From: an uncultured Rhodospirillales bacterium | GTDB lineage: Bacteria; Pseudomonadota; Alphaproteobacteria; Reyranellales; Reyranellaceae | Reading direction: 5' to 3' | Length of the DNA: 52,058 nucleotides | Assembly: GCA_945957125.1 (NCBI GenBank) | Contig: CAMFJT010000012.1 | Location: 1-52,058, forward strand | Part shown: positions 1 to 52,058 of the stretch, piece by piece | Layout of the letters: each line of letters begins with the position of its first letter | Numbering within the stretch: position 1 is the stretch's first letter | The notes under the pieces: generated by a model | The model's input: the letters and a program-made list of their open reading frames with translations, nothing else | Told to the model about the DNA's origin: nothing | Databases searched by the model: none | Translations under genes and position numbers: made by a program

Positions 1-79
1 AGCGGAGGGACCTCCTCATGCAACGCCTGCCGGGATGAACAGGTCCCTCGACTACGCTTCGCTCCGCTCGGGACGACGG
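1..79. repeat. Truncated palindromic repeat, family A
   Basis: The window opens inside an inverted repeat. The arm GAGGGACCT (5-13) faces AGGTCCCTC (41-49), followed by a GCTTCGCTCCGCTCGGGACGACG-type flank to about 79. The same right arm closes the complete copy at 7076-7180, so the outer left arm has been cut off by the window start. Assemblies often break in repeats of this kind. The stop codon of the alcohol dehydrogenase gene lies ten bases further on. Confidence 0.7.
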
Positions 80-88
80 GAAATCCGC

Positions 89-1141
89 TCACGGCACCAG
101 CACGGCGCGTCCCATGATGAGGCCCTTGCGCAGCTCCTGGAGCGTGGCGTCGGCCTCGTCGAGCTTGCGCTTGATGACCGGCACCGGCTCCGCCTTGCCG
201 GCGGTGACGAGGTCCATCATCTCCTTCATCTCGGCCGGCGTGCCGGTGACCGAACCCATGATCTGGTTGCCGGTGAAGGCGAACATCGGCATCGGCGTGG
301 CGAAGGTGCCGCCGAACAGGCCGACCACGATCAGCCGCCCGCCGCGGCCCAGCGCGCGCCAGCCGAACTGGGCCGAGGCCTCCGCCCCGACGAAATCGAT
401 CGCCGCGGCCACGCCCACGCCGCCGGTCAGCGCCATGATCTCCTTGCGCGCGTCCTTCTCGCGCGGATCGACCACGGCGCAGGCGCCGTTGGCCAGCGCC
501 AGCTTGCGCTTGTTCTCGTCGATGTCGGCCACGATCGGCTCGCGGCCGAGCACGGCCTTGGCGAAGCGCACGCCCATCAGCCCGACGCCGCCCGCGCCGA
601 TCACCAGGATCGGCCGGCCCGCGTCATGGCCCTGTGCCTTCTTCACCGCGCCGAAGGCGGTGATGCCCGAGCAGGCATACAGGCAGGCGAGCTCGACCGG
701 CAGGTCGCCGTAGGGATAGAGATACTTCGCGTGCGGCACGAGCACGTGGTCGGCATAGCCGCCGTCCTCGTTGACGCCCAGCGCATGCGGCGTCGGGCAG
801 AGGTTCTCGGTGCCGTGCTCGCAGTACCAGCACTTGCCGCAGCCGATCCACGGATAGACCACCGCCTTGTCGCCGACCTTCGCGCCCTTCGAGTCGGGAC
901 CGACGGCCACGACCTCGCCGACGATCTCGTGGCCCATGGTGCGCGGCGGGTTCATCGTCTTGGCGGTCGAGTACTTGTTGCCGCCGCCCATGTCGAAGAA
1001 GCCTTCCCACAGGTGAACGTCGCTGTGGCAGACGCCGGCGGCGGTGATCCGGACCAGCACCTCGGTGCCCTTGGGCGCAGGGTTGCTCTCCTCGACCTTC
1101 TGCAGCGGCTGACCGAACTCGACGACCTTGTAGCTCTTCAT
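89..1141 (-). CDS. Zinc-dependent alcohol dehydrogenase (MDR family)
   Basis: A 350-residue medium-chain dehydrogenase that should oxidise an alcohol or reduce an aldehyde with NAD(P). Visible features are catalytic zinc ligands C38 (GVCHSD), H71 (GHE) and probably C157, four structural-zinc cysteines C101, C104, C107 and C115, and the nucleotide-binding GAGGVG at 182-187. I chose the internal ATG at 1141 because AAGGAA lies a suitable distance upstream; the ten-residue extension to 1171 has no such site. The gene is divergent from the solute-binding protein gene at 1193, with 51 bases between them, so the two may share control. The substrate is not evident. Family assignment is firm; the link to the neighbouring transporter is inference. 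Confidence 0.93.
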   Translation of the reverse strand: MKSYKVVEFGQPLQKVEESNPAPKGTEVLVRITAAGVCHSDVHLWEGFFDMGGGNKYSTAKTMNPPRTMGHEIVGEVVAVGPDSKGAKVGDKAVVYPWIGCGKCWYCEHGTENLCPTPHALGVNEDGGYADHVLVPHAKYLYPYGDLPVELACLYACSGITAFGAVKKAQGHDAGRPILVIGAGGVGLMGVRFAKAVLGREPIVADIDENKRKLALANGACAVVDPREKDARKEIMALTGGVGVAAAIDFVGAEASAQFGWRALGRGGRLIVVGLFGGTFATPMPMFAFTGNQIMGSVTGTPAEMKEMMDLVTAGKAEPVPVIKRKLDEADATLQELRKGLIMGRAVLVP

Positions 1142-1192
1142 GGACGTTTCCTTGTGGTAGAAGGCCTCCAAATTAGTCTGGGAGGACTGCCG

Positions 1193-2359
1193 ATGTTAAG
1201 GCGTGAAATTCTCACGATCGCTGCGCTGTCTCTCCTGCCGGTCGTTGCCTTCGCGCAGGATACCGTCAAGATCGGCCTGATCCTGCCCATGACCGGCCAG
1301 CAGGCCTCGACCGGCAAGCAGATCGACGCCGCGGTCAAGCTCTACCAGGCGCAGCACGGCACCACCGTCGCCGGCAAGAAGGTCGAGGTCATCCTCAAGG
1401 ACGATACCAGCGTGCCCGACGTGACCAAGCGGCTGGCGCAGGAGCTGGTGGTCAATGACAAGGTCGCCGTCCTGGCGGGCTTCGGCATCACCCCCTCGGC
1501 AATGGCGACGGCGCCGATCGCTACCCAGGCCAAGGTGCCGGAGGTGGTGATGGCGGCCGGCACCTCGTCGATCACCGAGGCCTCGCCGTTCGTGGTGCGC
1601 ACCTCCTTCACGCTGGCGCAGTCGGCGGTGCCGATGGCCGAATGGGCGGTCAAGAACGGCATCAAGCGGGTCGTCACCATGGTCAGCGACTACGGGCCCG
1701 GGATCGACGCCGAGAAGTCGTTCAGCGACAGGTTCAAGGCCGAGGGCGGAACGATCATCGAGAACCTGCGCGTGCCGATGCGCGCGCCCGACTTCGCGCC
1801 GGTGCTGCAGAAGGCGGCCGACACCAAGGCCGACGCGCTGTTCGTGTTCGTGCCCTCGGGCGCGGGCGCGCAGTTCGTCAAGCAGTTCGTCGAGCGCGGG
1901 CTGGACAAGGGCGGCATGAAGCTGATCGCCACGGGCGACGTGACGGACGACGACCAGCTCGCCGGCATGGGCGACGCGGTGGTCGGCGTGATCAACGCGC
2001 ACAACTACTCGGCCAACCACGACAGCGCGCTGAACAAGAGCTATGTCGAGGCGTTCAGGAAGGCCAATGGCGGGCTGCGGCCGAACTTCATGTCGGTCGG
2101 CGGCTATGACGGCATGCACCTGATCTACGAGGCGCTGAAGAAGACCGGCGGCGATGCCAGCGGCGACAAGCTGATGGCGGCGATGAAGGGGTTGGCCTGG
2201 GAGAGCCCGCGCGGGCCGATCTCGATCGATCCCGACACGCGCGACATCGTGCAGAACATCTACATCCGCAAGGTCGAGAAGAAGGACGGCGAGCTCTACA
2301 ACGTCGAGTTCGCGACCATCCCGAACGTGAAGGACCCGGTGAAGGCGGCGAAGAAGTAG
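1193..2359 (+). CDS. HAAT-family ABC transporter solute-binding protein
   Basis: A 388-residue periplasmic receptor of the branched-chain amino acid (LivJ/LivK, Peripla_BP_6) type. The first 21 residues form a Sec signal peptide with a cleavage site after AFA; the mature protein begins with the typical DTVKIGLILPMTG strand. The start is supported by GGAGGA at 1181-1186, six bases before the ATG. It is the first gene of an operon with two permeases and two ATPases (2454-5722), but a palindromic repeat (2370-2442) separates it from the first permease. In this family ligands range from amino acids to aromatic acids, amides and urea; the ligand cannot be read from the sequence. The enzyme genes further on make an aromatic acid plausible. 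Confidence 0.93.
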   Translation: MLRREILTIAALSLLPVVAFAQDTVKIGLILPMTGQQASTGKQIDAAVKLYQAQHGTTVAGKKVEVILKDDTSVPDVTKRLAQELVVNDKVAVLAGFGITPSAMATAPIATQAKVPEVVMAAGTSSITEASPFVVRTSFTLAQSAVPMAEWAVKNGIKRVVTMVSDYGPGIDAEKSFSDRFKAEGGTIIENLRVPMRAPDFAPVLQKAADTKADALFVFVPSGAGAQFVKQFVERGLDKGGMKLIATGDVTDDDQLAGMGDAVVGVINAHNYSANHDSALNKSYVEAFRKANGGLRPNFMSVGGYDGMHLIYEALKKTGGDASGDKLMAAMKGLAWESPRGPISIDPDTRDIVQNIYIRKVEKKDGELYNVEFATIPNVKDPVKAAKK

Positions 2360-2369
2360 CTCTCGTGCC

Positions 2370-2442
2370 TTGCTGGGACCGCGCCACTCGGTGGCGCTCA
2401 TCTCATGAACATGAGCGCCACGGAGTGGCGCGGTCCCAGCAA
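2370..2442. repeat. Palindromic repeat, GCTGGGA superfamily (copy 1)
   Basis: A roughly 31-base arm starting TGCTGGGACCGCGCCACTC is followed, after about 10 bases, by its near-perfect reverse complement ending at 2441-2442. Each arm contains its own hairpin (GCGCCAC...GTGGCGC). The right arm matches that of the copy at 30216-30278 over its full length. It lies between the solute-binding protein gene and the permease gene of one operon, where a stable transcript hairpin could protect the upstream mRNA. Confidence 0.85.
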
Positions 2443-2453
2443 AGAGCCTGGTG

Positions 2454-3311
2454 ATGGCCACCATCCTGTTCGACGGCGTCGCCTACGGCATGCTGATGTT
2501 CATCCTGGCCTGCGGGCTGGCGGTGACGCTGGGGCTGATGAACTTCGTCAACCTGGCGCACGGTGCGTTCGCGATGGCGGGCGGCTACGTCACCGTGACG
2601 TTGATGGATCGCTGGGGCGTGCCGTTTCTCGCCTGCCTGCCCGCGGCTTTCGTCGCGTCGGCGGCGCTCGGGCTGGTGCTGGAGCGCACGCTCTATCGCC
2701 ATCTCTACGGTCGCGATCATCTCGAACAGGTTCTGTTCTCGATCGGGCTGGTGTTCATCGCCGTGGCGACGACCGACTATTTCATGGGATCGAGCCAGCG
2801 CAACATCACCCTGCCGTCATGGCTGCAGGGCCGGCGCGAGATCCTCGGCGTCAGTGTCGGCCTCTATCGCTCCTTTCTGATCGTGGTCTGCGGCGCGTTG
2901 GCGCTCGGCCTCCAGCTCGGGCTGACTCGCACGCGCTTCGGCAGCCGCCTGCGCGCCGCCGTCGACGACGCGCGGGTGGCGCGCGGGCTGGGCATCCCCG
3001 TGGGCCTGGTGTTCGCCGCAACTTTCGCCGTCGGCTCGGGTCTCGCGGGGTTGGGCGGGGCGCTGGGCGTCGAGCTGCTCGGGCTCGATCCGTACTTCCC
3101 GATGAAGTTCCTGATCTACTTCCTGATCGTCGTCGCGGTCGGCGGCACGTCCGGAATCATGGGCCCGTTCCTCGCCGCGCTGCTGCTCGGCATCGCCGAT
3201 GTCGCGGGCAAGTATTACCTCTCCTCGGCGCTGGGCGGCTTCGTCATCTATCTCGTGCTGATCGTCGTGCTGGTGCTGCGGCCGCACGGCCTGTTCGCGC
3301 GCGCCCGATGA
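2454..3311 (+). CDS. HAAT ABC transporter permease (LivH type)
   Basis: About 285 residues, almost entirely hydrophobic, with the LivH-family features: an N-terminal GVAYGMLMF helix, the NLAHGAFAM motif, an ERTLYR segment and a cytoplasmic loop with RAAVDD...A..LGI that contacts the ATPases. Translation could start at GTG 2451 or ATG 2454; ATG is preferred and the difference is one residue. Its stop overlaps the start of the next permease (ATGA), which implies translational coupling. It should form the membrane channel with the product of 3308-4273. Confidence 0.93.
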   Translation: MATILFDGVAYGMLMFILACGLAVTLGLMNFVNLAHGAFAMAGGYVTVTLMDRWGVPFLACLPAAFVASAALGLVLERTLYRHLYGRDHLEQVLFSIGLVFIAVATTDYFMGSSQRNITLPSWLQGRREILGVSVGLYRSFLIVVCGALALGLQLGLTRTRFGSRLRAAVDDARVARGLGIPVGLVFAATFAVGSGLAGLGGALGVELLGLDPYFPMKFLIYFLIVVAVGGTSGIMGPFLAALLLGIADVAGKYYLSSALGGFVIYLVLIVVLVLRPHGLFARAR

Positions 3312-4273
3312 GCGTCACGGCGAGTTTCTCGCGCCGCGCCCGCTGGCGGCTGCCGGAGATCGTGTTCTGGCTGCTGGCCTTCGCCGCGCTGCTGCTGCCG
3401 CCGGGCAAGCACCTGCTGCTGAACGAGATCGCCATCCTGGCGCTGTTCGCGCTCTCGCTCGACCTGATCCTGGGCTATGCCGGAATCATCTCGCTCGGCC
3501 ACGCCGCGTTCTTCGGCACAGGGGCCTACGCCGCCGGCCTCTTCTGCAAGCTGGTGACGCCCGATCCGCACACCGGCCTGGCGGTCGCCATCGTCGTCGC
3601 GGCGGCGCTGGGCGCGGCGACCAGCCTGCTGGTGCTGCGCGGCAGCGACCTCACGCGGCTGATGGTGACGCTGGCCGTCGCGCTGGTGCTGCACGAGGTC
3701 GCCAACGCCCTGCCGCTATGGACCGGCGGCGCCGACGGGCTGCAGGGCATGACGGTCGGTCCCTTGCTCGGCCATTTCGACTTCGACCTCTACGGCCGCA
3801 CCGCCTACGCCTACAGCCTCGTCACGCTGTTCGTGCTGTTCCTGCTGGCGCGGCGAATCGTGCATTCGCCGTTCGGCCTGTCGCTGATGGCGATCCGGCG
3901 CAATCCGCTGCGCGCGTCGGCGCTCGGCGTGCCCAACCGCTCGCGCCTGATCGCGGTCTACACGCTGTCCGCGGCCTATGCCGGGGCGGCGGGCGCGCTG
4001 CTTGCCCAGACGACCGCCTATGTCTCGCTCGAGGTGCTGGACTTCCAGCGCTCCGCCGACGTCCTGCTCGCTCTGATCATCGGCGGCACCGGCTGGCTCT
4101 ATGGCGGCCTCGCCGGCGCCATCGCCTTCAAGGTCCTGCAGGACGTGCTGTCGGCCAGCGCGCCGCAATTCTGGATGTTCTGGATGGGCCTCTTCCTTGT
4201 GGTGCTGGCCCTGGTCGGCCGCGAGCGGCTGGGGCAGGGCGTGCGCGGGCTTCTGGCGAAGGTCATGCCCTGA
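3308..4273 (+). CDS. HAAT ABC transporter permease (LivM type)
   Basis: A 321-residue inner-membrane permease of the LivM family. It shows the hallmark GYAGIISLGHAAFFGTGAY segment near residues 55-75 and the cytoplasmic coupling loop with AIRRNPLRASALGV before the last helices. It starts in an ATGA overlap with the LivH-type gene and ends in a TGATG overlap with the ATPase gene, so the four membrane and ATPase genes are one translational unit. It pairs with the preceding permease to form the channel. Confidence 0.93.
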   Translation: MSVTASFSRRARWRLPEIVFWLLAFAALLLPPGKHLLLNEIAILALFALSLDLILGYAGIISLGHAAFFGTGAYAAGLFCKLVTPDPHTGLAVAIVVAAALGAATSLLVLRGSDLTRLMVTLAVALVLHEVANALPLWTGGADGLQGMTVGPLLGHFDFDLYGRTAYAYSLVTLFVLFLLARRIVHSPFGLSLMAIRRNPLRASALGVPNRSRLIAVYTLSAAYAGAAGALLAQTTAYVSLEVLDFQRSADVLLALIIGGTGWLYGGLAGAIAFKVLQDVLSASAPQFWMFWMGLFLVVLALVGRERLGQGVRGLLAKVMP

Positions 4274-5014
4274 TGGATGTGGCGCTCGAGACCCGCAACC
4301 TCGGAAAGCGCTTCGGCGGGCTGGTCGCGACCAACGGCGTGAGCTTCAAGCTCGAGCGCGGCGCGCGCCATGCACTGATCGGGCCGAACGGAGCGGGCAA
4401 GACGACGTTCGTGAACCTGCTGACCGGCGTGCTGGCGCCGTCGGCCGGCCGCGTGCTGCTGGAGGACGAGGATATCACGGGGCTGCGGCCCGAAACGCGT
4501 GTCCGGCGCGGCCTGGTGCGGACCTTCCAGATCAACCAGCTTTTCGCCGACCTCACGCCGCTCGAGACGCTGGCGCTCGCCGCCGGTGAGCGGCTGGGCT
4601 ACGGCGGTCGCTGGTGGCCTCCGGTGGGCGGCAGGACCGTGGCCCGTGAGATCGAGCACGTGGCGACCCGCTTCGGGCTCGGCGACGTGCTCGACCGGCG
4701 GACCGACACCTTGCCGTACGGCAAGCAGCGGCTGCTCGAGATCGCGGTCGCCTTCGCCTGCGCGCCGCGCGTGCTGCTGCTCGACGAGCCGGCGGCCGGC
4801 GTGCCGGCGGCGGAGCGGCAGGACATCCTCGACGCCATCGCCGCGCTGCCGGCCGACGTGTCGGTCCTGCTGATCGAGCACGACATGGACCTGGTGTTCA
4901 GCTTCGCGCAGCGCATCTCGGTGCTGGTCGACGGCGCGCTGCTGGTCGAGGGCACGCCGGCCGAGATCGAAGCCGATCCGCGGGTGAGGGCGGTCTATCT
5001 CGGCGAGGCCGGCC

Positions 5015-5022
<8 letters not shown>
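4273..5022 (+). CDS. HAAT ABC transporter ATP-binding protein (LivG type)
   Basis: A 249-residue ABC ATPase. Walker A GPNGAGKTT is at 37-45, the signature is LPYGKQ at 147-152 (the LivG subfamily often has a Y-G form in place of LSGGQ), Walker B LLLDEP is at 168-173 and the H-loop histidine is H203. It should act at the cytoplasmic face as one half of the heterodimeric ATPase with the next gene product. Its end overlaps the next coding sequence by 8 bases. Confidence 0.93.
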
Positions 5023-5722
<700 letters not shown>

Positions 5723-5728
5723 GACGAA

Positions 5729-5756
5729 TTTCGAAAATTTTCGAAAGTTTCGAAAA
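5729..5756. promoter_or_regulatory. Three phased TTTCGAAA boxes
   Basis: The palindrome TTTCGAAA occurs three times, with its CG centres at about 5732, 5742 and 5751, close to one helical turn apart. The array starts just after the livF-type stop codon and about 80 bases before the second solute-binding protein gene. I saw no other TTTCGAAA array in the window. Its AT-rich character stands out from the GC-rich surroundings. An operator for a dimeric regulator is an inference; the nearby GntR/FCD regulator is one candidate. Confidence 0.45.
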
Positions 5757-5775
5757 GGACGTTTACAGCCGCCTA

Positions 5776-5817
5776 CCGTTATCCCAACATCCGGATAACG
5801 GCGCTCCGGGAAAGGCG
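5776..5817 (+). promoter_or_regulatory. Two adjacent hairpins before the second receptor gene
   Basis: CCGTTATCC (5776-5784) pairs with GGATAACGG (5793-5801) around an 8-base loop. It is followed by CGGCGC and GCGCCG arms around CTCCGGGAAA-type sequence, ending near 5820. Neither is followed by a T run, so they are poor rho-independent terminators. They may be operator dyads or 5' UTR structures close to the GGAGGA ribosome binding site at 5824-5829. Confidence 0.45.
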
Positions 5818-5833
5818 CCGATCGGAGGAAGCG

Positions 5834-7057
5834 ATGGTGGATCGGGTGGGCGCGTGGCGCCGTCGTCATGTCTTGGCCGGAATGATGGGAGCGACGGCCG
5901 CGCTGGCCGCGCCGTCGATCGGGCGCGCGGCGCCGTCGGGCAAGCCGGTGCGGGTGGGTGGCACGCTGTCGCTGACGGGCTTCCTCGCGCAGACCGCGGT
6001 GGTCCACAAGATCGCGTCCGAGATCATGGTCGAGGAGATCAACGGCCGTAACGGCTTCCTCGGCCGTCCCGTCGAGTACGTGCTGCTCGACGACCAGTCC
6101 AAGCCCGAGGTGGCGCGCAGCCTCTACGAGAAGCTGATCACCGTCGACAAGGTCGACCTGATCCAGGGACCGTATGCGACGGCGCCGATCCTGGCGGCGA
6201 TGGGCGTGGCGCAGCGCTACGGCAAGGTGATGATCCAGAGCAGCATGGGTATCCCCAAGCTGCAGACCTACGACCGCGCCTTCCCGGCGACGCCGTTCGG
6301 GCCGGAGCCGAACGTCACCTATCCCAACGTCATCCTCGACGCGCTGGCGACGTTCCCGACGCCGCCCAAGTCGATGGTGGTGCTGACCTCGAAGTTCCCC
6401 TCGGCGCAGTTCATGGCGCTGGGCATGAAGGAGCAGGCGGAGAAGCGGGGCGTGAAGGTGCCGCTCTATCTCGAATACGAATCGGGCAATCGCGATTTCG
6501 GCGCCATCGCGGCGCGCGTGAAGGAGGCGAATGCCGACTTCCTGTGGGTCGGCTCGCTCGGGCTGGAGAGCAACCTGCTGCTCGAGGCGCTGCGCAAGCT
6601 CGACTACGTGCCGAAGGGCTCGTTCCATCTCTATCCCGCGCCGGGACCGCTCGCGGTCTCGCCCGACGGCGACAAGGTGCTGTGCTCGACCTTCATGGAG
6701 CCCGCCGAGCCGTTCATCAGCCGGCCGGGCGTGGCGCGCATCGCGCAGGAATACAAGGACAAGGCGACCAAGGCGAACCTGCCCTACACGACGCTCGATG
6801 CGCAGGCCTGCGGCATGGTCGCGGAATGGCAGATCCTCGAAGCCGGCGTGAACGGCGCGGGCAGCCTCGAGGACGAGAAGATCGCCGCGTGGCTGAAGAA
6901 GAACAAGGTCGACACGATCTACGGCAGCACGCGCTTCGACGGCCCGTTCAACCACGGCGACGCCGCGCAGCTCATCAAGCAGGTGCAGAACAAGGAATGG
7001 AAGGTCGTCTGGCCGACCCAGTTCGCGGCACCGGGCGTGAAGCTGATGGCGTCGTAG
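5834..7057 (+). CDS. HAAT-family solute-binding protein, possibly Tat-exported
   Basis: A 407-residue periplasmic receptor of the Peripla_BP_6 type, first gene of the second transporter. The N-terminus (WRRRHVLAGMMGATAALAAP, then GRAAP) is a positively charged leader with a twin-arginine-like RRRHVLAG, so Tat export is possible; Sec export is the alternative. The mature part shows VGGTLSLTGFLAQ and VEEINGRNGFLGRPVEYVL, typical of the fold. GGAGGA at 5824-5829 supports the ATG at 5834. It is only distantly similar by eye to the receptor at 1193, so the two systems probably bind different ligands. A family A palindrome lies between this gene and its permease gene. Confidence 0.92.
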   Translation: MVDRVGAWRRRHVLAGMMGATAALAAPSIGRAAPSGKPVRVGGTLSLTGFLAQTAVVHKIASEIMVEEINGRNGFLGRPVEYVLLDDQSKPEVARSLYEKLITVDKVDLIQGPYATAPILAAMGVAQRYGKVMIQSSMGIPKLQTYDRAFPATPFGPEPNVTYPNVILDALATFPTPPKSMVVLTSKFPSAQFMALGMKEQAEKRGVKVPLYLEYESGNRDFGAIAARVKEANADFLWVGSLGLESNLLLEALRKLDYVPKGSFHLYPAPGPLAVSPDGDKVLCSTFMEPAEPFISRPGVARIAQEYKDKATKANLPYTTLDAQACGMVAEWQILEAGVNGAGSLEDEKIAAWLKKNKVDTIYGSTRFDGPFNHGDAAQLIKQVQNKEWKVVWPTQFAAPGVKLMAS

Positions 7058-7075
7058 CGGGATATGTCGCTCTTT

Positions 7076-7180
7076 CCGTCGTCCCGAGTGAAGCGAAGCG
7101 TAATCGAGGGACCTCTTCATCCTGTCGGACGCCACATGAGCAGGTCCCTCCACTCCGCTTCGCTCCGGTCGGGACGACGG
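7076..7180. repeat. Palindromic repeat, family A (complete copy)
   Basis: The outer arms CCGTCGTCCCGA (7076-7087) and TCGGGACGACGG (7169-7180) are perfect complements. Inside them GCGAAGCG-type and GAGGGACCT segments pair with AGGTCCCTC and GCTTCGCT-type segments. The centre is about 25 bases. The truncated element at 1-79 has the same right half. This copy fills almost the whole gap between the receptor gene and the permease gene at 7187, which has no evident ribosome binding site of its own. Confidence 0.85.
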
Positions 7181-7186
7181 ATCTAG

Positions 7187-8038
7187 ATGCCCAGCGCCAC
7201 TCTTCTCGGCCAGGCGCTGATCTCGGGCGTGCTGGCGGGTGGCCTGTACGGGCTGCTGGCGATGGGGCTCAGCCTGAGCTGGGGGCTGCTGCGGCTGGTC
7301 AATCTCAGCCATTTCGCGCTCGCCTTCCTGTCCGCCTACATCGTCTACGAGCTCGGCTCGACCTTTCACGTCGAGCCGTGGTGGTCGGCGGCGATGGTCG
7401 TGCCGCTGATGTTCGCGATCGGCGCGGGCCAGCACTGGCTGTTCGACAGGTTCAAGGTCAACGAGCTCGCCTCGCTGCTGATCACCTTCAGCTTCGCGGT
7501 GATCGTCGAGGTCGCCATCCAGCTCTACTGGACCGCCGACTTCCGCCGCTACGAAACCGAGTACGCCACGCGCTCGATCAAGGCGGGGCCGTTCTACATC
7601 CCCGTGATGGAGCTGGTGCTCTGCATCGTCGCCGGCCTGATCGCCTGGGGCACCTGGCTGTGGCTGCGGCGCACCTATGTCGGCAAGGCATTGCGCGCGG
7701 CGGCGGAGGATGCCGAGATCGCCGCGGCCTACGGCGTCGACCACAAGAAGCTCGCCTACCTGCTGTCGGGCATCGGCGCGGCCTATGCCGGCGTCGCGGG
7801 GACCTTCATCGCGCTGATCGCCACCCTCGCGCCGGCGCAGATCTGGGCCTATCTCGGCGTGGTCTTCGCCGTGGTCATCATCGGCCGGCTGGGCAATCCG
7901 CTGGGCGCGCTGATCGCCGGCATGCTGATCGGCGCCAGCGAATCGCTCGCCATGGCGGTGCTGAGCCCGGCCTGGGCGCCGGTCGTGTCCTTCTCGGTGC
8001 TGATCGTCATCCTGCTGTGGGATCCGGACTGGCTATGA
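7187..8038 (+). CDS. HAAT ABC transporter permease (LivH type)
   Basis: A 283-residue polytopic permease with LivH features: ISGVLAGGLYGLLAMGLSL at the N-terminus, the LVNLSHFAL motif, and the loop ALRAAAEDAEIAAAYGVD before the final helices. It starts only six bases after a palindromic repeat and lacks a clear ribosome binding site, so expression may depend on the repeat or on read-through. It ends in an ATGA overlap with the fused permease-ATPase gene. It should form the channel of the second HAAT system. Confidence 0.92.
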   Translation: MPSATLLGQALISGVLAGGLYGLLAMGLSLSWGLLRLVNLSHFALAFLSAYIVYELGSTFHVEPWWSAAMVVPLMFAIGAGQHWLFDRFKVNELASLLITFSFAVIVEVAIQLYWTADFRRYETEYATRSIKAGPFYIPVMELVLCIVAGLIAWGTWLWLRRTYVGKALRAAAEDAEIAAAYGVDHKKLAYLLSGIGAAYAGVAGTFIALIATLAPAQIWAYLGVVFAVVIIGRLGNPLGALIAGMLIGASESLAMAVLSPAWAPVVSFSVLIVILLWDPDWL

Positions 8039-9783
8039 ACGCCGCGCGCGATCTTCCCCGGCTCGGCGCCGTCGTCGCGATCGGCGTGCTCGCCTTCCTG
8101 CCGATGGCGCGCCTGCCGGCGTTCTACGATTCGTTCCTGTACCTGGTCTTCTTCTGGGTGTCGCTGTCGACGAGCTGGGCGCTGCTGAGCGGCTTCGCGG
8201 GCTATTTCAGCCTCGGCCACGCCGCCTTCTTCGGCACCGGCCTCTACACCACCGCCGTGCTGACGACCAAGTTCGGCTGGCCGTTCCTGCCGACCCTGCC
8301 GGTCGCCGCGGCGGTGCCCGCGCTGCTCGCGCTGGGCGTCGGCGCCATCGTCTTCCGCCTGCGCCGGCTGCGCGGCGAGCTGTTCGCGCTGCTGACGCTG
8401 TCGATCACCTTCGTGATCGCCACGATCATCCTCAACACGCCGATCGACGGCGGCGGCGGCATCTTCATGAGCGCCGTGCCGTTGCCGGCGATCGCGGCGA
8501 CACCCAACGGCACGATCTACCTGCTGGGCTTCGCGCTCTGCGTCGTGACGCTCGCCATCGCGTGGTGGGTCGCCCGCTCGCGGCTGGGCATGGGCCTGTT
8601 CGCCATCCACGACGACGAGGATGTCGCCGAGGCCAAGGGCGTGCCGACCTTGCGCTACAAGCTGATCGCCTTCGCCCTGTCGGCGGCGATCGCCGGTGCG
8701 GTCGGCGGCGTGCATGCGATGTATGTCGGCTTCGTCACTGTGTCCGGCACGTTCGAGCTGACCGTGCCGCTCTACGTCGTGCTGATGAGCGTGCTGGGCG
8801 GCGCGCGGAGCTGGTTCGGGCCGGCGATCGGCGCGGCCGTCATCACCTCGCTGCTCTATGCCTTCATCAGCGGTGGCGAGGCGATGGTCGGCCGCGCCAT
8901 CGTCGGCGTGATCCTGATCTCGGCCATCCTCTGGCTGCCGGACGGCGCGGTGCCGGCCGCGAAGAAGTGGCTGGCGAAGCGTCGGGGCGCGGCCGCGCCG
9001 CCGCACCGCGCGCAGGTGGCGCCGGTCGTGACCGCGACGAAGCCCATTGGAGATGCGATCCTGCTGAAGGTGCGCGGGGTGACCAAGCGGTTCGGCGGGC
9101 TGCAGGCGCTGGGCGGGGTCGATCTCGACGTGCGCGAGGGCGAAATCCTCGGGCTGGTCGGCCCGAACGGCTCGGGCAAGACGACGCTGATCAACGTCAT
9201 CTCGGGCTTCTATCCGTTGACCTCGGGCAGCGTGACCGTGGCCGGTGTCGAGATCGGCCGGCTGCCGGCGCACGAGATCGCCCATCGCGGCGTGGCGCGC
9301 ACCTACCAGATCCCGCGCCCGTTCACGAACATGACGGTGCTGGAGAACGTCGTGCTGGCCGCGACCTTCGGCAGCCCGGCGCGCACTGCCGCCGAAATTC
9401 GCGACGAGGCGCTGCATTGGATCGGCTTCACCGGCCTGTCGGGCAAGGAGGACGTGCTGCCCGCCGGGCTGAACCTGCACGAGCGCAAGTTCCTCGAGCT
9501 GGCGCGCGCGCTGGCAGCCAAGCCGAAGCTGCTGCTGCTCGACGAGGTGCTGTCGGGCCTCAACCCGGCCGAGGTCGACAACGCCATCCGGCTGGTGCGC
9601 GCGATCCGCGCCCAGGGCGCCACCATCGTCTTCGTCGAGCACCTGATGCGCGCGGTGGTCGAGCTGTCCGACCGGGTCGCGGTGCTCAACGAGGGCAAGC
9701 TGTTCGCGCTCGGCGCGCCGCGCGATGTGATGAGCGATCCGCGCGTCGTCAGCATCTATCTGGGCAAGGCCTATGCTGCTTGA
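8035..9783 (+). CDS. Fused HAAT permease-ATPase (LivM-LivG)
   Basis: A 582-residue protein joining two transporter parts. Residues 1 to about 310 form a LivM-type permease with SGFAGYFSLGHAAFFGTGLY; after a charged linker rich in A, P, K and R, residues from about 338 form a LivG-type ATPase. Walker A GPNGSGKTT is at 376-384. The signature region reads LNLHERK in place of LSGGQ, and Walker B is LLLLDEVLSG with D503, where the usual DEP/DEA is DEV. Such fusions are known among proteobacterial HAAT systems. The weak signature motif is worth noting, but the catalytic Walker B Asp and Glu are present. Confidence 0.92.
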   Translation: MNAARDLPRLGAVVAIGVLAFLPMARLPAFYDSFLYLVFFWVSLSTSWALLSGFAGYFSLGHAAFFGTGLYTTAVLTTKFGWPFLPTLPVAAAVPALLALGVGAIVFRLRRLRGELFALLTLSITFVIATIILNTPIDGGGGIFMSAVPLPAIAATPNGTIYLLGFALCVVTLAIAWWVARSRLGMGLFAIHDDEDVAEAKGVPTLRYKLIAFALSAAIAGAVGGVHAMYVGFVTVSGTFELTVPLYVVLMSVLGGARSWFGPAIGAAVITSLLYAFISGGEAMVGRAIVGVILISAILWLPDGAVPAAKKWLAKRRGAAAPPHRAQVAPVVTATKPIGDAILLKVRGVTKRFGGLQALGGVDLDVREGEILGLVGPNGSGKTTLINVISGFYPLTSGSVTVAGVEIGRLPAHEIAHRGVARTYQIPRPFTNMTVLENVVLAATFGSPARTAAEIRDEALHWIGFTGLSGKEDVLPAGLNLHERKFLELARALAAKPKLLLLDEVLSGLNPAEVDNAIRLVRAIRAQGATIVFVEHLMRAVVELSDRVAVLNEGKLFALGAPRDVMSDPRVVSIYLGKAYAA

Positions 9784-10480
9784 AGCGCGCAACCTCCATA
9801 TCGGATACGGCGATGCGCCCGCGGTATGGGACGCCTCGCTCGATGTCGACGGCGGCGAGATCGTCTCGGTGATCGGCCCCAACGGCGCGGGCAAGACGAC
9901 GCTGATCAACACCATCGCGGGCCTGATGCGTTGCCGGGAGGGCACGCTGCGCTTCGACGGCGCGGACATGAACAAGGTCAAGCCGCACGGTTTTTGCGGC
10001 CACGGCATCGCGCTGGTGCCGGAGGGGCGGCGGCTGTTCCCCAAGATGTCGGTCGAGGAGAATCTAGAGCTCGGCTGCTACCTGCCTGCGGCGCGGGCCA
10101 TGCGCGGGCAATCGCTCGAGCGGGTCTACGGCCTGTTCCCGATCCTGCGCGACAAGCGCCGCCAGCCGTCCGGGGAGCTGTCGGGCGGGCAGCAGCAGAT
10201 GGTGGCGATCGGCCGCGCGCTGATGGCACGGCCGCGCATCGTGCTGTTCGACGAGCCCTCGCTCGGGCTGGCGCCGACCATCGTCGACGACATGTTCGAC
10301 ATCATCGTCAAGGTGCGCGACGACGGCGCCGCCGTGCTGCTGGTCGAGCAGAACGTGCTGAAGGCGCTCGGCATCGCCGATCGCGCCTACGTGCTGGAGC
10401 AGGGGCGGATCGTGGCGCAGGGGCTGCCCGATGACCTGCTCAAGCAGCCGCATATCCGCGAAGCCTATCTCGGAGTCTGA
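9773..10480 (+). CDS. HAAT ABC transporter ATP-binding protein (LivF type)
   Basis: A 235-residue LivF-type ATPase with Walker A GPNGAGKTT near residues 35-43, the signature LSGGQQQMVAIGRAL and Walker B IVLFDEPSLGLAP. It overlaps the preceding fused gene by 11 bases and should dimerise with that protein's ATPase domain. It completes the second transporter. The GntR regulator gene begins four bases after its stop codon, so the regulator is cotranscribed. Confidence 0.93.
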   Translation: MLLEARNLHIGYGDAPAVWDASLDVDGGEIVSVIGPNGAGKTTLINTIAGLMRCREGTLRFDGADMNKVKPHGFCGHGIALVPEGRRLFPKMSVEENLELGCYLPAARAMRGQSLERVYGLFPILRDKRRQPSGELSGGQQQMVAIGRALMARPRIVLFDEPSLGLAPTIVDDMFDIIVKVRDDGAAVLLVEQNVLKALGIADRAYVLEQGRIVAQGLPDDLLKQPHIREAYLGV

Positions 10481-10484
10481 CCGC

Positions 10485-11246
10485 ATGGCCAAGATCCTGA
10501 AGATGCCCGAGACGCCCGACCGGTCGGCGACGACCGCGCCGCAGGACGTGCTGCGCGAGGATGCCGCGACCTTCGACGTGCTGCGCCAGATGCGCGAGGA
10601 CATCCTGTGCTGCGTGCTGAAGCCCAACGAGCGCCTGCGCTTCGGGGAGCTGCGCCAGCGTTACGACACCTCGGTCGGTACGTTGCGCGAGGCGCTCTCG
10701 CACCTCGTCTCGGAGGGGCTGGCGCGGACCGAGGCGGGCAGGGGCTTCACCGTGGCGCCGATCTCGCTCGCCGACTTCCTCGACCTCTCCGAGCTGCGAG
10801 TCTATCTCGAGACCCGCACGCTCGCCGACGCGATCCGCCACGGCACCGACGCGTGGGAAGCGGAGATCGTCAGCTCGTACTTCCTGCTCAGCAAGCTCGC
10901 CGCGCCGCGCCAGGACGATCCGGTCAGCGTCAAGCGCGAATGGCGCAAGCGGCACAAGCGCTACCACGATTCGCTGGTCGCGACCTGCACCTCGCCATGG
11001 TCGCTGCATTTCCGCAGCGAGCTGTTCGACCAGGCGCAGCGCTATCACTGGCTGACCATGATTCACGCCCGCTCGCGACGGAAGAACGAGCATCTCGAGC
11101 TGCGCGACGCGGTGCTGGCGCGCGATGTCGACCGCGCCTGCGGGCTGATCGAATCGCACATCCGCACGACGGTCGAGCAGGCGGCCTCCGAGGTGCCCGG
11201 CCTGACGCTCGACATGGCGAGCAAGAGCAGGCGGCGGAGCGGTTGA
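10485..11246 (+). CDS. GntR-family transcriptional regulator (FCD type)
   Basis: A 253-residue regulator. A winged helix occupies roughly residues 28-92 (LRFGELRQRYDTSVGTLREA is the helix-turn-helix), followed by an alpha-helical FCD effector domain with the ELRVYLE helix and later histidines (KRYHDSL, LIESHIRT) of the kind that bind metal or carboxylate ligands. FCD regulators usually sense organic acids and control catabolic operons. It lies at the end of the second transporter operon and before the ring-cleavage-type genes, so it is the best candidate regulator for both. The start was set at 10485, four bases after the livF-type stop; an in-frame extension to 10431 would overlap that gene. 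Confidence 0.9.
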   Translation: MAKILKMPETPDRSATTAPQDVLREDAATFDVLRQMREDILCCVLKPNERLRFGELRQRYDTSVGTLREALSHLVSEGLARTEAGRGFTVAPISLADFLDLSELRVYLETRTLADAIRHGTDAWEAEIVSSYFLLSKLAAPRQDDPVSVKREWRKRHKRYHDSLVATCTSPWSLHFRSELFDQAQRYHWLTMIHARSRRKNEHLELRDAVLARDVDRACGLIESHIRTTVEQAASEVPGLTLDMASKSRRRSG

Positions 11247-11259
11247 GGATGTCATGCCC

Positions 11260-11340
11260 GCTGGGAGCGCGGCTCTCCAGAGCCGCTCATGGGATGTGCA
11301 AGCCGCAGGAAGGGCGACTCTGGAGAGCCGCGCTCCCAGC
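11260..11340. repeat. Palindromic repeat, GCTGGGA superfamily (variant stem)
   Basis: The left arm 11260-11283 (GCTGGGAGCGCGGCTCTCCA and four more bases) and the right arm 11317-11340 are complementary at 23 of 24 positions, around a loop of about 33 bases. Like copies 1 and 2 it begins GCTGGGA and carries CGCTCATG after the arm, but the inner hairpin is GGCTC/GAGCC rather than GCCAC/GTGGC, a compensated change. It lies between the GntR gene and the VOC gene. Confidence 0.8.
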
Positions 11341-11367
11341 AAGATCGCGTTGAACGAGGAGGGACCG

Positions 11368-12600
11368 ATGGACACGATCACCAGGAGCGCGACGAGCTAC
11401 GACATCGGCGGCGTGCGCTATCCGCAGCCGTTCAAGATCCGCCGGCTGGGGCATTTCGGCTTCAACGTCGCGGACCTGCAGGGCGGCATCGACTTCTATT
11501 CGAAGCTGCTCGGCTTCCGCATCACCGACACGCGCGACCTCAAGAAGATCCCCGGCCGCGAGGAGATGGCCAAGCGGCTCGAGGACGGACGCATCGTGTT
11601 CATGAGCCATAACTCCGACCACCACGCCTTTCTGCTGGCGCACAAGTCGCTCGGCGCGATCTTCGGCGACGACGCGGTGAGCAAGGACATCACCGTCAAC
11701 CAGATCACCTGGCAGGTCGGCACGATGGAGGAGGTCTTCGCTGCCGCCGACTACTTCCAGGAGAAGGACGTCGAGATCCGCCGCGTCGGGCGCGACATGC
11801 CGGGCAGCAACTGGCACACCTACATCCGCGATCCCGACGGCCACACGGTCGAACTCTACTACGGCATGGAGCAGATCGGCTGGGACGGGCGCTCCAAGCC
11901 GGAGTCGCTGTACTACCGCGCCTTCCGCGAGCGGCCCGCGCTGCCGCAGATATCCGAGGAGCAGGAGGTGCGTGACGCCGTCGCCAAGGGCATCGACATC
12001 AATGCCGGCAACACGATCCGCGACCGCGGCGAGGAAGAATACGTCGTCGCCGGCGTGACCCTGCCGCGGCCGTTCAAGATCACGAACATCGGACCGATGA
12101 GCCTGTTCGTGGCCGATGTCGGTGCGTCCGAGGAATTCTATACCCGGACGATGGGCTTCGCGCGCACCGAGGTCGTGACGTACAAGGGCCATCGCTGCGT
12201 CTTCCTGCGCAACGGCGGCGAGCATCACAGCCTCTCGCTCTTTCCCAAGGCGCTGCGCGGCGAGCTGGGGCTCAATCCCGACACGACGGTCGCCTCGATG
12301 GGGATGCAGGTCGGCAGCTACCGTCAGCTCCGCGACGCGGTCGCGTTCCTGAGGAAGAAGGGCGTGCGCTTCACCGACGCGATCCCGGCGGAGCTCTATC
12401 CCGGCGTAGACTATGCCGCGCACATCCTCGATCCGGCCGGGCACGCGCTAATGCTCTATTGCTACATGGAGCGGATCGGCTGGGACGGCCAGCCGCGCCC
12501 TGCTGCTCAGCGCCGCAAGGTCGGCAAGGACTGGCCGGAGAGCCTCGAGCCGATGTCGGACACCTATGCCGATCCGGCCTTCATGGGACCTTTGGGGTGA
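11368..12600 (+). CDS. Two-domain VOC (extradiol dioxygenase-like) protein
   Basis: A 410-residue protein of the vicinal-oxygen-chelate superfamily with two glyoxalase/dioxygenase domains. Domain 1 (about 25-170) contains LGHFGFNV, SDHHAFLL and HTVELYYGME, giving a His-His-Glu metal triad. Domain 2 (about 225-370) has GPMSLFV without the first histidine, then EHHSLSLF and LMLYCYMERIGWDG. One or both domains may therefore bind Fe(II) or Mn(II). The start has a strong GAGGAGGGA site. By context it could be a ring-cleavage enzyme, but VOC proteins also include isomerases and epimerases, so the reaction is not assigned. The repeat of IGWDG near the end of both halves suggests internal duplication. 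Confidence 0.85.
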   Translation: MDTITRSATSYDIGGVRYPQPFKIRRLGHFGFNVADLQGGIDFYSKLLGFRITDTRDLKKIPGREEMAKRLEDGRIVFMSHNSDHHAFLLAHKSLGAIFGDDAVSKDITVNQITWQVGTMEEVFAAADYFQEKDVEIRRVGRDMPGSNWHTYIRDPDGHTVELYYGMEQIGWDGRSKPESLYYRAFRERPALPQISEEQEVRDAVAKGIDINAGNTIRDRGEEEYVVAGVTLPRPFKITNIGPMSLFVADVGASEEFYTRTMGFARTEVVTYKGHRCVFLRNGGEHHSLSLFPKALRGELGLNPDTTVASMGMQVGSYRQLRDAVAFLRKKGVRFTDAIPAELYPGVDYAAHILDPAGHALMLYCYMERIGWDGQPRPAAQRRKVGKDWPESLEPMSDTYADPAFMGPLG

Positions 12601-12621
12601 TTGTTTGCCACCATCCTCCTC

Positions 12622-12757
12622 CTCCCCCGTCCTACGGGGGAGGCCGGGTGGGGGCAGGCGACGCGGCCGTCATTTCAGACTGCAGATCATGATCTCTAAC
12701 TCGCATGCAATTCGATTGGGGCCTTCCCCCTCCCGGCCTCCCCCGTAGGACGGGGGA
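12622..12757. repeat. Palindromic repeat, C-run family E
   Basis: The left arm 12622-12659 and the right arm 12720-12757 are complementary at about 36 of 38 positions around a loop of about 60 bases. Each arm is itself a hairpin, CTCCCCCGT-CCT-ACGGGGGAG, so the element is two inverted hairpin units. The right arm ends GGGGGAG five bases before the ATG at 12763, so the repeat could provide a ribosome binding site for the TctC gene. Confidence 0.8.
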
Positions 12758-12762
12758 GTAGA

Positions 12763-13737
12763 ATGAAAGGCATGGGCATGAGCGTATCTCGACGCACGAT
12801 CCTCTTCTCGGCCGCGGCGACGGTGGCGGCGCCGGCGGTCGTGCGAGCCCAGGCGGGACCGATCCGCCTCATCCATGGCTACGACGCCGGATCGAACCCG
12901 GACACGATCGCGCGGCATCTCGCGCCGTCGCTGACCGAGATCGTCGGCGCGCAGATCGTGATCGAGCCCAAGCCCGGGGCAGCCGAGCGGCTGGCGGCGG
13001 CGCAGGTCGCGAGGATGAAGCCCGATGGCAGCGTGCTCTATCTCATGACCGGCGGGCAGGCGGTGGTGTCGGCGACCGACAAGACGCTGTCCTACGACCT
13101 GCTGCGCGATTTCGACTTCATCGCCATCGTCACGCGCTTCCCGTTCGTCTTCACGGTCGCGCCCGACGCGCGCTTCAAGACGATGGAAGCCTTTCTCGAT
13201 GCGGCGCGCAAGGAGCCGGGCAAGACCACCTACGGCACGTCGGGCGTCGGCTCGACCCTGCACATGGCGATGGAGCTGCTGCTGTCGAAGCTCGACATCA
13301 AGGCGACGCACGTGCCCTACAAGGGCGGCATCGGCACGCCCTACAACGACCTGATCGGCGGCCGGCTCGACATGCACGTCGTGACCTTCTCCAATGCCCA
13401 GCCGCTGCTCAAGACCGACAAGCTGCGCGCGCTGGCCGTCACCTCGAAGGAGCGCCATCCCGGCTTCCCCGACGTGCCGGCGATCGCCGAGAAGATCGTG
13501 CCGGACTACGACGTCGTGTCGTGGCTCGGCTTCACCGCGCCGGCCGGGCTGCCGCCGGCGATCCGCGACCGCTGGCATGCCGCCTTCGTCCAGGCGATGG
13601 CGCAGCCGTCGGTCAAGGCCAAGCTCGAGGAGCTGGGTAACGACACGCGGGTCAGCACACCGGATGAATTTCGTGCGAGGGTCGAGGCGGACATGAACCG
13701 CTGGCGGCCGCTCGCGCATGTCGTGAACCAGTCGTAA
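12763..13737 (+). CDS. Bug/TctC-family solute-binding receptor
   Basis: A 324-residue periplasmic receptor of the tripartite tricarboxylate transporter (Bug) family. Its N-terminus MSVSRRTILFSAAATVAAPA includes an SRRTILF twin-arginine-like motif and an AXA cleavage region (VVRA). The mature part has IRLIHGYDAGSNPDTIAR, GTSGVGSTLHMAMELL, HVPYKGG and the WLGFTAPAGLP segment typical of the family. Starts at 12763, 12772 and 12778 are all possible: the first is served by GGGGAG from the repeat, the last by AAAGG. No TctA or TctB membrane gene is nearby, as is common for Bug proteins. Ligands in this family are carboxylates or aromatic acids; this one is unknown. Confidence 0.9.
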   Translation: MKGMGMSVSRRTILFSAAATVAAPAVVRAQAGPIRLIHGYDAGSNPDTIARHLAPSLTEIVGAQIVIEPKPGAAERLAAAQVARMKPDGSVLYLMTGGQAVVSATDKTLSYDLLRDFDFIAIVTRFPFVFTVAPDARFKTMEAFLDAARKEPGKTTYGTSGVGSTLHMAMELLLSKLDIKATHVPYKGGIGTPYNDLIGGRLDMHVVTFSNAQPLLKTDKLRALAVTSKERHPGFPDVPAIAEKIVPDYDVVSWLGFTAPAGLPPAIRDRWHAAFVQAMAQPSVKAKLEELGNDTRVSTPDEFRARVEADMNRWRPLAHVVNQS

Positions 13738-13747
13738 GGTAGGCATC

Positions 13748-16081
13748 ATGAGCAAATACGGAATCGGTCAGCCCGTCCTGCGTTTCGAAGATCCCCGCCT
13801 GCTGCGCGGGCAGGGACGCTACGTCAACGACTTCAACCTGCCGGGGCAGGCCTATGCGGTGTTCGTGCGCTCGCCGCACGCGCACGCGAAGATCAAGTCG
13901 ATCAATGTCGAGGCCGCCAAGGCGGCGCCGGGCGTGCTGGCGGCCTATACCGGGCACGACGTGAAGGCCGATGGGCTCGGCATGCCCAAGGCCAACATGC
14001 CGCGCAAGCGGCCCGACGGTAAGCCGATGTACGCGCCGCAGCGTCCGCCGTTGGTCACCGATCGCGTGCGCTATGTCGGCGACCCGATGGTGATGGTGAT
14101 CGCCGAGACGCTGGCCCAGGCCAAGGACGCCGCCGAGCTGGTCGAGATCGACTACGAGCCGTTGCCGTCGGTAACCACGACCGAGGACACGGTGAAGCCC
14201 GGCGCGCCGGTGGTGTGGGACGACTGCCCCGACAATATCTCCAACAATGTCGAGCGCGGCAAGAAGGCGGAGACCGAGGAGGCGATCAAGAATGCAGCGA
14301 AGGTGGTCAAGCGGCGCTACGTGATCACCCGCGTGCATGCCCAGTACATGGAGCCGCGCGGCACGCTCGGCGTCTACGACCAGGGCGAGGACCGGCTGAC
14401 GCTCTATGCCGACGTGCAGTATCCCCACCGCGTGCGCAACATGCTGGCGCAAAGCGTGTTCAAGGTGCCGGAGAGCAAGATGCGCGTGATCGCGCAGGAT
14501 GTCGGCGGCGGCTTCGGCACCAAGGGCTGGCAGTATATCGAGCATCGCCTGACGCTGTGGGCGGCGCGCAAGCTGCTGCGGCCGGTGAAGTGGTGCTGCG
14601 AGCGCTCCGAGGCGGTGATGGCCGACGAGCACGGCCGCGACAATGTCGGTGAGATCACGCTGGCGCTCGACAAGGACGACAAGTTCGTCGCGCTCAAGCT
14701 CGAGATGCTGGCGAACATCGGCGCCTATGTCGGCTCCGACCGCAACCTGCTCTCGCCGTTCGGCATGATCGGCACGGTGCTGGGCGTCTACATGATCCCG
14801 AAGGCCTACATCAACGTGGTCGGCGTGCTCAGCAACACCAACCCGACGGCGCCCTATCGCGGCGCGGGGCGTCCGGAGGCGATCTACCTGATCGAGCGGC
14901 TGATCGACGATGCCTCGCGCGAGCTGGGCCTCGACCGGGTCGAGCTGCGGCGCAAGAACATGCTGCCGGAATCGGCGCTGCCCTATCAGAGCCCGGTCGG
15001 GCCGTACTACGACTGCGGCCAGTTCGAGAAGAACCTCGACATGGCGCTGAAGCTCGCCGACGTGGCGGGGTTCGAGGCGCGCAAGGCCGAATCGGCCAAG
15101 CGCGGCCGGCTGCGCGGCCTGGGCATCGTCAACGCGATCGAGCAGGCAGCCGGCCCGGCTCAGCCCGAATATGCCGAGATCCGCTTCAACCCGAGCGGCA
15201 CGGCGGCGCTGCTGATGGGCACCAAGGCGCAGGGTCAGGGCCACGAGACGATGTTCAAGCAGATCCTGAACGAGAAGCTCGGGATCGATCCGAACGAGGT
15301 GCAGTACATCGACGGCGATACCGATCGGGTCGCCTTCGGCATGGGCACCAACGGTTCGCGCTCGACCGTGCTGGGCGGCTCGGCGGTGTTCCAGGCGGCC
15401 GACAAGGTGATCGCCAAGGGCAAGCTGCTGGCCGGCCACATGCTCGAGGCCGGCGAGCAGGACATCGAGTTCAAGGACGGCCATTTCACGGTCAAGGGCA
15501 CCGACAAGACCTTGCCGCTGAAGGAGGTGGCGAAGGCGGCGTTCAATCCGGTCAAGTGGCCCAAGGGCTTCGAGGGCGGGCTGTACGAGAACGCGACCTT
15601 CAAGGCGGAGCGCGACACCTATCCCAACGGCTGCCACATCTGCGAGCTGGAGGTCGATCCGGATACCGGCGACGTGACGCTCGACCGCTATGCGGTGGTC
15701 GACGATGTCGGCACGGTGATGAATCCGATCGGGCTGAAGGGCCAGATCCATGGCGGCGTGGCGCAGGGCATCGGCCAGATCCTGTGCGAGCAGGTGGTGT
15801 GGGACCGCGACAGCGGGCAGCTCCTGACCGCGAGCTTCCTCGACTACGCCATGCCGCACGCCCACATGATCCCGAACATGGAAGTGAAGAGCAATCCGGT
15901 GCCGACCAAGTTCAACCCGCTCGGCGCCAAGGGCGCGGGCGAGGCGGGCACGGTCGGCGCCATGCCGGTGGTGATGAACGCGGTGATGGACGCGCTGGCG
16001 CCGCTCGGCGTGACGGATGTCGACATGCCCGCCTCGCCGCTCAATGTCTGGCGCGCGATCGAGAAAGCGCGGGGTAGATGA
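13748..16081 (+). CDS. Molybdenum hydroxylase, molybdopterin-binding large subunit
   Basis: A 777-residue large subunit of the xanthine dehydrogenase/CO dehydrogenase family, which hydroxylates N-heterocycles, aldehydes or aromatic compounds with water as oxygen donor. The cofactor-binding GGGFGTK is at 253-259, PYRGAGRPEA at 369-378 and the catalytic glutamate is E732 in KGAGEAG. The AYRCSFR loop of true CO dehydrogenase is absent, so this is a form II or other hydroxylase. No signal peptide is seen. The [2Fe-2S] small subunit and FAD medium subunit, normally cotranscribed, are missing from the window. The gene follows the TctC gene by 10 bases and overlaps the hydrolase gene by 4 (ATGA). 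Confidence 0.92.
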   Translation: MSKYGIGQPVLRFEDPRLLRGQGRYVNDFNLPGQAYAVFVRSPHAHAKIKSINVEAAKAAPGVLAAYTGHDVKADGLGMPKANMPRKRPDGKPMYAPQRPPLVTDRVRYVGDPMVMVIAETLAQAKDAAELVEIDYEPLPSVTTTEDTVKPGAPVVWDDCPDNISNNVERGKKAETEEAIKNAAKVVKRRYVITRVHAQYMEPRGTLGVYDQGEDRLTLYADVQYPHRVRNMLAQSVFKVPESKMRVIAQDVGGGFGTKGWQYIEHRLTLWAARKLLRPVKWCCERSEAVMADEHGRDNVGEITLALDKDDKFVALKLEMLANIGAYVGSDRNLLSPFGMIGTVLGVYMIPKAYINVVGVLSNTNPTAPYRGAGRPEAIYLIERLIDDASRELGLDRVELRRKNMLPESALPYQSPVGPYYDCGQFEKNLDMALKLADVAGFEARKAESAKRGRLRGLGIVNAIEQAAGPAQPEYAEIRFNPSGTAALLMGTKAQGQGHETMFKQILNEKLGIDPNEVQYIDGDTDRVAFGMGTNGSRSTVLGGSAVFQAADKVIAKGKLLAGHMLEAGEQDIEFKDGHFTVKGTDKTLPLKEVAKAAFNPVKWPKGFEGGLYENATFKAERDTYPNGCHICELEVDPDTGDVTLDRYAVVDDVGTVMNPIGLKGQIHGGVAQGIGQILCEQVVWDRDSGQLLTASFLDYAMPHAHMIPNMEVKSNPVPTKFNPLGAKGAGEAGTVGAMPVVMNAVMDALAPLGVTDVDMPASPLNVWRAIEKARGR

Positions 16082-16860
16082 GGCGGCTTCCCGTCCTCGC
16101 GCTGCTCTCGACTGCGCTCGTTTGGCCGGCGTGGGCGGCGGACACCCTGCTCACCCTGACGCCACGGCCCGGCGCCACGTTGCGCGTGCTGGTCGACCGC
16201 CCGGCGGCGCCGGACGGGAGCGTGGTGCTGATGGCCGGCGGCGATGGCGTGCTCGACATCGACCAGAGCGGTGCGATCGGCAGCGGCCTCCGCAACAATC
16301 ATCTGGTGCGCACGCGCGCGGCCTACGCAAAGGCGGGCTATGCCGTGTTCGTTCCCGATGTCGCGAGCGACCAGAAGGGCACGCGCAGCTATCGCTTCGG
16401 CACGGCCTACGGCCAGGACGTGGCGGCGGTCGTCTCGGCGGCGCGCCAGGTTGCGGGGCCCGTGGCGATCGTGGGCACCAGTCGCGGCGCGCTCTCGGTG
16501 GCCGCGCTGTTCACCAAGCAATCGGCGGTCCGGCCCGACGCAGCCGTGATCTCGTCCGGCGCGCTGATGGGCAGCGACGGTGCCCAGGGGCTGGGTGACA
16601 TGGCCCGCATCGATGTGCCGGTCCTGTTGCTGCGCCACCGCCAGGACGCGTGCCGCGTGACGCCGCCCGGCGACGCCGACCGCTTCAGGACGCTGCTCAC
16701 CGGCGCGCCCAGGGTCGACATCGTGACCCTCGACGGCGGCGGTCCCGCCGGCAACGGCGCGGATCCGTGCGGCGCGTCGCACTTCCACGGCTTCTATGGC
16801 ATCGACGGTCAGGCGGTTGCCGCGACGGTGCAATGGCTCGGCGCGAACATGCGACGGTAG
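16078..16860 (+). CDS. Secreted alpha/beta-hydrolase-fold protein
   Basis: A 260-residue protein with a Sec signal peptide of about 20 residues (cleavage near AWAAD). The nucleophile elbow is GTSRG with S135, and a histidine in SHFHGFYG (235-237) near the C-terminus and an aspartate in HRQDAC could complete the triad. The early VVLMAGGDGVLDI and NHLVRTRAAYAKAGYAV segments fit the fold. It is translationally coupled to the molybdenum hydroxylase gene. The protein is probably periplasmic, whereas its upstream partner appears cytoplasmic, so they need not act on the same intermediate. Substrate unknown; an ester or peptide is possible. Confidence 0.82.
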   Translation: MRRLPVLALLSTALVWPAWAADTLLTLTPRPGATLRVLVDRPAAPDGSVVLMAGGDGVLDIDQSGAIGSGLRNNHLVRTRAAYAKAGYAVFVPDVASDQKGTRSYRFGTAYGQDVAAVVSAARQVAGPVAIVGTSRGALSVAALFTKQSAVRPDAAVISSGALMGSDGAQGLGDMARIDVPVLLLRHRQDACRVTPPGDADRFRTLLTGAPRVDIVTLDGGGPAGNGADPCGASHFHGFYGIDGQAVAATVQWLGANMRR

Positions 16861-16899
16861 CAGCATTCGGCGAATCAGAGGCAAATCAAGGAGAGACAG

Positions 16900-17766
16900 A
16901 TGAGCGTACTCGAAGGGCCGCGGAAGGAAGTGCGGCATGTCATCAAGGACGGCAGCGAGCATTGGGTCGAGTTCAAGGACGGGCTGATCGTCTTCGCCGA
17001 CGGCCGCACCTGCTCGGAGGACGAGGTGGTGCATCTGCCGCCCTGCACGCCGACCAAGATCCTCTGCGTGCACGTGAACTACATCTCGCGCTACTACGAG
17101 TTCAACAACACGCGCGTGCCGCCCAAGACGCCGACCTACTTCCAGAAGCCGCTGACCGCGCTCAACGCGCACAAGGGCGAGCTGGTGAAGCCCAAGGGCT
17201 ACAAGTACGTGAACTACGAAGGCGAGATGGCCGTCGTCTTCTCCAAGGTCACCAAGAACGTGAGCCGGGAGGAGGCCTGGGATTGCATCGCGGGCTTCGC
17301 ACCCGCCAACGACTTCGGCTGCCACGACTTCCGCGACACCGACGCGGGCTCGATGCTGCGCGTGAAGGGCATGGACGGCTTCTGCCCGATCGGGCCGGGG
17401 CTGGTGTCGGGTGTCGACGTGCGCCAGTCGACGCTGCGCTCGTACAAGAACGGCAAGATGGTGCAGGAGGGCGCGGTCAGCGAGCAGATCTTCGACTGCG
17501 GCTACCTGATCGCCGACCTCGCGCGCCACATGACCTTCCTGCCGGGCGACATCCTGCTGACCGGCACGCCCGCCAATTCCCGCCCGCTCGCCGTCGGCGA
17601 CACGATCGATGTCGAGGTCACCGGCGTCGGTCGGCTTTCCAACAAGGTCGTCGAGATCCCCGCGCCGCGCTCGAAGGACGGCTTTCCGGCGAGCCCCGAC
17701 AGCGAGGGTGTCCGCCGCGTCGCCCTCGGCAACGAGGAACGCCTGCCGGACAAGTTCAAGGCGTAG
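16900..17766 (+). CDS. FAH-family hydrolase/decarboxylase (HpaG-like)
   Basis: A 288-residue member of the fumarylacetoacetate hydrolase family. Divalent-metal ligands are visible as E107 and E109 (YEGEMAVVF) and D138 (APANDFG). The late segment RHMTFLPGDILLTGTPAN is the family's typical substrate-loop and PGD motif. A ribosome binding site AAGGAGAG precedes the ATG. Members hydrolyse C-C bonds of acylpyruvates, decarboxylate oxo-acids or hydrate 2-oxopent-4-enoates in aromatic catabolism. Which reaction applies here cannot be told. A second, divergent FAH protein is encoded at 19181, which suggests two successive steps or two substrates. Confidence 0.9.
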   Translation: MSVLEGPRKEVRHVIKDGSEHWVEFKDGLIVFADGRTCSEDEVVHLPPCTPTKILCVHVNYISRYYEFNNTRVPPKTPTYFQKPLTALNAHKGELVKPKGYKYVNYEGEMAVVFSKVTKNVSREEAWDCIAGFAPANDFGCHDFRDTDAGSMLRVKGMDGFCPIGPGLVSGVDVRQSTLRSYKNGKMVQEGAVSEQIFDCGYLIADLARHMTFLPGDILLTGTPANSRPLAVGDTIDVEVTGVGRLSNKVVEIPAPRSKDGFPASPDSEGVRRVALGNEERLPDKFKA

Positions 17767-17772
17767 TAGCGC

Positions 17773-17844
17773 TCTTGCCGGACCACGGGCGTCCCGCCCG
17801 CCGCATGATCTTGAGGCGGGCGGGACGCCCGCGGTCCGGCAAGA
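17773..17844. repeat. Palindromic repeat, family F, between convergent genes
   Basis: The left arm 17773-17802 (TCTTGCCGGACCACGGGCGT and ten more bases) and the right arm 17815-17844 complement each other at 29 of 30 positions with a 12-base loop. Each arm holds a small hairpin GGGCG-TCC-CGCCC. It fills the space between the convergent FAH and VOC genes and could act as a bidirectional terminator although no T run follows. A shorter relative lies at 25358-25392. Confidence 0.85.
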
Positions 17845-18792
17845 TCACGGGCTCGCGTGGCCCATGAAGCGTTCGGGCGGGCGGTCGCCCCACTGGGACT
17901 GCAGCCCTTCCTCGGCGCTCACGAGGTTGCCGCCGTTGGCGGCGTTGAGGCGGTCGGTGTCGGCCCAGCGCTCGTGGACGCGGCCCCACGGGTCGCTCCA
18001 GTAGTCGTAGACCTGGCTGCCGAGCAGGTGGCGGCCGATGCCCCACATGTGGTCGTACTTGCCGAGCGACTTGAGGTACTGATGGTCCTGGAAGATCGCA
18101 TCGATGTCGTGCGCCTCGTAGGAGACGTGGTTCAAGCCGGTCTTCGGATTGTTGACGCAGAACAGGACGTGATGGTCGACATAATCCTCGCCGCGGTCGA
18201 GCCGGCTGAAGGCGCCGATCACGTTGTCCTTGTCGCCGGCATAGACGTCGTCGGAGCGGATCATGCCCAGCGTCTCACGGAACCACGCCACGGTTTCCTT
18301 GACCTTGGGCGTGGAGAGCACGCCGTGGCCGATGCGCTGGATGGCGGTCGGCGACTTGGTGAGCCGCATCACGCGGCCGGCGCGGCGGTGCGGCTCGCTG
18401 CCGGTGTTGAGCAGGTCGCGTTCGCTCTTGATCGGCGCCACGCTCTGCATGCCGGCGATGACCTCGATCTGGTAGCCGTTCGGCTCCGTCAACCGCACCC
18501 GCTTGCCGCCACCCGGCTCGTTGACGCTCTCGATTCCCGACGCGCCGGGGAGCTTGGCCAGGCGCTTGAGGTCGTCCTCGTCGGCGGCGTGGTAGGCGAA
18601 CCCGATGAACTTCGTGCCGGCCTTATGGGTGACGTGCAGATGGTGGTGGCTGTCGGTGCCCCGCATGTAGAGCGCATCCGCCGTGCGCTCGGCGCGGATC
18701 AGGCCGAAATGGGTGAGGAATTCCTCCATTTCGTCGAGGTCCGGCGCTTCCATGCGCGGAAAGGCGAAATCGGCGACCTTGATCGAAACCAT
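17845..18792 (-). CDS. Extradiol dioxygenase-like two-domain VOC protein
   Basis: A 315-residue VOC-superfamily protein with the two-domain layout of type I extradiol dioxygenases. The N-terminal half has MRGTDSHHHLHVTHKAG. The C-terminal half keeps the probable Fe(II) triad: His in RIGHGVLST, His in GLNHVSYEAHD and Glu in RVHERWADT, which is the pattern of active catechol-type dioxygenases. The ATG at 18792 has a strong GGAGGAAAAC site; a longer reading to 18858 lacks one. It is divergent from the carboxymuconolactone-decarboxylase-like gene with 53 bases between. It is the best candidate in the window for a real aromatic ring-opening enzyme; substrate unknown. Confidence 0.87.
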   Translation of the reverse strand: MVSIKVADFAFPRMEAPDLDEMEEFLTHFGLIRAERTADALYMRGTDSHHHLHVTHKAGTKFIGFAYHAADEDDLKRLAKLPGASGIESVNEPGGGKRVRLTEPNGYQIEVIAGMQSVAPIKSERDLLNTGSEPHRRAGRVMRLTKSPTAIQRIGHGVLSTPKVKETVAWFRETLGMIRSDDVYAGDKDNVIGAFSRLDRGEDYVDHHVLFCVNNPKTGLNHVSYEAHDIDAIFQDHQYLKSLGKYDHMWGIGRHLLGSQVYDYWSDPWGRVHERWADTDRLNAANGGNLVSAEEGLQSQWGDRPPERFMGHASP

Positions 18793-18845
18793 GTTTTCCT
18801 CCGAAACTTTGGCCGCAACGCTAACGTCCCCAAGGGAGAGAAACA

Positions 18846-19184
18846 ATGTCCAAGCCACCGGCCAATTCGTCGGCCGCGCGGGACGCCCTGCGCGCCTTCG
18901 CGCCCAAGCTGGTCGATCTCACCGACAACGTGCTGTTCGGCGACGTCTGGGAGCGGCCCGGCCTGTCCAAGCGCGACCGCAGCCTCATCACCTGTGCAGC
19001 GCTGGTCGCGCTCAATCGCACCGAGCAGCAGAGCGGCCATTTCCAGCGTGCGCTTGCCAACGGGGTGACCAAGGAGGAACTGCTTGAACTGATCACGCAT
19101 CTGGCGTTCTACGGCGGCTGGCCGGTCGCCATGTCGGCGGCAAACGTCGCCAAGAAGGTTTTTGGAGAGGGAGAACAAGAGTGA
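18846..19184 (+). CDS. Carboxymuconolactone decarboxylase-like protein
   Basis: A 112-residue protein of the CMD/AhpD-like family, with WERPGLSKRDRSLITCAALVA in the first half and the ELLELITHLAFYGGWP motif (with E and H residues) near the end. Real CMD decarboxylates a lactone in the protocatechuate branch of the beta-ketoadipate pathway, but many relatives have other or unknown roles, and the AhpD CxxC pair is not present. GGGAGAG lies before the ATG. Its last four bases overlap the GTG start of the FAH gene, so the two are coupled. Confidence 0.85.
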   Translation: MSKPPANSSAARDALRAFAPKLVDLTDNVLFGDVWERPGLSKRDRSLITCAALVALNRTEQQSGHFQRALANGVTKEELLELITHLAFYGGWPVAMSAANVAKKVFGEGEQE

Positions 19185-20113
19185 AGATCTGCTATTTCAA
19201 CGACTATCGCCTGGGCGTCATCAAGGGCGACCAGGTCGTCGACGTGACCGATGCGGTGAAGGACATCCCGCATCTCGAGGCGCGCGACCTGATCATCGGG
19301 CTGATCGCCAAATGGGACAGCTACAAGGCCAAGGTCGAGAAGGCGGCCAACGAAGGCAAGGGGGTGGCGCTCTCGAGCGTTCGCCTGCGGCCGCCGGTGC
19401 CGAAGCCCGGCAACATCGTCTGCATGGCGGTCAATTACATGGAGGACGGTACGCTGCCGCAGAAGCCGGCGATCAACGCCTTCCACAAGGCGGCGACCGC
19501 GATCATCGGCGACGGCGACACGATGGTGCTGCCCGACGCGCCGGCGACGATCTTCGAGGGCGAGGCCGAGATGGCGCTCATCATCGGCAAGCGCGCCACG
19601 CGCGTGCCGCAGTCCGAGGCCATGAAGTACATCTTCGGCTATACCTGCTTCATCGACGGTTCGGCCCGCGGCCTGCCGCCGCCGGGCAACGTCTTCTTCC
19701 AGATGAAGTCGCGCGACACCTTCGCGCCGATCGGGCCCTGCATCGTCACCGCCGACGAGATCGCGGATCCGCAGAACCTCGGCATCACGCTGACCAACAA
19801 TGGCGTGGTGATGCAGAAGTTCAATACCAACGACATGGCACACCAGATCCCGCGCTGCATCGAATGGGCCTCGTCGATCCACACGCTGGAGCCGGGCGAC
19901 ATCCTCGCCACCGGCACCAACCACCGCGGGCTGAACTCCTTCATGGATGGCGACAAGATCGAGCTGACCGTGGAGAAGATCGGCACGCTGCGGTTCAGCG
20001 TAAAAGATGAGCTGAAGCGCACCTGGGCACGCACCACGCGCCTGCAGCACAAGGAAAGCGGCGCCGAGGGCGCGCACACGCCGCAACTCACCGGCAAGTA
20101 CGCGGCGAAGTAG
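19181..20113 (+). CDS. FAH-family hydrolase, GTG start
   Basis: A 310-residue fumarylacetoacetate-hydrolase-fold protein. It has an N-terminal FAA_hydrolase_N-like part (MKICYFNDYRLGVIKGDQVV) and the metal-binding cluster E126, E128 and E130 (FEGEAEMALIIG), followed by the PGDILATGTNHRG loop. It starts with GTG in a GTGA overlap with the preceding gene; no better ATG lies nearby. The C-terminal 30 residues are polar and exceed the usual family end. It could be a hydratase, a C-C hydrolase or an oxo-acid decarboxylase of the same catabolic route. Confidence 0.88.
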   Translation: MKICYFNDYRLGVIKGDQVVDVTDAVKDIPHLEARDLIIGLIAKWDSYKAKVEKAANEGKGVALSSVRLRPPVPKPGNIVCMAVNYMEDGTLPQKPAINAFHKAATAIIGDGDTMVLPDAPATIFEGEAEMALIIGKRATRVPQSEAMKYIFGYTCFIDGSARGLPPPGNVFFQMKSRDTFAPIGPCIVTADEIADPQNLGITLTNNGVVMQKFNTNDMAHQIPRCIEWASSIHTLEPGDILATGTNHRGLNSFMDGDKIELTVEKIGTLRFSVKDELKRTWARTTRLQHKESGAEGAHTPQLTGKYAAK

Positions 20114-20151
20114 GGAAGGGGCGTCGCCTTCTTCCTCCTCTCCGTCATGCT

Positions 20152-20175
20152 CCTCTCCCCCGCAAGGGGGAGAGG
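20152..20175. terminator. Perfect 10-base hairpin, possible bidirectional terminator
   Basis: CCTCTCCCCC (20152-20161) and GGGGGAGAGG (20166-20175) pair perfectly around GCAA, a stable tetraloop. Flanking pyrimidine- and purine-rich segments (20130-20150 and 20180-20200) could extend the pairing with mismatches. It lies between the convergent FAH and VOC genes. There is no T run, so intrinsic termination is uncertain; its C-rich sequence resembles the family E repeat. Confidence 0.6.
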
Positions 20176-20210
20176 AACATGAAAGAAGAGAAGAGAGGAG
20201 AGCGCCCCCG

Positions 20211-20750
20211 TCAGCGCGCGTCGAGGCGGGCCTGGATGCCCTGCATCCAGGCTTCCCGCGTGGCGAAGCGGGGGCGGCTGCGGCACATCGCTTCGGTACG
20301 CTTCAATATCTCTTCGTTCGATTGCTCGAGGTCGAGCGGCTCGCCGCAGGGCTGTGGCGTGTAGAACGGCGTGTCGCAATAGAGCTCGACCGGGTTGCCT
20401 TCAGGATCCCTGAAGTAGAACGCCCAGGCATTGCCGTGGTCGGTCACGCGCTCCGGGGCGATGCCCTCGGCGGCGAGTGCCTTGCGATAGCCCTTCAACG
20501 TGTCGATCGAATCGAGCCGGAACGAGATCTGGTTCACCGGGCTGTAGGGCGTGTCCTGCTTGCGGCCGTCGAACAGCACGAACTGGTGATGGCATTCCGG
20601 GTTCTGCGTCATGAAGTACACGTGCGCCCCGGAGCGCGCGACGCCGCTGTCGCTGACGATGAACCCCATGACACGGGTATAGAAATCGACCATGCGGTCG
20701 AGATCGACGGCGTGTACGCCGAAATGGGTGAGCTGAGCGGTAAGGGCCAT
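20211..20750 (-). CDS. Single-domain VOC protein (dioxygenase/glyoxalase-like)
   Basis: A 179-residue VOC-superfamily protein. A probable metal triad is seen in THFGVHAVD (His), ECHHQFVLF (His) and GNPVELYCD (Glu), with the FRDPEGNPVELY signature common in this superfamily. The last 45 residues, rich in charged residues, extend beyond the domain. AGGAGG-like sequence lies just before the ATG on the minus strand. It is convergent with the FAH gene. A ring-cleavage, isomerase or fosfomycin-resistance-like role cannot be separated by eye; the neighbourhood favours catabolism. Confidence 0.85.
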   Translation of the reverse strand: MALTAQLTHFGVHAVDLDRMVDFYTRVMGFIVSDSGVARSGAHVYFMTQNPECHHQFVLFDGRKQDTPYSPVNQISFRLDSIDTLKGYRKALAAEGIAPERVTDHGNAWAFYFRDPEGNPVELYCDTPFYTPQPCGEPLDLEQSNEEILKRTEAMCRSRPRFATREAWMQGIQARLDAR

Positions 20751-20806
20751 GAGCTTCCTCCTTTTCCCGCGAGCGTAGTGCCGCGCCGCGCCGCTGTCTG
20801 CGCGGC

Positions 20807-20841
20807 AAAAAGAAAGGGCGTCGCGGTTGCCCGCGACGCCC
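20807..20841 (-). terminator. Rho-independent terminator of the hsp20 gene
   Basis: Read on the minus strand, GGGCGTCGCGG (from 20841) pairs with CCGCGACGCCC (to 20816) around a 4-base loop. It is followed at once by TTTCTTTTT. It lies about 50 bases after the hsp20 stop codon. The 11-base perfect GC stem plus T run is the clearest intrinsic terminator in the window. Confidence 0.9.
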
Positions 20842-20889
20842 CTCCGCCAGGAGCGGCCCTGGTCGGGCCGCTTCGCTGAATTCCTCCGT

Positions 20890-21339
20890 TCAGTGGGTCA
20901 GGACCGGCTTGGCGGCGTCGGCCTGGATCTCGATCGAACGGGCCTTCTTCTCGTCCGGGATCTCGCGCTGCAGCTCGATCGTGAGCAGGCCGTTGGCGAG
21001 CTTCGCGCCCGTGACCTTCACATGGTCGGCGAGCTGGAAGCGGCGCTCGAAGTTACGGCCGGCGATGCCGCGATAGAGATACTGCTTCTCGGCTTCCGCG
21101 TTCGGAGCGGTCTGGCCGGTCACGACCAGCTCGTTCTCCTTCTGGGTCAGGCTGAGCTCGCTCTCGGCGAAGCCCGCGACGGCCATGACGATCCGGTAGG
21201 CGTTGTCGCCCGCCTTCTCGATGTTGTACGGGGGGTAGCCGTTGCCGGGGGCCTGGCCCGCGACGTTGTCGAGCAGGTCGAACATCCGGTCGAAGCCGAC
21301 GGTCGCACGATAGAATGGCGAATAATCGAAACCACGCAT
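20890..21339 (-). CDS. Small heat-shock protein (Hsp20/IbpA family)
   Basis: A 149-residue ATP-independent chaperone that binds unfolding proteins. The alpha-crystallin domain spans about 40-130 with YNIEKAGDNAYRIVMAVAGF, GIAGRNFERRFQL and the conserved AKLANGLLTIEL segment. The N-terminus MRGFDYSPFYRATVGFDRMF matches the class A IbpA type of alphaproteobacteria. Two ATGs are available; the one at 21339 is chosen because AGGAGG then lies nine bases upstream, whereas the earlier ATG abuts the AGGAGG. A heat-shock-type promoter and a strong terminator flank the gene, so it is probably monocistronic. Confidence 0.93.
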   Translation of the reverse strand: MRGFDYSPFYRATVGFDRMFDLLDNVAGQAPGNGYPPYNIEKAGDNAYRIVMAVAGFAESELSLTQKENELVVTGQTAPNAEAEKQYLYRGIAGRNFERRFQLADHVKVTGAKLANGLLTIELQREIPDEKKARSIEIQADAAKPVLTH

Positions 21340-21407
21340 TTTAGTCATCCTCCTGTGAGCGATGTCTGAGGTCGCCGCCCCGGGATGGGCGCGGCTGACA
21401 GGGCTGG

Positions 21408-21435
21408 ATTTAGGAAGCGCCAAACCGCCGTCAAG
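21408..21435 (-). promoter_or_regulatory. Heat-shock (RpoH-type) promoter of hsp20
   Basis: On the minus strand CTTGAC (21435-21430) is followed after 15 bases by CCTAAAT (21414-21408). This fits the alphaproteobacterial RpoH pattern of a CTTG -35 and a CC-rich -10. It would give a leader of about 60 bases with a GC hairpin (around 21370-21395) before the AGGAGG site. The match is by eye; a sigma70 promoter is the alternative. Confidence 0.55.
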
Positions 21436-21454
21436 GGGGCGAAAAAAGGCGGAA

Positions 21455-21471
21455 AAGAGAAAAATTCTCTT
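21455..21471. promoter_or_regulatory. AT-rich palindrome upstream of hsp20
   Basis: AAGAGAA (21455-21461) and TTCTCTT (21465-21471) form a perfect inverted repeat with a three-base centre. It is about 20 bases upstream of the proposed -35 of hsp20, where an activator or repressor could bind. It lies in the 301-base gap between hsp20 and cysG (21340-21640), which otherwise shows only the hsp20 promoter and leader and no convincing gene. Confidence 0.35.
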
Positions 21472-21640
21472 CCGGCTTTGCTCCGCAAAAGGACTTGCCG
21501 TCCGGCGCGGGACCTTCGGGAACCCCCTCCATGGCGTCCGTGCGATGACTCGCCAGATCGAAGGACGAAGATCGATCGGGAGCGTTGCGCATGATCCGTA
21601 GACTGCCGCCAACCAGCCGCACGTTGGGCGAGGCCCTGTC

Positions 21641-22984
21641 GTGAAGCACCTTCCGCTGTTCTTTGATCTCGGCGGGCGGCGCGTGGCGGTCGTGGGCACC
21701 GGGCTTGCGGCCGACCGGCGCGCAGAGCTGGCAGCTTCGGCCGGTGCCGTGGTCCAGCGATTCGACACAGCCTCCGTTGCGGCACTGAAAGGCGCCGCCG
21801 CCGTCTTCGTCGCCACCGGCGATCTCGAGCGCGACACCGAGGCGCAACGTGCGGCCCAGGCAGCAGCCGTTCCGGTCAACGTTGCCGACCGGCCGGCGCT
21901 GAGCGATTTCATCCTGCCGGCGATCGTCGATCGCGGCGAAGTCGTCGTGGCGATCTCCACCGGCGGCGCCTCGCCGACGCTTGCGACCGTCCTGCGCGGC
22001 CGCATCGAGACCTTGCTTCCCGAGCGCTTCGGCGCCCTGGCGCAGCTCGCCCGGACGTTCCGCGCCCAGGCCAATGCGCTGATCGCCGAGCCGGCCGCAC
22101 GGCGCGCCTTCTGGCGCCGCCTGGTCGACGGCCCGGCCGCGCGCCTCGCGCTCGGCGGCGACGAGGCGGGCGCCCGCCGCACCGCGCTGGGTGAGCTCGA
22201 TTCCGCGCGACGCCGGCTGGCACCGTCCGGCATCGCCCATATCGTGGGCGCCGGCCCGGGCGATCCCGACCTGCTCACGCTGCGCGCCGCCCAGCTCCTG
22301 CAGGAAGCCGACGCGATCCTGCATGACGCGCTGGTGCCCGAGGCGATCCTGCGGCGCGCGCGACGCGACGCGGAACTCGTGTCGGTCGGCAAGCGCAAGG
22401 GTCGGCCGAGCTGGGCCCAGGCCGACATCGAGGCCGAGCTGGTCCGCCGCGTGCGCGCCGGCCAGACCGTCGTGCGGCTGAAGGCCGGCGACCCGTTCGT
22501 GTTCGGCCGCGGCGCCGAGGAAGTCGACGCGCTGCGTGCCGCCGGCCTGCCGGTGACGGTGGTGCCGGGCATCACCGCCGCGCTGGGCTGCGCGGCGTCC
22601 GCCGGCATCCCGCTGACCGATCGCCGCCATGCCTCGGCCGTGACCTTCGTCACCGGAACGAACGCCGCCGGCCAGGACGCCGCCTGGCCGTCGCTCGCCG
22701 CGCGGGGCCATACGCTGGCGATCTACATGGGCGCCAGCGAAGCCGCCGCCGTGCGTGACCGGCTGCTCGAGGCCGGCGCCGCGCCCGCCACGCCGGTGGC
22801 CATCGTCGAGAACGGCACGCAGCCCGACGAGCGGGTGACGGCCGGACGCCTCGGCGACCTGCCGAGACTCGCGGCCGCGCATGTCTCGGCACGCGGCGCT
22901 TCAGGTCCCAGCCTGATCATCGTCGGCGAGGTCGCGGCGCGCGCCGCTGCCCTCGCTCCTCAATCGCTCGCAGAGGTGTCGTAA
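21641..22984 (+). CDS. cysG: Siroheme synthase CysG
   Basis: A 447-residue fusion that makes sirohaem from uroporphyrinogen III. Residues 1 to about 195 form the precorrin-2 dehydrogenase/ferrochelatase part with NAD-binding VVGTGLAADRRAEL. From about 200 the SAM-dependent uroporphyrinogen methyltransferase shows VGAGPGDPDLLTLRA (202-216), GDPFVFGRGAEE and VVPGITAALG. The start is GTG with no strong ribosome binding site; a 17-codon reading frame ends over this GTG (21591-21644). Next to cysI, it supplies the sirohaem cofactor of that enzyme. It overlaps the next gene by one base. Confidence 0.93.
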   Translation: MKHLPLFFDLGGRRVAVVGTGLAADRRAELAASAGAVVQRFDTASVAALKGAAAVFVATGDLERDTEAQRAAQAAAVPVNVADRPALSDFILPAIVDRGEVVVAISTGGASPTLATVLRGRIETLLPERFGALAQLARTFRAQANALIAEPAARRAFWRRLVDGPAARLALGGDEAGARRTALGELDSARRRLAPSGIAHIVGAGPGDPDLLTLRAAQLLQEADAILHDALVPEAILRRARRDAELVSVGKRKGRPSWAQADIEAELVRRVRAGQTVVRLKAGDPFVFGRGAEEVDALRAAGLPVTVVPGITAALGCAASAGIPLTDRRHASAVTFVTGTNAAGQDAAWPSLAARGHTLAIYMGASEAAAVRDRLLEAGAAPATPVAIVENGTQPDERVTAGRLGDLPRLAAAHVSARGASGPSLIIVGEVAARAAALAPQSLAEVS

Positions 22985-23298
22985 TGGCCAAGAATCTCAG
23001 CGGCGACCTGCTGGTCGCTTCCGCCAACCGTCTGGTCGACGGGCTCGTTGTCTATCTCGACGATGCCGGCCAATGGACGCCGCGCCTCGACCGCGCCGCG
23101 CTCGCCCGCGACAAGGGTGAGGGCGCATTCCTGCTCGAACGCGCGCGGGCGGAAGCGTTCACCGTGGTCGATCCCTTCCTGGTCGCGGTGAGCGAGGACG
23201 AAGACGGCACGATCGAGCCGCTGTCGCTGCGCGAGAAGATCCGCGCCGCCGGCCTCACCTTCGACGCCATTGCCGCGGAGGCCGTGCGTTATGCCTGA
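22984..23298 (+). CDS. DUF2849 protein
   Basis: A 104-residue protein of the DUF2849 family, which in alphaproteobacteria commonly lies between cysG and the sulfite/nitrite reductase gene. It has LSGDLLVASANRLVDGLVVYLD at the start and a charged middle segment; no cysteines, signal peptide or membrane helices are visible. TAATG and 8-base overlaps tie it to both neighbours, so it is coexpressed with sirohaem synthesis and sulfite reduction. The biochemical role is unknown; an accessory role in reductase assembly is only inference. Confidence 0.88.
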   Translation: MAKNLSGDLLVASANRLVDGLVVYLDDAGQWTPRLDRAALARDKGEGAFLLERARAEAFTVVDPFLVAVSEDEDGTIEPLSLREKIRAAGLTFDAIAAEAVRYA

Positions 23299-24964
23299 CA
23301 CCCATTTCTACCGTTACGACGCCTACGACCGCGCGCTGGTCGGCGAGCGGATCGCGCAGTTCCGCGACCAGGTCCGCCGCCGCATCGCGGGCGAGCTCAC
23401 TGAGGAGCAGTTCAAGCCGCTGCGCCTCACCAACGGGCTGTACCTGCAGCTCCACGCCTACATGCTGCGGATCGCCATCCCCTACGGCACGATCTCGGCG
23501 CGGCAGCTGCGCAAGCTGGCGGAGATCGCACGCAAGTACGATCGCGGCTACGGCCACTTCACCACGCGCCAGAACCTGCAGCTCAACTGGATCCGGCTGG
23601 AGGACGCGCCCGACGCGCTGGCGATGCTGGCCGAGGTCGACATGCATGCCATGCAGACCTCGGGCAACGTGATCCGCAACGTCACTGCCGATCACTTCGC
23701 CGGCGCGGCGGTCGACGAGATCGAGGACCCGCGAATCTGGTGCGAGATCGTGCGCCAGTGGTCGACACTGCACCCCGAGTTCAGCTTCCTGCCGCGCAAG
23801 TTCAAGATCGCCATCACCGGCTCGCCCAACGATCGCGTCGCGGTTCGGGTGCACGACGTGGGCCTGCGGCTGTGGCGGAACGGGCAGGGCGAGGTCGGCT
23901 TCGAGGTGATCGTCGGCGGCGGGCTCGGCCGCACGCCGCTGATCGGCAAGACCCTGCGCGAATTCCTGCCGAAGGACGAGCTGCTCGCCTATCTCGAGGC
24001 GACGCTGCGCGTCTACAACCGCTACGGCCGGCGCGACAATCTCTACAAGGCGCGCATCAAGATCCTGGTGCACGAGATCGGCGTCGAGAAGATGCGCGAG
24101 GAGGTCGAGGCCGAGTATGCCGCGACCCGGAACAGCGCCCTGAAGCTCGCGCCGGAGACCATCGAGGGCATCGCGCGGCAGTTCGCGCCGCCGCCGCTGC
24201 GAGCCAAGCGCACGCGCGTGCCCGAGGTCGAGGCGCTGAAGCTGGAGAACCGCGCGTTCGCGCTCTGGCTCAAGTCCAACGTCGCGCCACATCGCGTGGC
24301 TGGCCATGCCATCGTGACTGCCTCGCTGAAGCCCGCCGGCGCGCCGCCGGGCGACGCCAGCGCGGCGCAGATGGAGGGTGTGGCCGACATCGCGGATGCC
24401 TACAGCCAGGGTGAGCTGCGGGTCAGCCACGAGCAGAACCTCGTCTTCCCGCACGTCGCCATCGAGAGCCTGCCGGCGGTCTGGCGCGCGCTCGACGCGC
24501 TGGGCTTCGCGGAAGCCAATGTCGGCAAGATCACCGACATCATCGCCTGCCCGGGGCTCGACTATTGCGCGCTGGCCAACGCGCGCTCGATCCCGGTGGC
24601 GCAGAGCATCTCGACGCATTTCGCGTCGCTCGCGCGCCAGCACGACATCGGCGATCTCAAGATCAAGATCTCGGGTTGCATCAACGCCTGCGGCCATCAT
24701 CACGTCGGCCATATCGGCATCCTCGGCGTCGATCGGAACGGCGTCGAGCTCTACCAGATCAGCCTCGGTGGCGACGTCGACTTCGGCAACACCGCGCTCG
24801 GCTCGATCCTCGGGCCGGCGGTGGAAGCGGACAAGGTCGTCGAGGCCGTCGACGCCCTGGTGGCCACCTATCTCGAGGCGCGCATCGACGGCGAGCGCTT
24901 CGTGGATACCTACCGGCGCCTCGGCGCCCAGCCGTTCAAGGAGAGCGTCTATGGAAATTCTTAA
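23291..24964 (+). CDS. cysI: Sulfite/nitrite reductase haemoprotein, CysI-like
   Basis: A 557-residue sirohaem/[4Fe-4S] reductase that carries out six-electron reduction of sulfite (or nitrite). The cluster and haem ligands are C420, C426, C463 and C467, in the CX5C and CX3C arrangement (CPGLDYC and GCINACGHHH). The N-terminal half has GHFTTRQNLQLNW and a GNVIRNVT segment typical of the family. I started it at ATG 23291, which overlaps the preceding gene by 8 bases. Linkage to cysG and a DUF934 gene favours assimilatory sulfite reduction; nitrite reduction cannot be excluded. Confidence 0.92.
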   Translation: MPDTHFYRYDAYDRALVGERIAQFRDQVRRRIAGELTEEQFKPLRLTNGLYLQLHAYMLRIAIPYGTISARQLRKLAEIARKYDRGYGHFTTRQNLQLNWIRLEDAPDALAMLAEVDMHAMQTSGNVIRNVTADHFAGAAVDEIEDPRIWCEIVRQWSTLHPEFSFLPRKFKIAITGSPNDRVAVRVHDVGLRLWRNGQGEVGFEVIVGGGLGRTPLIGKTLREFLPKDELLAYLEATLRVYNRYGRRDNLYKARIKILVHEIGVEKMREEVEAEYAATRNSALKLAPETIEGIARQFAPPPLRAKRTRVPEVEALKLENRAFALWLKSNVAPHRVAGHAIVTASLKPAGAPPGDASAAQMEGVADIADAYSQGELRVSHEQNLVFPHVAIESLPAVWRALDALGFAEANVGKITDIIACPGLDYCALANARSIPVAQSISTHFASLARQHDIGDLKIKISGCINACGHHHVGHIGILGVDRNGVELYQISLGGDVDFGNTALGSILGPAVEADKVVEAVDALVATYLEARIDGERFVDTYRRLGAQPFKESVYGNS

Positions 24965-25352
24965 GGAAGAGCCGCTGCCGCCGGAGGTGCCGACCCTCGT
25001 GCTGCCCAACACCGAGGACGTGCTGGCGCTCGGCGATCGGCTCGACGGAGTCGAGCTGATCATCCTCGACTTCCCGAAATTCACCGACGGCCGCGCCTAT
25101 AGCCAGGCGCGCCTGCTGCGCGAGCGGCTGGGCTACACCGGCGAGCTGCGGGCATCGGGCGCGGTATTCATCGACCAGATCCCGTTCCTGTTGCGCTGCG
25201 GCTTCGATTCCTTCGCCAGCGCGCAGAAGGGATTCAGCGAGGCGCTCGACAAGGCACGCACGCTGTTCAGCGTCGTCTACCAGCCGACCGGCGACGGCCG
25301 CGCCACGGCCAACGAGCTGAGACTCCAGCGCCGCGCCGCCGTCGCGGCGTAG
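24951..25352 (+). CDS. DUF934 protein, sulfite-reduction accessory
   Basis: A 133-residue DUF934 protein, often annotated as an oxidoreductase probably involved in sulfite reduction. Visible segments are LGDRLDGVELIILDFPKFTDGRAYSQARLLRERLGY and, near the end, FSVVYQPTGDG. AAGGAG precedes the ATG and the gene overlaps the end of cysI by 14 bases. In many relatives a cysH gene follows; here none does, and the operon ends in the palindrome at 25358-25392. Function has not been shown directly. Confidence 0.88.
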   Translation: MEILKEEPLPPEVPTLVLPNTEDVLALGDRLDGVELIILDFPKFTDGRAYSQARLLRERLGYTGELRASGAVFIDQIPFLLRCGFDSFASAQKGFSEALDKARTLFSVVYQPTGDGRATANELRLQRRAAVAA

Positions 25353-25357
25353 CGTCG

Positions 25358-25392
25358 TGCCGGAGCGCGGGCGGGACGCCCGCGCTTCGGCA
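25358..25392. terminator. Strong hairpin between convergent genes, family F relative
   Basis: TGCCGGAGCGCGGGCG (25358-25373) pairs with CGCCCGCGCTTCGGCA (25377-25392), with one or two mismatches, around a three-base loop. It lies between the convergent DUF934 and thioesterase genes, so a bidirectional terminator role is likely despite the lack of T runs. Its GGGCG-loop-CGCCC core matches the arms of the element at 17773-17844. Confidence 0.7.
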
Positions 25393-25402
25393 AGAACCGA
25401 CG

Positions 25403-25864
25403 TCAGTCCAGGAAGGTCAGGGTGCCGTCGCTGCGCTCGCCCTTGAGGTAGCGGAACGTGCCGGCGCCGGTGGCGATCAGGTCGCCGGCCTGGTCGTAGA
25501 TCTCGGTCTCGGCGGCGAAGGTGCTCTGGCTGGTCGAGGGTCGCCAGGCGCCGAGGATGGCCAGCACGTCGCCCTCGCGCGCCGCCTTGATGAACTGCGT
25601 CGTGAAGGCGAGGGTCACGGAGAGCCGCCGCGCGGTGGCGGTCTCGTTGAAGGTGCAGGCGAAGCCGCTCGCCGAATCGAGGAGCGTCATCAGCACGCCG
25701 CCGTGCAGCAGCCCGTTGGCGTTGCACAGCTCGGGCCGCACTTTCAGGCACATCTCCACGAAGCCGTGCCGCCAGGCGACGACCTCGTGGCCGATCAGTC
25801 CGTTGAAGCCGCGGAACTCGTGCGCGGCGACCGGCCGCGCATCGGCCGGTCGTTGGATCGCCAT
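25403..25864 (-). CDS. PaaI-family hotdog thioesterase
   Basis: A 153-residue hotdog-fold protein of the PaaI/YbgC type that should hydrolyse an acyl-CoA. The catalytic region reads LCNANGLLHGGVLMTLLDSASGFA, with the asparagine and HGG that mark the PaaI subfamily, and the C-terminus has TEIYDQAGDLIATGAGTFRYL. It starts three bases after the stop of the IclR gene and is therefore cotranscribed with it. PaaI rescues CoA from dead-end intermediates of aromatic degradation in some bacteria; here the substrate is unknown. Confidence 0.87.
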   Translation of the reverse strand: MAIQRPADARPVAAHEFRGFNGLIGHEVVAWRHGFVEMCLKVRPELCNANGLLHGGVLMTLLDSASGFACTFNETATARRLSVTLAFTTQFIKAAREGDVLAILGAWRPSTSQSTFAAETEIYDQAGDLIATGAGTFRYLKGERSDGTLTFLD

Positions 25865-25867
25865 CGC

Positions 25868-26806
25868 CTAGCGGCGCGCCATGGCGGCCATCGGTGGGCG
25901 ATGACCGTTGGTGGTGAGCGTCGGGCGCATCGGCGGGATGGGGGCGGCGGCGCCATTCGAGGGCTGCGCCGCCATGCCGGCGCGGATCTCTCGCGCGACC
26001 TTGACCAGGCGTGGGCCCCAGTCGGCCTCGAGCCGATCGCGGCTGATCTGGTAGATCGGCGCGGAGGCGTTGACGGCATAGGCCGCCGTGCCGTCGCTGT
26101 TGCGCAGCGGCACGCCGACGCCGCACAGCTCGGGCAGCCATTCGCCCCAGGTCACGCAGAAGCCGCGCTCGGCCAGCTCCTTGAACGAGCGCTCGAGGCC
26201 GGTCTTGACCTTGGTCCAGTCGTCCCGCCAGCGGCGGCGGATCGCATCGATGTGCTTGTTTCGGTCGACGTCGGGCAGCGAGAAGAGGTAGGCGCGGCCC
26301 ATCGCCGTGGTCGCCATCGGAACGCGGGTGCCGACATCGTGGGTGATGGCCACGACGGACGGGCCGCGGCAGGCTTCGAGATAGATCATCGAATGGCGGT
26401 CGCGGCCGCCCAGCGCGGTCGAGGCGTTCAGCGCATGGGCCAGGCTCTCGAGCGGCTGGCGCGAGGCGCGGCGCACGTCCATCGACGAGATGGCGGCGTA
26501 GCCCAGCGCCAGCACCGAGGCGCCCAGCTCGTACTTGCGGAAGCGGCGGATGTAGTTGAGGTAGCCCAGCTCGGTCAGCGTATGGGTCAGGCGGGCCACT
26601 GTCGGCTTGGGCAGGCCGGTACGGTGGGCAATCTCCTGGTTGCCCAGCATGCCCTCGCCGGCATGGAAGGCGCGAAGGATGTCGAGGCCCCGGGCCAGCG
26701 CGGTGACGAACTGGCGGTCCTTGGCCAGCATGCCGTCGCCGAGGCTGCTTTCTGCAGTGCTCTGGAGGGTGGCGGTTCGCGTGACGAGATGGCTGACATT
26801 GCCCAT
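25868..26806 (-). CDS. IclR-family transcriptional regulator
   Basis: A 312-residue regulator. The N-terminal winged helix (about 40-105) reads LARGLDILRAFHAGEGMLGN, then IAHRTGLPKPTVARLTHTLTELGYL. The C-terminal IclR effector domain has AMGRAYLF and the FCVTWGEW...GVGVPLRNSDGTAAYAVN segment typical of the PcaR/PobR-like branch. AGGAG lies nine bases before the ATG at 26806; an extended reading to 27157 runs through the promoter region and has no support. The last 30 residues are Pro/Ala-rich. IclR proteins usually control catabolic genes; its target here could be itself, the thioesterase or region 1. Confidence 0.9.
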   Translation of the reverse strand: MGNVSHLVTRTATLQSTAESSLGDGMLAKDRQFVTALARGLDILRAFHAGEGMLGNQEIAHRTGLPKPTVARLTHTLTELGYLNYIRRFRKYELGASVLALGYAAISSMDVRRASRQPLESLAHALNASTALGGRDRHSMIYLEACRGPSVVAITHDVGTRVPMATTAMGRAYLFSLPDVDRNKHIDAIRRRWRDDWTKVKTGLERSFKELAERGFCVTWGEWLPELCGVGVPLRNSDGTAAYAVNASAPIYQISRDRLEADWGPRLVKVAREIRAGMAAQPSNGAAAPIPPMRPTLTTNGHRPPMAAMARR

Positions 26807-26880
26807 AGACGTTCGCTCCTGGAGTAAATGGATGTTTATTTTCTGCGAAACGGAAGCTGCCACTGCCTTTTCCCTGCCGC

Positions 26881-26890
26881 AATGCGCATT
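26881..26890. promoter_or_regulatory. Perfect 10-base palindrome between iclR and xseB
   Basis: AATGCGCATT is a perfect palindrome about 75 bases upstream of the IclR start codon in the 274-base divergent gap 26807-27080. It could be an autoregulatory operator. No second copy was seen nearby, so confidence is low. Confidence 0.3.
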
Positions 26891-27025
26891 GAGGGGGTTT
26901 TGACCTGCGAACGTGCAAAGCCGCCATGTCACAAATGCGGGTTTCGGCCGCATGGGTTGCGCAAGCCTGCGGAGCTTCGCCGGATTGGACGGATTTCCGC
27001 CGTACGCCGGCCCCTGGTTCCCTTG

Positions 27026-27054
27026 TTGGCTGCTGCCCTTGGCGGCGGCTATAG
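27026..27054 (+). promoter_or_regulatory. Candidate sigma70 promoter of xseB-ispA-dxs
   Basis: TTGGCT (27026-27031) and CTATAG (27049-27054) are 17 bases apart. They lie 27 bases upstream of the xseB ATG at 27081. The hexamers match the consensus only in part; spacing and position support the call. Confidence 0.4.
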
Positions 27055-27080
27055 AGGGACCGACCCCTCGTGAGGCGCCT

Positions 27081-27335
27081 ATGGCCAAAGAACCTACAGT
27101 CCCTAAGGACATTTTAAGCCTGTCGTTCGAAGATGCCTTGAAAGAGCTCGAAGCCATCGTCCAACAGCTCGAGCGCGGGCAGGTGAAGCTCGACGAGGCG
27201 ATTGGCGCCTACGAGCGCGGCGCCTTGCTCAAGCGGCATTGCGAACAAAAGCTGGCCGAGGCCCGGATGAAGGTCGAGAAGATCGTCTTCGCTGCCGACG
27301 GCACGGTCGGCACTCAACCCGCCGATCTCGGCTGA
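27081..27335 (+). CDS. xseB: Exodeoxyribonuclease VII small subunit
   Basis: An 84-residue XseB protein, the small subunit that coats the large XseA subunit of the single-strand exonuclease. The core is SFEDALKELEAIVQQLERGQ and LDEAIGAYERGALLKRHCEQ, with the two long helices of the family. It starts at 27081 because the region further upstream is promoter-like. It is followed after 13 bases by ispA, the usual xseB-ispA-dxs order. The xseA gene is not in the window. Confidence 0.93.
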   Translation: MAKEPTVPKDILSLSFEDALKELEAIVQQLERGQVKLDEAIGAYERGALLKRHCEQKLAEARMKVEKIVFAADGTVGTQPADLG

Positions 27336-27348
27336 CGGTCTCGACTCC

Positions 27349-28257
27349 ATGCCCCTGTCTTCCTATCGCGCGTTCGAGCCGGCGCTGGCTTTTGCTGCCG
27401 AGTCGACCGAGAAGGCCATGGACCGCCTGCTGCCCCGAGGGGAGGAGGGCGAGGCCCGCCTGTTCGATGCCATGCGCTATTCCAGCCTGGGCGGCGGCAA
27501 GCGCCTGCGGGCGTTCTTCGTGCTGGCAGGTGCCACCCTGTTCAAGGTCGGGGCGATGCCCGCGTTGCGTACCGCCAGCGCTATCGAGTTCGTGCACGCC
27601 TATTCGCTGATCCACGACGACCTGCCGGCGATGGACGACGACGACCTGCGCCGCGGCAAGCCGTCCTGTCATCGTCAGTTCGGCGAGGCGACGGCGATCC
27701 TCGCCGGCGACGCGTTGCAGGCGCTGGCCTTCGAGGTGCTGGCGCACGAAGCCACGCACGGCGATCCGGCGGTGCGCACGACGCTGGTGACGGAGCTGGC
27801 CAGGGCTGCCGGCGCGCACGGCATGGTCGGTGGCCAGATGCTCGACCTGCTGGCGGAGACGCAGGGCGCACCCATGTCGATCGGTGCCATCACCCGCCTG
27901 CAGCGGCTGAAGACGGGCGCGCTGATCTCGTTCTCCTGCACCGCGGGCGCGATCCTCGGCAAGGCGGCGGAGCCGATGCGCACGGCGCTGGCGGCCTATG
28001 CGCACGATCTCGGCCTCGCCTTCCAGATCGTCGACGACCTGCTCGACGTGGAAGGCGATGCTGCTGCGCTGGGCAAGGCCACCAACAAGGATGCCGCCGC
28101 CGGCAAGGCGACCTTCGTGTCGATTCTCGGCATCGAGCGCGCGCGGGCGCAGGCGTCACTGCTTGCGCAACAGGCGGCGACCCATCTGGAGCCGCTCGGC
28201 CCCGCGGCGGATCTTCTGAAGCAGGCGGCGAAATTCGTGGTAAAGCGCCGCGCATGA
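27349..28257 (+). CDS. ispA: Farnesyl (polyprenyl) diphosphate synthase
   Basis: A 302-residue short-chain trans-prenyltransferase that condenses IPP with DMAPP and GPP to farnesyl diphosphate. The first aspartate-rich motif DDLPAMD is at 90-96 and the second DDLLD begins at 229; GGKR (49-52) binds the diphosphate. The two residues before the first motif are I and H (SLIHDD), with an aromatic Y five positions upstream of the motif, consistent with C15 product length. It lies between xseB and dxs in one operon for isoprenoid and quinone precursors. Confidence 0.93.
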   Translation: MPLSSYRAFEPALAFAAESTEKAMDRLLPRGEEGEARLFDAMRYSSLGGGKRLRAFFVLAGATLFKVGAMPALRTASAIEFVHAYSLIHDDLPAMDDDDLRRGKPSCHRQFGEATAILAGDALQALAFEVLAHEATHGDPAVRTTLVTELARAAGAHGMVGGQMLDLLAETQGAPMSIGAITRLQRLKTGALISFSCTAGAILGKAAEPMRTALAAYAHDLGLAFQIVDDLLDVEGDAAALGKATNKDAAAGKATFVSILGIERARAQASLLAQQAATHLEPLGPAADLLKQAAKFVVKRRA

Positions 28258-28284
28258 GTCGTGTGACAAGAGTATAGTGGAATC

Positions 28285-30201
28285 ATGACCGGGCAGAGCA
28301 CGACGCCGCTTCTCGACACCGTCGACATTCCGGCCGATATCCGCCGGTTGAAGCCGGACCAGCTCCGTCAACTGGCCGACGAGCTGCGCCAGGAGACGAT
28401 CTCGGCCGTCTCGGTCACAGGCGGCCATCTCGGTGCCGGGCTCGGCGTGGTCGAGCTGACGGTCGCGCTGCACTACGTCTTCAACACGCCGCAGGACCGG
28501 CTGATCTGGGACGTGGGCCACCAGGCCTATCCACACAAGATCGTCACCGGCCGGCGCAGCCGCATCCGCACGCTGCGCCAGGAAGGCGGCCTGTCGGGCT
28601 TCACCAAGCGCTCCGAGAGCGAATACGATCCGTTCGGCGCGGCCCATTCCTCGACCTCGATCTCGGCCGGGCTCGGCATGGCGGTGGCGCGCGATCTCGC
28701 CGGCGGCAACAACAACGTGATCGCCGTGATCGGCGACGGCGCGATGAGCGCGGGCATGGCCTACGAGGCGATGAACAATGCCGGCGCCCTGCGCAGCCGG
28801 CTGATCGTGGTGCTGAACGACAACGACATGTCGATCGCCCCGCCGGTCGGCGCCCTGTCCGGCCATCTCTCGCGCCTGCTGTCCGGCCGCCCCTACGTCA
28901 CCCTCCGCACGCTCGGCCGCAGCGTCGCGGAGAACCTGCCCCGGCCGCTCGAGATGGCGGCGCGGCGCGCCGAGGAGTTCGCGCGCGGCTTCGTGGCTGG
29001 CGGCACGCTGTTCGACGAGCTGGGCTTCTATTATGTCGGCCCGGTCGACGGCCACAATCTCGACCACCTGCTGCCGGTGCTGAAGAACGCGCGCGACAGC
29101 CGCCTCGACAAGCCGATCCTGGTCCATGTCGTCACCAAGAAGGGCAAGGGCTATCCGCCGGCCGAGGCGAGCGCCGACAAGTACCACGGCGTGGTGAAGT
29201 TCGACGTCGTGACCGGCAAGCAGGCCAAGCCGGTGGCCAATGCGCCGGCGTACCAGGCGGTGTTCGCCAAGGCGCTGATCGCCGAAGCCGAGGCCGACAA
29301 GAAGATCGTCGCCATCACCGCGGCGATGCCCTCGGGCACCAGCCTCGACAAGTTCGCCGAGCGCTTTCCCGAGCGGACCTTCGATGTCGGCATCGCCGAG
29401 CAGCACGGCGTGACGTTCGCCGCCGGTCTCGCCTGCGAAGGCTTCAAGCCGTTCGCGGCGATCTATTCGACCTTCCTCCAGCGCGCCTACGACCAGTGCG
29501 TGCACGACGTGGCCATCCAGAAGCTGCCGGTCCGCTTCGCGATCGACCGCGCCGGGCTGGTCGGCGCCGACGGCGCCACGCATGCGGGTTCCTTCGACGT
29601 CGCCTATCTCGGCTGCCTGCCGGAGTTCGTGATCATGGCGGCGGCCGACGAGCTCGAGCTGATGCACATGGTGGCGACGGCGGCGGCGATCGACGATCGT
29701 CCTTCGGCCTTCCGCTATCCGCGCGGCGAGGGCGTCGGCATCGAGCTGCCGGCGCGCGGCACGCCGCTGGAGATCGGCAAGGGCCGCATCGTGCGCGAGG
29801 GCACCAAGATCGCGATCCTCAACCTCGGCGCCCGCCTCGGCGAATGCCTGGTCGCGGCCGAGGATCTCGCCGCCAAGGGCCTCAGCACGACGGTCGCCGA
29901 TGCGCGTTTCGCCAAGCCGCTCGACACCGCCCTGGTGCGCCGCCTCGCGCGCGAGCACGAGGTGCTGATCACCATCGAGGAGGGCTCGGTCGGCGGCTTC
30001 GGCAGCTACGTGCTGCAGGACCTCGCGACGGCCGGCCTGCTCGACCATGGCCTGAAGATCCGCCCGCTGGTGCTGCCCGACCGCTTCATCGACCAGGCTT
30101 CGCCGCAGCGCCAGTACGCCGAGGCCGGCCTCGACGCCCCGCACATCGTGGCGGCGGCGCTGGCGGCGCTCGGCCGCCAGTCCGAGCGCGCGCGGGGGTA
30201 G
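28285..30201 (+). CDS. dxs: 1-deoxy-D-xylulose-5-phosphate synthase
   Basis: A 638-residue thiamine-diphosphate enzyme catalysing the first step of the MEP pathway, pyruvate plus glyceraldehyde 3-phosphate to [12 protein letters not shown] near the N-terminus and the [16 protein letters not shown] cofactor motif are intact, as are [28 protein letters not shown] and FRYPRG in the second half, so the length and domains are complete. The gene follows ispA by 27 bases. A perfect long palindrome (30216-30278) follows its stop codon. Confidence 0.96.
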
Positions 30202-30215
30202 CGTCTTCCGTCATG

Positions 30216-30278
30216 GCTGGGACCGCGCCACTCCGTGGCGCTCATGACATGAGCGCCACGGAGTGGCGCGGTCCCAGC
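30216..30278. repeat. Perfect 31-base inverted repeat, GCTGGGA superfamily (copy 2)
   Basis: Arms 30216-30246 and 30248-30278 are exact reverse complements separated by a single base. Each arm (GCTGGGACCGCGCCACTCCG and eleven more bases) also folds alone through GCGCCAC...GTGGCGC. The right arm is the same as in the copy at 2370-2442. It lies between the convergent dxs and hybrid-kinase genes and could terminate both transcripts. Confidence 0.9.
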
Positions 30279-30284
30279 GAGAAC

Positions 30285-33200
30285 CTACGCCGTCACACGT
30301 GCCGTGCGCTCGCGCAGGCGCAGGAGGGCGCGCAGGGCGGCGGGCTTGACGGGCTTGTGCAGCAGCTCGACCTGGCGCGACCGGGCGCGGGCACGCAGGG
30401 TCGGCTCGCGGTCGGCGGTGATCAGCGCGGCGGGCACGGCGCGGCCCCATGTCCGGCGCAACAGGTCGACGACCTCAAGCCCGTCCGGCCCCTCGTCGAG
30501 ATGCAGGTCGGCCAGCACCAGGTCGGGCAGGCGCCCAGCCTCGGCCACGCGGGCCAGCGCTTCGGTACATGTCGCGGCCGTCACGACCCGGCAGCCCCAG
30601 CCGCCGAGCAATGCCGCCATCGCCTCGCGCACCTGCGTCTCGTTGTCGATGCACAGCACGAGGCTTTCGGCGGCGACCGGAACACCGGGCGCCGCCGTCG
30701 GTGCGGCGGCCGCCTGACCGGAGACCGCCTCCGCACGGGGCACCAGCACCGAGAAGGTCGAGCCCTTTCCCGGCGCCGACGACAGCCGCACCGGCAGGTC
30801 GAGCATGCGCGCGATGCGGTCGACGATCGCCAGGCCGAGGCCCAGCCCGCGCTCCTCGCGCGGCCGCTCGTCCTGCGGCTGCAGGCGAACGAATTCGTCG
30901 AAGATGATGGCCTGCTTGTCCGCGGCAATGCCGGGGCCGTTGTCCCTGACCTCGAGCCGCAGGAAGTCGCCCTCCAGGCGGCAGCCGAGCAGGACGCGCT
31001 GCGGCCGACCCTCGACGCCGCCGTAGCGCAACGCGTTCGACAGCAGGTTCTGCAGGATGCGGCGCAGGAAGGCCGGATCGGTATCGACGAACGCCCCGGT
31101 GCGCACGATGACCAGCTCGACATCGCGGCGCGCGGCAACCGGCGCGAAGGCGGTCGCCAGCGATTCGAACATCGGCTGCAGCGCGAACGGCCGCTTCTCC
31201 GGCTTGAACGCGCCGGCATCGAGCTTGGAGATGTCGAGCAGTGCGTCGAGCAGCGCTTCGACCGCCCCCAGGCTCGCGTCGATCTTGCCGCCGAGATCGT
31301 TGCCCGGATCGCGGTCGATCATCGCCGCTGTGAACAGCCGCGCAGCGTGCAGCGGCTGGAGGAGATCGTGGCTGGCAGCGGCGATGAAGCGCGTCTTGCC
31401 GAGATTGGCGGCCTCGGCCTCGGCGCGGCTCGCCTCGAGCTCGGCGGTGCGCTCGGCGACCCGTTGCTCCAGGGTCTCGGCGGCGCGGCGCAGCCGGCGG
31501 TCGCTCTCCCGCAGCGCCTCGGCGGTGCGCACCCGCGCCGTCACGTCGTTGCAGGTGGCGACGAAGCCGCCGCCCGGCAACGGGTCGAGCCGCAGCTCCA
31601 CGACGCCGCCGTCGGCGGTGCCGACCTCGTGGGTGAGCGGCGCATCGGGCCGTCGCAGCAGGGCATGGTCGAGCGGCAGCAGGGTGGCAAAGCGGTCGTT
31701 CGAGATCTCCAGCCGGCCCACCCGGTCGAACGCGGCGATCCCCATGCCGACGTGGTCGAGGCTGTTGCGCAGGATGTCGTAGTTGTAGCGGATCGCCTCC
31801 GACGCCTCGTCGATCAGCGCGCGCGTGCCGCGGCCCAATAGCCGGCCGCGCCGGTCGAAGGCACCGACGATCACGCGGGCCGACGCCGCGCCGAGCGTTC
31901 CCGAGAGCACGTGCTCGGCTTGCGCCATCGCCGCCTGAAGCGTGAGCGGACCGCCGCCCAGCGCCCTCAGCGCGCGTTCCGACCCGACGAAACGCGCCAG
32001 CAGCTCGCGCAGCTCCGCGACGCGCTGGGCGTCGGCCGGCGTCGGGCGGCCCGGGGGTTCGGGCTCGGCGCCGAGCACGAAGGCATCGGCCTGCTCGGCA
32101 TCCGCGCCGCGGGCGCGCACCAGCAGCGACACGCCGGCCAGCAGCAGCGTGTTGACCAAGATACCGACCACGAACCCCTGCCCGACCGGATCGAGCTCGG
32201 CGAGCGGTCCCGGCAGCCAGGCCCGCAGCGGCGCAGCCGGCCCGCCTGCCGTCGCCTGCAGGCTGGGCAGCAACAGGGCGTAGAGCCAGACGACGAAACC
32301 GCCGGCCAGCCCTGCCACCACGCCGTGCCGATGGGCGCGGCGCCAGTAGAGGCCGAGCACCAGCCCGGGCGCGAAGTTGGCCACTGCGCAGAAGCTGATC
32401 AGGCCGATCGAGGCGAGCGGCAGGTAGCCCGAGATGATCCGCTCGTAGCCGTACCCCGCCATCAGGATCAGCACGACGGCGGCGCGGCGCACGAACACCA
32501 CCATCGGCCCCATCGGCTCCACCGCACCGGCCCGGCTGCGCAGCACGTAGGGCATCAGCAGCTCGTTGCCGATCATCGCCGACAGGGCCATGCAGGCGAC
32601 GACGACCATCGAGGTGGCCGCCGACAGGCCGCCGATGAAGATCAGGGTCGACAGCCAGCTTTGGCCATGGCCGAGCGGCAGGCTCAGCACGTAGAGATCG
32701 GGGTTGACCTGCGGCCCGAGCAGCAACAGCCCGGCCGCCGCGATCGGCAGCACGAACAGGTTGATCAGCACGAGATAGGCCGGGAACAGCCAGCGCGCGG
32801 TGCGCAGGCTGGCGGGATGGCCGTGCTCGACCACGGCGACATGGAACTGCCGCGGCAGGCAAAGGAAGGCCATGCCCGACAGCAGCGAGGTCACGATCCA
32901 GGTGAGCGGCGAGCCCTCGCGCGTGAGCTGCTCGGCGATGACGGGCTCGGCGCCGAGCCTATCCCAAAGCTCGGACGGCCCGTCGAACAGCACGAACAGC
33001 ACGAACGGTCCCACGGTCAGCAGCGCGATCAGCTTGACGACCGATTCGAAGGCGATCGCCAGCATCATGCCGCGATGCTGCTCGGAGGCCTGCACGTTGC
33101 GCACGCCGAACAGGATGGTGAAGACCGCCATCAGCGCCGCCACGATCAGCGAGGTGTCGGTATGGATCACGCCCGCCCGTCCGTCGATCCAGCGCGTCGG

Positions 33201-33647
33201 CTCGGCGACGGTGCGGAAGGTCGAGGACACCGCCTGGAGCTGCAGGGCGATGTAGGGCAGCACGCCGACGGTGGCGAACAGCGTGGCGGTGACGCCGACC
33301 GCACGGCTCTTGCCGTAGCGCGAGGCGAGGAAGTCGGCGATCGAGGTGACGTTGTGCTGCTTGGCCAGCCGCACCATCTTGGCGACCACCGGATAGCCGG
33401 CCGTGATCACCAGCACCGGCCCGGTGTAGATCAGGATGAAGTCGAAGCCCGCCGTCGCCGCCCGGCCGACCGCACCGTAGAAGGTCCACGAGGTGCAATA
33501 GATCGCCAGCGACAGGCCGTAGACGGTCGGGGCCACGGTCGGGTTCGTCGACCACGCCCGCTGGTGGCGATCGCCGAAATAGGCGATGGCGAACAGCAGG
33601 CCGAGATAGGCCAGCGACAGCGTCAGGACGGCGGGTTCGGCGAGCAT
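30285..33647 (-). CDS. Symporter-fused hybrid histidine kinase/response regulator
   Basis: A 1120-residue membrane sensor. Residues 1 to about 510 form a sodium/solute symporter-like domain with some 12-13 helices. A linker and PAS-like domain follow (about 620-705), then a coiled coil (715-750) and a HisKA domain with phosphoacceptor H760 in AAASHDLLQPL. The ATPase has NLLSNALRYG, DNGPGIA and GLGLGLAIVDR. The C-terminal receiver (997-1112) has acceptor D1047 and K1098. This layout matches NahK/CrbS-type proteins, where the transporter-like part may sense the ligand or its flux. No DNA-binding partner gene is adjacent. The ATG at 33647 was chosen where the hydrophobic domain begins; the ribosome binding site is weak. 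Confidence 0.88.
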   Translation of the reverse strand: MLAEPAVLTLSLAYLGLLFAIAYFGDRHQRAWSTNPTVAPTVYGLSLAIYCTSWTFYGAVGRAATAGFDFILIYTGPVLVITAGYPVVAKMVRLAKQHNVTSIADFLASRYGKSRAVGVTATLFATVGVLPYIALQLQAVSSTFRTVAEPTRWIDGRAGVIHTDTSLIVAALMAVFTILFGVRNVQASEQHRGMMLAIAFESVVKLIALLTVGPFVLFVLFDGPSELWDRLGAEPVIAEQLTREGSPLTWIVTSLLSGMAFLCLPRQFHVAVVEHGHPASLRTARWLFPAYLVLINLFVLPIAAAGLLLLGPQVNPDLYVLSLPLGHGQSWLSTLIFIGGLSAATSMVVVACMALSAMIGNELLMPYVLRSRAGAVEPMGPMVVFVRRAAVVLILMAGYGYERIISGYLPLASIGLISFCAVANFAPGLVLGLYWRRAHRHGVVAGLAGGFVVWLYALLLPSLQATAGGPAAPLRAWLPGPLAELDPVGQGFVVGILVNTLLLAGVSLLVRARGADAEQADAFVLGAEPEPPGRPTPADAQRVAELRELLARFVGSERALRALGGGPLTLQAAMAQAEHVLSGTLGAASARVIVGAFDRRGRLLGRGTRALIDEASEAIRYNYDILRNSLDHVGMGIAAFDRVGRLEISNDRFATLLPLDHALLRRPDAPLTHEVGTADGGVVELRLDPLPGGGFVATCNDVTARVRTAEALRESDRRLRRAAETLEQRVAERTAELEASRAEAEAANLGKTRFIAAASHDLLQPLHAARLFTAAMIDRDPGNDLGGKIDASLGAVEALLDALLDISKLDAGAFKPEKRPFALQPMFESLATAFAPVAARRDVELVIVRTGAFVDTDPAFLRRILQNLLSNALRYGGVEGRPQRVLLGCRLEGDFLRLEVRDNGPGIAADKQAIIFDEFVRLQPQDERPREERGLGLGLAIVDRIARMLDLPVRLSSAPGKGSTFSVLVPRAEAVSGQAAAAPTAAPGVPVAAESLVLCIDNETQVREAMAALLGGWGCRVVTAATCTEALARVAEAGRLPDLVLADLHLDEGPDGLEVVDLLRRTWGRAVPAALITADREPTLRARARSRQVELLHKPVKPAALRALLRLRERTARVTA

Positions 33648-33722
33648 CCGGGACCATTGAACCGCGCCGGCGGGGTTGCCACAAGCCGGCGCCCCCCGCG
33701 CCCCGAGATCATGAGTTTGATC

Positions 33723-33743
33723 TTCCGCTGGGGGCGCGCGCCA
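33723..33743. repeat. Half copy of the TTCCGCTGGGGGCGCG repeat
   Basis: TTCCGCTGGGGGCGCGCGCC matches the left arm of the palindrome at 42622-42665 for its first 16 bases, but the complementary arm is missing. It lies in the 243-base gap 33648-33890 between the hybrid-kinase and corA genes. I see no convincing gene in that gap; a 39-codon frame from 33805 lacks support. Confidence 0.55.
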
Positions 33744-33890
33744 CTCATACGCGCCAACTCTCGTCCTGAATCGGCACTCACCCACGAGAAAGCAGACAGG
33801 ACATATGACTGTACCGACTGGGGACGGCGGAACCGGACAGTCGCCTACCGCTCCGTGTCAGGAGCGTTGGGATACGCCAAGGTCCGGCCC

Positions 33891-34901
33891 CTATAGCCAG
33901 CCGAGCCGACGGAAGCGGATATAGAGCAGGCCGCACAGCGCCACGATACCGCCGATCACGACGTAGTATCCGTAGGCCCACTTCAGCTCCGGCATGTGCT
34001 CGAAGTTCATGCCGTAGATTCCGGCCACCGCGGTCGGCACGGCGAGGATGGCGGCCCAGGCGGCGAGCTTGCGGGTGATGGCGTTCTGTTGCGACTGGCC
34101 GGCCATCAGGCTCGCCTCGAAGGCGAAGGCGAGGACCTCGCGCAGGGAATCGATCTCCTCCTGCACCCGTCGCACATGGTCGTGGACGTCACGGAACAGC
34201 GGCTGCATCGACGCCTCGATCAGCACGTCGTCGGCATGCTGGAGGCGCTGGCAGACATCGACCAGCGGCACCACTGCCTTGCGCAGGCGCAACAGCTCGC
34301 GGCGCAGCCGGTAGAGGCGGTTGATCTCGCCCTCGCTCAGCACCTTGCGCAGCAGCCGTTCCTCCAGCCCGTCGACCTCCTCGCCGATCGACTCGACGAC
34401 CGGCATGTAGTTGTCGACGATGAAGTCGAGGATTGCGTAGAGGATGTAGTCCTCGCCGCGACGCAGAAGGACCGGGCAGGACTCGGCGCGCTTGCGCACG
34501 GTCGCATAGGAGGTCGAGGCGCCGTGGCGCACCGACACGACATAGCCCTTGCCGAAGAAGATGTGGGTCTCGCCGAAGATGATGTCGCCGCCCGAGAGCT
34601 GCGCGGTGCGCGCGACGATGAAGAAGGCATCGCCATAGCGCTCGAGCTTGGGATACTGATGGGCCTTAGCGGCATCCTCGATCGCCAGCGGATGAAGATC
34701 GAGCTGGGCCTGCACGCGCCGCAGCAGCGCCGCCGAAGGCTCCTTGAGCCCGATCCAGACCACGTGGCCTTCTTTTCTCGACCACGCGCCGGCCTCGTCG
34801 ATGGCGATGTCGCGCAGGCGGCGGCCATCGACGTAGACACCGGCGGCAACGACACCGGGCTCGACGGCGATCTCGGGAAGGGTTGCGGCGATGCTGTCCA
34901 C
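33891..34901 (-). CDS. corA: CorA-family divalent metal transporter, GTG start
   Basis: A 336-residue CorA/MRS2-type channel for Mg2+, Co2+ or related ions. The last 65 residues hold the two membrane helices with the signature YGMNFEHMPEL between them, and the long helical cytoplasmic part precedes them. No in-frame ATG lies near the expected N-terminus, so GTG at 34901 (VDSIAATLPEI) is proposed; an in-frame reading continues upstream across the CBS gene and is not credible. A clear ribosome binding site is lacking. It follows the CBS-BON gene with 65 bases between them. Confidence 0.87.
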   Translation of the reverse strand: MDSIAATLPEIAVEPGVVAAGVYVDGRRLRDIAIDEAGAWSRKEGHVVWIGLKEPSAALLRRVQAQLDLHPLAIEDAAKAHQYPKLERYGDAFFIVARTAQLSGGDIIFGETHIFFGKGYVVSVRHGASTSYATVRKRAESCPVLLRRGEDYILYAILDFIVDNYMPVVESIGEEVDGLEERLLRKVLSEGEINRLYRLRRELLRLRKAVVPLVDVCQRLQHADDVLIEASMQPLFRDVHDHVRRVQEEIDSLREVLAFAFEASLMAGQSQQNAITRKLAAWAAILAVPTAVAGIYGMNFEHMPELKWAYGYYVVIGGIVALCGLLYIRFRRLGWL

Positions 34902-34966
34902 CGCGTTCAAACGCAGACGGGCGGTAAACGCTGCAATCCCCGCGATCCGGCAGGACGACGAAGGCC

Positions 34967-35629
34967 TTACAATCCCAGGCGGATCGCCGGAGGCGGCACG
35001 ATGTGCATATGGACCTCGACGGCAGTGACGCCGGGGACGTTCTGTGCCGCCGCGCGATAGGCATTGCGGACGAGGTCGGAGGGCGCGACGCCCCAGAGGT
35101 GCGCAACTCCGCCGTTCACGACGACGTCGAGCTGCCGCGCCTGCGACCAGGTGCGGCCCTGACAGGCGGCCGAAATCTCGCGCCGGAGCTGGTCGTCGCG
35201 GCGTGGCGCGGCCTCGCCGTCGCCCGACGCGGGGTTGCTCGAGATCAGGGCGCGCAGCAGGTCGATGCGGCTCACGATCCCGACCACCGCGCCGTCGCGC
35301 AGGATCGGCAGACGCTTCACCCGTCGTTCGGTCATCAGCTTCGCCAGGGCAGTAACCGGCGTGTCCTCGTCTGCGGTGATGACGTCGCGGGTCATCATGT
35401 CCGCCACCTTGCGGGAGTTCACGGCAGGACATCCGACCGTCGCCTCGTCGGCGTCGGCCATGCATCCGAGCAGGTCCGCCTCGCTCACGATGCCGACCAT
35501 GCGGCCCGCCTCGTCGACCACCGGCATCGCGCTGACATGGCAATTGACCAGCAGGCGTGCGGCTTCGATCATCGTGGCGTCGGCGGCCAACGACATCACC
35601 CCGTTCGACATCACATCCCTTGCGCGCAT
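34967..35629 (-). CDS. CBS-pair and BON domain protein
   Basis: A 220-residue cytoplasmic protein with two CBS domains (about 6-60 and 70-130: ARDVMSNGVMSLAADATMIE and VADMMTRDVITADEDTPV) that usually bind adenosine nucleotides. A C-terminal BON-like domain (about 150-215) has LDVVVNGGVAHLWGV and GVTAVEVHM. Such proteins are common in alphaproteobacterial microaerobic or stress regulons. The ATG at 35629 has AAAGGAAAG upstream; the earlier ATG at 35650 does not. It is probably cotranscribed with fixK, which ends 30 bases upstream. Confidence 0.88.
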   Translation of the reverse strand: MRARDVMSNGVMSLAADATMIEAARLLVNCHVSAMPVVDEAGRMVGIVSEADLLGCMADADEATVGCPAVNSRKVADMMTRDVITADEDTPVTALAKLMTERRVKRLPILRDGAVVGIVSRIDLLRALISSNPASGDGEAAPRRDDQLRREISAACQGRTWSQARQLDVVVNGGVAHLWGVAPSDLVRNAYRAAAQNVPGVTAVEVHMHIVPPPAIRLGL

Positions 35630-35659
35630 GGCACTTTCCTTTCGTGGCATTCGCGGAGA

Positions 35660-36343
35660 TCAGGCGCCAAGCGACTGCAGCCGGGCCCTGTCGGACAGGA
35701 TGACGGTTCGTCCGGCCTCGGCGAGGCGGATCAAGCCCTCGCGCGCCATCTGCGTCAGCGTCCGGGAGACCGTCTCGATGGTCAGCCCGAGATGGTCGGC
35801 GATGTCGGTGCGCTGCATCGGCAGCACGACGCGGTCTGCGCCAGGCCGGCGGCGCGCCATGTCGAGCAGGAAGCTCGCCATCTTCTCCAGCGCCGTCTTG
35901 CGGCCGAGAAGGACCATGTGGTCATGCGCGCGATCGAGGCTGGTCAGCATCGAGGACATCAGCTGGTCGCCGAATGCCGGATCGTCGTGCACGAGGCTGG
36001 CGAAGCGGCTGCGGCGGTAGGCGATGACCGCCACGTCGTCGACGGCCTCCGCGGTGAAACGGTGCTGCGCGCCGCCTTCGAGGCCGAACACGTCGCCGAC
36101 GAGATGAAAGGCGTCGATCTGGCGCCGGCCGTCGGCGAGGAGCTTGCCGGTGCGCACGGTGCCCGAAACCACCTTGTAGAAGAACGTGCACGCATCGCCT
36201 TCGGTGAACAGCTCCTCGTCGCGGGCGAAACGCCGCAGCACGCCGAGCTGCGGCTCGTCCGTCATGCGGGGGAGGACGCCGGCGCCCTGCATGGCGAGCA
36301 CGGCGGGGATTCGCGAGCTGGACGCGGCGCTGAAGGCTTGCAT
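35660..36343 (-). CDS. fixK: FixK-type Crp/Fnr transcription regulator
   Basis: A 227-residue Crp/Fnr regulator: cyclic-nucleotide-binding fold to about residue 130, a dimer helix, then a helix-turn-helix RTDIADHLGLTIETVSRTL. The recognition helix has E-x-x-S-R, as in FNR and FixK, which read TTGAT-N4-ATCAA. The only cysteine I see is C52, so it lacks the iron-sulfur ligands of FNR and must get its oxygen signal from elsewhere, as FixK does from FixLJ. GGGAGAG precedes the ATG. A FixJ-box-like site lies 72 bases upstream, and FixK boxes lie before the uspA/TauE and DUF2189/ccoN gene pairs. Confidence 0.88.
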   Translation of the reverse strand: MQAFSAASSSRIPAVLAMQGAGVLPRMTDEPQLGVLRRFARDEELFTEGDACTFFYKVVSGTVRTGKLLADGRRQIDAFHLVGDVFGLEGGAQHRFTAEAVDDVAVIAYRRSRFASLVHDDPAFGDQLMSSMLTSLDRAHDHMVLLGRKTALEKMASFLLDMARRRPGADRVVLPMQRTDIADHLGLTIETVSRTLTQMAREGLIRLAEAGRTVILSDRARLQSLGA

Positions 36344-36414
36344 TGGTCTCTCCCACGAGGATTCGATGGGTGAGGGATACCGCCGCGCCTGCGGGTGAAA
36401 AATTCAGGTCTTCT

Positions 36415-36433
36415 CCTAAGGGATTCTACGTAG
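36415..36433 (-). promoter_or_regulatory. FixJ-box-like site upstream of fixK
   Basis: On the minus strand CTACGTAGAATCCCTTAGG ends about 72 bases before the fixK ATG. It resembles, from memory, FixJ-binding sites of rhizobial fixK promoters, which combine TACGTA-like and CCCTTA-like halves. It sits in the 119-base gap between the receiver-only regulator gene and fixK. Phospho-FixJ would activate fixK from here. Confidence 0.55.
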
Positions 36434-36462
36434 CCGCGAGCACCGTGGGGCTCACGAGCCCT

Positions 36463-36846
36463 TCAGGAGGGCCGGAAGCGCGCCAGGGCGGACCGGATGG
36501 AGTCGAGAAGCGCATCGTCCGACAGGGGCTTCTCGAGCAGGCAGTGGATGCCGAGCTTTTGCGCCCGGATGCGCAGTTCCCTGTTGGCCCTGCCGGTGAT
36601 GAGAATTGCCGGCGCGACGATACCGCGCGCGCGCAACACGCCGATCAGCTCCAGCCCGTCCGTCGCAGGCATCCGGTAGTCGATGACGAGGCAGCCGCAG
36701 GACCGCAAGTCGGGGTCGTTCAACAGGCTCGCCGCGCCGTCGAAGACCCGCACGTCCAGCCCCTCGACCTCCAGGGCGAACTTCAGTGCCCCGCGCACAG
36801 CGGCGTCGTCGTCGACCACGCAGATGACAGGAAGCTTGCTCGCCAT
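36463..36846 (-). CDS. Receiver-only response regulator
   Basis: A 127-residue protein that is only a receiver domain: acidic D12, D13 and D14, phosphoacceptor D56 (LVIDYRMP), the T in LITGR and K in LEKPLSDD. It has no output domain. Its sequence resembles the FixJ receiver. It lies between fixJ and fixK on the same strand, so it could compete for phosphate from FixL or carry it elsewhere, as single-domain regulators do in other alphaproteobacteria. It is not FixT, which is not a typical receiver with these residues. A weak FixK-like box is at 36881-36894. Confidence 0.87.
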   Translation of the reverse strand: MASKLPVICVVDDDAAVRGALKFALEVEGLDVRVFDGAASLLNDPDLRSCGCLVIDYRMPATDGLELIGVLRARGIVAPAILITGRANRELRIRAQKLGIHCLLEKPLSDDALLDSIRSALARFRPS

Positions 36847-36957
36847 GGCCGCAGCCTATCGGTCCGGGAACTGCGGCGAATTGATCCAGCGCAAGCCGGC
36901 GGATTGCGGCGGCGCATTCCCGGCGACCTGCCCCGGGAGTGCCGAGGAGGACCCGCG

Positions 36958-37572
36958 CTAGCCGAAGTCACCGCCGAGCAGCGCCTTGCGAACCAGGGCG
37001 GACAGGCTGTCGGCGTGCATCTTCGTCATGACGTTGGAGCGGTAGATCTCCACGGTGCGGGCGCTGATGTCGAGCTCGTGGGCGATGATCTTGTTGGGCT
37101 TGCCGGCGACCAGCCCGTCGAGCACCTGTCGCTCGCGCTCCGTCAGGGTCGCCAGGCAGGCGCGCGCCTCCCCCGCCCGCGCATTGCGATCGCGGTCGCC
37201 CGCCCGACGCGCGAGCGCCGTCCTGATCGCACCGAGCAGCAGCTCGTCGTCGAACGGCTTTTCGATGAAATCCACGGCGCCGGCCTTCATCGCCTCGACG
37301 GCCAAAGCGATGTCGCCGTGACCCGTCATCACGATCACGGGAATCCTGTTGCCGGCAGCGCGCAACCGCCGCTGCAGCTCGATGCCGTCCACGCCGGGCA
37401 TGCGCACGTCGGTGACGATGCAGCCGTCCTGGACGTCGGGCAGGAGCTGCAGGAACGAGGTGGCGGACTCGTGCACGCGCACGGCAAGCCCGGCCGTGCT
37501 CAGCAGGAACGCCAGCGATTGCCGGACGTCGGCGTCGTCGTCGATGACGTGAACGATGTCGCTATCGGCCAA
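36958..37572 (-). CDS. fixJ: FixJ-type response regulator
   Basis: A 204-residue two-domain response regulator. The receiver (1-125) has D11, D12, phosphoacceptor D55 (VTDVRMPG), T in VMTGHGD and K in FIEKPFDD. The LuxR-type helix-turn-helix (about 138-204) reads LTERERQVLDGLVAGKPNKI and SARTVEIYRSNVM, as in FixJ. It overlaps fixL by 11 bases, which implies coupled synthesis with its kinase. It should be phosphorylated at low oxygen and activate fixK. Confidence 0.93.
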   Translation of the reverse strand: MADSDIVHVIDDDADVRQSLAFLLSTAGLAVRVHESATSFLQLLPDVQDGCIVTDVRMPGVDGIELQRRLRAAGNRIPVIVMTGHGDIALAVEAMKAGAVDFIEKPFDDELLLGAIRTALARRAGDRDRNARAGEARACLATLTERERQVLDGLVAGKPNKIIAHELDISARTVEIYRSNVMTKMHADSLSALVRKALLGGDFG

Positions 37573-39115
37573 GCTCCGCCTCCTCCGTTTCCTCCGCCAT
37601 CCTCAGCGTGAAGCGGAAGATCGTCCCGCCCTGCGGTCGCGGTTCGACCCAGATCTTGCCGCCGTGCGCCTCGACGATCGTGCGGCAGATCGACAGGCCC
37701 AGCCCCATACCCTTCTGCTTCGTGGTCACGAAGGGCTGGAAGAGATGCGCCCTCACCTCGGGCGCCAGGCCCGCGCCGGAATCCGTCACGCTCACCTGCA
37801 CCAGCCCGTCATCCAGCAGCATCGTCTCGATGCCGAGGGCGCGCGGGCCGGGCGCCTCCAGCAGGATCTCGACGGCATTGCGGATCAGGTTGACCAGAAC
37901 CTGCTGGATCTGGATGCGATCGACCACCACCAGCTCGGCGCGAGGGTCGAGCCGAAAGGACACCGCGATGGCATTCTCATGGGTGCCGACGAGCGCCAGC
38001 GTGCTGGCATCCTCGATCAGCCTGGGCAGGCTTTCGACCTGCCGCTCGCTGTCGCCGCGCGCCACGAACTCGCGCAGCCGGCGGATGATCTGGCCGGCCC
38101 TCAGCGCCTGGTCCGCTGCCTTGGCGAGCGCATCGCGCAGCGCCGGCATCTGCTCCCCCTCGGCCCTCTGCAGCAGCCGATGGCACCCCCTGAGGTAGTT
38201 GTTGATCGCGGTAAGGGGCTGGTTGATCTCGTGCGCCAGGGTCGACGCCATCTCGCCGAGCGCGGTGAAGCGCGACATGTGCGCCACCTCCGCCTGCAGC
38301 TCCTTGAGCCTGTTCTCTGTCAGTTCCTGGTCGGTGAGGTCGCGAATGAAGCCGGTGAAGTAATGCCGGTCGGCGGACTGCAGCTCGCCGATCGTCAGGT
38401 GCATCGGGAAGGTCGTGCCGTCGCGGCGCTGGCCCACGACGATCCGGCCGATGCCGATGATGTGCTTCTCCCCGGTCCGCAGGTAGCGCTCGAGATAGTG
38501 GTCGTGCTGGCTACGGTGCGGCTCGGGCATGAACAGGCTGATGTTGCGGCCGGCCGATTCCGCCAGCGTATAGCCGAACAGCTTCTCCGCCGTGGCGCTG
38601 AGCGATTCGATGCGGCCGCGCTCGTCGATGATGACCATCGCGTCGGGAACGGTTTCGAGGATCGACCGCAGCCGCGCCTCGGCCGCCGCGCGCGCCACCC
38701 TGTCGGCACCCGTGGCGTCGTCGAGCCGCGCGGCCTCGCGCACGCTCTGGATGATCCAGGCAACGGACCCGTCGGTCGCCGGCACCGGCGCGTTGACCAC
38801 CTCCAGCATCCGCTCGCCGCATTCCCTGCGCCCTGGCAGCCGGAAGAGTCCCGGCCCAATCCGGTGCCTGGCGCCCGACCGCACCGCGGCTTCCAGCGAG
38901 GACACGAGGTCCGCCAATGCCGGGCTGCCCGCGAGATGCTGGCGGATGTCCTGTCCGACGACCGCTTGCGCCGGCAAACCGATCAGCTCGAGATAGACCC
39001 CGCTCGCGGCGGCGATGGTGAATTCGGCGGACAGGAGCAGGTCGGCATGCGGGGAGGCCGAGACCAGGGCCGCAAGATCCTGCGGAAGCGCTTCCCGCGC
39101 GCGCATCGTCGCCAT
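37562..39115 (-). CDS. fixL: FixL oxygen-sensing haem-PAS histidine kinase
   Basis: A 517-residue soluble sensor kinase. A first PAS-like domain is at about 15-130 and a second, haem-binding PAS domain at about 145-260. The second has the proximal haem ligand H204 (SQHDHY) and R224 in HIIGIGR, which stabilises bound O2; in Bradyrhizobium FixL the equivalents are H200 and R220. The phosphoacceptor is H295 in TLAHEINQPL, also shifted by four from the rhizobial H291. The ATPase core has NLIRNAVE, DSGAGLAPEV and GMGLGLSICRTIVEAHGG. No membrane helices are seen, like B. japonicum FixL and unlike S. meliloti FixL. Oxygen binding should switch the kinase off. Confidence 0.95.
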   Translation of the reverse strand: MATMRAREALPQDLAALVSASPHADLLLSAEFTIAAASGVYLELIGLPAQAVVGQDIRQHLAGSPALADLVSSLEAAVRSGARHRIGPGLFRLPGRRECGERMLEVVNAPVPATDGSVAWIIQSVREAARLDDATGADRVARAAAEARLRSILETVPDAMVIIDERGRIESLSATAEKLFGYTLAESAGRNISLFMPEPHRSQHDHYLERYLRTGEKHIIGIGRIVVGQRRDGTTFPMHLTIGELQSADRHYFTGFIRDLTDQELTENRLKELQAEVAHMSRFTALGEMASTLAHEINQPLTAINNYLRGCHRLLQRAEGEQMPALRDALAKAADQALRAGQIIRRLREFVARGDSERQVESLPRLIEDASTLALVGTHENAIAVSFRLDPRAELVVVDRIQIQQVLVNLIRNAVEILLEAPGPRALGIETMLLDDGLVQVSVTDSGAGLAPEVRAHLFQPFVTTKQKGMGLGLSICRTIVEAHGGKIWVEPRPQGGTIFRFTLRMAEETEEAELGR

Positions 39116-39233
39116 GTCCGGTTCCTCTGGCGCCGACTATAGCAGCAGCAGCGGAAGGGGCGAAACCGCCCAGCGGGCTGCGCCCCGGGGTTGACGCGAC
39201 GTGTCCTCGCCGTCCTGAGAGCTTGTTGAGAGT

Positions 39234-39262
39234 TCTTCCGCTGGGGGCGCAGCTCCCAGCGA
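39234..39262. repeat. Short TTCCGCTGGGGGCGC hairpin
   Basis: TTCCGCTGGGGGCGC followed by AGCTCCCAGCG forms a small hairpin (GCTGGG with CCCAGC). Its first 15 bases match the left arm of the palindrome at 42622-42665. It lies in the 163-base gap between fixL (starting 39115) and the small gene ending at 39279, so it may terminate that transcript. A possible fixL -10, TATAGT, lies on the minus strand at 39141-39136. Confidence 0.55.
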
Positions 39263-39278
39263 CTCGCGTTTCGAGCCC

Positions 39279-39494
39279 TCAGGGCCGGATGAAGGCGAGC
39301 GGCGCGTCCTCGTCGAGATTGTCCGCCGCGGCCGTCAGCTCGGCGGCGATATCGTCAATCGACCGGTCCTGACGGAAGATGCGGATCGCCTCCGACAGCA
39401 GGCAGCGGGCGACGACGTCGCCGGAGATCGACCGCGCTCCGGCTTCCTCGAGGGCCGCCGCGACATGGCGGGCCACGAGCTCATAGGTGCTCAT
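39279..39494 (-). CDS. Small protein of unknown function
   Basis: A 71-residue protein, probably all helical and cytoplasmic (MSTYELVARHVAAALEEAGA at the start, then DVVARCLLSEAIRIFRQDRS and IDDIAAELTAAADNLDED). No known domain is recognised. AAGGA eight bases before the ATG and the position 18 bases after the hemN stop on the same strand support a real, cotranscribed gene. Its place between hemN and fixL suggests a role in the low-oxygen response, which is inference only. One cysteine is present. Confidence 0.75.
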   Translation of the reverse strand: MSTYELVARHVAAALEEAGARSISGDVVARCLLSEAIRIFRQDRSIDDIAAELTAAADNLDEDAPLAFIRP

Positions 39495-39512
39495 GCAACG
39501 ATCCTTTCCTGG

Positions 39513-40859
39513 TCACAGTCCACGCGAGTGACGCCCCTCGGCACCGACATAGTGACGATCGAAGGCGGCGCAGACGAAGCGCACGAACGGCCGGCCAGCC
39601 TGGGTCACGGCGATCTTCGCGCCGCGGCGCCGGATCAGCCCGTCGCGCTCCAGGCCGCGCAGATCCAGTGTCGCCAGATAGGCGTCGAGATCGACCCGAT
39701 GCTCCCGACACAACGGCCCGAGATCGACGGCGTTCTGGCACATCACACGTTCGATGATCGCCGCGCGCAGGCGGTCGTCGCGAGTGAGCGCGATGCCGCG
39801 CGCCGTGGCAAAGCCGTCGCCGTCGGCAACCGCGGCCATGTAGCGGGCGGGATCGGCGACGTTCTGCGTGAACCCCTGCGGCAGGGTCGAGATCGCGGAG
39901 GCACCGACGCCCGCGACGAAGGCGGCGCGGTCGGCGACGTAACCCTGAAAGTTCCGATGCAGCGTGCCGTCGGCGGCAGCCCGCGCCAGCCGGTCGTCCG
40001 GCCGCGCATAGTGGTCGAGCCCGATCCGCCGATAGCCCGCCTTCACCAACCTCTCCGCGACCAGCGCCGACATCGCCGCGCGCAGCGCATTGTCCGGCAG
40101 GGTAGCTTCGTCGATCAGCTTCTGGTGCGGCTTCATCCACGGCACGTGCGCATAGCCGAACACCGCGAAACGGTCGGGGCCGAGCTTCAGCGCGAGATCG
40201 AGCGTGGCAGCCAGCGTCTCCAGGGTCTGCCGCGGCAGGCCGTACACCAGGTCGATGTTGAAGCGGCGGATGCCGGCGCCGCGCAGCCGGTCGACGGCGG
40301 CAGCGGTGTCCTCGTAGCTCTGGCGGCGATTGATCGCGGCCTGCACGGTCACGTCGAAGTCCTGTACGCCGAGGCTGACGCGCGTCACGCCGATGGCCGC
40401 CGCGGCGGCCGCCATCTCGCGATCGCAGTGGCGCGGATCGATCTCGAGCGAAATCTCGGCGTCGCAATGGCGGTCGAACCGGCGCGCGATGCATTCGCCC
40501 ACTGCCCGCAGCCGCGTGGCGCCGAGCTGGCTGGGCGTGCCGCCGCCCCATTGCACCCCCTCCAGGATCAGACCGGGGGCGGTGCGCGAGAGTGCGTCGA
40601 GCTCGTCGATCAACGCATCGGCATAGCGGTCGAGCGTGCCCGGCCGGTTCATCGCCATGGTGTGGCAGGCGCAGTACCAGCAAAGCTCCTTGCAGAACGG
40701 CACATGGACGTAGAGCGATGCCGCGCCGCCGGCCAGGTCGCGCAGCCATGCAGCGTGCTCCGCCGGCCCGACCGACGGCGTGAACTGCGCCGCCGTAGGA
40801 TAGCTGGTGTAGCGCGGGACAGGGCGGTCGTAGGCCGCCAGGAGTGCCGGATCGATCAT
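39513..40859 (-). CDS. hemN: Oxygen-independent coproporphyrinogen III dehydrogenase
   Basis: A 448-residue radical SAM enzyme that converts coproporphyrinogen III to protoporphyrinogen IX without O2. The cluster ligands are C56, C60 and C63 with the extra HemN cysteine C65 (CKELCWYCACH). PRYTSYPTA near the start, the VQWGGGTPS motif and the C-terminal HemN domain are all present, so this is true HemN rather than HemW. It supplies haem for the cbb3 oxidase at low oxygen, and is often FixK-controlled. The uspA gene ends 51 bases upstream on the same strand. Confidence 0.94.
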   Translation of the reverse strand: MIDPALLAAYDRPVPRYTSYPTAAQFTPSVGPAEHAAWLRDLAGGAASLYVHVPFCKELCWYCACHTMAMNRPGTLDRYADALIDELDALSRTAPGLILEGVQWGGGTPSQLGATRLRAVGECIARRFDRHCDAEISLEIDPRHCDREMAAAAAAIGVTRVSLGVQDFDVTVQAAINRRQSYEDTAAAVDRLRGAGIRRFNIDLVYGLPRQTLETLAATLDLALKLGPDRFAVFGYAHVPWMKPHQKLIDEATLPDNALRAAMSALVAERLVKAGYRRIGLDHYARPDDRLARAAADGTLHRNFQGYVADRAAFVAGVGASAISTLPQGFTQNVADPARYMAAVADGDGFATARGIALTRDDRLRAAIIERVMCQNAVDLGPLCREHRVDLDAYLATLDLRGLERDGLIRRRGAKIAVTQAGRPFVRFVCAAFDRHYVGAEGRHSRGL

Positions 40860-40910
40860 TTTGGCTCTTTCGTGCGCCGCGTCTTGCCGATCGGAGTCGG
40901 AGACGCCGGC

Positions 40911-41747
40911 CTAGTGCGACATCAGGACGGGAACGGTCATGCTTTCGAGCAGCGTGCGGCTGGCACCGCCGAGCACGAATTCGCGCAGGCGCGAATGTCC
41001 GTAAATGCCCATCACGATGAGGTCGGCATCGCTGTCCGCGGCACGCGACAGGATGGTCTCGCCCACCTTGGCATCGGCCGCCACGTCGCGCTGCACCGTG
41101 ACGTTCACGCCGTGACGGGCGAGCCACAGGGCCACGTCGGCGCCCGGCTCCTGGCCATGGCCGTCGGCCGAGACCTCCGGGTCGATCACCAGCACGATCA
41201 CCTTCTCCGCGGCACGCAGGAAGGGCAGCGCATCGGCGGCCGCGCGCGCGCTCTCGCGGCTGGCGTTCCAGCACAGCAGCACCGTCTTGCCGACCGGCGT
41301 CCGCGCCCCGATGCGGGGGATGACCAGCACGGGACGGCCGGTCGCGAAGGCCAGCGCCTCCGGCAGGTCGCCCCGATTGCCGGCGGCATCCTCGGGATCG
41401 TCCTGGCCGATGACGAGCAGGTCGGCGTAGCGCGCGCTGACCGTGAGCGCGTCGTCGGAGGACGCCTCGGTCACGCGCAGCTCCGACACGACGCTGCGCC
41501 CCTTGGTCGCCTTCTCGTAGGCGGCACGGGAAGCCGTCTCGGCCGCGTCGCGGTCGGCTTCGTAGGCCGTCATCAGGGGACCGATGGCCAGCCCGCCGTC
41601 GGCGTAGGCCATGACCTCGAACGGCTCGCGCGCATGCAGCGCGACCAGCCGGGCATCGAAGCGCTCGGCAACCTCGACGGCCGCGGCCAAACGGGCATCG
41701 ACGCTGCGGCTGGCATCGCAATGGACGAGGATGGTCTTGTAGCTCAT
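40911..41747 (-). CDS. Tandem universal stress protein (UspA family)
   Basis: A 278-residue protein with two Usp domains (about 1-140 and 150-278). The first starts SYKTILVHCDASRSVDAR and ends with LLVIGQDDP; the second starts GKTVLLCWNASRESARAA and ends with the ATP-binding-type motif MGIYGHSRLREFVLGGASRTLL. AGGAGG lies before the ATG at 41747. Genes of this type are common targets of FNR/FixK in alphaproteobacteria. A FixK box lies 59-72 bases upstream, consistent with low-oxygen induction. Confidence 0.92.
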   Translation of the reverse strand: MSYKTILVHCDASRSVDARLAAAVEVAERFDARLVALHAREPFEVMAYADGGLAIGPLMTAYEADRDAAETASRAAYEKATKGRSVVSELRVTEASSDDALTVSARYADLLVIGQDDPEDAAGNRGDLPEALAFATGRPVLVIPRIGARTPVGKTVLLCWNASRESARAAADALPFLRAAEKVIVLVIDPEVSADGHGQEPGADVALWLARHGVNVTVQRDVAADAKVGETILSRAADSDADLIVMGIYGHSRLREFVLGGASRTLLESMTVPVLMSH

Positions 41748-41805
41748 CGTTGCCTCCTGACGGGTTGCACGGGTGATCTTGTGCCATGCAACCGGCCATC
41801 GACGA

Positions 41806-41819
41806 TTGACGCAGATCAA
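41806..41819. promoter_or_regulatory. FNR/FixK box between uspA and TauE-like gene
   Basis: TTGACGCAGATCAA matches TTGAT-N4-ATCAA at nine of ten fixed positions. On the plus strand a -10-like CTATTG (41841-41846) is 31 bases from its centre, the class II activator distance; on the minus strand CAAGAT (41781-41776) is about 34 bases away. It could therefore drive both divergent genes. Confidence 0.8.
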
Positions 41820-41853
41820 GCTGCGTGCCGGGCGCGCAGCCTATTGAGACGCC

Positions 41854-42588
41854 ATGGACTTCGTGTTCCACGCCCTCGCCGCCTGCCGCGACGGCCTCGC
41901 GCCCATCGCCGGATCATCGGCGGGTCTCGCCCTGGCGCTGTTCCTCGCCGGGCTGAGCGGCAGCGCGGTGCATTGCGTCGGCATGTGCGGCCCGTTCGTG
42001 CTCGGCCAGGCGATGGCCGACGCCGAGCATGTCGGGCCGGACGGCTACGGCGAATGGCGGCGGCTCGCGGGCGCGGCGCTGGCACCCTACCATCTCGGCC
42101 GCTTGACCACCTACACGGGGCTGGGCGCGGTGGCAGGCGCGACCACCGCCTTGTTCGCCTCGACCGCCGCTTTCGCCTGGCTGTCGGCGCTCCTGCTGAT
42201 CGTCGGCGCCGGCGTGATGCTGGCCCAGGCCTTCGGCCTCGCGCTGGGCGGCAGCGCGCCGCAGGCTGGGCTGGTCCAGCGGCTGGCCGCACCGCTCATT
42301 TCCTCGCGCCGTCCGGCGGCGCGTTACGCACTGGGCGTCGTGCTCGGCTTCCTGCCCTGCGGCCTGATCTACGGCGCGCTCGGCGCCGTCGCGGGCACCG
42401 GCTCGATGCTGGACGGCGCGGTCGGGATGGCGGCCTTCTCGCTCGGCACGATGCCCGCGCTGGTCGCCGTCGGCTGGGGTGGCGTGCTGCTGCGCCGCCG
42501 CTGGCAGGGGGCGATCCGCTGGATCGCCTCGCCGCTCCTGGCGATGAGCGCGCTGCTGATGCTGGCGCTGGCCAGCCAGAGGGTCTGA
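41854..42588 (+). CDS. TauE/SafE- or DsbD_2-like membrane protein
   Basis: A 244-residue protein with about six membrane helices. Two conserved cysteine motifs, HCVGMCGPFVL (near residue 40) and LGFLPCGLIYGAL (near 165), are typical of the family named sulfite exporter TauE/SafE or cytochrome c biogenesis transmembrane region. Proteins of this type are often encoded in cbb3 oxidase clusters and may help copper or thiol delivery, although this is not shown. No ribosome binding site precedes the ATG, and the predicted transcription start from the FixK box falls at about 41854, so the mRNA may be leaderless. Confidence 0.82.
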   Translation: MDFVFHALAACRDGLAPIAGSSAGLALALFLAGLSGSAVHCVGMCGPFVLGQAMADAEHVGPDGYGEWRRLAGAALAPYHLGRLTTYTGLGAVAGATTALFASTAAFAWLSALLLIVGAGVMLAQAFGLALGGSAPQAGLVQRLAAPLISSRRPAARYALGVVLGFLPCGLIYGALGAVAGTGSMLDGAVGMAAFSLGTMPALVAVGWGGVLLRRRWQGAIRWIASPLLAMSALLMLALASQRV

Positions 42589-42612
42589 CGGTCGGACCTC
42601 CGCCTTTTTCGG

Positions 42613-43464
42613 TCAGATGAGTTCCGCTGGGGGCGCGCCACGCCAGTGGCGCGCCCCCAGCGGAAGCCCCACACAGGGGCCGGCGTCGTCCGGGGAGATC
42701 ACGATATCGCGGTAGGCGTGCCAGGTCGCGTGTCCCATGACCGGCACGACGACGGCGAGGCCGAGCAGGCCGGGCACCATGCCGAGCCCGACCAGCAGCA
42801 CGATCAACCCGGCCCACAGCAGCATCGGCCGCGGATTGCGCCGGACCGCCGTGACCGACGTGGCGATCGCCTCGAACAGGTTGGCATTGCGGCGATCGAG
42901 CAGGTACGGGATCGCGAAGGCGCCGAGGACGAAGGACGCCGCCGCCAGGGCCGCGCCGCAGGCCACGCCGACCACCAGGAACGGCAGGCTGCGCGAGGAG
43001 AGCCACACCACGTCGGCGAAGCGGTCCCACGACTGGGTGCGCCAGTCGAACAGCGCGAAGAGGAGCTGCGAGGTGCGCATCCAGGCGAGGTGGAACAGCA
43101 GCAGCAGCACGCCCATCAGCGCGATCTGATCCGGATTGCGCCGCCAGGCGAGCCATATCTCGCCGTTCACGATCAGGCCCGCCTCACGGCGACGGCTGAT
43201 CTCGTAGAGGCCGACGGCGATGAACGGGCCCATGAAGAAGAAGCCGGCGCCGAGCGGCAGCACGAGATAGGGCAGGTCGAACCAGGCCAGCAGCGTGATG
43301 GCGCACCAGCCGGCGACCACCGGCACCAGCCCGCAGGCCAAGCTGGGCCCGGGCGCGGCGAGCAGATCGCGCCAGCCGGCGGCGAGCCACGTCCACGGCC
43401 GATCGACGGGGACCTGACGGATGCGCGGCTGCGGCGCCTGGAAGACGGCGACGGTCTGGTTCAT
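42613..43464 (-). CDS. DUF2189 membrane protein with repeat-encoded C-terminus
   Basis: A 283-residue DUF2189-family protein with about six membrane helices (GLVPVVAGWCAITLLAWFDL, AGFFFMGPFIAVGLYEISRR, LMGVLLLLFHLAWM and others) and the loop MGHATWHAYRDIV near the end. DUF2189 genes often neighbour ccoN. The last 17 or so residues (LPLGARHWRGAPPAELI) are encoded inside the palindromic repeat at 42622-42665, so the original stop was probably lost or moved. It is divergent from ccoN and shares the FixK box at 43518-43531. The function of the family is unknown. Confidence 0.85.
   Translation of the reverse strand: MNQTVAVFQAPQPRIRQVPVDRPWTWLAAGWRDLLAAPGPSLACGLVPVVAGWCAITLLAWFDLPYLVLPLGAGFFFMGPFIAVGLYEISRRREAGLIVNGEIWLAWRRNPDQIALMGVLLLLFHLAWMRTSQLLFALFDWRTQSWDRFADVVWLSSRSLPFLVVGVACGAALAAASFVLGAFAIPYLLDRRNANLFEAIATSVTAVRRNPRPMLLWAGLIVLLVGLGMVPGLLGLAVVVPVMGHATWHAYRDIVISPDDAGPCVGLPLGARHWRGAPPAELI
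42622..42665. repeat. Perfect 20-base inverted repeat, TTCCGCTGGGGG family
   Basis: TTCCGCTGGGGGCGCGCCAC (42622-42641) and its exact reverse complement (42646-42665) flank the four-base loop GCCA. The core GCGCCAC...GTGGCGC also occurs inside the GCTGGGA copies at 2370 and 30216. It covers the 3' end of the DUF2189 gene and lies 33 bases after the TauE-like stop codon, where it may terminate that transcript. Confidence 0.9.
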
Positions 43465-43517
43465 TCACATCCTCCCGATTTGCCGGACAGAATGACGCTG
43501 CCCTTCGCGGTCCAGCC

Positions 43518-43531
43518 TTGATGCAGGTCAA
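43518..43531. promoter_or_regulatory. FNR/FixK box between DUF2189 gene and ccoN
   Basis: TTGATGCAGGTCAA matches TTGAT-N4-ATCAA at nine of ten fixed positions. Its centre is 32 bases from TAGCTT (43554-43559, plus strand) and about 33 from CATTCT (43494-43489, minus strand), so it is placed as a class II site for both divergent genes. It is the expected control point for the cco operon. Confidence 0.85.
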
Positions 43532-43588
43532 ACGCCGGCCATCCGGCAGCGGCTAGCTTGCCCCGGCACGCCACTCCGGGGAACCCGC

Positions 43589-45055
43589 ATGTCCAGCAGT
43601 CCAGCCGTCCTTGCCGCTCCGCGCGCGGCGCCGCGCTACGTCGAGGACGTCGTGCGCGCCTCGATGGTGCTTACCATGTTCTGGGGCATCGCGGCCTTCG
43701 CCGTGGGCGTGATCATCGCCGCCCAGCTCGTCTGGCCGCAGCTCAGCCTCGACAGCGAATTCCTCACCTTCGGTCGTCTGCGGCCGCTGCACACCTCCGC
43801 GGCGATCTTCGCCTTCGGCGGCACTGCGCTGATCGGCACGGCCTTCCACGTCGTGCAGCGCACCTGCCACGCGCGACTGTTCGGCGGCGCGCCACTCGGC
43901 TGGTTCGTGCTGCTGGGCTACCAGCTCTTCATCGTCATCGCCGCGACCGGTTACCTGCTCGGCATCACCCAGAGCAAGGAGTACGCCGAGCCGGAATGGT
44001 ACGCCGATCTCTGGCTGACCGTCGTCTGGGTCGCCTACCTGATCGCCTATCTCGGCACCGTGCTGAAGCGCGAGGAGCCGCACATCTACGTGGCGAACTG
44101 GTTCTATCTCGCCTTCATCGTCACCATCGCGATGCTGCACATCGTCAACAACCTGTCGATGCCGGTCTCGTTCGCCGGCACCAAGAGCTACGGCGCCTGG
44201 TCCGGCGTGCAGGACGCGATGATCCAGTGGTGGTACGGCCACAACGCCGTCGGCTTCTTCCTGACCGCCGCCTTCCTCGGCATGATGTACTACTTCATCC
44301 CCAAGGCGGCGAACCGGCCGGTCTACAGCTACCGGCTGTCGATCGTGCACTTCTGGTCGCTGGTGTTCCTCTACATCTGGGCGGGCCCGCATCACCTGCA
44401 CTACACGTCGCTGCCCGACTGGGCGCAGACGCTCGGCATGGTGTTCTCGGTCATGCTGTGGATGCCGTCCTGGGGCGGCATGATCAACGGCCTCATGACG
44501 CTGTCGGGCGCCTGGGACAAGCTGCGCACCGATCCCGGCCTGCGCTTCTCGGTGACCGCCGTCGGCTTCTACGGCATGTCGACCTTCGAGGGACCGGTCA
44601 TGTCGATCAAGGCCGTCAACTCGCTCAGCCACTATACCGACTGGACGATCGGCCATGTCCATTCGGGTGCGCTGGGCTGGGTCGCCTTCATCGTGTTCGG
44701 CACGATGTACTACCTGGTTCCGGTGCTGTGGCGGCGGCCGGGCATGTGGTCCACGCGCCTGATCGGCTGGCACTACTGGATCGCGACCCTCGGCATCGTG
44801 CTCTACATCACCGCGATGTGGGTGAGCGGCGTGATGCAGGGCCTGATGTGGCGCGCCTACGACGAGCTCGGCTTCCTGCAGTACTCGTTCGTCGAGACGG
44901 TGGCCGCAATGCATCCCTTCTACTTCATCCGCATGCTGGGCGGGCTCCTCTTCCTCAGCGGCGGGTTGATCATGGCCTACAACATGTGGCGCACGGTACG
45001 CGGCGAGCGGGAAACGCTCTCCGCCGGCACCTCGCGTCCCGCACTCGCGGCTTAG
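43589..45055 (+). CDS. ccoN: cbb3 cytochrome c oxidase subunit I
   Basis: The 488-residue catalytic subunit of the high-affinity haem-copper oxidase. Ligands are visible: H68 and H358 for low-spin haem b, H356 for haem b3, and H218, H268 and H269 for CuB; Y262, 44 residues after H218, is the expected cross-linked tyrosine. About 12 membrane helices are present. GGGGAA lies before the ATG. The gene is first in ccoNOQP, downstream of a FixK box. The length and all metal ligands are intact. Confidence 0.97.
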
Positions 45056-45065
45056 GAGACGCGCG

Positions 45066-45788
45066 ATGTTCAGTCACGCAACCATCGAGAAGAACGCCAT
45101 CCTGCTGCTCGTGCTGACGCTGATCACCGTATCGATCGGCGGCATCGTCCAGATCATCCCGCTGTTCACGATCGAGAGCACGATCGAGCGGGTCGAGGGA
45201 GTGCGGCCCTACACGCCGCTCGAGCTGATGGGCCGCAACATCTACGTCCGCGAGGGTTGCTACCTCTGCCACAGCCAGCAGATCCGGCCGTTCAAGGACG
45301 AGGTCGAGCGCTACGGCCACTACAGCCTGGCTGCCGAGAGCATGTACGACAAGCCGTTCCAGTGGGGCTCCAAGCGCACCGGACCCGATCTCGCGCGGGT
45401 CGGCGGCCGGTACTCCAACGACTGGCACGTCCAGCATCTCGTCTCGCCGCGCGCGGTCGTGCCGGAGAGCGTGATGCCGGCCTATCCGTTCCTCGCCCAG
45501 CGCCGGCTCGAAGTGCCCGACCTCGCCGCGCACCTCAAGGCGCTGCGCTCGGTCGGCGTGCCGTACAGCGACGAGATGATCGCCAATGCCGCTGCCGATC
45601 TCGACGCCCAGGTCAATCCGGACGCCGATCCGACGGCGCTGCTCAAGCGCTATCCCAAGGCGGCGGTCGGCAAGTTCAACGCCGAGACCGGTGCCGTCAC
45701 CGAGATGGATGCGCTGGTCGCGTACCTGCAGATGCTGGGCACCCTGGTCCGCATCAGCGACATCCCGCCCGAACGCCTGCGCCAGTGA
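45066..45788 (+). CDS. ccoO: cbb3 oxidase subunit II (monohaem cytochrome c)
   Basis: A 240-residue membrane-anchored cytochrome c. One N-terminal helix (about 9-33) is followed by the haem site C65-C68-H69 in [13 protein letters not shown]; a likely axial methionine is in SVMPAYPFL. It passes electrons from CcoP to CcoN. The gene starts 10 bases after ccoN. Its 3' end carries a tandem repeat (45778-45817) that includes the stop codon. Confidence 0.96.
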
Positions 45789-45817
45789 ACCTGCGCCAGT
45801 GAAGCTGCCAGTGAGGA
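45778..45817 (+). repeat. Tandem repeat over the ccoO stop codon
   Basis: CTGCGCCAGTGAAC (45778-45791) is followed by CTGCGCCAGTGAAG (45792-45805) and by a shortened CTGCCAGTGAGG (45806-45817). Each unit contains a TGA. The first TGA ends ccoO; the others lie in the 33-base gap before ccoQ. It probably arose by slippage. Confidence 0.85.
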
Positions 45818-45821
45818 CACC

Positions 45822-45977
45822 ATGACAATGCTTGCATCGCTCGGCGAGCTGCTATCGACGATCTGGACGGTCTGGGCCGTCCTGGTGTTCGGCGGCATCG
45901 CCTTCTGGGCCTGGCGACCGGCCAACCGCCCGCGCTTCGAGCGCGACGCGCACATCCCTCTCAACGACGAACGGTGA
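45822..45977 (+). CDS. ccoQ: cbb3 oxidase subunit IV
   Basis: A 51-residue one-helix protein typical of CcoQ/FixQ: short N-terminus, membrane helix with STIWTVWAVLVFGGIAFWAW, then a polar tail RPANRPRFERDAHIPLNDER. GAGGACAC lies before the first ATG; a second ATG two codons later is possible. CcoQ helps stabilise the oxidase complex in other species. It lies between ccoO and ccoP, its normal place. Confidence 0.93.
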   Translation: MTMLASLGELLSTIWTVWAVLVFGGIAFWAWRPANRPRFERDAHIPLNDER

Positions 45978-45987
45978 GGCCCGCGCC

Positions 45988-46848
45988 ATGCCGACCAAGA
46001 TCGAAAAGGATTCCGTCACCGGCCGCGACACCACCGGCCACGAGTGGGACGGCATCAAGGAACTCAACACGCCGCTGCCGACCTGGTGGGTCTACACCTT
46101 CTACGCCTGCATCGTGTTCGCCGTCGTCTACAGCGTGCTCTATCCCGCCTGGCCGTGGGTCAACAGCCATACGGCCGGCCTGCTGGGCTACACCAACCGT
46201 GCCGAGCTGACCCAGTCGCTCGACGTGCAGGGCCGCGAGCGCGCCAAGTTCGTCGACCGCATCCGCACCGCGTCGCTCGCCCAGATCCGCCAGGATCCCG
46301 AGCTGTACAACTTCGCCATCGCCGGCGGCCGCTCGGCCTTCCAGACCAACTGCATGCAGTGCCACGGCGCCGGAGGCGCCGGCAGCACCGGCTTCCCCAG
46401 CCTGGTCGACGACGACTGGCTGTGGGGCGGCAAGCTGGAGCAGATCCACCAGACGATCCAATACGGCGTACGCAACGCCAACGACAAGTCGCGCCAGAGC
46501 ATGATGCCGCGCTTCGGCGCCGACGGCTTGCTCACGCCGCAGCAGGTCGGCGCCGTGACCGACTACGTTCTGAGCCTGTCCGGCAAGGCGACGGCGACGC
46601 CGGAGGGCGCGAAGCTGTTCCAGGAGCAGTGCGCGGCCTGCCACCAGCCCGACGGCAAGGGCAACCAGGAGATGGGCGCGCCCAACCTCACCGACGGGCT
46701 GTGGCTCTACGGCGGCAGCCGCGACGCGGTCTATCGCTCGATCTTCTACGCCCGCAACGGCAGCATGCCGGCATGGAGCGAGCGGCTCGACGAGGCCACG
46801 ATCAAGATGCTGACGCTCTACGTGTACTCTCTGGGCGGCGGCAAGTAA
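45988..46848 (+). CDS. ccoP: cbb3 oxidase subunit III (dihaem cytochrome c)
   Basis: A 286-residue membrane-anchored dihaem cytochrome. An N-terminal conserved segment (HEWDGIKELNTPLPTWW) precedes one helix (about 33-55). The two haem sites are C122-C125-H126 (CMQCH) and C215-C218-H219 (CAACH). It accepts electrons from soluble or membrane cytochrome c and passes them to CcoO. The start at 45988 is ten bases after the ccoQ stop; a longer reading from 45832 would cover ccoQ. Confidence 0.96.
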   Translation: MPTKIEKDSVTGRDTTGHEWDGIKELNTPLPTWWVYTFYACIVFAVVYSVLYPAWPWVNSHTAGLLGYTNRAELTQSLDVQGRERAKFVDRIRTASLAQIRQDPELYNFAIAGGRSAFQTNCMQCHGAGGAGSTGFPSLVDDDWLWGGKLEQIHQTIQYGVRNANDKSRQSMMPRFGADGLLTPQQVGAVTDYVLSLSGKATATPEGAKLFQEQCAACHQPDGKGNQEMGAPNLTDGLWLYGGSRDAVYRSIFYARNGSMPAWSERLDEATIKMLTLYVYSLGGGK

Positions 46849-46872
46849 CCGCCGCCTCATCGGTCAGTCATC

Positions 46873-48288
46873 ATGGACGGCAACGCTCCCCTCTACGCCA
46901 CGCGCGTCAAGGTCTATCCGCGCGCGGTCAGCGGCACGTGGCGCCGCGTCAAATGGGCGGTGCTCGTGGCCCTGCTCGGGATCTACTATCTCGTGCCCTG
47001 GCTGCGCTGGGACCGCGGCCCGAACGCCCCCAGCCAGGCCATCCTGCTCGATCTCGACGGCCGGCGCGGCTGGTTCTTCGATGTCGTGATCTGGCCCCAG
47101 GAAGTCTACTTCGTGACCGGCTTGCTGATCCTGGGCGCGGTCGGCCTGTTCCTCGCGACGTCGCTGTTCGGGCGCGTGTGGTGCGGCTTCACCTGTCCGC
47201 AGACCGTGTGGACCGACCTCTTCATGATGGTCGAGCGACTGATCGAGGGCGACCGCAACCAGCGCATGCGGCGCGACCGCGAGCCGTTCAGCCTCGGCAA
47301 GGCGGCACGCAAGGGCGCCAAGCACGCCGCCTGGCTGGCCATCGCCGCGGCGACCGGCGGCGCCTGGGTCTTCTATTTCGTCGACGCGCCCTCGACCCTG
47401 GCCAAGATCTTCAGGGGCGAGGCCTCGGTCGAGGTCTACTTCTTCATCGGCCTGCTCACCGCCACGACCTACACCCTGGCCGGCTGGGCGCGCGAGCAGG
47501 TGTGCACCTACATGTGCCCGTGGCCGCGCTTCCAGGCGGCGATGCTCGACGAGCAGAGCGTCATCGTCACCTACCAGAAGTGGCGCGGCGAGACGCGCGG
47601 CAAGCACAAGGCCGGCGATAGCTGGGAAGGCCGCGGCGACTGCGTCGATTGCCGGCTGTGCGTGAACGTCTGCCCGACCGGCATCGACATCCGCGACGGC
47701 CAGCAGATCGAATGCATCGGCTGCGGCCTGTGCATCGACGCCTGCAACGAGACGATGACCAAGGTCGGCCGCCCGCGCGACCTGATCCGCTGGGACACGC
47801 TCGCCCATCAGCAGGCCCTCGAGCAGGGCAAGCCGCCCGGGCCGTGGCGCGCGGTACGGCCGCGGACCCTGCTCTACGGTGCCCTGCTGACCTTGGTCGC
47901 CGCCGTGATGCTCGGCGCCTTCCTGCTGCGCACCACCGCCGATCTTTCCGTGCAGCGCGACCGCAGCCCCAACTTCGTCCGGCTGAGCAGCGGCGACGTG
48001 CGCAACTCCTACACGGTCAAGATCTCGAACAAGGCGCAGGAAGAGCGCCGCTTCGCGCTCGATCTCCGCGGCCTGCCCGGCGCCGTCCTCGCCGTCACCG
48101 GCGCCTCGGACACGGCCGCCTCGCGCCTCGCCGTGCATGCCGACACGGTCGGTACCTTCCGTGTTCTGGTCACCGTGCCGGCGGCCGCCGCGCCGTCGGG
48201 TTCGCATCCCGTCGAGTTCACCGTACGCGACGAGTCCGGCCGCGAGACCGCCACGCACAGCTCGGTCTTCGTCGGCCCGGCGCACTGA
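46873..48288 (+). CDS. ccoG: CcoG/RdxA/FixG polyferredoxin
   Basis: A 471-residue membrane protein with cytoplasmic iron-sulfur clusters, required or helpful for cbb3 copper-site assembly; in other bacteria CcoG reduces copper. A C104/C108 pair lies near a helix end, and two [4Fe-4S] motifs are present: C257, C260, C263, C267 and C281, C284, C287, C291. Several helices and a C-terminal immunoglobulin-like periplasmic domain (about 370-471) complete the family layout. It starts 24 bases after ccoP. Confidence 0.95.
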   Translation: MDGNAPLYATRVKVYPRAVSGTWRRVKWAVLVALLGIYYLVPWLRWDRGPNAPSQAILLDLDGRRGWFFDVVIWPQEVYFVTGLLILGAVGLFLATSLFGRVWCGFTCPQTVWTDLFMMVERLIEGDRNQRMRRDREPFSLGKAARKGAKHAAWLAIAAATGGAWVFYFVDAPSTLAKIFRGEASVEVYFFIGLLTATTYTLAGWAREQVCTYMCPWPRFQAAMLDEQSVIVTYQKWRGETRGKHKAGDSWEGRGDCVDCRLCVNVCPTGIDIRDGQQIECIGCGLCIDACNETMTKVGRPRDLIRWDTLAHQQALEQGKPPGPWRAVRPRTLLYGALLTLVAAVMLGAFLLRTTADLSVQRDRSPNFVRLSSGDVRNSYTVKISNKAQEERRFALDLRGLPGAVLAVTGASDTAASRLAVHADTVGTFRVLVTVPAAAAPSGSHPVEFTVRDESGRETATHSSVFVGPAH

Positions 48289-48301
48289 ACAGGAGCCCGC
48301 C

Positions 48302-48784
48302 ATGTCCCTTCTCCCGGTCCGCTCCCCGCGCTCCAGCATCGTGCCCTGGCTGTTCGTCGCCGGCTTCACCATCGTGATCGCCGTCAACGGGACGATGATG
48401 TGGCTGGCCATCGGCTCGTTCTCCGGGCTCTACACCGGCCATGCGCGCGAGCGCGGCGTGCACTACAACGACGTCGTCGCCGAGCAACGCAGCCGCGATG
48501 CGCTGGGCTGGACGGTGCAGGTCGACTGGCGGCCCGGCACCGACCGGCTCGATCTCGCCGTGAAGGATGCCGGCGGCCGGCCGCTGGAGGCTGCCACGGT
48601 CACGGTCGAGCTGATCCGCCCGGCCGAGAAGCGGCCGCCGGTCGAGGTCGCCCTGAAGGACGCCGGTGGTGGCCGCTTCTCGGGCGACGTCGATCTGCCG
48701 GCGCGCGGCAACTGGGACGCCGACATCGTGGTCGAGGCAGCGGGCAAGCGCTTCGCGCTCACCAAGCGGCTGTTCCTGAGATGA
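48302..48784 (+). CDS. ccoH: CcoH/FixH oxidase assembly protein
   Basis: A 160-residue protein with one N-terminal membrane helix (about 14-40, WLFVAGFTIVIAVNGTMMWL) and a periplasmic beta-rich FixH domain (GWTVQVDWRP...DLAVKDAGGRPLE...GNWDADIVVEAAGKRF). It assists cbb3 maturation. It lies 13 bases after ccoG and overlaps ccoI by four bases (ATGA), the standard ccoGHIS arrangement. Confidence 0.94.
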   Translation: MSLLPVRSPRSSIVPWLFVAGFTIVIAVNGTMMWLAIGSFSGLYTGHARERGVHYNDVVAEQRSRDALGWTVQVDWRPGTDRLDLAVKDAGGRPLEAATVTVELIRPAEKRPPVEVALKDAGGGRFSGDVDLPARGNWDADIVVEAAGKRFALTKRLFLR

Positions 48785-51150
48785 CCGCCCACGCCCTCCT
48801 CGCCGCGCCGCCACGCGACAGCACGCGGCGTGCCTGCGCGCATTGCGGCGAGAGCCTGCGCGGCCTGGCGGGCGACGCTGTGTTCTGCTGCGCAGGCTGC
48901 GCCAGCGCCCATGCCATCATCGGCGCGGCGGGCCTCGGCTCGTTCTATCGCCGGCTCGAGGAGGCGCGCGCCCACCGGCCGGTGCCGCTCGAGACCGATT
49001 TCACGGGCTTCGCGCAGGAGGTCGGGCCGGACCTGTTCGCGCTCGACCTGCTGGTCGACGGGCTCGATTGCGCGGCCTGCGTCTGGCTGATCGAAAGCCT
49101 GCTCGCGCGCAATCCGGCGATCGTGGCGGCGCGAGTCAATCTCTCCACGCGCCGGCTGGCGCTGCGCTGGCGCGGCACCGCCGCCGGCGCCAACGAGCAT
49201 GCCGGCCTGGTCGCCGCGCTCGGCTACCGGCCCGCGCCGTACCGTGCGCTCGCCGCCGCCGCGCGCGACGATGCCGAGACGCGCGAGCTGATGCGCTGCC
49301 TGGCGGTCGCAGGTTTCGCGGCCGCCAACGTGATGCTGCTCTCGGTCGCGGTCTGGTCGGGCCACGACGGCTCGATGGGCGAGGCCACGCGCACGCTGTT
49401 CCACTGGCTGTCCGCCGCCATCGCACTGCCGGCGATCGCCTATGCCGGCCGCCCGTTCTTCCGCTCGGCCTGGACGGCGCTGCGGGCTGGCCGCAGCGCA
49501 ATGGACGTGCCGATCTCGATCGGCGTCGTCCTCGCCGCGGCGGTCAGCCTGCACGAGACCTGGATCGGCGCCGAGCATGCCTTCTTCGATTCGGCGATCA
49601 CCCTGCTCTTCTTCCTGCTGATCGGTCGGCTGCTCGACCGGCGCGCCCGCGGCCGCGCGCGCCGCGCGGTGCAGGCGCTGCTGGCGCTCTCCGGCGACAG
49701 TGCGCACGTCCTGACCAGCGACGGCCGCAGCGAGGCCCGCCGGGTCGAGAGTCTGGTGCCGGGCGACGTCCTGCTGGTCGCGGCGGGCGACCGTCTGGGT
49801 GCGGACGGCGTGGTGATCGACGGCCGATCCTCTCTCGACGGCTCGCTGATCAGCGGCGAGAGCCTGCCGCTCGCCGTCGCGCCGGGTGCGCGCGTCGTGG
49901 CCGGCATGGTCAATCTCGGCGCGCCGTTGCGGGTCAAGGTCACGGCCAGCGGCGAGCACACCGTGCTGGCGGGGATCGTGCGGCTGGTCGAGGCCGCCGA
50001 GCGCGGCCGTTCCCGGTTCGTGGCGCTGGCCGACCGCGTGGCGCGCGCCTATGCCCCGGTCGTGCACCTCGCCGCGTTGCTCACCTTCCTCGGCTGGATC
50101 GCGCTGGGCGGCCTGGCCTGGGACCGCGCCCTGGTGATCGCGACGGCGGTGCTGATCATCACCTGCCCCTGCGCGCTGGCACTCGCGGTACCGGCGGTCC
50201 AGGTGATGGCGACGACGCGCCTGATGAGGTCCGGAGTCCTGCTGCTCTCGCCGACCGCGCTGGAGCGGTTGGCCCAGGTCGACCATGTGGTGTTCGACAA
50301 GACCGGCACGCTGACGCTCGGCCGCCCCGAGCTGGTCGAGGCGCCCGACGGCGAGGCACTGGCACTGGCGGCCAGCCTTGCCGGCAGCTCGCGCCATCCG
50401 CTGGCCCGGGCGCTGCAGCGCGCAATGCCCGATGCCGCGCCCGCCGACGGCGTGGTCGAGCATCCCGGCCTCGGCCTCGAACGGGCGGGCGTGCGGCTGG
50501 GCTCCGCCCGGTTCTGCGACATCGCCGACGCGCCGCAGGACGGCCTTGCCGAGCTGTGGCTGGCGCAGCCCGGCCTTCCGCCCGTCCGCTTCGCCTTCGC
50601 CGACCGGCTGCGGCCCGACGCAGCCGCCGTGATCGCCGGGTTGAAGCGCCGTGGCCTGGGCGTCGAGCTGCTGTCGGGCGACCGGCCCCATGCCGTGGCG
50701 CTGGTCGCCCACGCGTGCGGCCTCGACGTCTGGCGCGCCGAGGTGTCGCCGGCGGGGAAGGCCGAACGCCTGGCCGAGCTCGCCCGCGCGGGGCGGCGCG
50801 TGCTGATGGTCGGCGACGGCCTCAACGATGCGCCGGCGCTGGCCGCCGCGCACGCCTCGCTCTCACCGGCGACGGCAAGCGAGGCGACGCAGAATGCCGC
50901 CGACGCCGTCTTCCAGGGCGAGAGCCTCGCGGCCGTGCCGGAGATCCTCGCGACCGCCCGGCGGGCCGAGCGCACGATGCGCCAGAACCTGGCGCTCGCC
51001 CTGCTCTACAACCTCGCCGCAGTACCGCTGGCCATCGCGGGCGTGGTGACGCCGCTGATCGCGGCGGTGGCGATGTCGTCGTCCTCGCTGCTGGTGATCG
51101 GCAACGCCTTGCGGCTGGGCGCCGCGCGCGCACAGCGGAGGAACGGCTGA
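48781..51150 (+). CDS. ccoI: CcoI/FixI copper-type P1B ATPase
   Basis: A 789-residue heavy-metal P-type ATPase that exports copper across the inner membrane for cbb3 assembly. The N-terminus has a cysteine-rich ATPase-associated domain (CAHCGESLRG, CCAGC), then a heavy-metal-associated domain with C97 and C100 (GLDCAACVW). Membrane motif CPC is at 462-464, phosphorylation site D506 in DKTGT, the HP motif in SSRHPLA, and the hinge GDGLNDAPA from 678. It is translationally coupled to ccoH and, by TGATG, to ccoS. Confidence 0.95.
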   Translation: MTAHALLAAPPRDSTRRACAHCGESLRGLAGDAVFCCAGCASAHAIIGAAGLGSFYRRLEEARAHRPVPLETDFTGFAQEVGPDLFALDLLVDGLDCAACVWLIESLLARNPAIVAARVNLSTRRLALRWRGTAAGANEHAGLVAALGYRPAPYRALAAAARDDAETRELMRCLAVAGFAAANVMLLSVAVWSGHDGSMGEATRTLFHWLSAAIALPAIAYAGRPFFRSAWTALRAGRSAMDVPISIGVVLAAAVSLHETWIGAEHAFFDSAITLLFFLLIGRLLDRRARGRARRAVQALLALSGDSAHVLTSDGRSEARRVESLVPGDVLLVAAGDRLGADGVVIDGRSSLDGSLISGESLPLAVAPGARVVAGMVNLGAPLRVKVTASGEHTVLAGIVRLVEAAERGRSRFVALADRVARAYAPVVHLAALLTFLGWIALGGLAWDRALVIATAVLIITCPCALALAVPAVQVMATTRLMRSGVLLLSPTALERLAQVDHVVFDKTGTLTLGRPELVEAPDGEALALAASLAGSSRHPLARALQRAMPDAAPADGVVEHPGLGLERAGVRLGSARFCDIADAPQDGLAELWLAQPGLPPVRFAFADRLRPDAAAVIAGLKRRGLGVELLSGDRPHAVALVAHACGLDVWRAEVSPAGKAERLAELARAGRRVLMVGDGLNDAPALAAAHASLSPATASEATQNAADAVFQGESLAAVPEILATARRAERTMRQNLALALLYNLAAVPLAIAGVVTPLIAAVAMSSSSLLVIGNALRLGAARAQRRNG

Positions 51151-51296
51151 TGGACAGCCTGCTGGTTCTCATCCCCGCCGCCCTGACGCTCGGCCTGCTC
51201 GCGCTGGCAGCCTTTCTGTGGGCGCTGCGGCACGGCCAGTTCGACGACCCCGAGGGGGCCGCCGGCCGCATCCTGTTCGACGACGACGAGAGATGA
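51150..51296 (+). CDS. ccoS: cbb3 oxidase maturation protein CcoS
   Basis: A 48-residue protein with one membrane helix (LLVLIPAALTLGLLALAAFL) and a polar C-terminus with the family's WALRHGQFDDPEGAAGRILF pattern. CcoS is needed for cofactor insertion into CcoN in Rhodobacter. It begins in a one-base TGATG overlap with ccoI. Confidence 0.94.
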   Translation: MDSLLVLIPAALTLGLLALAAFLWALRHGQFDDPEGAAGRILFDDDER

Positions 51297-51310
51297 CGAA
51301 GGAGAGAACG

Positions 51311-51499
51311 ATGTCTCACTGGATCATGGGAATCCTGGCCACGCTGTTCGGCCTCGTAGGCCTGTTCATGGCCGCTGCCGCGCACGACACCGGAATCTAC
51401 ATCTTCGGGCTCGGCCTGTTCTTCGCCGGCGTGCTGTTCGCCTGGTGGATGATCAAGACCGCCTGCGACGAGGCCGAGAGCGACGTCCACGCCGCGTGA
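51311..51499 (+). CDS. Small two-helix membrane protein of unknown function
   Basis: A 62-residue hydrophobic protein with two predicted membrane helices (MGILATLFGLVGLFMAAAAH and IYIFGLGLFFAGVLFAWWMI) and a short acidic tail DEAESDVHAA. AAGGAGAG lies six bases before the ATG; an upstream ATG at 51293 overlaps the ccoS stop and is less likely. It is 14 bases after ccoS, so it is very probably part of the cco maturation operon. I cannot assign it to a named Cco subunit. Confidence 0.82.
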   Translation: MSHWIMGILATLFGLVGLFMAAAAHDTGIYIFGLGLFFAGVLFAWWMIKTACDEAESDVHAA

Positions 51500-51511
51500 A
51501 ATCTCACTGCC

Positions 51512-51559
51512 CTGGCGTAACCGGGTGCCGGGATTGTAAAGCCGGCACTTGGACGCCAG
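51512..51559 (+). promoter_or_regulatory. Nested stem-loop after the cco genes
   Basis: CTGGCGT (51512-51518) pairs with ACGCCAG (51553-51559), and inside it GTGCCGG (51525-51531) pairs with CCGGCAC (51542-51548), with an internal loop between the two stems. It lies in the 122-base gap before the cyclase gene. No T run follows, so it may be a transcript-end structure or a leader element. Confidence 0.4.
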
Positions 51560-51621
51560 CAGGTTGTCGTCTAGGCTGACATCGCCGCAGGGGGAGATCG
51601 GGCACTGCCCGAAGGGGGCCG

Positions 51622-52007
51622 ATGCGCTGTCACGCGTGCCAGACCGAGATGAGGGCCGGCGACCGGTTCTGCTCCGGTTGCGGAGCGCCGGCCCGCACGT
51701 CGCTGATTTGCACCGACTGCGGCACCGAGAACCAGGCGACGAACGCCTTTTGCGTCGGGTGCGGCCACCGCCTGATGCCGGTCGCGATCGCGCCCGGCGG
51801 TCCCGGCAGGACGCCGCGCGACACGGAGCGCAAGTTCGTGACCGTCCTGCGCAGCGACCTGGTCGGCTCCACGCCGCTCGTGGCGGGCCTCGATGCGGAA
51901 GACGCGATGACGCTGATCGAGCCTGCCATGGTTGCCATGCGCGCGGCCGTGCGCCAGTACGGCGGGATCGTCACCAAGGAGCTCGGCGACGGCGTGCAGG
52001 CGGTGTT
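51622..52007 (+). CDS. Zinc-ribbon class III adenylate/guanylate cyclase, 3' end missing
   Basis: The first 128 or so codons of a larger gene. Two zinc-ribbon units come first (CHAC...CSGC and CTDC...CVGC, residues 3-48), then a class III nucleotide cyclase domain begins with RKFVTVLRSDLVGSTPL, whose aspartate is a metal ligand, and reaches KELGDGVQAVF, which holds the second. Proteins with this start often continue into an ATPase/TPR region. Genome sequence ends at about 52007; the residues after QAVF in the reading frame come from sequencing adapter. Confidence 0.85.
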
Positions 52008-52058
52008 CTGTCTCTTATACACATCTCCGAGCCCACGAGACTAAGGCGAATCGCGGTT
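52008..52058 (+). other. Nextera sequencing adapter (not genomic)
   Basis: CTGTCTCTTATACACATCT (52008-52026) is the Tn5 mosaic end used in Nextera libraries. It is followed by CCGAGCCCACGAGAC (52027-52041), the read-2 adapter, and TAAGGCGA (52042-52049), a standard i7 index. The final nine bases look like low-quality adapter continuation. These bases should be removed. Confidence 0.98.

Follow-up and report, generated by a model that had tools for sequence, protein, structure and literature searches.

The window analysed here, a stretch of 52,058 nucleotides, comprises the entire contig C12 of a draft genome of 432 contigs and 6,409,682 bases. At the end of the contig, the 5' part of a gene for a predicted nucleotidyl cyclase is joined to a series of short blocks that match the parts of a sequencing library adapter (Table 1). 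Going outward from the junction, across positions 52008-52058, the blocks follow one another in the order CTGTCTCTTATACACATCT, CCGAGCCCACGAGAC, TAAGGCGA and ATCGCGGTT. We take the first of them, a 19-mer, to be the synthetic Tn5 mosaic end, and TAAGGCGA to be the index named N701.

Table 1. Coordinates of the features at the end of the contig
Feature	Position	Strand	Evidence or remark
Genuine 5' part of the truncated gene: predicted double zinc ribbon, then the beginning of a class III nucleotidyl cyclase domain	51622..52007	+	DZR and Zn_Ribbon_1 matches; full-length relatives
Tn5 mosaic end CTGTCTCTTATACACATCT, presumably synthetic	52008..52026	+	Exact match
Nextera read-2 adapter stub CCGAGCCCACGAGAC	52027..52041	+	Exact match; identical string in published adapter
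i7 index TAAGGCGA (presumably N701)	52042..52049	+	Gives false stop codon TAA, 52042-52044
Start of P7 tail, ATCGCGGTT for expected ATCTCGTAT	52050..52058	+	6 of 9 bases matching

The 19-base mosaic end is present in a single exact copy in the window and was never recovered in 100 shuffles. Agreement with the expected adapter is exact over the first 45 bases, namely the mosaic end at the genomic junction, the stub, TAAGGCGA and the ATC that begins P7, and reaches 48 of 51 bases when the whole P7 tail is included. The Illumina Nextera read-2/i7 read-through adapter shares with the contig end the mosaic end, CCGAGCCCACGAGAC, TAAGGCGA and the start of ATCTCGTATGCC, and the two differ at three of the last seven bases (52053, 52056 and 52057), as expected at an error-rich read end. 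These mismatches in the P7 tail probably reflect the low quality of the end of a read, and a cleaner P7 start, ATCTCG, is seen on contigs C53, C71 and C385. From the stub onward, the adapter string is as published in the BBMerge paper, where CCGAGCCCACGAGACTAAGGCGAATCTCGTATGCCGTCTTCTGCTTG, with the same i7 index, serves as adapter string (PMC5657622).

The genuine part of the interrupted gene amounts to 128 complete codons and two bases. The apparent frame (51622-52044) encodes 140 residues and has its stop inside the index, so that residues 130-140 derive entirely from the adapter, as do the third base of codon 129 and the stop itself, which is made of the first three index bases. Pfam recognises DZR and Zn_Ribbon_1 on the fragment; its cyclase start aligns to the relatives, and the fragment breaks off before enough of the domain is present for a Pfam cyclase match. 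The closest relatives share 38-49% identity with it over 129 residues. Nearly all of them belong to the same genus, and most have open frames of 1,000-1,230 amino acids. One of them that we scanned (L032) contains zinc ribbons, Guanylate_cyc and AAA_16. The interrupted frame is the N-terminal part of a protein predicted to combine a double zinc ribbon with class III nucleotidyl cyclase and AAA-type domains.

In those relatives that were read across the position of the junction, GAP or GTP comes after the motif GDGxxAxF. At the same motif position, the frame in the window goes on with CLLYTSPSPRD and a stop, which replace GAP or GTP. The first-pass annotation had held that the last residues and the stop codon of the cyclase frame are artefacts and that the true gene extends past the contig, and the relatives, with their continuation into GAP or GTP and their length, agree with it on both points. 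Because the relatives are long, and residues 130-140 and the stop come from the adapter, the true gene very probably extends past the contig by about 900 codons or more. The 158 bases ahead of the junction have no match elsewhere in the assembly. When the assembly was queried with downstream parts of two proteins, a relative and a paralogue on contig C191 (open frame of 1,084 codons), only paralogues were returned, and none of them could be recognised as the missing portion. The rest of the cyclase gene presumably falls into a gap of the assembly. Two further spurious frames use adapter codons, one on the minus strand (51630-52022) and one in the third forward frame (51549-52058); the adapter contributes a starting MYKRQ and a terminal SLIHISEPTRLRRIAV, and gene callers may report these frames.

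We searched all contigs of the genome for the pattern of the mosaic end, with the reversed pattern as control. The mosaic end occurs in 26 copies on 26 of the 432 contigs, one per contig; searches with a 14-base prefix and with two mismatches returned the identical 26 places, and the reversed pattern had no match in the genome. All 26 copies lie within 76 bases of a contig terminus and are oriented outward, and no interior copy was found among the 432 contigs. The warning, made from C12 alone, that other contigs of the assembly may be contaminated has therefore proved right.

Beyond the mosaic end, 14 of the 26 ends run into the read-2 adapter and 12 into the read-1 adapter. Thirteen of the read-2 ends have the exact stub followed by TAAGGCGA, and one more has TAAGGCGA after a stub with a one-base deletion. 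On the 12 read-1 ends the mosaic end is followed by GACGCTG..., in its clean form by GACGCTGCCGACGA and then AGAGGATA, presumably the reverse complement of the index named S503. This i5 index reads AGAGGATA in six ends and AGAGGAGA in three, and is degraded to G or cut in the rest. The index pair is consistent throughout: every read-2 end has the same i7 index, TAAGGCGA, and the read-1 ends share one i5 index, AGAGGATA or degraded forms of it. This single pair points to one library behind the whole assembly. Several adapter-bearing contigs also have terminal poly-G, and such G runs suggest two-colour sequencing chemistry.

Two dispersed repeats are found in the neighbourhood of adapter ends. 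The 22-base element CTTCGCTGGGACCGCGCCACTC is present in the genome in 38 exact copies (G000:C25:37153-37174 and G000:C287:52-73, loci L002 and L015, and 36 other places). Many of the copies are close to contig ends, and two directly adjoin an adapter. Given these positions, some adapter ends may be assembly breaks at a repeat. A second element, CTGCTGGGAGCGCGG, has 25 exact copies, with none in the reversed control (for example G000:C61:27322-27336 and G000:C365:4193-4207, loci L004 and L022, and 23 other places). It adjoins some adapter ends and may belong to a family of palindromic repeats.

The interruption of a gene next to a mosaic end that is used in laboratory Tn5 transposons would also be found if a real Tn5-type element or a laboratory mini-transposon had inserted in the cyclase gene and the contig stopped shortly within the element. 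However, the end repeat continues as sequencing adapter, index and start of P7, without transposon sequence. Moreover, all 26 copies of the mosaic end are terminal, with none in the interior of a contig, and they lead into two alternative adapter arms, each with one index. These observations refute an insertion of Tn5 or IS50, and we consider a transposon of any of these kinds extremely improbable. Even less credit can be given to a chance resemblance between the adapter and a natural sequence, either a repeat or a gene end, in favour of which we found no evidence. If the four bases are taken as equally frequent, the expected number of exact occurrences of a 42-mer in the two strands of 6.4 Mb is approximately 10^-18, and the absence of the reversed pattern from the genome goes in the same direction. 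In addition, homology to the relatives stops exactly at the junction. On the basis of this expectation and of the controls, we rejected the chance match. No biologically novel reading of 52008-52058 survives, and we see very little prospect that one could hold. It is instead virtually certain that these bases are untrimmed Illumina Nextera (Tn5) library adapter and not sequence of the organism. This was also the initial reading of the contig end, with the right coordinates. It is borne out by the exact match and by a published adapter string that is identical down to the index, and we found no evidence that speaks against it.

The adapter would have reached the contig end through a series of events. 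Tn5 tagmentation would have attached the mosaic end and the adapters to genomic fragments, and wherever inserts were shorter than the read length, reads would have run on into the adapter, the index and the P7 or P5 tail. If these reads were not, or not fully, trimmed, the assembler may have extended contigs into the adapter where true coverage ended or branched. At the level of the reads, this history presumably involved short inserts, lack of trimming, and low local coverage or repeats.

The same artefact is found in other public assemblies. Scanning public genome contigs with a 34-base query composed of the mosaic end and the stub, we found the adapter in at least 120 stretches. Among the matches listed, 127 of 129 adapter copies are no more than 60 bases away from the end of their stretch, and many different indices are represented. 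These adapter-terminated contigs of draft genomes and metagenome-assembled genomes have the same adapter in the same outward terminal position as C12, and, among the matches listed, mostly other i7 indices, such as AGGCAGAA, CGAGGCTG and CTCTCTAC. In one of them (L053, NZ_JAELTJ010000202.1, 6633-6822) the adapter is followed by a long poly-G at the contig end, and in another (L072, JAOAJQ010000047.1, 3943-3976) it lies inside a scaffold, beside a run of N. With at least 120 stretches elsewhere, nearly always at an end, this is a common and familiar artefact without biological novelty. In the literature searched, we found no dedicated paper on Nextera adapter contamination of assemblies or on the peptide YTSPSPRD.

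Positions 52008-52058 tell nothing of the organism, except that the interrupted gene is cut short. They matter for data quality alone, as adapter is attached to at least 26 ends of contigs in this assembly. Genes at such ends acquire false termini, such as ...CLLYTSPSPRD and ...SLIHISEPTR, that can enter protein databases, and simply screening the contig termini for the mosaic end would be enough to remove the adapter ends.
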